Assembly (NCBI RefSeq): GCF_009696175.1 | Contig: NZ_VUMM01000020.1 | Coordinates: forward strand, 1 to 32,830 | Source: Floccifex porci | GTDB lineage: Bacteria > Bacillota_I > Bacilli_A > Erysipelotrichales > Erysipelotrichaceae | Reading direction: 5' to 3' | DNA length: 32,830 nucleotides | Shown here: positions 1 to 32,830 of the stretch, in pieces | How the letters are laid out: each line of letters opens with the position of its first letter | Numbering within the stretch: position 1 is the stretch's first letter | Program-made: the position numbers and the translations under genes | The notes under the pieces: model-generated | Seen by the model: only the letters and a program-made list of their open reading frames with translations | Database searches by the model: none | Told to the model about the DNA's origin: nothing

Positions 1-124
1 TTACTATAACAACAAAAGAATTCAATCCAAAACAAAATGGATGCCTCCTGTTGTATACAGAGAAACATCCATGTGTTAAACTCAATTCAAATTAACGTAT
101 GTCCAGAATATTGGGTACATATCA
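1..124 (+). mobile_element. Right end of an IS3-family insertion sequence (partial)
   Basis: These 124 bases are a perfect reverse complement of 32704-32827. Read outward-in, the end starts TGATATGTACCCAATATT and continues TCTGGACA, which resembles the terminal repeats of IS3-family elements (TGAT..TACCC..ATA..GGACA). The identity between the two window ends stops at this TGAT, as expected for an element boundary. The last codons of an OrfB-like transposase lie inside it. The rest of the element is outside the window. Confidence 0.8.
2..79 (+). CDS. IS3-family transposase OrfB, C-terminal 25 residues (partial)
   Basis: Frame 2 reads YYNNKRIQSKTKWMPP and then VVYRETSMC before a TAA stop at 77-79. 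The pattern YNxxRIQxKTxWMPPVxYR is the typical C-terminus of the integrase-like (rve) OrfB transposase of IS3-family elements. The 5' part is cut off by the window edge. The same tail is encoded on the other strand at the right end of the window. The call rests on motif memory and on the IS3-like terminus just downstream. Confidence 0.75.
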   Translation, partial: YYNNKRIQSKTKWMPPVVYRETSMC

Positions 125-153
125 AAAATGTCGTTTTTATTCCTACTTATATT

Positions 154-165
154 TGTCAAATGACA
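154..165. promoter_or_regulatory. Candidate operator TGTCA-AA-TGACA upstream of the XRE gene
   Basis: A perfect inverted repeat (TGTCA, 2-base spacer, TGACA) lies about 45 bases before the XRE start codon. A related half-site, AAATGTCG, is at 124-131. XRE regulators often bind their own promoter at such sites. Autoregulation is an inference, since no binding data are visible. Confidence 0.35.
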
Positions 166-210
166 TTTTTGTATAGACGTATTTTTATTAATATTCTTTA
201 TAATTTTATT

Positions 211-537
211 ATGAAAACAAACAAAAACCCTGACGAATTTTTAAGAGAAAGAATCACTGAACTGCGTATTAAAAAAGGTGTTTCTGAATCCCAGATGAGC
301 TATGATCTAGGACATTCCCGAAGTTATATCAACAATATAACTTCGGGTAAATCTTTACCTTCTATGATTGAATTTTTTTATATTTGTGACTACTTTGAAA
401 TTACACCTTTTGAATTTTATAACATTGAAAATAAAAATCCTTCTCTTATCCATGTCATTTGTCAAAAACTTGAAAAACTGGAAGAAAAGGATTTATTGTT
501 GATATTAGAACTGATTAATCGTATGCAGCATATGTAA
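211..537 (+). CDS. XRE-family helix-turn-helix transcriptional regulator
   Basis: A 108-residue cytoplasmic DNA-binding protein. Residues about 9-65 form a Cro/C1-type helix-turn-helix domain, containing RERITELRIKKGVSESQ and then SYINNITSGKSLPS and a FEITPFEF segment. This layout is typical of single-domain XRE regulators. The C-terminal 40 residues are a short helical tail (LEKLEEKDLLLILELI). The frame is open further upstream to 37, but that part runs through the IS3 end, so the ATG at 211 is preferred. A TATAAT box at 199-204 lies only 6 bases before this ATG and there is no Shine-Dalgarno sequence, so the message could be leaderless. Targets are unknown; the palindrome at 154-165 suggests self-control. 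Confidence 0.75.
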   Translation: MKTNKNPDEFLRERITELRIKKGVSESQMSYDLGHSRSYINNITSGKSLPSMIEFFYICDYFEITPFEFYNIENKNPSLIHVICQKLEKLEEKDLLLILELINRMQHM

Positions 538-558
538 GATTGAAACATCTTACATATG
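529..558. terminator. Terminator between convergent XRE and trxA genes
   Basis: CATATGTAAGAT (529-540) pairs perfectly with ATCTTACATATG (547-558) over 12 bp with a 6-base loop, followed on the plus strand by a T-rich stretch. It overlaps the ends of both convergent genes, so it may serve both strands, although the U-tract is better on the plus strand. Confidence 0.65.
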
Positions 559-858
559 TGCTTTAATTTTAGAAATAATGTTGGCAGCTGGCATATAACC
601 AGAGAATGCATCCACTTGTTTTCCATTTTTAAACAATACCATTGTAGGCACTGCCATAACGCCAAATTGACCTGCTAAATCAGCAGAAGCATCTACATCC
701 ACTTTTACAATGGTTACCTGTCCTTTTAAGGTTTCCTGTACGCTTTCTAAAACAGGGGCTAACATTTTACATGGTCCACACCAAGTCGCAAAGAAATCCA
801 CTAAAACAAGGTCTTCTTTCATTAATTCATTAAATTCTTCTGTATTTATGACTTTCAT
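550..858 (-). CDS. trxA: Thioredoxin
   Basis: A 102-residue thioredoxin, a cytoplasmic dithiol-disulfide oxidoreductase that reduces protein disulfides and receives electrons from thioredoxin reductase. The redox motif WCGPC is at residues 26-30 and the cis-proline loop AVPT is at about 69-72. The length and the FKNGK segment after the cis-proline match canonical thioredoxins. A good Shine-Dalgarno sequence (AGGAGGA) precedes the ATG. No thioredoxin reductase gene lies nearby. The gene stands alone between the XRE gene and the HAD phosphatase, with a shared terminator at its 3' end. Confidence 0.95.
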   Translation of the reverse strand: MKVINTEEFNELMKEDLVLVDFFATWCGPCKMLAPVLESVQETLKGQVTIVKVDVDASADLAGQFGVMAVPTMVLFKNGKQVDAFSGYMPAANIISKIKAHM

Positions 859-899
859 AAGTATATTCCTCCTAAGGTATCTTTATCATACCTGATTTT

Positions 900-1763
900 T
901 TATAAATTATCTATTTTCTTGCCCAGAACTTTTTGATCGATCACAATTCCAATTCCATTGGAATTGTTGTCTAAAGTCACTAGATCTGCCATTTCTTTTA
1001 CTTCTTTTAAAGCATTTCCCATCGCAACGCCTATTCCTGCTTTTTCTAACATCGATATATCGTTTTGAGAATCTCCAAAAGCCATTACATTTTCCATACT
1101 AAAATCATTCATGTCACAAATTGTTTCTAAAGCTTTTCCTTTATTGACTCCTTTAGGCATAATTTCCATCCAGTAACCCGCTACCATCATACATTCAAAA
1201 TCTTTTAAATCGTTTTGAATGTCTTTTAAATGTTTTTTAAAAAAAGAAGGATCGTTAAAAAAGACCACTTTATTACAGGCTTTCTTAAATTCGTAATGTT
1301 TATAAGGGACTTTTTTATATGTATAAGTCGTTCCTTTGATCATCGATCCTTTCTTTTTACGATTTCTTACTTTTCTTAAGATTTCTCTAATATAAGATGA
1401 AAAAGAACCATAAAAATACGCTTCATTTTCAAACGTAAATCGAGCTAAACAATTGTATTTTTTTGCTGCTTTCTCTATTTTAAAACAATCATCGATTTCA
1501 ATGAATCGATCTTTTATGTACGTTTTATTTTTAAAATCGTATATTTCCTGTCCATTTATCAATAATAAATAATGATTTCCTTTTTCCAGATTTAACTCTT
1601 TATAGATCCATTCACATCCCTGTTTATTTCTTCCGGTTGAAATCACAATATGAATTCCTTTTTCCATGGCTTCAAATATAGAGGCTTTGGTTCTTTCATC
1701 TATTTTTTTATCATCATTTGTAAGAGTTCCATCCACATCAAATGCTAAACATTTTATTTCCAT
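900..1763 (-). CDS. HAD-superfamily Cof-type phosphatase
   Basis: A 287-residue haloacid dehalogenase-fold hydrolase of the Cof (type IIB) subfamily, which dephosphorylates sugar phosphates, FMN or similar small molecules. Visible motifs: DVDGTLT at residues 9-15 (nucleophile D9, acid D11), STGR at 42-45 (motif II), a lysine in GVNKGKAL at about 205-212 (motif III), and GDSQND at 230-235 with a following GVAMGNA (motif IV). The C2-type cap lies between residues about 85 and 195. The substrate cannot be deduced. No Shine-Dalgarno sequence is visible before the ATG. The region upstream is very A+T rich. Transcription is divergent from the mntP operon. Confidence 0.9.
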   Translation of the reverse strand: MEIKCLAFDVDGTLTNDDKKIDERTKASIFEAMEKGIHIVISTGRNKQGCEWIYKELNLEKGNHYLLLINGQEIYDFKNKTYIKDRFIEIDDCFKIEKAAKKYNCLARFTFENEAYFYGSFSSYIREILRKVRNRKKKGSMIKGTTYTYKKVPYKHYEFKKACNKVVFFNDPSFFKKHLKDIQNDLKDFECMMVAGYWMEIMPKGVNKGKALETICDMNDFSMENVMAFGDSQNDISMLEKAGIGVAMGNALKEVKEMADLVTLDNNSNGIGIVIDQKVLGKKIDNL

Positions 1764-1835
1764 AAATATACTATATAATATTTATAGAATAGATAAAGAA
1801 AAAATAAGAAATTATTTAAAACTAACTAAATTGAA

Positions 1836-1864
1836 TTGACTTTAATTTTAGATTTCTATAAAAT
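1836..1864 (+). promoter_or_regulatory. Sigma-A-type promoter for the Mn2+ riboswitch-mntP operon
   Basis: TTGACT (1836-1841) and TAAAAT within TATAAAAT (1857-1864) are separated by 17 bases and lie just before the riboswitch aptamer. The position fits a transcript starting at about 1870. Confidence 0.6.
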
Positions 1865-1870
1865 TTAAAA

Positions 1871-1990
1871 CATCTATGGGGGAGTAGCAACCACCTTGTG
1901 GAACATGCCAACATACCGGTCATTGACCTGGCTTGTTTTAAAATGCGAGACTCATGTATCAGTTTTTTACTATGCATGAGAATATAAAGA
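1871..1990 (+). ncRNA. yybP-ykoY manganese riboswitch
   Basis: The leader contains the conserved GGGGGAGTAGC (about 1878-1888), an ACATACCGGTCA segment and a 3' CGAGACTCATG, in the order expected of the yybP-ykoY (Mn2+-sensing) aptamer. The basal stem can form between ATGGG (about 1876-1880) and CTCATG (1951-1956). The latter can instead pair with CATGAG (1975-1980), offering a competing fold before the terminator at 1996-2027. The downstream gene encodes the Mn2+ exporter MntP, the classic partner of this class. In this class Mn2+ binding favours expression. The exact switching helix here is inferred. Confidence 0.9.
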
Positions 1991-1995
1991 TTTGT

Positions 1996-2027
1996 AAGCT
2001 CAAGTATAGTAAACTTGAGCTTTTTTT
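1996..2027 (+). terminator. Riboswitch-controlled intrinsic terminator before mntP
   Basis: AGCTCAAGT (1997-2005) pairs with ACTTGAGCT (2013-2021) and is followed by a run of seven T (2021-2027). It lies between the Mn2+ aptamer and the mntP ribosome site AGGAGAG, so it is the likely expression platform. Confidence 0.85.
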
Positions 2028-2039
2028 AGGAGAGAGATT

Positions 2040-2609
2040 ATGACACTTTTATTGAATTCTATTTTCCTTGGAATTGGATTGGCAATGGATGCGTTTTCGG
2101 TTTCTATGGCCAATGGTTTACACGATGCGAATATGAAAATTCGTAAAATGACAGGAATTTCTTTTACTTTTGGTTTTTTTCAGTTTCTGATGCCCTTAAT
2201 TGGATGGATCTGTGTTCATACTATACTGGAAATCTTTACTGAATTTGAAAAAATCATTCCCTGGATTGCTCTGATTTTATTAAGTTATATTGGAGGCAGT
2301 TTATTAAAAGAAGGATTTTCAAAAGAAGAAAAAGTAGAAGAACAGACCATTGGAATCAAAGGACTTCTGATTCAGGGAATTGCCACTTCCATTGATGCTT
2401 TATCTGTTGGTTTTACCATTGCGCATTACAATTTAATAAGTGCTTTTATCAGTTCTCTGATTATTGGAATCGTAACCTTTATCATCAGCTTTGCTGGTGT
2501 AAAAATCGGTAAGATTTTTGGTATGAAACTAGCCAGTAAAGCTTCTTTATTAGGTGGTTTTATCTTAATCTGTATTGGTTTAGAAATCTTTATTACAGCT
2601 ATATTTTAA
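2040..2609 (+). CDS. mntP: Manganese efflux pump MntP
   Basis: A 189-residue integral membrane protein of the MntP family, which exports Mn2+ and protects against manganese excess. The duplicated three-helix architecture is visible. The first repeat has the acidic signature GLAMDAFSVS (D17) and the second has ATSIDALSVGF (D119), the paired membrane aspartates that the family needs for transport. The length is normal. The SD AGGAGAG lies 7 bases before the ATG. The gene is preceded by a Mn2+ riboswitch and terminator, so it should be induced by high manganese. It is followed 10 bases later by an exchanger gene, forming a two-gene operon. Confidence 0.95.
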   Translation: MTLLLNSIFLGIGLAMDAFSVSMANGLHDANMKIRKMTGISFTFGFFQFLMPLIGWICVHTILEIFTEFEKIIPWIALILLSYIGGSLLKEGFSKEEKVEEQTIGIKGLLIQGIATSIDALSVGFTIAHYNLISAFISSLIIGIVTFIISFAGVKIGKIFGMKLASKASLLGGFILICIGLEIFITAIF

Positions 2610-2619
2610 GGAGGATAAC

Positions 2620-3555
2620 ATGAATATATTTACAGCTTTATTATTACTGGTCCTAGGATTTGTATTATTAATTAAAGGAGCGGATTATTTTGTGGATGGA
2701 GCCAGTTCGGTTGCGAAAAAATTTCGTATCCCTTCTATCATCATTGGATTTACCATTGTCGCAATGGGTACCAGCCTTCCAGAATGCGCTGTCAGTGTAA
2801 CGGCTTCTTTAGCCAACAACAACGCTTTAGCCATCAGCAATGTCGTTGGAAGCAACATTTTTAACTTAATGGTTGTTTGTGGAGCCAGTGCTATTTTTGC
2901 TCCCTTAGCCATACAAAAAAGTACATTGTTGAAGGAATTCCCTTTTTCAATCTTCTGTGCTTTATTGTTGCTGGTATTAGGCTATACTTCTTTTAACTTA
3001 GGTCGAATGGAAGGAATTGTCTTACTGGTCTTATTCCTTGTCTATTTATTGTGGATGATTTTCTCTGCTTTAAAAAATCGTCAGGAAATCGATGAAGATG
3101 TCAATATTTTACCAACATGGAAATGTCTATTGTTCATTATAGGGGGAGCTATTGCAATCAAATATGGAGGAGACTTTGTTGTAGATGGAGCCAGCTTTAT
3201 CGCAACGAAAATGGGATTCTCACAAAACCTGATTGGTTTGACCATTGTGGCCCTGGGTACCAGCCTACCTGAACTGGTGACTTCCATTGTAGCAGCCAGA
3301 AAAAACGAAGTGGATATGGCTTTAGGAAATGCGATTGGATCCAACATCTTTAACATCTTACTGGTTCTGGGAGTCGCCGGAGCCATCAGTCCAGTGGCTT
3401 TCATTATGGAAAATGTAATCGATATTGTTATCCTTACCATCATGAGTGCTTATGTATGGATTCTGGCATGGACAAAAAATCATATTAATAAAACTGAAGG
3501 AATCTCCATGATCCTTATTTATGTCATTTATTTAGTTTATATCTGTATACGATAG
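2620..3555 (+). CDS. Calcium/sodium antiporter family protein (CaxA/YrbG-like)
   Basis: A 311-residue membrane protein of the Ca2+:cation antiporter superfamily, YrbG/CaxA branch. It carries the two hallmark alpha-repeats in inverted halves: GFTIVAMGTSLPE at about 43-55, followed by NVVGSNIFNL, and GLTIVALGTSLPE at about 204-216, followed by NAIGSNIFNI. The GTSLPE glutamates and GSNIFN asparagines coordinate the transported cation. About ten membrane helices are expected. The SD AGGAGG precedes the ATG and the gene lies 10 bases after mntP under the same Mn2+ riboswitch, so export of Mn2+ or Ca2+ in response to manganese is plausible. Substrate assignment is inference. Confidence 0.9.
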   Translation: MNIFTALLLLVLGFVLLIKGADYFVDGASSVAKKFRIPSIIIGFTIVAMGTSLPECAVSVTASLANNNALAISNVVGSNIFNLMVVCGASAIFAPLAIQKSTLLKEFPFSIFCALLLLVLGYTSFNLGRMEGIVLLVLFLVYLLWMIFSALKNRQEIDEDVNILPTWKCLLFIIGGAIAIKYGGDFVVDGASFIATKMGFSQNLIGLTIVALGTSLPELVTSIVAARKNEVDMALGNAIGSNIFNILLVLGVAGAISPVAFIMENVIDIVILTIMSAYVWILAWTKNHINKTEGISMILIYVIYLVYICIR

Positions 3556-3580
3556 GAATGGAAACATTCCTATTTCTTTT
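3552..3580 (+). terminator. Intrinsic terminator of the mntP operon
   Basis: ATAGGAATG (3552-3560), a GAAA tetraloop and CATTCCTAT (3565-3573) form a perfect 9-bp stem followed by TTCTTTT. The stem begins inside the stop codon of the exchanger gene. Confidence 0.85.
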
Positions 3581-3667
3581 TACCAAAAAAAATGACTATA
3601 TAAAAATAGTTGGGGTCTAGATACGCTATAAGATTACATAGGGTTATGTGCTAGGCAGCTTAAAATT

Positions 3668-3695
3668 CGCTCCAAAGTATTTTGGGGCGTTTTTT
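3668..3695 (+). terminator. Terminator inside the left end of the ISL3 element
   Basis: CGCTCCAAA (3668-3676) pairs with TTTGGGGCG (3681-3689) with one G-U pair, followed by TTTTTT (3690-3695). Its place before the transposition genes would block read-through from the neighbouring mntP operon, a common safeguard in insertion sequences (inference). Confidence 0.75.
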
Positions 3696-3810
3696 GTTAT
3701 ACTTGAATTGAAAGGATAATTCAGCTGACAAAAAGAAAAAGCGAAATACATTTCCGCCAAGATTTGTTTCCCTCGCTTTTCCCCCACCAAGCCACCTGAA
3801 AGGTATGCTT

Positions 3811-4278
3811 ATGTTATACTTTTATACTACTGACAACGTCATACAAAATCAAGAGGCTTATAATACTTTTATTGAATCTTTCATACCATTGCTTGCTTCA
3901 GTTCCTTGTCCTAAATTTGGTATGGTTGGTCTTCTTATTCTTTATGGAACTCACCCTAGATATTTCATAAATGAAGATATGATTCGCATCAGGATCATGA
4001 TCCAACGCGTTCGATGCAATAACTGCGGTTCTACTCACGTGGTTTTGCCAACCACTGTACTTCCTTTTTTTCTTCATGTCATTCTCAATATTCAAAATGC
4101 ATTGAATTCCAATACTGAAATGAATATTACTTATAAAGATTATTTGAAACGTCGTTTTAAATTTTCTTCATTGGAACCATTCCCTGTTTTCACTCGTTTT
4201 TTCTCAACAATCCATTCAATTATAAAAAGGCGCAACGTTTTTTTCGGATTTCTTATATTACCAACACACCTTCGTTAG
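3811..4278 (+). CDS. ISL3-associated accessory protein (DUF6431-like)
   Basis: A 155-residue protein in front of the transposase inside the insertion sequence. It contains a single CxxC pair in RVRCNNCGSTHVVLP (about residues 64-78). The arrangement of a hydrophobic N-terminal part, then IRIMIQRVRCNNCGSTH and an LPF segment, resembles the DUF6431 proteins that accompany ISL3 elements in Firmicutes (family recognition from memory). The half zinc-finger suggests nucleic-acid binding. The ATG at 3811 has the GAAAGG ribosome site at a proper distance, whereas the ATG at 3805 is too close to it. Its role in transposition is not known. Confidence 0.65.
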   Translation: MLYFYTTDNVIQNQEAYNTFIESFIPLLASVPCPKFGMVGLLILYGTHPRYFINEDMIRIRIMIQRVRCNNCGSTHVVLPTTVLPFFLHVILNIQNALNSNTEMNITYKDYLKRRFKFSSLEPFPVFTRFFSTIHSIIKRRNVFFGFLILPTHLR

Positions 4279-4281
4279 AGT

Positions 4282-4339
4282 TTCGTTTCATATATTCCTA
4301 TACTGAAATCAGATAAGAATATGCTGGAGGTGAAACGAA
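4282..4339 (+). promoter_or_regulatory. Long-range stem next to the transposase ribosome site
   Basis: TTCGTTTCA (4282-4290) is perfectly complementary to TGAAACGAA (4331-4339), which directly abuts the Shine-Dalgarno GGAGG (4326-4330) of the transposase gene. Folding would bury the initiation region unless ribosomes or other factors open it. Function is inferred. Confidence 0.35.
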
Positions 4340-4341
4340 CT

Positions 4342-5787
4342 ATGAACGATTCTTACGATAATACAATCACCATATGTAATACTTTCGGTCTTGAAATAGA
4401 CTGTATTGAGTCATGTACAAGTATCGTTAGAAACAAACAGGTGGTTATTGAACTTAAACTGACGGACAAAAGACCACCATGTCCTGATTGTGGCAACGAG
4501 TCTGTCAAAATCAAGGGATATGTAGCTAAAAAAATCAATAATTCCATTCTAAATGATAAGGGATGTGTTCTTGTATACCATGCCAGACGCTATATTTGTC
4601 CAATCTGCCATACAACCTATTATGAAATCAATCCATTCGTATTCAGAAGGATGAAGATATCTTCTTCTATCATTCTTTGTGTGATGAAAGATCTCACAAA
4701 ACCTAGCGAAACATTTGTATCTATTGCAGAAAGATATCATATATCGCCTACAACTGTAGCTTCTATATTTGATGCGACGGTAAATATTCCAAGGGCGAAA
4801 CTGCCAAGGATTATGTCTACAGATGAAAACTACGCATTCTATTCACAGGATACACACAGTAAATATGTTTGCGTACTGATTGATCAGCAGACTGGACGCC
4901 CTATCGATATTCTTCCTAGTAGGCGCTATGATTATCTAGATGAATATTATTCAAAAATTCCAAAATACGAAAAGGATCAGGTTGAATTTATAGCTACCGA
5001 TATGTACGAACCATATAGAAGGATCATACGAAAACACTTTAAACATTCACTTCATGTAGTGGACCGTTATCACGTAGCACAGGAATTGAACCGAAAAGTA
5101 GATTCAATACGACTAAGAATCATGAAACCATATGGATGTATCAATTATAAGGACAGGACGCAGGAACAAAAAGATGCCTATTACCTGCTTAAACATCAGA
5201 ACAGATTCCTCTTCAAACATTTCAGCAATGCGATGTGCAAAGATAAAAAGAGACTGTTCGATGTAACTCGAAAAAGATATTATAATGCACATTTCAGAGC
5301 CTATCTGAATCCATATGATATAGCACAAAAGTTGGTATCTATTCATCCGGATATCAACAAAGCCTGGGAGTTAAAGGATGAAGTCACGGATTTTTATGTT
5401 TCGAATACAGTCAAAACAGCCCCTGAAGCCATTGAAAAAGTCATCAAACATCTTAGAGAAAGTAACATTGAAGAACTGGTGGCATTCAGTAAAACATTGA
5501 GTAATTGGAAAGTTGAAATCATTAACTCATTCTGTATATCAAAAGCTGAATATAATGTATCGAAAGACACAGGAGAAATTACTGTAGAACAGAAAAGAAT
5601 CAACAATGCACTGATGGAGAATCGTAATGCGATCATCAAATTGGTTACAAAAGCAGCTAATGGCTATCGCAATTGGGAACGATTCAGAAACAGATGTATG
5701 CTGGTCTTAGAAAAAGGTATTGATTTTGAAATCGACAAGGATGACGGAAGCGTTAAAATGGTTGAAAAAATGGACCCAGACAACTAA
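4342..5787 (+). CDS. ISL3-family transposase
   Basis: A 481-residue DDE-type transposase that mobilises the surrounding element. The N-terminal zinc-binding region has CPDCG (about residues 46-50) and YICPICHTTYYE (about 84-95). A helix-turn-helix follows (SIAERYHISPTTVASIF). The catalytic core starts with the first aspartate in STDENY, continues with the second in FIATDMYEPYRR and the typical HVVDRYHVAQELNR helix, and ends with the ISL3-like ANGYRNWERFRNRC. The start at ATG 4342 is chosen because GGAGGTGA lies 9-16 bases before it. The frame is open upstream to 4321 but without a ribosome site. The protein appears intact. Confidence 0.9.
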   Translation: MNDSYDNTITICNTFGLEIDCIESCTSIVRNKQVVIELKLTDKRPPCPDCGNESVKIKGYVAKKINNSILNDKGCVLVYHARRYICPICHTTYYEINPFVFRRMKISSSIILCVMKDLTKPSETFVSIAERYHISPTTVASIFDATVNIPRAKLPRIMSTDENYAFYSQDTHSKYVCVLIDQQTGRPIDILPSRRYDYLDEYYSKIPKYEKDQVEFIATDMYEPYRRIIRKHFKHSLHVVDRYHVAQELNRKVDSIRLRIMKPYGCINYKDRTQEQKDAYYLLKHQNRFLFKHFSNAMCKDKKRLFDVTRKRYYNAHFRAYLNPYDIAQKLVSIHPDINKAWELKDEVTDFYVSNTVKTAPEAIEKVIKHLRESNIEELVAFSKTLSNWKVEIINSFCISKAEYNVSKDTGEITVEQKRINNALMENRNAIIKLVTKAANGYRNWERFRNRCMLVLEKGIDFEIDKDDGSVKMVEKMDPDN

Positions 5788-5928
5788 ATGTTGTCTGAGC
5801 CCAATATCAGCTATAAACCGTTTTGGGGTATATGCCGCCCCTTAAATTCTTGGAGAACAAATTCACCTAACCCCATCCAAATTTATTGCGCCATTTTAAC
5901 ATCGCTTAGTCTACAGCTTTTTTTCAAT

Positions 5929-7164
5929 TTATTTATGTTGTGATGCCAACCATTCAAAGAATGTTGTTCCATCCTCTGTAGTTGCTTCATTATTTAATGG
6001 ATATACCCAAACGGCATGCGATTCAAAATCTTGTCCTTCAACCTTAACTTCTGGATATTCTGTATACAATACATTTGCGCCTAGTTCCTGCATATGTTTA
6101 TATGCGTTTCGACTATATTGCACTGGAACTGTATCATCGATTGCAGCATGCATTAACCACATTGGAATCTCTTTGACTTTATCCATGTTTTCAGTTGGAA
6201 CATCATAAGCTGCACAAATTGGGAATGCTCCCGCAAATAATTCTGGAGCCGCAAACAATGTTTCCCACGTTTGATATCCACCCATTGAGCATCCACCGAT
6301 ATACACTCGATTTTCATCAATATCATCATGTTCAGCAATATATTCCTTAATTAAGGATACAACCTTATCTGTATTATCTGTACCCTTTAACACTAAATCT
6401 CCAACCGCAAATTCGGGCATCCAATAATCTGGAGACTGCGGAGCCAATACATAAGGATTATCAAAGATTTCTTTTGCCTCATCTGTAGTAAAGGCAACAG
6501 CCCCACGATTTCCATTAATCTGCGCTACGTTGTTTTCTCCACCTTCACCGGCACCATGGAACCAAATCACTAATGGATGTTTTTTTCCATCTGCTTTTGG
6601 TTTATAGTCACGATAATGAATTCCATCTTTGGATTCACCCGAATCAAATTCATCCACAATATTTTGAACAAATTTATCTTGAGAAAGTTTCAACTCAACT
6701 TTCTTACCATCTTTTGTTTCTACATCTTTATTCTGTTTAACTTTATATTCAACTTCTAACGGTACATTTGAGAAAGTATCATCATTCCATTGTAGAACAT
6801 CTGAATATTCAGTATTTAAGTTTGTTTCCAATTCAACAACAACATATTTACCTTCATCAGCTTTTTTACCATTCTTATCTGAAACATACACTTTTTCTAC
6901 AGTACGCTCACCATTTTCATAATCAATACCCGCCGTACTTTTATTATTTGTCGTTACCGTAAATGTATCCTTCTTGATACTATCTCCATTCAAAGTCACA
7001 GGGGATTCAATCATCACCTTATCTACACGTGCACCATAATCATATACACTTGCGTAAACATTAAAAGTCCCATCTTTCTTTTCATTTGTCGAATTTTGGG
7101 CACAACCACTAATTGATAGAGCACCAATCGCCGCAGCAATGGTAATCATTTTTTTAAATTTCAT
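5929..7164 (-). CDS. Secreted lipoprotein esterase (alpha/beta hydrolase with N-terminal Ig-like domain)
   Basis: A 411-residue predicted surface lipoprotein. The signal peptide MKFKKMITIAAAIGALSISG ends at a lipobox cysteine (C21). Residues about 32-160 form a beta-rich domain like the Ig-like N-terminal region of EstA-type esterases. Residues about 165-410 are an alpha/beta hydrolase with oxyanion loop HGAGEGG (203-209), nucleophile elbow GCSMGG (S293), acid in AIDDTVP (D343 or D344) and histidine in ESHAVW (H383). It probably cleaves ester bonds of carbohydrates or small substrates outside the cell; the substrate is unknown. The SD AGGAGA precedes the ATG. A LacI-type remnant and a candidate LacI-family operator lie upstream in divergent orientation. 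Confidence 0.85.
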   Translation of the reverse strand: MKFKKMITIAAAIGALSISGCAQNSTNEKKDGTFNVYASVYDYGARVDKVMIESPVTLNGDSIKKDTFTVTTNNKSTAGIDYENGERTVEKVYVSDKNGKKADEGKYVVVELETNLNTEYSDVLQWNDDTFSNVPLEVEYKVKQNKDVETKDGKKVELKLSQDKFVQNIVDEFDSGESKDGIHYRDYKPKADGKKHPLVIWFHGAGEGGENNVAQINGNRGAVAFTTDEAKEIFDNPYVLAPQSPDYWMPEFAVGDLVLKGTDNTDKVVSLIKEYIAEHDDIDENRVYIGGCSMGGYQTWETLFAAPELFAGAFPICAAYDVPTENMDKVKEIPMWLMHAAIDDTVPVQYSRNAYKHMQELGANVLYTEYPEVKVEGQDFESHAVWVYPLNNEATTEDGTTFFEWLASQHK

Positions 7165-7478
7165 AAACCTAATCTCCTAACATATCGGTCATATAATTTC
7201 TAAATAGTATTATCCACAAACCTAGACTAATGCAGGTTAGCCAAACCCATGCATATAGCCAACACAATATAAATAAATTTCTTAGAATCGCCAGTTCTTA
7301 TAAAGAAATTTATATCCATTTCTTTTTAATTATTAAATTTATCTTTCCTCCTTATCTATATATAAAACAGAAACGCACTCTGTATTTATGTCAAATGTTG
7401 GTTTGCTTTATGTACCATATTTATTTCTAATTATACCAGCAAAGAATTATAATGCAACCGCTTACAGGCAAAATATAG
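7165..7478. other. Intergenic region between the esterase and the LacI remnant
   Basis: No convincing coding sequence. It holds the ribosome site and presumed promoter of the esterase. An imperfect inverted repeat ATGCAGGTT..AACCCATGCAT lies at about 7230-7254. A perfect 11-bp inverted repeat, ATAAATTTCTT (7273-7283) with AAGAAATTTAT (7303-7313), surrounds a 19-base loop. A LacI-family operator candidate is at 7453-7466. The stretch is A+T rich. Confidence 0.5.
7453..7466. promoter_or_regulatory. Candidate LacI-family (cre-like) operator
   Basis: The 14-mer TGCAACCGCTTACA reads TGTAAGCGGTTGCA on the other strand, a near-palindrome with central CG that fits the general LacI/CcpA operator pattern TGNAANCGNTNNCA. 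It sits between the divergent esterase gene and a LacI-type remnant, so it may have been that regulator's site or a catabolite-control site. Confidence 0.5.
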
Positions 7479-7503
7479 ACCTTCCGTTTAGGAGGCCTAT
7501 ATT
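7472..7503. repeat. Inverted repeat (hairpin) at the edge of the LacI remnant
   Basis: AATATAGACCTTCC and GGAGGCCTATATT are nearly complementary (arms 7472-7485 and 7491-7503, short loop). On the minus strand the arm is followed by TTTTG, so it could be a weak terminator. It may also mark the deletion scar that removed the 5' half of the regulator gene. Confidence 0.4.
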
Positions 7504-8033
7504 ATGAATCATTGACTGAATCTATATTAAACGTAGGTTCACGCCTTATCGATGATGGATATGATGAATTCATTATGATTACAGCTGACCCCCATGTATT
7601 AAGTACACGACTTGAGCGTACAACTGGCTTTCTGCATACTTTAGAAACAAAAGGAAAAGAATGCAAAACCCATGTTGTAGCCGATGATGTAACAAGTGAT
7701 ACATTACGTGATCTACTATATAATGAATTACGTTTTGGTGTTCGTACCCTAATCTTTGTAGCCAACTGCTTCTTATTACCACGAGTTTATTTGGCATTAA
7801 AAGATTACCGTAACTTGATGCCAAATACAATTGGATTAATTGGCTTTGACAATACAGAATGGACAAACTTCTCGAGTCCAACTGTCACAACAATCGTACA
7901 GCCAGCCTATGATGAAGGCTATCAAGCTGCATTGATCTTAATTGATTCATTAAAAGGAACCAACGAACAGATTCCAAATCAAATCTTAAAGTGTTCTGTA
8001 AACTGGAATGAATCAACCAAACAACACAATTAG
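7479..8033 (+). pseudogene. LacI-family transcriptional regulator, C-terminal remnant
   Basis: The frame is open from after a TAG at 7476 to a TAA at 8031-8033 and encodes about 184 residues matching only the second half of a LacI/GalR regulator. Visible features: DDGYDEFIMITADP, STRLERTTGFLHTLE (typical subdomain segment), and the family-typical GLIGFDNTEWTNFSSPTVTT with a following VQPAYDEGYQAALILID. A complete family member is about 330 residues with an N-terminal helix-turn-helix; that DNA-binding domain and the first ligand-binding subdomain are absent. No start codon has a ribosome site in frame (the ATG at 7504 runs into a stop after three codons). It is most likely inactive. Confidence 0.8.
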
Positions 8034-8123
8034 AGATTTAGAATGATACCCATATTTACTTATGTTTTTCTCTATCATCAAGAATTAATTTCGTATCTTT
8101 AATTTTTCGTTGATTTTTACATT

Positions 8124-8143
8124 TTATCAGTTATATCTGATAA
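8124..8143. promoter_or_regulatory. Candidate operator upstream of the ATPase gene
   Basis: TTATCAG-TTATAT-CTGATAA is a perfect palindrome with 7-bp arms. The left half recurs at 8164-8170 as TTATCAGTTATA, followed by TGATA at 8180-8184 and a TATACT box at about 8183-8188. Two similar sites around a promoter suggest control by a DNA-binding protein; its identity is unknown. Confidence 0.4.
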
Positions 8144-8218
8144 ATTTATATTTTTCATACTAATTATCAGTTATAAACGTGATATACTATAGTTAACTAC
8201 AAAAGGAGGCTGAGATTT

Positions 8219-8335
8219 ATGATCAAACGTGAACTATATATGAGTCGCATCCGTCCATTCATAGGAACAGACTTAATCAAAGTCATGACTGGTATTCGTC
8301 GTTGCGGAAATAATGTAAAGTTGAGAATAATGTAA
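8219..8335 (+). pseudogene. AAA/DUF4143 ATPase, 5' fragment (interrupted)
   Basis: Begins at ATG 8219 after a strong AAAGGAGG ribosome site and encodes MIKRELYMSRIRPFIGTDLI and then KVMTGIRRCG, the start of an AAA_14/DUF4143 ATPase up to the middle of its P-loop. After codon 30 (GGA, 8306-8308) the frame enters the RIT element and reads eight foreign residues to a TAA at 8333-8335. The remainder of the gene continues at 11785. Removing the insert gives TGC-GGA-AAG-TCC, that is C-G-K-S, and a single 404-residue protein. The fragment alone cannot be functional. Confidence 0.9.
8305..8310. repeat. Left junction direct repeat CGGAAA
   Basis: CGGAAA belongs to the ATPase codons (TG[C GGA AA]G) and recurs at 11784-11789. 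Next to it on the element side is TAATGTAAAG. It is the probable 6-bp strand-exchange region of the tyrosine recombinases. Confidence 0.65.
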
Positions 8336-8400
8336 AGTAAAGGTTATAAATCCCATAAATAAAGGATCTTTGGCTAAATTACTTTACATTATTTTTTTAT
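8309..8400. repeat. Left terminal inverted repeat of the RIT element
   Basis: Bases 8309-8400 are the reverse complement of 11668-11759 with one mismatch (8354/11714). The repeat contains the motif AATAATGTAAAG twice in direct orientation near the outer edge (8309-8320 and 8326-8337) and once inverted at the inner edge (8382-8393), likely recombinase-binding sites. Confidence 0.9.
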
Positions 8401-9422
8401 TGTTTTTTAGATAGTCTAGTTAAGAAACACATCAAATCATCGTTTTGAATCCAATCTTTATCATTTTTATCAATAATATTTTCATATACATTTTGTAACG
8501 CTTGTAGTTTACTTTCATTGCACACCTTTGCGTAAATTTCTGTTGTTTTCACACTTGAGTGGCCTAAAAAATCACGTATATATATTAATTCAATCCCTAC
8601 TTCTAATAAATGGACGGCCTTCGAATGTCTAAATACATGTGGGTGTACATTAATTGTAATGTTAGCGTTGTTTTTATTAGCTAAATCTACATATTTATTA
8701 ATAATATAGGCAATTCCTGCTCTCGTCAGATTATCTCCACTCCTATTAAAAAATAATGTTTCATACCCTTTATTCTTTTTTGTTTGTATATCAAACTCCT
8801 TTATGTATTTTTTTAATAATTCAGCTGTATGTCCCATCAATGGAATCGTACGCGATTTGTTTCCTTTTCCTAATACTTTGATTATGGTTTGATTTGAAAA
8901 ATGCACATCATTATATTTTAAACAAATCAGTTCATCAACCCTTAATGCTGCGTCATACAATAATGTTAATAAAGTTTTATCTCTTAAACCCATAAATTTT
9001 TTATCATCTATCACTGATAATAATATTTTTATTTGATTTTTGGTTAACCACATTACTTCTTTACTACAGAACTTCTTTTTCTTAATGGATAAGATTTTTT
9101 GATATTCATATATGTGTGCTGGATCTTCAATTTGTAGGTATTTTACGAAACTGTGAATAGCGGCTAAACGAATATTTCTGGTGGTTATAGATACTTTTCT
9201 ATCCGATTCGAGCCAGTTTAGAAATTCATACACTGTATTTCTATTTAGATTTTCAAGTGTCACGTAATTTGCAGATACACTTTTTTTCTCCTGCATATAT
9301 ATGAGAAACAATTTATATGTATCCGCATAAGATGCGACAGTATTTTTACTTAAATTTTTATTGGTGATCATTTCTTCCTGTAAAAATTTGGATAAATAAT
9401 ATTGAAAAGTTTTATTTGACAT
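8397..9422 (-). CDS. Tyrosine recombinase, third gene of the RIT element (RitC-like)
   Basis: A tyrosine-family site-specific recombinase of 341 residues from ATG 9422 (346 if the ATG at 9437 is used). The N-terminal SAM-like core-binding domain covers about residues 5-105. Counting from 9437, the catalytic set is complete: R166 in DAALRVDEL, K191 in LGKGNKSR, H267xxR270 in HPHVFRHS, H293 in LGHSSVKTTE and nucleophile Y302. The ATG at 9422 is preferred because GGTGAT lies just before it. The gene overlaps the upstream recombinase by 11 bases (26 with the earlier start), which implies translational coupling. Its stop lies inside the terminal inverted repeat. Confidence 0.9.
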   Translation of the reverse strand: MSNKTFQYYLSKFLQEEMITNKNLSKNTVASYADTYKLFLIYMQEKKSVSANYVTLENLNRNTVYEFLNWLESDRKVSITTRNIRLAAIHSFVKYLQIEDPAHIYEYQKILSIKKKKFCSKEVMWLTKNQIKILLSVIDDKKFMGLRDKTLLTLLYDAALRVDELICLKYNDVHFSNQTIIKVLGKGNKSRTIPLMGHTAELLKKYIKEFDIQTKKNKGYETLFFNRSGDNLTRAGIAYIINKYVDLANKNNANITINVHPHVFRHSKAVHLLEVGIELIYIRDFLGHSSVKTTEIYAKVCNESKLQALQNVYENIIDKNDKDWIQNDDLMCFLTRLSKKQ

Positions 9423-10383
9423 CTTGATCACCGCCATAAAAATATATTTCTGTTTTGTGGATAATATCTGGATATAAATCAGCTGTTAACCTTAGATAAT
9501 ATTCTGTACACCTTGTATCCCTGTGTCCCATATATGCACAAAGATACGGGAATAATGCTGTAATATCTTTTTTATCCAGTACCCATATTTTTAATCTGTG
9601 TACACAAAATGTATGCCTAAATGAATGGACTCTTGGCCCTCCTTGGGGATGTGGGATTCCAGCTAATCTTAAGAATTTTAAAAAAAAGAAATCAACCGTA
9701 CTTTTATCCAAATGCACATTTTCATTTTTACCTTTAAATAAATATCCATTAGAAATTAAGATGTTTTCATGAATAATGTATGTTTTAAGGATATTCATCA
9801 TATTTACATGTATTGGAATTATTCTTTCTGAATGATTTTTGGCGTTCAATATGGTAAAAGTATTGTTTTCAAAATCTATATTTTCCAATTTTAAATTTAG
9901 TACTTCACTGATTCTCATTCCTGTAGAATAAAGAATTCGAAAAATCACTGTGTATTTATACCTCTGTGGATAGTATTGACCATCTAAAGATTTTGATACA
10001 GACCACTCGTCAATAGCTGTGAATATTCTTTTTATTTCATCTTCTGTAAAAATATAGGGTATAAAATCACTTCTATAAGAATTTTTTGGCAAAGGCGGAA
10101 CTATATATGCATCATAATCCATTCGGATCATATATTTTGCAAGTTCTCGGATGATTCGTACACGGTGTGTTCTGCTTATGGGCTTTTCATAGGCTTTTTT
10201 TGCTGTATATGATTGTACAAATTCTTTAGTAATCACAATATCTTTTAAACCTACAGATAATGCCAATTTATCGATATCTCGTAAATACCTTTCTTCAGTT
10301 TTATAATCGAATCCAAGTGAACGCTTTTCTTTTAAAAAGCCAGAAATAACATCTTTTAAAATGCTAGAAAATACATATTTCAT
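9412..10383 (-). CDS. Tyrosine recombinase, second gene of the RIT element (RitB-like)
   Basis: A 323-residue tyrosine recombinase. The core-binding domain spans about residues 5-100 and the catalytic domain 110-310. Catalytic residues visible: R157 in STGMRISEVL, K182 in LNAKNHSER, H253xxR256 in RVHSFRHTF, H287 in YMGHRDT and tyrosine at 295/296 in TEYYLRL. The longer stretch between HSFRH and MGH (KIWVLDKKDITALFPYLCAY) is a feature I associate with the middle gene of recombinase trios. The start ATG overlaps the stop of the upstream recombinase as ATGA (10380-10383). The protein looks intact and probably acts together with its two neighbours. Confidence 0.9.
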   Translation of the reverse strand: MKYVFSSILKDVISGFLKEKRSLGFDYKTEERYLRDIDKLALSVGLKDIVITKEFVQSYTAKKAYEKPISRTHRVRIIRELAKYMIRMDYDAYIVPPLPKNSYRSDFIPYIFTEDEIKRIFTAIDEWSVSKSLDGQYYPQRYKYTVIFRILYSTGMRISEVLNLKLENIDFENNTFTILNAKNHSERIIPIHVNMMNILKTYIIHENILISNGYLFKGKNENVHLDKSTVDFFFLKFLRLAGIPHPQGGPRVHSFRHTFCVHRLKIWVLDKKDITALFPYLCAYMGHRDTRCTEYYLRLTADLYPDIIHKTEIYFYGGDQDVK

Positions 10384-11621
10384 AAATCGAACACCCTGTC
10401 TGGATCAATTGGACATTTTGATAATTCATTCATATTTAGTTTTAAATATGTTTCTGTTGATTTGATCGATTGATGTCCCAATATTTGTGAAATCATTGGA
10501 AGACTTGTTTCTTTTTCTAATAGTAAAGTTCCTAACGTATGACGTAGCGAATGAATACCATACTTTTTCCCAGAAATAATTTTTATGCCGGAATCGCGCA
10601 GTCTCCTTGTAAAAATAGAGCTGATTCCACTAGGAGTCAACGGCAGAAATGGCGCTCTGTGTTCCAAAAATAAATATTCACTTTCAATTTGCGGCCGAGC
10701 ATTTTTGATATAATCAATAATAGACCAGCCAAGATTGTTTAAAAGTGGAAGTGTAAGATTTTTGCTGGTTTTTTCTTGTGTTATAAAAATCATTTTCTTT
10801 TCCCAATCTATGTTGGAAAGTTTTAAATTAGCGATATCTACTGAACGAAGTCCTAAACAAACTGCCAATAATAATATCGCATAATCGCGTTTTCCTGCGA
10901 TACTTTCTTTATCAATTGAATCCAAAAGAATTTTAACTTCTTCCTGTGTAAATGTATTTGATATTTTAGTTTCATGTACAGTGTTTAAAATAGGAAATAA
11001 TTTAGAAATGTCCATCGAACACAACTGATTCTCATAACAGTATTTAAAAAACTGTTTCAAATCAGATATGTTGTGAGAAACACTTTTTGGTGTTTCATGT
11101 ACAAAGGTTGATATTATGGCTTCTACATTTTTTCTTGTAATATCGTCAAGCAAAAAAACATTATGTCTAACTAAAACTTCAACACACTTTTTTACTACAT
11201 ATTTCTTTCGATTCACTGTACGTTCTTTATAATCATAGTTATCAGAAAGATATTTGATAAATTTATCATTGATACTTTTCCAATACTCATTTTCAATCTC
11301 ATCAACAAACCTAGAAAATCTTAAAATAAATAACCTATTGATTGAATAATTGCTTAACAATCGCATAGCTCTTAAAAGAACAATATATTTCTTTGTGTTT
11401 TTACCATCATGAGCTAATTCTGTCAATTCTAATCCGGTAATCAAATTTACATATTCTATCGCAACATTCATGTCAAAAAAATTGACTCCTATATTGTCAC
11501 AATAGATTGTAAAATCAGTAAAAATCTTTCTGTAAGCATGCATAGAAGACTCACTGTAATTTTTGGAACGCATTATTTCTAAAATAGAATCACTGCATTC
11601 TTTGATTGTAGTTTTTTGCAT
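10380..11621 (-). CDS. Tyrosine recombinase, first gene of the RIT element (RitA-like)
   Basis: A 413-residue tyrosine recombinase, first in the three-gene operon, with a strong ribosome site (AAGGAGGAT) before the ATG. The N-terminal half is longer than in XerC/D-type enzymes and seems to contain two helical parts (about 1-115 and 116-215). The catalytic domain has R259 in LGLRSVDIANL, K284 in TQEKTSKN, H357xxR360 in IHSLRHTLG, H383 in LGHQSIKSTE and nucleophile Y392. The three recombinases differ clearly from each other in sequence, which fits the trio family rather than a recent duplication. Transcription must start between 11621 and the inverted repeat or inside the repeat. Confidence 0.9.
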   Translation of the reverse strand: MQKTTIKECSDSILEIMRSKNYSESSMHAYRKIFTDFTIYCDNIGVNFFDMNVAIEYVNLITGLELTELAHDGKNTKKYIVLLRAMRLLSNYSINRLFILRFSRFVDEIENEYWKSINDKFIKYLSDNYDYKERTVNRKKYVVKKCVEVLVRHNVFLLDDITRKNVEAIISTFVHETPKSVSHNISDLKQFFKYCYENQLCSMDISKLFPILNTVHETKISNTFTQEEVKILLDSIDKESIAGKRDYAILLLAVCLGLRSVDIANLKLSNIDWEKKMIFITQEKTSKNLTLPLLNNLGWSIIDYIKNARPQIESEYLFLEHRAPFLPLTPSGISSIFTRRLRDSGIKIISGKKYGIHSLRHTLGTLLLEKETSLPMISQILGHQSIKSTETYLKLNMNELSKCPIDPDRVFDL

Positions 11622-11667
11622 TTTTATCCTCCTTTTGCAGTATTAACCACAAAAGAAGTATTCACAT

Positions 11668-11759
11668 ATAAAAAAATAATGTAAAGTAATTTAGCCAAAG
11701 ATCCTTTATTTATAGGATTTATAACCTTTACTTTACATTATTCTCAACTTTACATTATT
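11668..11759. repeat. Right terminal inverted repeat of the RIT element
   Basis: Partner of 8309-8400 (91 of 92 positions complementary). It contains AATAATGTAAAG at 11675-11686 and its inverse CTTTACATTATT at 11731-11742 and 11748-11759. It lies about 47 bases upstream of the first recombinase gene and may contain the operon promoter. Confidence 0.9.
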
Positions 11760-11763
11760 ACCA

Positions 11764-11783
11764 TTATGTAAAGCTTTACATAA
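11764..11783. repeat. 20-bp perfect palindrome at the right RIT end
   Basis: TTATGTAAAGCTTTACATAA is fully self-complementary and carries two further head-to-head copies of the TGTAAAG motif. It lies between the inverted repeat and the CGGAAA junction and has no counterpart at the left end. Confidence 0.85.
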
Positions 11784-11789
11784 CGGAAA
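11784..11789. repeat. Right junction direct repeat CGGAAA
   Basis: Second copy of the junction sequence. Here it is followed by ATPase codons (GTCCGTC) and preceded by CTTTACATAA, which mirrors TAATGTAAAG beside the left copy. Confidence 0.65.
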
Positions 11790-12912
11790 GTCCGTCATGT
11801 TAAAGCTAATTCAACAAGAGCTCACGGAGTCTGGTATCAGTCCAAAACAATTTATCTCTATCAATTTTGAAGATATGAACTACTCCCACTTACAAACTGC
11901 ACAAGCACTGCATGATGAAATCCGTGCAAAAGCCTCAGAAATGGAAGGCAAAATTTATCTATTCTTTGATGAAATACAAGAAGTCAAGGACTGGGAAAAG
12001 TGTATCAACTCTTTTCGTGTATCATTAGATTGTGATATTTACATCACAGGCTCAAACGCAAATCTACTATCTAGTGAACTAGCAACTTATTTGGGTGGTC
12101 GATATGTAAAATTTGTGATATATCCATTTTCTTTTAAAGAGTTCATGGAACTATATCGTTCGATTACTCCTGACGCATCCATTCAGCAATGTTTTCAAAA
12201 ATACCTTATTGTCGGAGGTATGCCTTACCTTTCAAACATTCGTTATGCAGAGGCTCCGTCTAAACAATATCTTCAAGATTTATTCAACTCTGTTCAGCTC
12301 AAAGACATCATGAAACGAAATAAAATTCGCGATGTTGATTTGCTAGAACGAATCATTACCTATGTGATTGCGAATGTGGGAACAACTTTTTCTGCATCCT
12401 CACTCGCAAAGTTTTTAAAAAGTGAAAGGCGAACTGTGTCTCCAGAAACGATTTTGAACTATATCAAGTATTGTTGTGAAGCTTATTTATTCTATCAAGT
12501 GAAACGAGAAGATTTGCAAGATAAGCAAATTCTTTCTTCTAATGAAAAATATTATATTGCCGATCACGGTATCCGTGAGGCTATTTTCGGTGGTAATATG
12601 CGAGATATCAATCTTATTTTAGAAAATATCGTATATCTAGAATTATTGCGCCGGGGATTTGATGTAACTGTAGGAAGAAATGGGAATAAAGAAATAGATT
12701 TTGTATGCAACAAACAAGACGAAAAAATATATGTTCAAGTTACTTATCTGTTGGCATCCCAAGAAACAATTGATCGTGAATTTGGTGCTTATGATCATAT
12801 TAAAGATAACTTTCCAAAGTACGTTGTTTCTCTTTATGAGTTTAACATGATCCAAAATGGCATCAAGCATCGAAACATACGTGATTTCCTACTAACAAAT
12901 GAATGGAACTAA
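11785..12912 (+). pseudogene. AAA/DUF4143 ATPase, 3' part (interrupted)
   Basis: Continues the gene begun at 8219. From GGA at 11785 it reads G-K-S-V-M-L-K for 375 residues to the stop. The Walker B motif is IYLFFDEIQ with EVKDWE after it, followed by the ITGSNANLL sensor region and SFKEFMEL, all typical of AAA_14 ATPases. The C-terminal part is DUF4143-like, with YIADHGIREAIFG, EIDFV and IYVQV (a PD-(D/E)XK-like fold in this family). This solitary ATPase family is widespread and often of unknown function. The internal ATG at 11797 has no clear ribosome site, and any product would lack the P-loop, so it is probably inactive while the element is in place. Confidence 0.85.
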
Positions 12913-12937
12913 ACACAAATCTAACTTTTAAAAGGTC

Positions 12938-13050
12938 TCAGTCAAATGTTGTCCGAGCCTAATCTCATCTACAAACCATTTTGGGGTATATGCCGCCCCT
13001 TAAATTCTTGAAGAGCAAATTCACCTAACCCCATCCAAATTTATTGCGCC
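12938..13050 (+). mobile_element. Right-end remnant of a second, diverged ISL3-family element
   Basis: Aligns with 5783-5892, the right end of the complete ISL3 element. Shared blocks include ATGTTGTC-GAGCC, TTTTGGGGTATATGCCGCCC and CACCTAACCCCATCCAAATT. Several substitutions and small gaps at the inner part show that it is a related rather than identical element. No transposase sequence precedes it; the rest has been lost. It ends directly at AAAAAAAAT before the hsp20 promoter. Confidence 0.8.
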
Positions 13051-13058
13051 AAAAAAAA

Positions 13059-13085
13059 TTAGCACTCTGGTGTTGACTCTGCTAA
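13059..13085. promoter_or_regulatory. CIRCE element (HrcA operator), second arm degenerate
   Basis: TTAGCACTC, nine spacer bases, then CTCTGCTAA. The CIRCE consensus is TTAGCACTC-N9-GAGTGCTAA, so the first arm is perfect and the second matches in TGCTAA with three outer changes. It overlaps the -35 box of the hsp20 promoter, where HrcA would block transcription until heat stress. Confidence 0.8.
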
Positions 13086-13100
13086 TTATAGTGTTATAAT
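13073..13100 (+). promoter_or_regulatory. Sigma-A promoter of hsp20
   Basis: TTGACT (13073-13078) and TATAAT (13095-13100) are spaced by 16 bases and placed about 100 bases before the hsp20 start codon. The -35 box lies inside the CIRCE element. Confidence 0.8.
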
Positions 13101-13202
13101 AATGGTGTCAAAGGAAAAGGAACAAAAATTTCCTTTGTGAATATATATCATAAACAAAGTGATAGTTTCATTATTGTTTGTTTTAAACAGGAGGCGATTT
13201 AT

Positions 13203-13598
13203 ATGATGTACTATCCAACATTTGATTTATTTGATGATTTATTTACTTCCAATTCTCGTAACGATTTTATGAAATGTGACATTGTAGAGAAAGAGGATAA
13301 ATATCAGCTTTCTATGGAAATGCCAGGTATCAAAAAAGAAAACATTCATATGGAATTAAAGAATGGATATTTAAAGATTGGTGCTACAACCACTGAAAAT
13401 AAAGAAGATAAAGATTCTCAGGGTAAAGTATTACGTAAAGAACGTTTCTCTGGTTCCTATTCTCGTTCCTTCTATGTAGGCAACAACATTTCTCAGGAAG
13501 ATATCAAAGCTTCATTTGATAATGGGGAATTAACAATTCTGATTCCTAAAAATGCACCAGCTAAAGTAGAAGAAAATCATTTCATTCCAATTGAATAA
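13203..13598 (+). CDS. hsp20: Hsp20/alpha-crystallin small heat shock protein
   Basis: A 131-residue ATP-independent holdase chaperone that binds unfolding proteins. The alpha-crystallin domain runs from about residue 22 to 118: CDIVEKEDKYQLSMEMPGIK, then KENIHMELKNGYLKI, and the closing SFDNGELTILIPK (equivalent of the GVLxIxxPK motif). The ending ENHFIPIE resembles the C-terminal IxI tail. The frame is open upstream to 13137, but AGGAGG at 13189-13194 points to the ATG at 13203. The gene is monocistronic with a sigma-A promoter and CIRCE operator upstream and a strong terminator downstream. Confidence 0.95.
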   Translation: MMYYPTFDLFDDLFTSNSRNDFMKCDIVEKEDKYQLSMEMPGIKKENIHMELKNGYLKIGATTTENKEDKDSQGKVLRKERFSGSYSRSFYVGNNISQEDIKASFDNGELTILIPKNAPAKVEENHFIPIE

Positions 13599-13624
13599 AA
13601 AAAAGCCACAGATGTGGCTTTTTT
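13597..13624. terminator. Bidirectional terminator between hsp20 and the propeller protein gene
   Basis: GCCACA-GA-TGTGGC (13605-13618) is flanked by a run of A on the left and a run of T on the right, so the hairpin can end transcripts from both convergent genes. Confidence 0.9.
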
Positions 13625-13637
13625 AATATTCTAATTT

Positions 13638-15083
13638 TTATCCCCAGACAATCACCCGATCTACAATATCTACACTTTTTTGTGCTCGATAAGAATAGGC
13701 TCCACTTTCAAATAAAAGATAGACTTCATAATTTCCATAATTGGAAATCATAGCCTGTTCTAAGCGAGCAGGAAATACAAAAGTACGATCGGCCTGTTCA
13801 TCCTTTAATGTATATTCTTTTGATTCTTTTAATCGTTTCTGATAAGCTTTTTCATCAAAATCAATTAAACTGGACATTTCTAAATTCTTTTCTTTTTTAA
13901 TACTTAAAATTTCCAGTTCCAATTCATTTTTATTCTGTTTTAATTTGGATAAATCTTCAATCAGTTCCTGATAACCTTCTTTATCCTCATCTTCCATCAG
14001 AAATTCTTTTTTCTCATTTAAATCTTCAATTTCTTCTTTAAGATGTTCCAGTTCCTGTTCCTTTTGCAGTAAAGAATCTTCCAGATTCTGTATAACTTCT
14101 TTCTGTTTCATATACAATTTATATTGTTCATCCAGATCGATCATTTCTTCTACATCCTGCTGAAACTGTGAATTCACAAAAGATTGCACTTTACTGTCTT
14201 TTGTCCCACTGGACTGCATTAAAACACAATAACCCGTATCAAAATAAACACCCTGACAGTACTGATCAATGATGGCTTTTTCTTTCCCATACGCAATTTC
14301 TTTATTCCCAAATACGGTTTTTGTTTCCAGTCCACCTTCATCATTTAATGGAAAACGAACCACATAAGAATCTTTCCATTCTCCTTCATAATAATGCCCT
14401 ACAAATAAATTATTGCGATAAAAACTGATAAAAGAAGCAGAACGGAATCCATCAATCATATATTTCTGGTTATACGCAATCGGTTTTTTCGTTTCATCAA
14501 AATTGTATTCTTCTATATCACTTAAAGATACACTGTTCAAATATGCACTCTTTTCTCCTGTAATCAGATTTTCACCCGTACAGGCAATCCAGATATTATT
14601 ATGAATGTCATCATAAGCGATATTTCCTGCATGAGGTTTACCAGACAGGACAATTTCTTTTATAAACTGATGGCTATTTTTATCCATCATATATAAAACC
14701 GAATTATGAGAATGAGTATGACAGTACGCACTGATAAACAGATAGTTTTCCGTTACACAGATTCCCTGAGGCGTCATAGAAGTACACATACTGAAATCCG
14801 ATGCGTTATCACCTGCCATTGTTTTGGTTGCCAATAGACCTGGAATCACATAACTTGTCTGCGATAAATTATTGACATTCAAAGTACTTAGATCTTCATA
14901 TTTACTTAAATTTTTGATCAGCTGTTCTTCTGTTAAAAGAGGTTCTGTACTTGTATTGACCAGATCCGTTTCTGGCTCCGTTCCATAACGATAGCTATAG
15001 GCATAATAACGATAACCAATGTAAGTAATGATCAGTACCAATACAATCAGTAACACAATTCTTCTCTTTCTCTTTTTTTCCAT
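13638..15083 (-). CDS. Membrane-anchored beta-propeller-like protein with internal coiled coil (unknown function)
   Basis: A 481-residue protein of no family I recognise with certainty. A basic start (MEKKRKRR) and one membrane helix (residues 9-25) suggest an N-terminal anchor with the bulk outside the cell. Residues about 75-300 carry repeated beta-strand units typical of a propeller (MTPQGICVTENYLFISAY, HAGNIAYDDIHNNIWIACTG, SFISFYRNNLFVGHY). A long, highly charged coiled coil at about 311-405 interrupts this pattern, and a further strand-rich end (435-481) may close the propeller. The CHTHSHN cluster at 121-127 could bind a metal. The gene starts 9 bases after feoB with little ribosome site of its own, so it is likely co-translated with the iron transporter. 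Confidence 0.6.
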   Translation of the reverse strand: MEKKRKRRIVLLIVLVLIITYIGYRYYAYSYRYGTEPETDLVNTSTEPLLTEEQLIKNLSKYEDLSTLNVNNLSQTSYVIPGLLATKTMAGDNASDFSMCTSMTPQGICVTENYLFISAYCHTHSHNSVLYMMDKNSHQFIKEIVLSGKPHAGNIAYDDIHNNIWIACTGENLITGEKSAYLNSVSLSDIEEYNFDETKKPIAYNQKYMIDGFRSASFISFYRNNLFVGHYYEGEWKDSYVVRFPLNDEGGLETKTVFGNKEIAYGKEKAIIDQYCQGVYFDTGYCVLMQSSGTKDSKVQSFVNSQFQQDVEEMIDLDEQYKLYMKQKEVIQNLEDSLLQKEQELEHLKEEIEDLNEKKEFLMEDEDKEGYQELIEDLSKLKQNKNELELEILSIKKEKNLEMSSLIDFDEKAYQKRLKESKEYTLKDEQADRTFVFPARLEQAMISNYGNYEVYLLFESGAYSYRAQKSVDIVDRVIVWG

Positions 15084-15092
15084 ATTTTCATT

Positions 15093-17423
15093 TTACATCA
15101 ACAGTACTATATGATAAACCAAAAATGCACAAATCCAGGCAATCAGACATTGCCATATAACTACACCAATGGCCCATCGATTTCCCAATTCTCTTTTAAT
15201 CGAAGCAACTGCTGCGATACAAGGAGAATACAATAAGCTGAAAACCAGCATCGAAGCTGCTGATGCTGCAGAAAAGACTTGTGTGATATTTCCCTGATAC
15301 AGTACCTGTAAAGTGGAAACTACGCTTTCTTTGGCCATAATTCCACTGATTAAAGATGTACAGATTCGCCAGTCTGATAGTCCAATCGGTTTAAATAAGA
15401 AAATCAGAGAACTGGACAGCCATGATAACATACTGTCTTTTGAATCCAGTACATAATTGAAATGGAAATCATAGCTCTGTAAAAACCAGATGACAACGGT
15501 TGCCAACAGAATCACACTAAAAGCTTTCTGAAGGAAATCTTTTGCTTTTTCCCATAATAGCTGTCCTACATTTTTTGCACTTGGCATACGATAATTAGGA
15601 AGCTCCATCACAAAAGGAACCGCTTCACCTTTAAATAACGTATTTTTATACAGAAAGGCAATCAGAATTCCCACAAGGATTCCCATAAAATAAAGACCTG
15701 TCATGATCCATCCTGCATAATCTTTAAAAAACGCATTCACAAAAAAGGCATACACAGGAAGTTTGGCTGTACAGCTCATAAATGGAGTTAACAGAATGGT
15801 CATTTTACGATCTCTTTCACTTGGTAAAGTTCGCGTGGACATAACCGCTGGAACGGTACATCCAAATCCTATCAGTAAAGGAACGATACTTCTTCCTGAT
15901 AATCCAATTTTTCGTAATAATTTATCCATCACAAAAGCCACTCTTGCGATATATCCACTGTCTTCCATTAATGATAAGAAAAAGAATAAAGTCACAATAA
16001 TCGGTAAAAAACTGACTACACTTCCAATTCCTGTAAAGATTCCATCAATGATCAGTCGATGAATGCTTTCATTTACTTGATAAAAAGTTAAAAGAGAATC
16101 TATATATACCGTTAAAGAATCAATTCCTGTTTCTAATAGATTCTGAAGAAAAGAACCAATCACATTAAACGTTAAATAGAATACACATCCCATAATCAGA
16201 ATAAAAAATGGAATCGCTGTATATTTCCCCGTTAATATTCGATCTATTTTTTCCGAACGTTCTCTTTCTTTACTTGTTTTTGGTTTTGTGACACAAGCCT
16301 GGCTTACCTTTTTGATATAGGCATAACGCATATCCGCAATGGCTGCACTTCGGTCCAGTCCACGTTCTTTTTCCATTTGAAGAATAATGTGTTCTAACAT
16401 TTCTTTTTCATTGTCATCCAGATTTAATGCTTCTAAAATTAAAGCATCTCCTTCTACCACTTTACTAGCCGCAAAGGCAACTGGTATCTGTGCATTTCTG
16501 GCATGATCTTCAATTAAATGACGCACCGCATGTAAACAGCGATGAATGGCCCCATCGTGATCGTTTTCATCACAAAAATCCTGCCGACCTGGTTTTTCCT
16601 GGTATTTTGCGATATGGATCGCATGACGAATCAATTCATCGACTCCTTCATTTTTACTGGCTGAAATAGGAATCACCGGCACTTTCAACATATTTTCCAT
16701 CTGATTAATATCAATGGATCCACCATTGCCCAGGACTTCATCCATCATATTTAAGGCCACAACCATAGGAATATCCATTTCCAGAAGCTGCATTGTCAAA
16801 TATAGATTTCGTTCAATATTGGTCGCATCCAGGATATTAATGATAGCCTTTGGATGTTCTTTCAAAACAAAATTACGAGAAACGATTTCTTCATTTGTAT
16901 ACGGAGACATTGAATAAATTCCTGGTAAATCGGTAATACAGGTATTGGGATAGCCTTTAATAGGACCATCTTTTCGATCAACAGTAACACCTGGAAAGTT
17001 TCCAACATGCTGATTGGATCCTGTCAGCTGATTAAACAGTGTGGTTTTTCCACAGTTCTGATTTCCAACTAAAGCATAAGTTAAAGTCTCTTTTTCATCC
17101 AAAGGATGTTCACTTTCCTTATCGTGATATTTTCCTTCTTCCCCCAGTCCAGGATGAAATTTTATACGTTCTTTTTCTTTTTTTATTTCCACTTCTGCTT
17201 CAATGGGTTCAACTTCAATGTGTCTGGCATCTTCCACTCGAAGCGTTAATTCATAACCATGTATTCGAAATTCAATTGGATCTTTCATAGGAGCAAACTT
17301 CACAAGGGTAATACGAGCACCTGGAATCAGTCCCATATCTAAAAAATGCTGACGCAAAGAACCAGTGGATCCCACCGAAAGAATTCGAGCTCTTTGACCT
17401 AATTCTAAATCACACAATTTCAT
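15093..17423 (-). CDS. feoB: Ferrous iron transporter, FeoA-FeoB fusion
   Basis: A 776-residue Fe2+ uptake protein of the cytoplasmic membrane. Residues 1-75 are a complete FeoA (SH3-like) domain (GSTGSLRQHFLDMGLIPG). After a charged linker the FeoB G domain begins: G1 GNQNCGKT (120-127), G3 DLPG (165-168), G4 NMMD (225-228), G5 SAS. The membrane part has the conserved gate segments IGFGCTVPAVMSTRTL, LTPFMSCTAKLPVYAFF and LISGIMAKESVVSTL. Most bacteria encode FeoA and FeoB separately; here they are one polypeptide. A strong ribosome site (AGGAGGG) precedes the ATG, overlapped by a possible iron-repressor palindrome at 17437-17452. Confidence 0.95.
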   Translation of the reverse strand: MKLCDLELGQRARILSVGSTGSLRQHFLDMGLIPGARITLVKFAPMKDPIEFRIHGYELTLRVEDARHIEVEPIEAEVEIKKEKERIKFHPGLGEEGKYHDKESEHPLDEKETLTYALVGNQNCGKTTLFNQLTGSNQHVGNFPGVTVDRKDGPIKGYPNTCITDLPGIYSMSPYTNEEIVSRNFVLKEHPKAIINILDATNIERNLYLTMQLLEMDIPMVVALNMMDEVLGNGGSIDINQMENMLKVPVIPISASKNEGVDELIRHAIHIAKYQEKPGRQDFCDENDHDGAIHRCLHAVRHLIEDHARNAQIPVAFAASKVVEGDALILEALNLDDNEKEMLEHIILQMEKERGLDRSAAIADMRYAYIKKVSQACVTKPKTSKERERSEKIDRILTGKYTAIPFFILIMGCVFYLTFNVIGSFLQNLLETGIDSLTVYIDSLLTFYQVNESIHRLIIDGIFTGIGSVVSFLPIIVTLFFFLSLMEDSGYIARVAFVMDKLLRKIGLSGRSIVPLLIGFGCTVPAVMSTRTLPSERDRKMTILLTPFMSCTAKLPVYAFFVNAFFKDYAGWIMTGLYFMGILVGILIAFLYKNTLFKGEAVPFVMELPNYRMPSAKNVGQLLWEKAKDFLQKAFSVILLATVVIWFLQSYDFHFNYVLDSKDSMLSWLSSSLIFLFKPIGLSDWRICTSLISGIMAKESVVSTLQVLYQGNITQVFSAASAASMLVFSLLYSPCIAAVASIKRELGNRWAIGVVIWQCLIAWICAFLVYHIVLLM

Positions 17424-17436
17424 AATTAAGCCCTCC

Positions 17437-17452
17437 TAGTTATCATCAACTA
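17437..17452. promoter_or_regulatory. Candidate metal-repressor operator at the feo start
   Basis: TAGTT-ATCATC-AACTA is an inverted repeat with a 6-base spacer next to the feo ribosome site. Read on the minus strand, TTAGTTGATGATAACTA recalls DtxR/IdeR-type operators (TTAGG..CCTAA layout). The match is loose, so iron control is only a suggestion. Confidence 0.3.
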
Positions 17453-17521
17453 ACTAAAAGTGTATATCAAACCCTTTTTTGAATCAAGAAAAAAACATAG
17501 AATGAATACATGAATCTTTAA

Positions 17522-17581
17522 AATAAAGTATTCGAACAGACTGTTGAATATGTAGAAGAAACAATACGATCTAATATTTAA
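17522..17581 (+). pseudogene. Possible C-terminal gene remnant (about 19 codons)
   Basis: After a stop at 17519 the frame reads NKVFEQTVEYVEETIRSNI and a TAA, followed one base later by a hairpin with a T-rich tail on the same strand. A coding end directly before a terminator suggests the remains of a deleted plus-strand gene, but the piece is too short to identify and could be chance. Confidence 0.2.
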
Positions 17582-17616
17582 GGCAAGGCTCAATTTGAAC
17601 CTTGCCAATTGTTTTT
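17582..17616 (+). terminator. Hairpin with T-rich tail downstream of tRNA-Leu / gene remnant
   Basis: GGCAAGG (17582-17588) pairs with CCTTGCC (17600-17606), followed by AATTGTTTTT on the plus strand. On the minus strand the tail is poorer (TTAAATATT), but it could also end the tRNA transcript. Confidence 0.5.
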
Positions 17617-17625
17617 ATAAAAAAA

Positions 17626-17709
17626 TGGTGCAGGAGATGGGATTTGAACCCACACGGATTGCTCCACTGCCGCCTGAAGACAGCGTGTCTGCCGTTCCAC
17701 CACTCCTGC
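17626..17709 (-). tRNA. tRNA-Leu (anticodon CAG)
   Basis: The minus strand begins GCAGGAGTGGTGGAACGGCA and folds as a class II tRNA. Acceptor stem GCAGGAG pairs with CTCCTGC. The anticodon arm is CTGTC-TTCAGGC-GGCAG with anticodon CAG (reads CUG). A long variable arm (TGG-AGCAA-TCC) and a T arm with GGTTCAAATCC follow. Discriminator A and a genome-encoded CCA (17626-17628) complete it. The long variable arm and the TGGTGGAA D-arm start are typical of tRNA-Leu. Confidence 0.95.
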
Positions 17710-17762
17710 AAGTGATACCATTATAGCACAAATTTAAAAAATCACAAAAAAAATTAGCTAAA

Positions 17763-17782
17763 TAAAAAGAGCGTTTGCTCTT
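17763..17782 (-). terminator. Intrinsic terminator of the flavodoxin gene
   Basis: On the minus strand AGAGC-AAAC-GCTCT is followed by TTTTTATTT, directly after the flavodoxin stop codon. Confidence 0.75.
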
Positions 17783-18265
17783 CTAAAAAATTTCTGGTGC
17801 GACCGTATGAACCCATTCCTGCAATTCATCCAATTCGTCATGTTCTACTTTTCCAAAAGATATATAAGAAGGAGTTACAACGGCTCCTTTACATAATTGA
17901 GCAATGTGTTCTTCAATATCCTGCTCTCCTGCTCCACCATGTGTTAAAAAAGGAACTACTTTTTTATTTGTAAAATCATGATCTTTCAAAAAAGTTGCCA
18001 ACGGGCAAGCAACCATTCCACCCCAGTTTGGTGTTCCTACAAAACATACATCCACTTCATCCATATTTACATCTACAGGAATGTATTCACGATCCATTCC
18101 AGCATCCATTTCTTCTCTTACTTCTTTTAACATTTTATCGTAATCGCTGGAATAAGGATGTAACTCATGAATCTCTATTAAATCCGCTCCTGTAATTACT
18201 TTTATCAATTCCGCTAAATGTTTTGTGGTACCCGATTGACTATAGTAAACAATTAATACCTTCAT
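17783..18265 (-). CDS. Flavodoxin
   Basis: A 160-residue flavodoxin-fold protein, a small FMN-containing electron carrier of the cytoplasm. The phosphate-binding loop YSQSGTTKHLAELI at residues 8-21 follows the first strand (KVLIVYY). The FMN isoalloxazine loops are GTPNWGGMVACPL (about 97-109) and THGGAGEQDIEE. The TPNWGG pattern places it with the flavodoxins/NAD(P)H oxidoreductase-like proteins that replace ferredoxin in many anaerobes. A ribosome site AAGGTG precedes the ATG. It is monocistronic, between tRNA-Leu and fhs, with its own terminator. The redox partner is not visible. Confidence 0.88.
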   Translation of the reverse strand: MKVLIVYYSQSGTTKHLAELIKVITGADLIEIHELHPYSSDYDKMLKEVREEMDAGMDREYIPVDVNMDEVDVCFVGTPNWGGMVACPLATFLKDHDFTNKKVVPFLTHGGAGEQDIEEHIAQLCKGAVVTPSYISFGKVEHDELDELQEWVHTVAPEIF

Positions 18266-18297
18266 TTTTACACCTTCTTTTCTTGTTTTATTTTAAC

Positions 18298-18327
18298 ACA
18301 AAAAGAAGATAGCATTCACTATCTTCT
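18298..18327 (-). terminator. Intrinsic terminator of fhs
   Basis: On the minus strand AGAAGATAG-TGAATG-CTATCTTCT is followed by TTTTGTG. The 9-bp stem is perfect and begins inside the fhs stop codon. Confidence 0.85.
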
Positions 18328-19999
18328 AAAATAATCCTGTTATTTTTCCATTTTCATCCACATCAATTTTTTCAGCGGCCGGTACTTTTGGAAGACCTGG
18401 CATAGTCATTACATCCCCTGTTAAAGCAACGATAAAACCTGCCCCTGCAGATACTTTTAAGTTACGAACTGTAATTCTAAAATCCTTTGGTGCTCCTAAT
18501 TTTGTCGGATCGTCTGAGAAACTATATTGTGTTTTAGCCATACAGATTGGAAGATTTCCAAATCCTAATTCTTCTAATTGTTTTGCCTGTTTAACCGCAT
18601 TTCCTACCAAATCAACACCATCCGCATGATAAATCTTAGTAGCAATTGCGTTTAATTTATCCTGAATGGATCCTTCTAATTCATACGCAAAACGGAAATC
18701 ATTCTTTTCTTCACAAAGAGAAACCACTTCTTTAGCTAAGGCAATTCCTCCCTGGCCACCCTTTGCCCATACTTCCGATAATGCGACATTTACTCCCAAT
18801 TCATTACATTTCGCTTCTACTAAATCCAATTCTGCTTTTGTATCCGTTGGGAATGCGTTAATCGCAACCACACATGGCAACCCATATACTTCTTTAATAT
18901 TATTCACATGCTGCAGCAAGTTAGGCAAACCTTTTTCCAAAGCTTCTAAATTTTCATTATTTAAATCTGCTTTTGGTACACCTCCGTGGAATTTCAATGC
19001 ACGAACGGTTGCGACAACAACCACTGCATCTGGTTTTAATCCCGCCATACGACATTTTATATCCAGGAATTTTTCAGCTCCTAAATCTGCGGCAAATCCT
19101 GCTTCAGTCACTGTATAATCCGCAAGTTTTAATGCGATTTTTGTAGCCTGTACAGAGTTACATCCATGTGCAATATTCGCAAAAGGACCTCCATGAATAA
19201 AGGCCGGTGTCCCTTCTAATGTCTGTACTAAATTTGGTTTTAATGCATCTTTCAATAAAGCAGCCATAGCCCCCTGTGCATTTAAATCTTTAGCCGTAAC
19301 CGGTTTATTTTCATATGTATATCCAACAATGATATTTGATAATCGTTCCTTTAAATCCGAAATATCATTGCTTAAGCATAAGATTGCCATAATTTCTGAA
19401 GCAACTGTGATATCAAATCCATCTTCACGAGTCACCCCATCCGCTTTTCTTCCTAATCCAACTACAACATTTCTTAATGCGCGATCATTCATATCCACAA
19501 CACGTTTCCATGTAATACGTTTTGGATCGATACCCAGTTTATTTCCCTGATGTATATGGTTATCTAACATAGCCGCTAATAAATTATTGGCAGCCCCAAT
19601 CGCATGGAAATCTCCTGTAAAGTGTAAGTTGATGTCTTCCATTGGAACAACCTGTGCATATCCTCCACCAGCAGCTCCTCCTTTAACACCAAATACAGGT
19701 CCTAAAGAAGGTTCACGTAATGCGATCATTGCGTTTTTACCAATTTTTCTTAATCCATCTCCTAAACCAACCGAAGTCGTTGTTTTTCCTTCTCCAGCTG
19801 GAGTTGGTGTAATAGCTGTAACTAAAATTAATTTCCCATTTTCTTTGTCAGCATTATCTTTTAAGAAAGAACTATCGATTTTTGCTTTGTATTTCCCATA
19901 CATTTCTAAATACTCTTCATCAACACCTGCAATTTTTGCGATTTCAGTAATTCTTTTCATTTTGCACTCTTGTGCAATTTCAATATCAGTTTTCGCCAT
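18326..19999 (-). CDS. fhs: Formate-tetrahydrofolate ligase
   Basis: A 557-residue enzyme that makes 10-formyl-tetrahydrofolate from formate, THF and ATP, supplying one-carbon units for purines, formyl-Met-tRNA and (in acetogens) the methyl branch. The ATP site [16 protein letters not shown] is at residues about 64-79. Other family landmarks are [22 protein letters not shown] (shortened here to its core), [15 protein letters not shown] and [16 protein letters not shown]. The frame is open 38 codons further upstream, but that part runs through the riboswitch terminator. The ATG at 19999 has AAGGAGA before it and gives the usual family length. Expression is controlled by the ZTP riboswitch upstream. 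Confidence 0.97.
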
Positions 20000-20041
20000 T
20001 TCTTTTCTCCTTTTTTCATTTAAAGAATGTCCTTTTCTGAC

Positions 20042-20070
20042 AAAAAAAGGACGATTCATTTGAATCGCCC
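20042..20070 (-). terminator. ZTP riboswitch-controlled terminator before fhs
   Basis: On the minus strand GGGCGATTC-AAAT-GAATCGTCC forms a stem (one G-U pair) followed by seven T. Its first bases GGGC are also the conserved 3' end of the ZTP aptamer, so ligand binding and terminator formation exclude each other. Confidence 0.85.
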
Positions 20071-20131
20071 AGACGGTCGGCTTAAATGATTCAAACAGCA
20101 CGTGGTGCTCCACTTAAACCGTCAGCTATTT
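20067..20131 (-). ncRNA. ZTP (pfl) riboswitch upstream of fhs
   Basis: The minus-strand leader has AGCTGACGG, a GTGGAGCACCAC hairpin with the following GTG, and the hallmark GCCGACCGTCTGGGC, in the order of the pfl/ZTP motif. GACGG pairs with CCGTC in the pseudoknotted core. ZTP/ZMP accumulates when 10-formyl-THF is short; binding turns on folate and purine genes such as fhs. The aptamer ends in the terminator stem. A TATAAT box is at 20142-20147 on the same strand. Confidence 0.9.
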
Positions 20132-20170
20132 GAACAACCTAATTATAACATCAAATTTTTAAAATGAAAG

Positions 20171-21553
20171 CTATTTCACTTTAATATCCACCAATTTATC
20201 TGCAGATCCAATATAAGAAGCTGGTGTCATATTCAATAAAGTATTGCGATCTTCTTCACTTAATACATCTAAGCTATGCGCAAATTCCATAATGGCTTCT
20301 TTAGAAATATTCTTTCCACGAGTTAAAGCTTTTAACTGATCGTATGCATCTGCAATTCCATATTTTCTCAACATTGTCTGAATTGGTTCAGCCAGCACTT
20401 CCCATTTTTCATTTAAATCGAAAGCTAATTTTTCTTCATTGACAACACATTTTGCCAATCCATTTTTAGTTTCATTGATAGCCTGTAAAGAATATCCAAA
20501 AGCCAATCCTAAATTACGCTGGCTGCTGGAATCACTTAAATCTCTTTGCATACGAGATTTAGGCAATTTATTGGATAAAGACATACAGATTGAATTGGAC
20601 ATATCTACATTGGCTTCACTGTTTTCAAAACGAATTGGATTCACTTTATGAGGCATTGTAGAAGAACCTACTTCTCCTTTTACTGGAATCTGTTTGAAAT
20701 ATTCCATAGAAATGTACAGCCACATATCCACATCCAGATCCACCAGAATGTTATTAAAATGACGAATTCCATCTAAAATATGACAAGTATAATCATGACT
20801 TTCAATTTGTGTTGTTAACGGATTGAAAGACAGATGTAAGTACTCTTCCACAAATTTTTTATTCATTTCTGGCCAGTTCACATTTGGAAAAGGAGTAGAA
20901 ATTGCACTATAATTTCCTGTTGCTCCATTGAATTTTGCCTTAATCTGAATGGATTCAATATGTCTTAAACTTTCGTTCATACGATACGCATAAACTTTAA
21001 ATTCTTTACCAATTGTTGTTGGTGTTGCAGGCTGTCCATGAGTATGAGCTAACATAGGAATGTTCTGATATTTTATTGCCAGATCATCTACAATATCAGC
21101 CATTTCCTGTGCTTTTTTCAACCATACATTCTGTAATCCATCACGAATCATAGAAGCATAAGATGTATTGTTGATATCTTCAGAAGTACATCCAATATGC
21201 ACAAAACTCTGCAGGAATCCTAAATCCATTTTTTCCAGCTGATGATCGATAAAATATTCTACTGCTTTTACATCATGACGAGTTGTCTGTTCAATTTCTT
21301 TGATCTGTTTAAAAGAATCATAATTAAAATTCTTTGAAATGGATTCAATTTTATCCATATCTTCTTTATGAAACTGATTCAAAACATCGCATTCAATATT
21401 TTCAATTAAAAATTTCAGCCATTGAATTTCTACATAAACACGATATTTAACCAGACCATATTCACTAAAATATTCTTTTAATTCATCTTTAATAAATCCA
21501 TAACGCCCATCAAGAGGGGACAATGTATAACATTCAAATTCCATTTTTTCCAT
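20171..21553 (-). CDS. purB: Adenylosuccinate lyase
   Basis: A 460-residue member of the fumarase/aspartase superfamily. It cleaves SAICAR to AICAR and adenylosuccinate to AMP, releasing fumarate, in the cytoplasm as a homotetramer. The superfamily signature GSSTMPHKVNP is at 296-306, on the flexible catalytic loop. HTHGQPATP (170 onward) holds active-site histidines, and TSEDINNTSY is the third conserved region. The length, close to 456 residues, and the N-terminus LSPLDGRY resemble the E. coli-type PurB branch. The ATG follows the purD stop codon with no gap; the ribosome site AGAAGGA is inside purD, so the two are co-translated. Confidence 0.96.
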   Translation of the reverse strand: MEKMEFECYTLSPLDGRYGFIKDELKEYFSEYGLVKYRVYVEIQWLKFLIENIECDVLNQFHKEDMDKIESISKNFNYDSFKQIKEIEQTTRHDVKAVEYFIDHQLEKMDLGFLQSFVHIGCTSEDINNTSYASMIRDGLQNVWLKKAQEMADIVDDLAIKYQNIPMLAHTHGQPATPTTIGKEFKVYAYRMNESLRHIESIQIKAKFNGATGNYSAISTPFPNVNWPEMNKKFVEEYLHLSFNPLTTQIESHDYTCHILDGIRHFNNILVDLDVDMWLYISMEYFKQIPVKGEVGSSTMPHKVNPIRFENSEANVDMSNSICMSLSNKLPKSRMQRDLSDSSSQRNLGLAFGYSLQAINETKNGLAKCVVNEEKLAFDLNEKWEVLAEPIQTMLRKYGIADAYDQLKALTRGKNISKEAIMEFAHSLDVLSEEDRNTLLNMTPASYIGSADKLVDIKVK

Positions 21554-22786
21554 TTACATATCCTTCTTTCCAATATCATGTCTATAAAATAAATCTTTAC
21601 AGTGAATTTTATTTACTTCCTCATATGTATGTTTAAAAGCCTCTTCTAAAGTATCTTCCATTGTCACAACCATCAGTACACGACCTCCATTTGTGACAAG
21701 CCCTTCTTTAGTTTCTTTTGTTCCCATATGATAGATTAAAGCATCGCTATTTTCTAAACCTGTAATCAAAGAACCCTTTGTTGAGCTGGCAGGATAATTG
21801 GTAGAAGCCATTACCACACCATGACTGACTTTATCAGACCATTTTAATTGCACTTCTTTTCCAGACATTACATCTAAAATAGCCTGAACAAAATCACTTT
21901 CTAAACGACATAAAATAACTTCCGCTTCTGGATCTCCAAAACGAGCATTAAACTCAATGGTCTTGATGCCATCTTCACATAACATCAGACCACCATATAA
22001 GAATCCTGTGAAAGGTACTCCTTCTTCAACCATAGCTTTTGCCATTGGAATCATAATTGAATTTTTTGCTTCTTCAATGATTTCTGGTGTAATTTTCTTA
22101 ACTGGAGAATACGATCCCATACCTCCTGTATTCGGTCCTGTATCGCCATCGTTTACACATTTATGATCTTGTGCCACTTCTAAAGGAATAACCAGGTCTT
22201 CATGCACTAAACAGATCAGAGAAAATTCAAATCCAACCAGACATTCTTCAATGACCACTTTATTCCCTGGAATTTCAAAAGCAATATCCAAAGCTTCAAT
22301 TGCCTGTTCTACACTATAAGCAACCGTAACTCCTTTTCCTGCTTTTAATCCATCTTCTTTTACAACAATAGGAGCTCCCTTTTCTTTCACATAACAAACC
22401 GCTTTTTCATAGTCATCAAACGTTTCATAAGCAGCGGTAGGAATATTATATTTTTTCATAATATTCTTTGCGAAATCTTTACTGGATTCCACTTGTGTGG
22501 CTGCCTTTGTCGGACCAAAAATTTTTAGTCCTGCTTCCATAAACGCATCCACAACTCCCAAAGACAATGTTGCTTCAGGCCCTACAATGGTTAAATCTAT
22601 TTCATTTTCTTTGGCAAAAGTAACCAGTCCTTCAACATCACTTCCAGAGACATTGACACATTCACCAAATGAAGCCATACCAGGATTTCCTGGGGCACAA
22701 TATACTTTTTCAACTAAAGAAGATTTAGAAGCAGCCAAAGCTAAAGCATGCTCTCTTCCTCCTGTACCAATCACAAGAATTTTCAT
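21554..22786 (-). CDS. purD: Phosphoribosylamine-glycine ligase (GAR synthetase)
   Basis: A 410-residue ATP-grasp enzyme of purine synthesis. It joins glycine to 5-phosphoribosylamine. The N-domain begins MKILVIGTGGREHALA with CAPGNPGMA. The ATP-grasp part has PIVVKEDGLKAGKGVTVA, VVIEECLVGFEFS and the hallmark DHKCVNDGDTGPNTGGMGSY (shown in part). The metal site IEFNARFGDPEAE follows. A good ribosome site (AAAGGAGA) precedes the ATG. It forms a two-gene unit with purB, while the rest of the pur pathway is not in the window. Its product pathway consumes the 10-formyl-THF made by the neighbouring Fhs. Confidence 0.96.
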   Translation of the reverse strand: MKILVIGTGGREHALALAASKSSLVEKVYCAPGNPGMASFGECVNVSGSDVEGLVTFAKENEIDLTIVGPEATLSLGVVDAFMEAGLKIFGPTKAATQVESSKDFAKNIMKKYNIPTAAYETFDDYEKAVCYVKEKGAPIVVKEDGLKAGKGVTVAYSVEQAIEALDIAFEIPGNKVVIEECLVGFEFSLICLVHEDLVIPLEVAQDHKCVNDGDTGPNTGGMGSYSPVKKITPEIIEEAKNSIMIPMAKAMVEEGVPFTGFLYGGLMLCEDGIKTIEFNARFGDPEAEVILCRLESDFVQAILDVMSGKEVQLKWSDKVSHGVVMASTNYPASSTKGSLITGLENSDALIYHMGTKETKEGLVTNGGRVLMVVTMEDTLEEAFKHTYEEVNKIHCKDLFYRHDIGKKDM

Positions 22787-22847
22787 GTTTCTTTCTCCTT
22801 TATCTTATCGTACCTATTTTAACATAAGAACACTTAAAATAAAGGTG

Positions 22848-24128
22848 TTACCTTTGAAAAATAAGTTTTATACAAAATTGATTTTCATAAGATTCCACGA
22901 TCATTTCTCCATTCATCTGTTTCATTCTTGTCTCTATAGACTTTAATCCAATGCGATGACTTTCAATTTCAATGGAATTCAATTGAATATAATTTTTAAA
23001 TACAAGGATTAAATATTCTGAACAATGACACTCTACTATCACCTTCTTTTGTTTATCTCCATATTTTAAGATATTCGAAAAAATATTGGATAGAATTCGC
23101 TTATAACTTGTGACATCTATTTGAATTCCTTTAAATTCTTTATATATCGTTTCTACCTGAAATCCAGCCAATGAAATATAGTCAATATGTTCTTTGATTT
23201 CATTCCATATAAATTCATTTGAAACCCATTCCATATGAATGTCTTCTTCTTTTTTTAGAATTCGATTGCTTAAATTATTTATTTCATTTGTTTTCTGAAT
23301 GCACGAATCAATATATTCAATTTTAGATGGATTTCTTTTTATAATTTCCAGATATCCATTTAAAATTGTCAAAGGTGTTTTTAAATCATGTGACAGATTC
23401 GCTATTAAATTCTGATTTACCTGTTCCTGTTCAAATGTCTTTTTTAAAGTGATTCGAAGCTGTTCCAATTGATAAGAAACAATTCCGATTTCATCTAAAT
23501 AAAAAACAGGAACGGGACTTTCTAAATTTCCTGAAGCCATTTGAAGAATGCTTTCTTTTATTTTCGTAATTCGATTCACTTTAACAGAAAGAAAATACAT
23601 GACAACAAATATAAAAAAGAGACAAGAAATCAAAAGACTGATAATAGCATAAATCATGATGTAATACATACTGTGATAAAAGATCAGTTGTACAAATCCC
23701 GTTCCATTTTTAAATTCCAAAGGAAAACTTTGATATCGTTCAAAAGATCCATCCGTCAAATGATATCCATATAAAAAAGCCATATTAAATGCAGGATCTT
23801 CTATCACTTGTGCCTGTTTTCCCGTAAGATATTCTCCATTCATTTTATAAATGAAAAGACTCGTATATTTATCTGTTAAATCAAAAAAAGGTTTCAAATT
23901 ATCAATCGTTTCTGTATCCTGATCTGAATCTGGAATTTCATAGTTTTTAGCCTGTTGTACTAAATTATCCGATAAAGATGAAGGTCCATAAACGGGTAAA
24001 AAATGAAAATATGGATTGAGTCCATCATAAACATTAAATTTATTCATCCATAAAATCTGAAATAAACCATAGCTTAAAAAACCTGTAATTAAAATCAAAA
24101 GTAAAAATTGGGCTTTAATTTTATGCAT
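22848..24128 (-). CDS. Two-component sensor histidine kinase
   Basis: A 426-residue membrane kinase. Membrane helices are at about residues 6-28 and 155-182, enclosing an extracytoplasmic sensor region of about 125 residues. A HAMP-like linker follows (SVKVNRITKIKESI, GNLESPV). The dimerisation helix has the phospho-acceptor NLSHDLKTPLTILNGYLE (H247). The ATPase part is compact: an N box RILSNIFSNILKYGD and a GLKSIETRMKQMNGEM segment are present, but a standard DxGxG (G1) loop is not visible; the region reads VFKNYIQLNS. The stimulus is unknown. The ATG at 24128 is used; the codon before it is GTG. It overlaps the regulator gene by 8 bases. Confidence 0.88.
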   Translation of the reverse strand: MHKIKAQFLLLILITGFLSYGLFQILWMNKFNVYDGLNPYFHFLPVYGPSSLSDNLVQQAKNYEIPDSDQDTETIDNLKPFFDLTDKYTSLFIYKMNGEYLTGKQAQVIEDPAFNMAFLYGYHLTDGSFERYQSFPLEFKNGTGFVQLIFYHSMYYIMIYAIISLLISCLFFIFVVMYFLSVKVNRITKIKESILQMASGNLESPVPVFYLDEIGIVSYQLEQLRITLKKTFEQEQVNQNLIANLSHDLKTPLTILNGYLEIIKRNPSKIEYIDSCIQKTNEINNLSNRILKKEEDIHMEWVSNEFIWNEIKEHIDYISLAGFQVETIYKEFKGIQIDVTSYKRILSNIFSNILKYGDKQKKVIVECHCSEYLILVFKNYIQLNSIEIESHRIGLKSIETRMKQMNGEMIVESYENQFCIKLIFQR

Positions 24129-24807
24129 CACATTTGTATCCCTTTCCCCATACCGTTTTAATAATTAAAGGATGATTCATATCTTCTTCTACTTTTTTTC
24201 GTAAATTTCGAATATGAACCATAACTGTATTGTTCGCCCCATAATAATAATTTTCCTGCCAGATTGCCCGATATATATGTTGAGCTGAAAAAATTTGTCC
24301 TTTATGTTTTACCAGTAAGAGAAACAGCTGATATTCTGTTTCTGTCAGATCCAGTCTTTGCCCATTTTTATACACCATTTCATTCTTTTCATCAAAACAG
24401 AAATTTCGATACATCAATTGAGACATTTTTTCTTTTTTTCCCTGATAAACATGATACCGACGGATTAAGGCTTTTACACGATTTAATAATTCATTATAAG
24501 AAAAAGGCTTCGATAAATAATCATCTCCTCCACTGGAATATCCAAGTGTCTTATCGCTATCCTGTGATTTAGCACTTAGAAACAGAATGGGAACGTTACT
24601 GATTTTGCGAATTTCTATACACGTTTGATACCCATTAAATTGTGGCATCATGACATCTAAAATAATCAGATCAAATTCCATTCGTTTTAAAGAATCTAAG
24701 GCTTCTTTTCCATTTTCGGCCTGAATGACTTCATAACCTTCTCCACTCAACAAAATATTCAATATATCCAGTATTTCTTTCTGATCATCTACAACTAATA
24801 TTCTCAT
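24121..24807 (-). CDS. OmpR/PhoB-family response regulator
   Basis: A 228-residue DNA-binding response regulator. The receiver domain (1-115) has the acidic pair in VVDDQKE, the phospho-acceptor D51 in LIILDVMMPQ, a conserved switch residue in ILFLSAKS and lysine in YLSKPFS. The winged-helix effector domain (about 130-228) has YRNFCFDE, LDLTETEYQLFLLLVKHKG and NNTVMVHIRNLRKKVEED, typical of OmpR family recognition helices. It is the partner of the overlapping kinase. It is transcribed away from the gtrA operon, and two tandem 10-bp sites in the shared region are likely its binding sites. There is no clear ribosome site before the ATG. Confidence 0.95.
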   Translation of the reverse strand: MRILVVDDQKEILDILNILLSGEGYEVIQAENGKEALDSLKRMEFDLIILDVMMPQFNGYQTCIEIRKISNVPILFLSAKSQDSDKTLGYSSGGDDYLSKPFSYNELLNRVKALIRRYHVYQGKKEKMSQLMYRNFCFDEKNEMVYKNGQRLDLTETEYQLFLLLVKHKGQIFSAQHIYRAIWQENYYYGANNTVMVHIRNLRKKVEEDMNHPLIIKTVWGKGYKCDA

Positions 24808-24844
24808 AAACTTATTTTATCAAAATACAGTTTCTTTTTAATAA

Positions 24845-24864
24845 TTCTTAAGAATTCTTCAGAA
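24845..24864. promoter_or_regulatory. Tandem candidate response-regulator sites TTCTTNAGAA
   Basis: TTCTTAAGAA and TTCTTCAGAA lie directly side by side (10-bp period, one helical turn) in the 98-bp region between the divergent regulator and gtrA genes. OmpR-family proteins bind tandem direct repeats of about 10 bp, so this is a good candidate for control of one or both operons. Confidence 0.55.
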
Positions 24865-24905
24865 ATACTTTGCGCTTTTCTTAATATTGATTTGTTAGAG
24901 TATCC

Positions 24906-25286
24906 ATGGTGATACAAATGATATTTGAACTCATTCGATATGGAATCTGTGGTCTATGTACAACAGGTATTAATTTCTTTTTATTTATACTGCTTCGACA
25001 ATGGCAATTCAGTTTATTGTCTTCCAATTGTATTTCCATTTCCTGTGCCATCATTTTTTCTTTTTTTGTGAATCATTTTTTAGTTTTTAAACAAAAAGAA
25101 ATACATCTCAATCAATTTCTATTATTCATTGGGTTACGACTTTTTTGTATGGTGATTGAAATTATCTCCATGTATATACTCATACAGGGATTTCATGGAT
25201 CCGAAACATTTTCGAAAGGATTATGCCAGATCCTTGTGATTGGCTTGAATTATATTTTAAATAAGGAGGCTGTATGGAAACAGTAA
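24906..25286 (+). CDS. GtrA-family membrane protein (polyprenyl-linked sugar flippase)
   Basis: A 126-residue protein with four membrane helices (about 8-28, 35-57, 68-90, 98-118). FELIRYGICGLCTTGINFFLF at the start and the ending LNYILNKEAVWKQ match the GtrA/GtcA family (FxxVGxxxTxxNxxxxxLL, and a C-terminal FxxxRxWVF equivalent). GtrA/GtcA proteins are thought to flip undecaprenyl-phosphate-linked sugars across the membrane for extracellular glycosylation. The gene is first in a three-gene operon and overlaps the next gene by 13 bases. Ribosome binding at the ATG is weak. An alternative start is the ATG at 24918. Confidence 0.88.
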   Translation: MVIQMIFELIRYGICGLCTTGINFFLFILLRQWQFSLLSSNCISISCAIIFSFFVNHFLVFKQKEIHLNQFLLFIGLRLFCMVIEIISMYILIQGFHGSETFSKGLCQILVIGLNYILNKEAVWKQ

Positions 25287-26167
25287 GTGTTATTGTTCCC
25301 TGTTTTAACGAACAGGAAACCATTCCAATCTATATTAAGGAAATGAATAAAGTGATGGAAACTTTATCCGATTATCCATTTGAAATTGTATTCATTGATG
25401 ATGGGTCTAACGATCGTACTTTAGATTGTATAAAATCGATTCATCAAAAAGATGGACGATATCATTATTTGTCTTTTTCCAGAAATTTTGGTAAAGAAGC
25501 TGCCATCTATGCGGGTTTACAAAATGTAAAAGGTGATTATGTTGCGATTATGGATGTCGATCTACAAGATCCTCCTTCTTTACTAGTGGATATGTTGCAT
25601 ATTCTGAAAACAGAAGATATTGACAATGTCGCTACACGGCGCAGTACAAGAAAAGGTGAGTCCATGATTCGATCCTTTTTATCACGATGTTTTTATAAAT
25701 TCATCAATGTGATTTCCAGTGTTCAAATCGTAAATGGGGCTCGCGACTTTCGTTTAATGAAACGATCCATGGTCAATGCGATTCTAATGATGAGTGAAAG
25801 AAATCGTTTTTCAAAAGGTTTGTTTGAATGGGTAGGATTTAAAACTCACTGGATCGAATTTGAAAACATACAACGCAGCAGTGGACAAACCAAATGGTCT
25901 TTGAAACAATTGTTTTTTTATTCTCTGGAAGGAATCTCCTCGTTTTCTGTCCAACCTCTTTTTCTGGCTTTTCTATTGTGCGGACTTCTTTTTTCCATCT
26001 GTATCATTAGTATCTTTTACAGTTTTTCTATTTCTTTGTTCTTTTTATTAAATGCGTTTCAATTTCTATGCATGGGTATTTTAGGTTACTACATCTCAAA
26101 AATGTATATCGAAATCAAACATCGTCCCATTTATATTGTGAAGGAAAGAAGTGAAGAAAATGAATAA
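25274..26167 (+). CDS. Family 2 glycosyltransferase (CsbB/GtrB-like, polyprenyl-phosphate sugar synthase)
   Basis: A 297-residue membrane-bound glycosyltransferase. The GT-A domain begins SVIVPCFNEQETIP, has FIDDGSNDRT (about 40-49), the metal-binding DVDLQDPP (94-101) and SSGQTKWSLKQLFFYSLEGI near its end. Two C-terminal membrane helices (about 228-250 and 255-280) complete the layout of DPM1/GtrB/CsbB enzymes. Such enzymes load a sugar from a nucleotide donor onto undecaprenyl phosphate at the inner membrane face. The SD AGGAGG lies inside gtrA. The flanking GtrA and YfhO-type genes form the standard three-component partner set. The sugar cannot be told from sequence. Confidence 0.92.
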   Translation: METVSVIVPCFNEQETIPIYIKEMNKVMETLSDYPFEIVFIDDGSNDRTLDCIKSIHQKDGRYHYLSFSRNFGKEAAIYAGLQNVKGDYVAIMDVDLQDPPSLLVDMLHILKTEDIDNVATRRSTRKGESMIRSFLSRCFYKFINVISSVQIVNGARDFRLMKRSMVNAILMMSERNRFSKGLFEWVGFKTHWIEFENIQRSSGQTKWSLKQLFFYSLEGISSFSVQPLFLAFLLCGLLFSICIISIFYSFSISLFFLLNAFQFLCMGILGYYISKMYIEIKHRPIYIVKERSEENE

Positions 26168-28484
26168 AGTAAAAAAGTATTTCCCTTATCTTCTATTAAC
26201 TGTCCTTGTATTATTCTTTTGCTGGTGGTTTTGTTTAAAAGACGGTATCTTTGGATCCAATCTGGATTGGATCAATCAACATATTGTTTTCCCAGATTAT
26301 TTTCGACAATTGTTTTATGATACGCATCAATTGTTTATGGAATATGCTCCTCATATTGGCAATGGACAAAATATCTATCATTTATCCTATTATGGACTTT
26401 ATAATCCTTTTATTTTATTGTCCTATTGTTTTCCAAATATTGATATGGGAACCTGGATCATGATCATTATGATTCTCTGTCTGATTGCTTCTACTTTATT
26501 ATTCTATAGCTGGCTGGTTTCAAGAAAGATTTCAAAATCAATTTCTTTTCTTGTTTCTTTGATGTTTGTATGTTCAACGCCAATGATCTATCATTCATAT
26601 CATCAAATATCCTTTGTGAATTATATGCCTTTTTTATGTCTGGGATTTATAGGAGTGGATCACTATTTTGATAAACATTCTATTCATTTATATATTTTAA
26701 GTGTATGGCTGATGATTCTAACAAGTTTTTATTTTAGTGTAAGTGGCATTCTTGTTTTAATTTTATATGGACTTTATCGATATATCAAAATCCATGACAA
26801 CCTTTGTCTTAAACCGTTTCTAAAAGATGGCTTTCATTTTTTAATTCCTGTATTCATTGCGGTTGGTTTAAGTGGAATTTTATGGATTCCTACATTTTTT
26901 GTTTTATTTTCAGGAAGAAATCAGCACGCATGGTTATCTATAAAAGAATTATTGATTCCCAATTTAAATCTGATTCGATTTTTATACGATCCCTATGGAT
27001 TGGGTACCACTTCTTTAACTTTTGGTATACTCTTTTCCATTCTTTATTCTGGAAAAAAAGAAGAACGAATTCTTGCAGGAATCTGTATGATTTTATTTTG
27101 TGTTCCTTTGTTTTCTTATATATTAAATGGAGGGCTATACATTCGAAACAAAGTCTGGATTCCTTTTCTTCCTTTATTGTACTTTTTAGTGGCTTCTTAT
27201 TTTAATGAAGAAAAGAAATCAGTTCCATTTTTATGGGTTCCCTGGTCAATGGTTTTATTTTTGAATACTATTTATAGTCATTCCATCCTTTATTTTATAG
27301 AAGCATCTGTATTCCTTTTATGTCACAAAAAGAAAAGACTAGTATTGTGTTTATCCATATTCTGTTTATTCCTATGTAACAGTTTTATCCAGGATCCTTT
27401 ATCGTATACAGAATATAAAAAGTTTCTTTCAAAAACGAATGTAAATTCTTATCCATATCGAATGGAAACAAATGAAAAAGAAACGATGAATCGAATCGAT
27501 AATTTAAATCAGTATCGGTCTTCCATTTATTCATCTTCTTATAATCCGGATTTTTATGAATTTCAGCGTTATACATTTCAAACTGAACAACCATATCGAA
27601 ACCGTTTTATGCAGCCAGCTTCTAAAAATCCAATTTATCAAATGTTGTTGTCAACAAAATATATCGGACAAACAAAGAATGAAAATATATTTCCAATGGC
27701 TTATACCACTAAACAAGTGGTTTCAAAGAACGTATATGATTCTTTATCGTTTCCTTATAATCAGCTTTCTTTTCTACAAGGCAGTGTTCTACAAAACACA
27801 GATTCATCTTTTGTACCTTCTTTTGATTTACAGAAAATGAATTTACCTGAAACAAAAGATATTCATTCTCAAGTGGATCAAGAAGATTTTTTAGATGGGT
27901 TTCAAGCTAAAAAAGGGGATTTGATTATGATTCAGTTTCAAGTAAAAAATCATAAAGATAAAGATGTTTCAATTTGGATTGAAGATATAAAAAATAAATT
28001 ATCGGCTTCTTCTCATATTTATTACAATGAAAACGATATATTTACTTTTGTGTTTACTTCAAAAGAAGATACATCTAATATCAAAATCAAATACGGAAAA
28101 GGAAATTATTCTCTTCAAGGCATACAAGGATGGATTTGTCCGGCTTCTTATGTGAACACCAATGTTGTGGATCAGAAACTTAAGTGGGATAAAATTCAAG
28201 GCAACAAAATAGATGGTCATATCCATATTCAACAAAATCAATATTTAATTACTTCTATTCCATATGATGATCATTTTGAAGTCTATGTGGATGGTCAACA
28301 AATCCCTTATGAAAAAGTCAATACCGCTTTTTTAGGATTTCCTCTAAAAAAAGGAAAACATGAAATTCATATTGAATACCATGCTCCTGGATTTAAAATT
28401 GGATTCTGTTGTACGATTTTATCTTTGATTGTATGGCTTGCTGCTGTATTTATTAAAAAAAGAGCAGTTACGAATACTTCGTAA
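26160..28484 (+). CDS. YfhO-family membrane glycosyltransferase (GT-C type)
   Basis: A 774-residue polytopic protein with about 12 membrane helices in the first 400 residues, an extracytoplasmic strand-rich C-terminal domain (about 430-745) and a final membrane helix followed by KKRAV. The first loop contains SNLDWINQHIVFPDYFR, where GT-C enzymes carry catalytic acids. The ending VDGQQIPYEK..FLGFPLKKGKHEI..Y.APGF is typical of YfhO proteins. In Bacillus, YfhO with CsbB and a GtcA-type flippase adds sugars to lipoteichoic acid, which is the likely role here (inference). The ATG at 26160 overlaps the previous gene by 8 bases; an in-frame GTG at 26151 is possible. Confidence 0.88.
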   Translation: MNKVKKYFPYLLLTVLVLFFCWWFCLKDGIFGSNLDWINQHIVFPDYFRQLFYDTHQLFMEYAPHIGNGQNIYHLSYYGLYNPFILLSYCFPNIDMGTWIMIIMILCLIASTLLFYSWLVSRKISKSISFLVSLMFVCSTPMIYHSYHQISFVNYMPFLCLGFIGVDHYFDKHSIHLYILSVWLMILTSFYFSVSGILVLILYGLYRYIKIHDNLCLKPFLKDGFHFLIPVFIAVGLSGILWIPTFFVLFSGRNQHAWLSIKELLIPNLNLIRFLYDPYGLGTTSLTFGILFSILYSGKKEERILAGICMILFCVPLFSYILNGGLYIRNKVWIPFLPLLYFLVASYFNEEKKSVPFLWVPWSMVLFLNTIYSHSILYFIEASVFLLCHKKKRLVLCLSIFCLFLCNSFIQDPLSYTEYKKFLSKTNVNSYPYRMETNEKETMNRIDNLNQYRSSIYSSSYNPDFYEFQRYTFQTEQPYRNRFMQPASKNPIYQMLLSTKYIGQTKNENIFPMAYTTKQVVSKNVYDSLSFPYNQLSFLQGSVLQNTDSSFVPSFDLQKMNLPETKDIHSQVDQEDFLDGFQAKKGDLIMIQFQVKNHKDKDVSIWIEDIKNKLSASSHIYYNENDIFTFVFTSKEDTSNIKIKYGKGNYSLQGIQGWICPASYVNTNVVDQKLKWDKIQGNKIDGHIHIQQNQYLITSIPYDDHFEVYVDGQQIPYEKVNTAFLGFPLKKGKHEIHIEYHAPGFKIGFCCTILSLIVWLAAVFIKKRAVTNTS

Positions 28485-28500
28485 TTGCTCTTATCTTTTT
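28460..28500. terminator. Bidirectional terminator between yfhO-like and transporter genes
   Basis: AAGAGCAGTTACGAA and TTCGTAATTGCTCTT form a stem of about 15 bp with one G-U pair and a 3-base loop, followed by ATCTTTTTT on the plus strand and preceded by a run of A, so it also works for the convergent operon. Confidence 0.85.
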
Positions 28501-29717
28501 TCTACTCTTTTATATAAACCGGCCAGAATGATCCCCAATGCCGATAATACCATCGCAACATAATAAGCAGGAATAAAGCTGTTAAATGTTGAATATATTT
28601 TTCCAATCACAATCGGTGCAAAGAAACCAGAAACCGCAAATCCAACAAACATGATTCCAAAATTTATATTTGAATATTTTGCACCAAATTTTTCATTTGT
28701 GAACCCTGGATAAATCCCCATAAATCCACCAAAACACGATCCGATGATACAAATTCCTGAATAGAATGGAATGATACTTCCTTCTTTTGTGATGACCAGT
28801 AAGAATAAACCAAAAATTGAACTGGCTAGCAACAACATTAATGTGTTAACCTGACCTATTTTATCCGACAGGATCCCACCAAAAATTCTTCCTCCTGTAT
28901 TAAATAAGGCAAGTATCGAAACAACAAGAGAAGCTTGTGAAACATTCATTAAAACTTGTTTCTGAGCAATGGGAGAAGCCTGAGAAATAATCATCATACC
29001 CATAAAAGCTCCACAACAAAGCATAACGATCATAATATAAAACAATGGAGTTTTAAGCATTTCCTTCCATGTGTAATCTTTTATTGATGTTTTCGTATCT
29101 GTTTCTGGTGCTGTGTATCCATCTGGTACAAATCCATCCGGACAAGGAATCACAAAAAAAGAAGCCAGACAGACAAGAAGGACACTCAGAATCCCCAAAA
29201 TTTTAAAAGAAGCGATTACGCCCATAGACTCAATTATTTGATTGGCAAGAATGGGAACCACTACCGAACTGAGTCCATAGGAAGCTGTTGTCAGTCCTCC
29301 TGCAAGACCTTTCTTATCAGGAAAAAACTTAACACAGTTGCTTACTGTACATCCATAAGTTAAACCTACTGCCAGGCCACAGCACAGTCCAAAGCTAAAA
29401 ATCAACATCCCTACGCTTTTGGAAAAACCAGAAAGAATCAGGCCTGAACCAAACCAGATTCCACCAATCGTGATGACCCATCTAGGTCCAATTTTACTGA
29501 CAATTTTACCACCTGTAATCATTGTGATGGGACCAACTGTATTAGCTATTGAAAATACAATGGCAAGTGTTGATGGAGTAATATTCTGATGCAGAAGCTT
29601 TGATAGATGTTCTGCCATCGGAGAGGAAAATACGCTCCAGGCATACAAGGCTCCTATACACAAATTGATCAGGCAGCTGGCAACCAGTACAAACCATCTT
29701 CTTTTAGAGAGATTCAT
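28491..29717 (-). CDS. MFS transporter, oxalate/formate antiporter (OFA) type
   Basis: A 408-residue transporter with twelve predicted membrane helices. The start RRWFVLVASCLINLCIGALY with AWSVFSSP is typical of the OFA group. The helix 4-5 segment YGCTVSNCVKFFPDKKGLAGGL is another family landmark, as is FNTGGRIFGGILSDKIGQ between helices 8 and 9. Family members move monocarboxylates or dicarboxylates such as formate and oxalate, but many are uncharacterised. The ATG at 29717 is chosen because AAAGGAGA lies before it; the longer frame overlaps the previous gene extensively. It is the last gene of the buk operon and overlaps the PPTase gene by 14 bases. Confidence 0.9.
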   Translation of the reverse strand: MNLSKRRWFVLVASCLINLCIGALYAWSVFSSPMAEHLSKLLHQNITPSTLAIVFSIANTVGPITMITGGKIVSKIGPRWVITIGGIWFGSGLILSGFSKSVGMLIFSFGLCCGLAVGLTYGCTVSNCVKFFPDKKGLAGGLTTASYGLSSVVVPILANQIIESMGVIASFKILGILSVLLVCLASFFVIPCPDGFVPDGYTAPETDTKTSIKDYTWKEMLKTPLFYIMIVMLCCGAFMGMMIISQASPIAQKQVLMNVSQASLVVSILALFNTGGRIFGGILSDKIGQVNTLMLLLASSIFGLFLLVITKEGSIIPFYSGICIIGSCFGGFMGIYPGFTNEKFGAKYSNINFGIMFVGFAVSGFFAPIVIGKIYSTFNSFIPAYYVAMVLSALGIILAGLYKRVEKR

Positions 29718-30276
29718 AATTAATAGTCTCCTTTCCTTTATAAACAATAGATAAAATACAATTAGAATCGATATATCTTTGTTCACAATGAACACTTATA
29801 TCACTGCATAAAATGGACCTTTCATCAAATTCAAATTCAACAAGTTTTGGATTTAATGAAAATCCTTTTCCACACCATTTCAAATAACTTTCCTTTAATG
29901 TCCAGAATTTAAAAAATGCATGTTCTTTACATTCTGCCATCTGCAAATACTGATATTCTTTATCCGTTAATATTTTTTTCATCATTGCTTCTTTACAGGC
30001 TTTCACTTTTTCTATATCAATTCCTATTGGATCATTACTGACTCCAACAGCCACAAAACCATCACAATGAGAAATATTAAAGTGTATATTTTTATAATGT
30101 TTTAAATAAGGTTTTCCATATTTATCATATATGAACTCTTCTTCTATATTAGATAAATGAATATTGTATTGTTTTTTTAAGATATACCCTAAAAGATCTA
30201 AAGCAATCTTATGTTCTTTTAAATATTTTTTATCTTCTTTTTCTAATAAATATTTTTTATAAACGACATGAATCAT
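29704..30276 (-). CDS. 4'-phosphopantetheinyl transferase (Sfp type)
   Basis: A 190-residue enzyme that moves the phosphopantetheine arm of CoA to a serine on carrier proteins. Visible family motifs: FNISHCDGFVAVGV (about 63-76), the Mg2+-binding GIDIEK (about 84-89) and FKFWTLKESYLKWCGKGFSL (about 123-142). The short single-domain form resembles Sfp/HetI more than AcpS. The start overlaps the MBL-fold gene as ATGA, so it belongs to the same operon. No carrier protein, NRPS or fatty acid gene is in the window, so its substrate protein must lie elsewhere. Confidence 0.92.
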   Translation of the reverse strand: MIHVVYKKYLLEKEDKKYLKEHKIALDLLGYILKKQYNIHLSNIEEEFIYDKYGKPYLKHYKNIHFNISHCDGFVAVGVSNDPIGIDIEKVKACKEAMMKKILTDKEYQYLQMAECKEHAFFKFWTLKESYLKWCGKGFSLNPKLVEFEFDERSILCSDISVHCEQRYIDSNCILSIVYKGKETINYESL

Positions 30277-31046
30277 AACTCTTTCATACTTTCTATAATG
30301 ATTCCCACAGGAGGGTCTTCAATTGAATCCAGATAAAAATATCCTTTACTATGTGGAGGAAGAGGGTATTCATATTCATAAAACTTTTTATCTTTACAGC
30401 GATCGATACAATCAATCATGCGATCAATCGTGGATTTTGGATACAGTCGATTGCTGTGAGAAGTAATATAATATTCAAAATTCAGATTTTTTAATTTTAA
30501 TAAAGTACTTTTATATTCCTGTACAGAGCCATGATTGGGAAAAATCAAAGTCATAATGGGCAATAGTGCATCTCCGCTTAATAGTATATTTAAAGAAGGA
30601 ATTAAAATTGTTATAGAGCCTGCACTATGCCCGGGAGCCATTATCATCTGGCATTCAAGATTTCCTAAATCGAATGCATCAAAACAGATGTCTTTTACGT
30701 TATTCCAGTTATTAAAAGGAATAAAAACCTCTTTATTATCATTCATTTCACATAACCATCTGTTTAAAAGAGTTTCATTGTATTCATTTAGTATATTTCG
30801 ATCTTCTTTTGATAGAAATACTTCATCAAATTGATAAGAACCTCCAATATGATCAAAGTGAGCATGAGAACAAATGACCACTAAAGGTAAATCTGTAAGA
30901 ACACGAATGGTTTTCTTTAAATCGCTGATTCCACATCCTGTATCAAAGACCAGCGCCTTTTCCTTTCCTATCACCAAAGTGGAAAAACAATCCGCCTTAT
31001 CTTTTAATAAATAAACCTGATCATATAACTGAATAACGCTGCACAT
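30273..31046 (-). CDS. Metallo-beta-lactamase-fold hydrolase
   Basis: A 257-residue soluble MBL-fold protein. Motifs: LVFDTGCGISDL (strand with the first aspartate), CSHAHFDHIGG (HxHxDH metal ligands, about 59-69), APGHSAGSI (third histidine), LSGDALL (bridging aspartate) and ITSHSNRLYP (last histidine). All ligands for a two-metal centre are present. The set resembles glyoxalase II/thioesterase-like members rather than true beta-lactamases; there is no signal peptide. The place between an acyl kinase and a phosphopantetheinyl transferase makes thioester or acyl-ester hydrolysis an attractive guess, but this is inference. It starts 6 bases after the preceding gene and has a weak ribosome site. 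Confidence 0.85.
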   Translation of the reverse strand: MCSVIQLYDQVYLLKDKADCFSTLVIGKEKALVFDTGCGISDLKKTIRVLTDLPLVVICSHAHFDHIGGSYQFDEVFLSKEDRNILNEYNETLLNRWLCEMNDNKEVFIPFNNWNNVKDICFDAFDLGNLECQMIMAPGHSAGSITILIPSLNILLSGDALLPIMTLIFPNHGSVQEYKSTLLKLKNLNFEYYITSHSNRLYPKSTIDRMIDCIDRCKDKKFYEYEYPLPPHSKGYFYLDSIEDPPVGIIIESMKEL

Positions 31047-31052
31047 AAATTA

Positions 31053-31556
31053 CTACTTTCTAATCATTTTAATCAATAATTTCTGGAAGGCATCTACACC
31101 GATTCCGACATAAACAACCCCTGCAATCATAGCCACACCAATTTGAATTGGAAGAGTTCCTAAACAATTTATTGTCATAGGACCCATGATTGTAAGCCCG
31201 ATTGCCCAGCCACAAAGCCAGGAAGGAGTGAAGATATATTTAGAAAAATTTTCTCCAATCAGTACCGCCAATCCACCCAGAACAAATAGCGTCAAATACA
31301 ATTCAATATCGGGATTCCAGGACATCTTTTCCATCAGAAAAATAGCCAGTACAGCCCATAAGTCTCCACAAAGAAACCCTGTTATGATTCTGAATGCATC
31401 TTTTCTTTTATTTCCGTTAGCTACATAAAGTCCTGCACAAATTAAGGCAACCGCTCCAGTGGTGATTCCCAGATAGGGAGACAATACAGCCCATATGGGT
31501 GGAAGTGCTGCAATTCCAATTGCCAATGTTAAGATTTCTGTTTTTTTATCCTTCAT
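31053..31556 (-). CDS. Membrane protein, DUF1097-like
   Basis: A 167-residue hydrophobic protein with about five membrane helices (ILTLAIGIAALPPIWAVLSP, TTGAVALICAGLYVANG, FLCGDLWAVLAIFLM, LTLFVLGGLAVLIG, IQIGVAMIAGVVYVGIGVDA). The small-residue-rich helices and the GFLCGDLWAVLA and TPSWLCGWAIGLT segments resemble DUF1097 membrane proteins, a family without known function (recognition from memory, not certain). The ATG at 31556 begins one base after the buk stop codon, which suggests coupled translation. The frame continues upstream to 31580 inside buk but has no better ribosome site. Confidence 0.6.
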   Translation of the reverse strand: MKDKKTEILTLAIGIAALPPIWAVLSPYLGITTGAVALICAGLYVANGNKRKDAFRIITGFLCGDLWAVLAIFLMEKMSWNPDIELYLTLFVLGGLAVLIGENFSKYIFTPSWLCGWAIGLTIMGPMTINCLGTLPIQIGVAMIAGVVYVGIGVDAFQKLLIKMIRK

Positions 31557-31557
31557 C

Positions 31558-32673
31558 TTATTTATCCCATTCAAACCCATTCCAGCAAAGTTTTCCGGTA
31601 TATTCTTTTAATTTTTCTTCCCCATTCAATACACGAATAGCACCGGCAGCCATAGCTTCCATTTCAAATTCTCCTGGATATGCGAAAACAGGAGCGATGA
31701 ATGAACAAGTCTGACGAATCTGTTGTACCAGATCTTCGCTATAAACCATTCCTCCACCTAATAATATTCCATCGACTTTTCCGTGTAAAACCGCCGCCAT
31801 AGAACCAATGCATTTTTCAATCTGATAAATCATGGTATTCCATACCATTTTTGCATAGGAATCCCCTTCGCTTGCTCGTTTTGTCAATTCTTTGGCATCG
31901 GATATTCCTAAATGACTCACAAAACCACCCGATTTTGTTAAAAGAGGTTTGATATCATCTACTGTATATTGATTCTGTTTCATATAATTTAAAACATCCG
32001 CTACCGCAATGCTTCCACAGCGAGTTGGGGCCATAGGTCCTTCTCCCATCACAATATCAAACCCATCAATCATTTTTCCTTCTCTATGAGCCGAAACAGA
32101 AATTCCTCCTCCAATATGACAGACAATCAGATTGGTTTCTTCATACTTTTTATGTAAAACATTTTTCGAATGACGAATTGCAGTTTCTTTTAAATTTAAA
32201 GAATGTAAATGAATAATTCGATTGACTCCTTTGATTCCTGTCATTCTTGCCAGATCCTGTAATTCATCTACATCTGGTGGATTCACAACCATCGCCTGTT
32301 TTCCATACTGGTCAGCAAAATCCTTAGCCAGCTGAGGTCCTAAAGAAGCTGGATGAATCACTCCGTTCTGCATATTTCTGGCATGTTCATACATCAGATC
32401 ACTGACTAAATATGTACCTCCCTGACAGGCAAGAAGTCCTCCTCCTCTTCCAACAAAAACATCCACATCTTCCAAAGATATGTCAGCTTCTTCTAATAAA
32501 TCTAAAATCATATTTCTACGGTAAGGAAGCTGATCCGAAATTTTATTATATTTCGCCAGTTCACTAGCATCGTGGGCTACATTTTTTGAATACAAACAGG
32601 TCTCATTTTCAAATAACGCAATCTTTGTGGAAGTGGATCCAGGATTAATTGTTAACACTTTATATGTTTTCAT
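31558..32673 (-). CDS. buk: Butyrate kinase
   Basis: A 371-residue acyl kinase of the acetate kinase/ASKHA superfamily. It makes butyrate (or another short branched acid) and ATP from the acyl phosphate. Motifs: VLTINPGSTSTKIALF (phosphate loop), VGRGGGLLACQGGTYLVSD, the adenosine-side CHIGGGISVSAHREGKMIDG, and GEGPMAPTRCGSI, all typical of Buk rather than AckA. The ATG at 32673 has AAAGGATC 8-15 bases upstream; an earlier ATG at 32688 lacks a ribosome site. The usual partner gene for phosphotransbutyrylase is not seen because an IS3 end lies 30 bases upstream. First visible gene of a five-gene operon. Confidence 0.95.
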   Translation of the reverse strand: MKTYKVLTINPGSTSTKIALFENETCLYSKNVAHDASELAKYNKISDQLPYRRNMILDLLEEADISLEDVDVFVGRGGGLLACQGGTYLVSDLMYEHARNMQNGVIHPASLGPQLAKDFADQYGKQAMVVNPPDVDELQDLARMTGIKGVNRIIHLHSLNLKETAIRHSKNVLHKKYEETNLIVCHIGGGISVSAHREGKMIDGFDIVMGEGPMAPTRCGSIAVADVLNYMKQNQYTVDDIKPLLTKSGGFVSHLGISDAKELTKRASEGDSYAKMVWNTMIYQIEKCIGSMAAVLHGKVDGILLGGGMVYSEDLVQQIRQTCSFIAPVFAYPGEFEMEAMAAGAIRVLNGEEKLKEYTGKLCWNGFEWDK

Positions 32674-32703
32674 AGTTGATCCTTTCATAAAATCCCCAAT
32701 TTC

Positions 32704-32830
32704 TGATATGTACCCAATATTCTGGACATACGTTAATTTGAATTGAGTTTAACACATGGATGTTTCTCTGTATACAACAGGAGGCATCCATTTTGTTTTG
32801 GATTGAATTCTTTTGTTGTTATAGTAATAG
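32704..32830 (-). mobile_element. Right end of a second IS3-family copy, inverted (partial)
   Basis: Bases 32704-32827 are the exact reverse complement of 1-124. The element end starts at TGATATGTACCC (32704) and the OrfB tail is read on the minus strand. Position 32703 and beyond differ from the flank at the left end, which fixes the boundary. The rest of the element is outside the window. Confidence 0.8.
32749..32829 (-). CDS. IS3-family transposase OrfB, C-terminal 26 residues (partial)
   Basis: The minus strand reads YYYNNKRIQSKTKW followed by MPPVVYRETSMC and a stop, identical to the tail encoded at 2-79 with one more residue visible. The transposase is transcribed toward the buk gene, so read-through from the element could reach buk. 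Confidence 0.75.
   Translation of the reverse strand, partial: YYYNNKRIQSKTKWMPPVVYRETSMC

Follow-up and report, generated by a model that had tools for sequence, protein, structure and literature searches.

Recombinase-in-trio (RIT) elements have been known since 2009, with examples in Cupriavidus CH34 and pHG1 (Van Houdt et al. 2009/2012, PMC3414803), while the reason for their three recombinases, their insertion sites and their movement had stayed open. A palindrome, and the occurrence of RITs within transposase and radC genes, were noted earlier (PMC3414803, PMC2864759), and a 2023 table gives RIT target specificity as not formally tested; RIT transposition has never been reproduced (PMC10214605). 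Two better-studied groups offer points of comparison. The Tn554 family combines tyrosine recombinases with a 6-bp junction word, the donor's bases replacing those of the target at one end (PMC10214605). The strand-biased circularizing integrative elements (SE/GInt) are multi-recombinase elements with a circular intermediate and a 6-bp footprint from the donor side (PMC10214605). In a literature search that did not cover subscription papers, we found no P-loop or codon-motif target rule for RITs, although one may have been described elsewhere.

For Tn554-like elements, neither a symmetrical palindromic joint nor a P-loop codon target has been reported to our knowledge. Tn916-type elements also carry 6-bp coupling sequences between sites, but, unlike the element described here, they rely on a single integrase with Xis and insert into AT-rich targets that are only loosely defined. 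This element lies in a 32,830-nucleotide stretch of Floccifex porci DNA (contig NZ_VUMM01000020.1), which we call the window. Like the described RITs, it has three distinct tyrosine recombinases in the order A-B-C, a size of about 3.5 kb, no cargo, and terminal inverted repeats with an adjacent palindrome. It differs from them in the length of its repeats, about 90 bp against a stated 28-34 bp (PMC3414803), and in having a target that can be defined, the Gly-Lys codons of a Walker A motif. Whereas Tn554 consists of TnpA, TnpB and the non-recombinase TnpC, the window element has three recombinases and lacks the Tn554 gene set. SE/GInt elements have four core genes, including non-catalytic Tfp/GinC and Srap/GinD, none of which is present in the window element. 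The RIT words do fit the 6-bp word exchange at integration that is typical of SE and Tn554-like elements.

The repeat unit spans 8305-11783 (3,479 bp; Table 1). All three genes between the repeats match the Phage_integrase catalytic domain, and there is no fourth gene. Among three plasmid trios, pHG1 included, the best matches of P0001, P0002 and P0003 are RitA, RitB and RitC, respectively; identities to the pHG1 RIT proteins are 28, 30 and 36%. The ritA and ritB genes overlap in the sequence ATGA (10380-10383), and ritB and ritC overlap by 26 bp, which is longer than the usual RIT overlap of 4-8 bp. An earlier note on this DNA had named the element a RIT with a 92-bp repeat. The repeat is present, but it is an inverted one of about 90-95 bp, 98% complementary. 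As for the RIT identity, gene order, family assignment, size, repeats and palindrome all support it, and the pHG1 ends are alike; judged by sequence comparison, the element is a true RIT. We found no further copy in its own genome, despite several DUF4143 homologues there, and none in other members of the genus.

Table 1. Features of the RIT element and of the ATPase gene that it interrupts (window coordinates).
Feature	Coordinates	Strand	Basis or remark
5' fragment of AAA_14/DUF4143 ATPase gene (MIKRELYMSRIRPFIGTDLIKVMTGIRRC + GK codons)	8219..8310	+	joined frame, empty-site alignment
Left target-side six-base junction word CGGAAA, [C GGA AA] of TGC-GGA-AAG-TCC	8305..8310	+	sequence
Terminal inverted repeat, ritC side	8311..8400	+	repeat comparison and end signature
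Arm motifs TAATGTAAAG in ritC-side repeat	8311-8320 and 8328-8337	+	inverted copy near inner end of repeat
ritC-like tyrosine recombinase, 346 aa, P0003	8397..9437	-	
ritB-like tyrosine recombinase, 323 aa, P0002	9412..10383	-	
ritA-like tyrosine recombinase, 413 aa, P0001	10380..11621	-	
Terminal inverted repeat, ritA side	11668..11757	-	repeat comparison and end signature
Inner six-base word TGGTAA [T GGT AA]	11758..11763	-	read as trace of earlier P-loop insertion
Perfect palindrome of 20 bp, TTATGTAAAGCTTTACATAA, formed by two back-to-back arm motifs	11764..11783	.	sequence
Right six-base junction word CGGAAA	11784..11789	+	sequence
3' part of ATPase gene (GKSVMLK...; AAA_14 then DUF4143)	11784..12912	+	joined frame
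Intact tail ORF of interrupted ATPase gene	11797-12912	+	

When 8305-11783 is excised in silico, an uninterrupted ORF of 404 aa runs from the ATG at 8219 and reads MIKRELYMSRIRPFIGTDLIKVMTGIRRC-GKS-VMLK.... Its Walker A motif is GIRRCGKS, and the element sits inside the Gly-Lys codons, flanked on both sides by CGGAAA, so that the insertion and the restored frame are as the earlier note had described them. The search of related genomes for the uninterrupted ORF that the note had proposed succeeded in two genomes of the same genus, whose intact genes encode products that match residues 1-403 of the joined product with 76.7% and 75.9% identity; the second gene contains a single in-frame stop. In both, the parts aligned to the window's 5' flank (up to 8310) and to its 3' flank (11785 onwards) lie directly next to each other and overlap by only the 4-5 bases of the shared junction word, and the palindrome is absent from both empty sites. 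The note's description was thus correct to within a base or two, though it had missed the 20-bp palindrome and the second six-base word (11758-11763). About 2.4 kb upstream of the interrupted gene lies an ISL3-family transposase gene (4321-5787).

The same plan of the ends is common to all trio loci with readable ends. Each inverted repeat opens with two arm motifs of 10 bp, spaced by seven bases, and closes at its inner end with an inverted arm. The plain end consists of a six-base word and an arm; the other end consists of an outer word, a 20-bp palindrome of two arms, an inner word and an arm. This word-palindrome-word end also occurs in the pHG1 RIT and in two Rhodococcus RITs. The palindrome is on the ritA side in the window, L043, L046 and L060, and on the ritC side in L041, L042, L047, L058, L068, L070 and L074. 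In most elements the outer word is the exact reverse complement of the inner; the window, L043, G007 and G021 are exceptions, which leaves strand choice or homogenisation unresolved. Genome G061 has two copies, 99.4% identical over the comparable 332 bp, in two different IstB genes and with the palindrome at opposite ends. Their shared sequence ends at the outer word, and we therefore place the element boundary there. The pair suggests that the joint of a putative circle is symmetrical, with the order repeat-word-palindrome-word'-repeat. Donor and target differ in the six-base word in the G061 pair and in four other elements: in L041 the donor word is TGGAAA and the target CGGAAA, and in L042, L047 and L070 the target word is unlike the donor words beside the palindrome. 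Hairpin copying was set aside as the palindrome's origin, since in the reverse transcriptase clade (below) the palindromes are imperfect yet the words are exact reverse complements.

Two loci have unusual ends. L054 (G040:C72, 879-4294, reverse strand) is a RIT with a 20-bp palindrome at both ends and words that pair crosswise (GTGCAA/TTGCAC and GTGGTG/CACCAC); group II intron domain V is represented by one and the same half on both flanks, as if an inversion had taken place between two insertion sites. L104 (G007:C43, about 7866-7897) is a palindrome without repeats or recombinases, at which a DUF4143 3' half (AGGTAA) is joined to unrelated sequence beside TGGAAA. It is possibly the scar of an excision or inversion.

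We searched 316 genomes of the order for the end signature TWATGYAAAG-N7-TAATGTAAAGTA (arm-N7-arm) and recovered the window and, for the same RIT clade, 10 more insertion sites, together with two chance matches. All 10 lie at Gly-Lys codons of a Walker A motif in the N-GGN-AA register, which bears out the P-loop junctions that the earlier note had asked to be looked for in other copies; in G007:C43, the palindrome without repeats, the P-loop gene is clear on one side only. The targets are of the DUF4143/AAA_14 type in G007 (C87+C49 and C43), G044, G092, G108, G111 and G128, and genes for IstB, the IS21 helper, in G020/G021, G061:C3 and G061:C4. At 99.9% identity, the elements of G020 and G021 may represent a single insertion passed on by descent. 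Pfam confirms AAA_14 or IstB for the longer gene halves; the short 5' fragments (23-61 aa) fall below Pfam detection and were assigned to a family by eye. The IstB 5' halves end at PF01695 position 102-103 and the 3' halves start at 104; the AAA_14 3' halves resume at model position 14. Of 20 six-base words, 19 fit NGGNAA, for which the background rate is 0.45% per position, and all four bases occur at both wobble positions. Inner words, interpreted as remnants of earlier sites, fit too: TGGTAA (window), TGGAAA (G061) and CGGCAA (G021), and the sole word off the pattern is the G007 inner word, ACGAAA. Lone terminal repeats in P-loop genes at L098 (G108:C202, 5370-5451) and L100 (G128:C27, 7478-7560), from which the recombinases have been lost, are read as decayed insertions.

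Outside the order, a class-wide search with the signature gave only matches with two mismatches, no more than the reversed-pattern control. L083 and L090, each with two mismatches, were rejected as chance matches. No RitA was found in viral contigs, and the single viral match to the pattern (L097) is a repeat of the G061:C3 site.

The amount of sequence recognized must extend beyond six to eight bases, since the core GGNAARWC occurs 1,242 times in the element's own 2.02-Mb genome against 1,000 in the control, a frequency near chance. This rules out GGNAARWC alone as a target rule. When the occupied sites are summarized in a looser 29-base consensus, it has 19 matches in the same genome and its reversed control has none; 18 of the 19 are Walker A motifs of genuine-looking genes, among them (named by eye) those for ATP synthase alpha, RecD-like, PriA-like, ABC, ClpC-like and FeoB proteins. 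Within these computed matches, a wobble-blind DNA pattern does prove to be in practice a P-loop detector. The consensus was derived from P-loop sites, and its recovery of P-loops is partly circular; with the half-sites available (9 + 6), conservation of the DNA around the target is indistinguishable from conservation of the protein. The proposal that Gly-Lys codons are the target holds for every recovered site of the clade, but these codons alone are insufficient. Likewise, the expectation of many sites in any genome is met by the possible sites, but only two apparently dispensable families are seen to be occupied.

The simplest explanation of this restriction to AAA_14/DUF4143 and IstB is that insertions survive where the gene is dispensable, though recognition of particular families remains possible. 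If these families were targeted through a longer sequence of their own, with the P-loop register incidental, the failure to see other families would follow naturally, given that 18 of the 19 consensus sites in the window's genome belong to the Walker A motifs of many families. We regard this as unlikely, though deserving of consideration: the junction DNA of AAA_14 and IstB shares little beyond the P-loop codons, yet the same Gly-Lys codons are hit in both, and the restriction would also arise if hits in AtpA, RecD, PriA and similar genes were lethal. Insertion might instead be wide, with the short core NGGNAA sufficing and P-loop genes seen only for being common and in part dispensable. The core is indeed short and degenerate, and the families hit are probably non-essential or multicopy. 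Set against the abundance of GGNAARWC in the genome, however, the uniform placement of the clade's 11 independent sites, every one of them in a Walker A motif and in one codon register, leaves this reading strongly disfavoured and very improbable.

Two other readings deny either the targeting or the boundary. The near-identity of the G020 and G021 elements could be taken to mean that one ancient insertion, or homologous recombination, spread a single interrupted gene without active targeting. We give this almost no credence: it is refuted by the differing target genes, and the six-base words differ too; the two G061 copies have different IstB genes and opposite palindrome ends, and intact alleles exist in species of the same genus. 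That the palindrome and inner word belong to the host or the target rather than to the element, a reading to which the variable ends noted in older RIT descriptions (PMC3414803) lend some color, is scarcely more credible, as both G061 copies share palindrome and inner word and differ only from the outer word outwards, the palindrome is present in all clades examined, and the two empty sites lack it. We consider it highly probable, from these comparisons of sequence, that the window's clade integrates site-specifically at the Gly-Lys codons of Walker A motifs by way of a circle with two core sites. Movement of the element is inferred; none was observed, and only the G061 pair represents closely similar copies in one genome. 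The empty sites, the differing target genes and the two G061 copies are in line with mobility.

We propose that the recombinases would form a circle in which the joint has the order repeat, word, palindrome, inverted word, repeat. Such a symmetrical joint would provide two equivalent core sites, each an arm, a 6-bp overlap and an arm, and exchange of either with the P-loop word of a target would give an insertion with the palindrome left at one or the other end. The exchange would be a tyrosine-recombinase reaction of the Tn554/SE type with a 6-bp overlap, in which mismatches would be tolerated mainly at wobble positions. Integration would take one new word from the target and leave the old donor words as footprints, as in Tn554 and SE, and by analogy with these, donor bases would replace those of the target at one end (PMC10214605). 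How the words on the palindrome side come to be reverse complements is not known; an exchange of the two inverted core sites with each other would have this effect. The target would be read as DNA over more than six bases, at codon positions that protein conservation holds constant, and insertions would persist only where loss of the ATPase is tolerated.

For other trios of the order, joining the flanks restores ORFs broken at other conserved motifs. L042, L043, L045-L048 and the Rhodococcus L126 interrupt a group II intron reverse transcriptase at (A/P)QG^(G/S)P(I/L)SP; L068, L074 and L076 interrupt an rve transposase at YHGN^SKGKIER; and L070 interrupts an ABC transporter Walker A motif at VG^PSGCGKST. 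Assigned by eye are an IstA-like catalytic-E region (L060), QVDW catalytic-D codons (L057, L064) and group II intron domain V RNA (L053, L054, L058), with matches to intron D1-D4 nearby in L054 and L058. In a RitC tree of about 32 elements, support is 100/98 for the P-loop clade and 100/99 for each of the reverse transcriptase, domain-V and rve groups; the reverse transcriptase group includes L056, whose target differs. Since RitC clades group by target, the target motif looks largely inherited within RIT clades.

Several further RITs were noted. One in Rhodococcus opacus pR1CP1 (L127, 3687-8309) lies in the apparent catalytic-tyrosine region (TYTYWY) of another tyrosine recombinase gene, and the ritC-side flank of one in an uncultured Clostridia MAG (L006, 263-3040) resembles, by eye, an IS110-type transposase at the conserved RRKSD. 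A single-contig genome (G023:C1) has three ritA matches of equal length and score (756977, 1370815 and 2404634), one of them (L071) in an apparent ISL3-type transposase; this suggests a recent multiplication.

The analysis provides a target rule for RITs, together with exact boundaries, footprints and a testable circle model. The proposed mobile element exploits, as DNA, a protein motif that is among the most conserved, where selection bars mutation of the target and the recombinase ignores synonymous variation. On balance, and with less assurance than for the P-loop clade, we favor the wider view that RITs are motif-reading transposons, each clade being specialized on the DNA of one ultra-conserved motif in a wobble-tolerant way, with mostly rival mobile elements as targets and a symmetrical joint that would provide two interchangeable integration sites. 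The motifs would be the P-loop GK codons, the reverse transcriptase QG(G/S)P, group II intron domain V, and the catalytic D or E codons of IS21 and rve transposases. Trios with differing natural motif specificities could help to explain how tyrosine recombinases evolve new target sites. If the motif-reading view is true, RIT clades find targets that are unable to evolve away.
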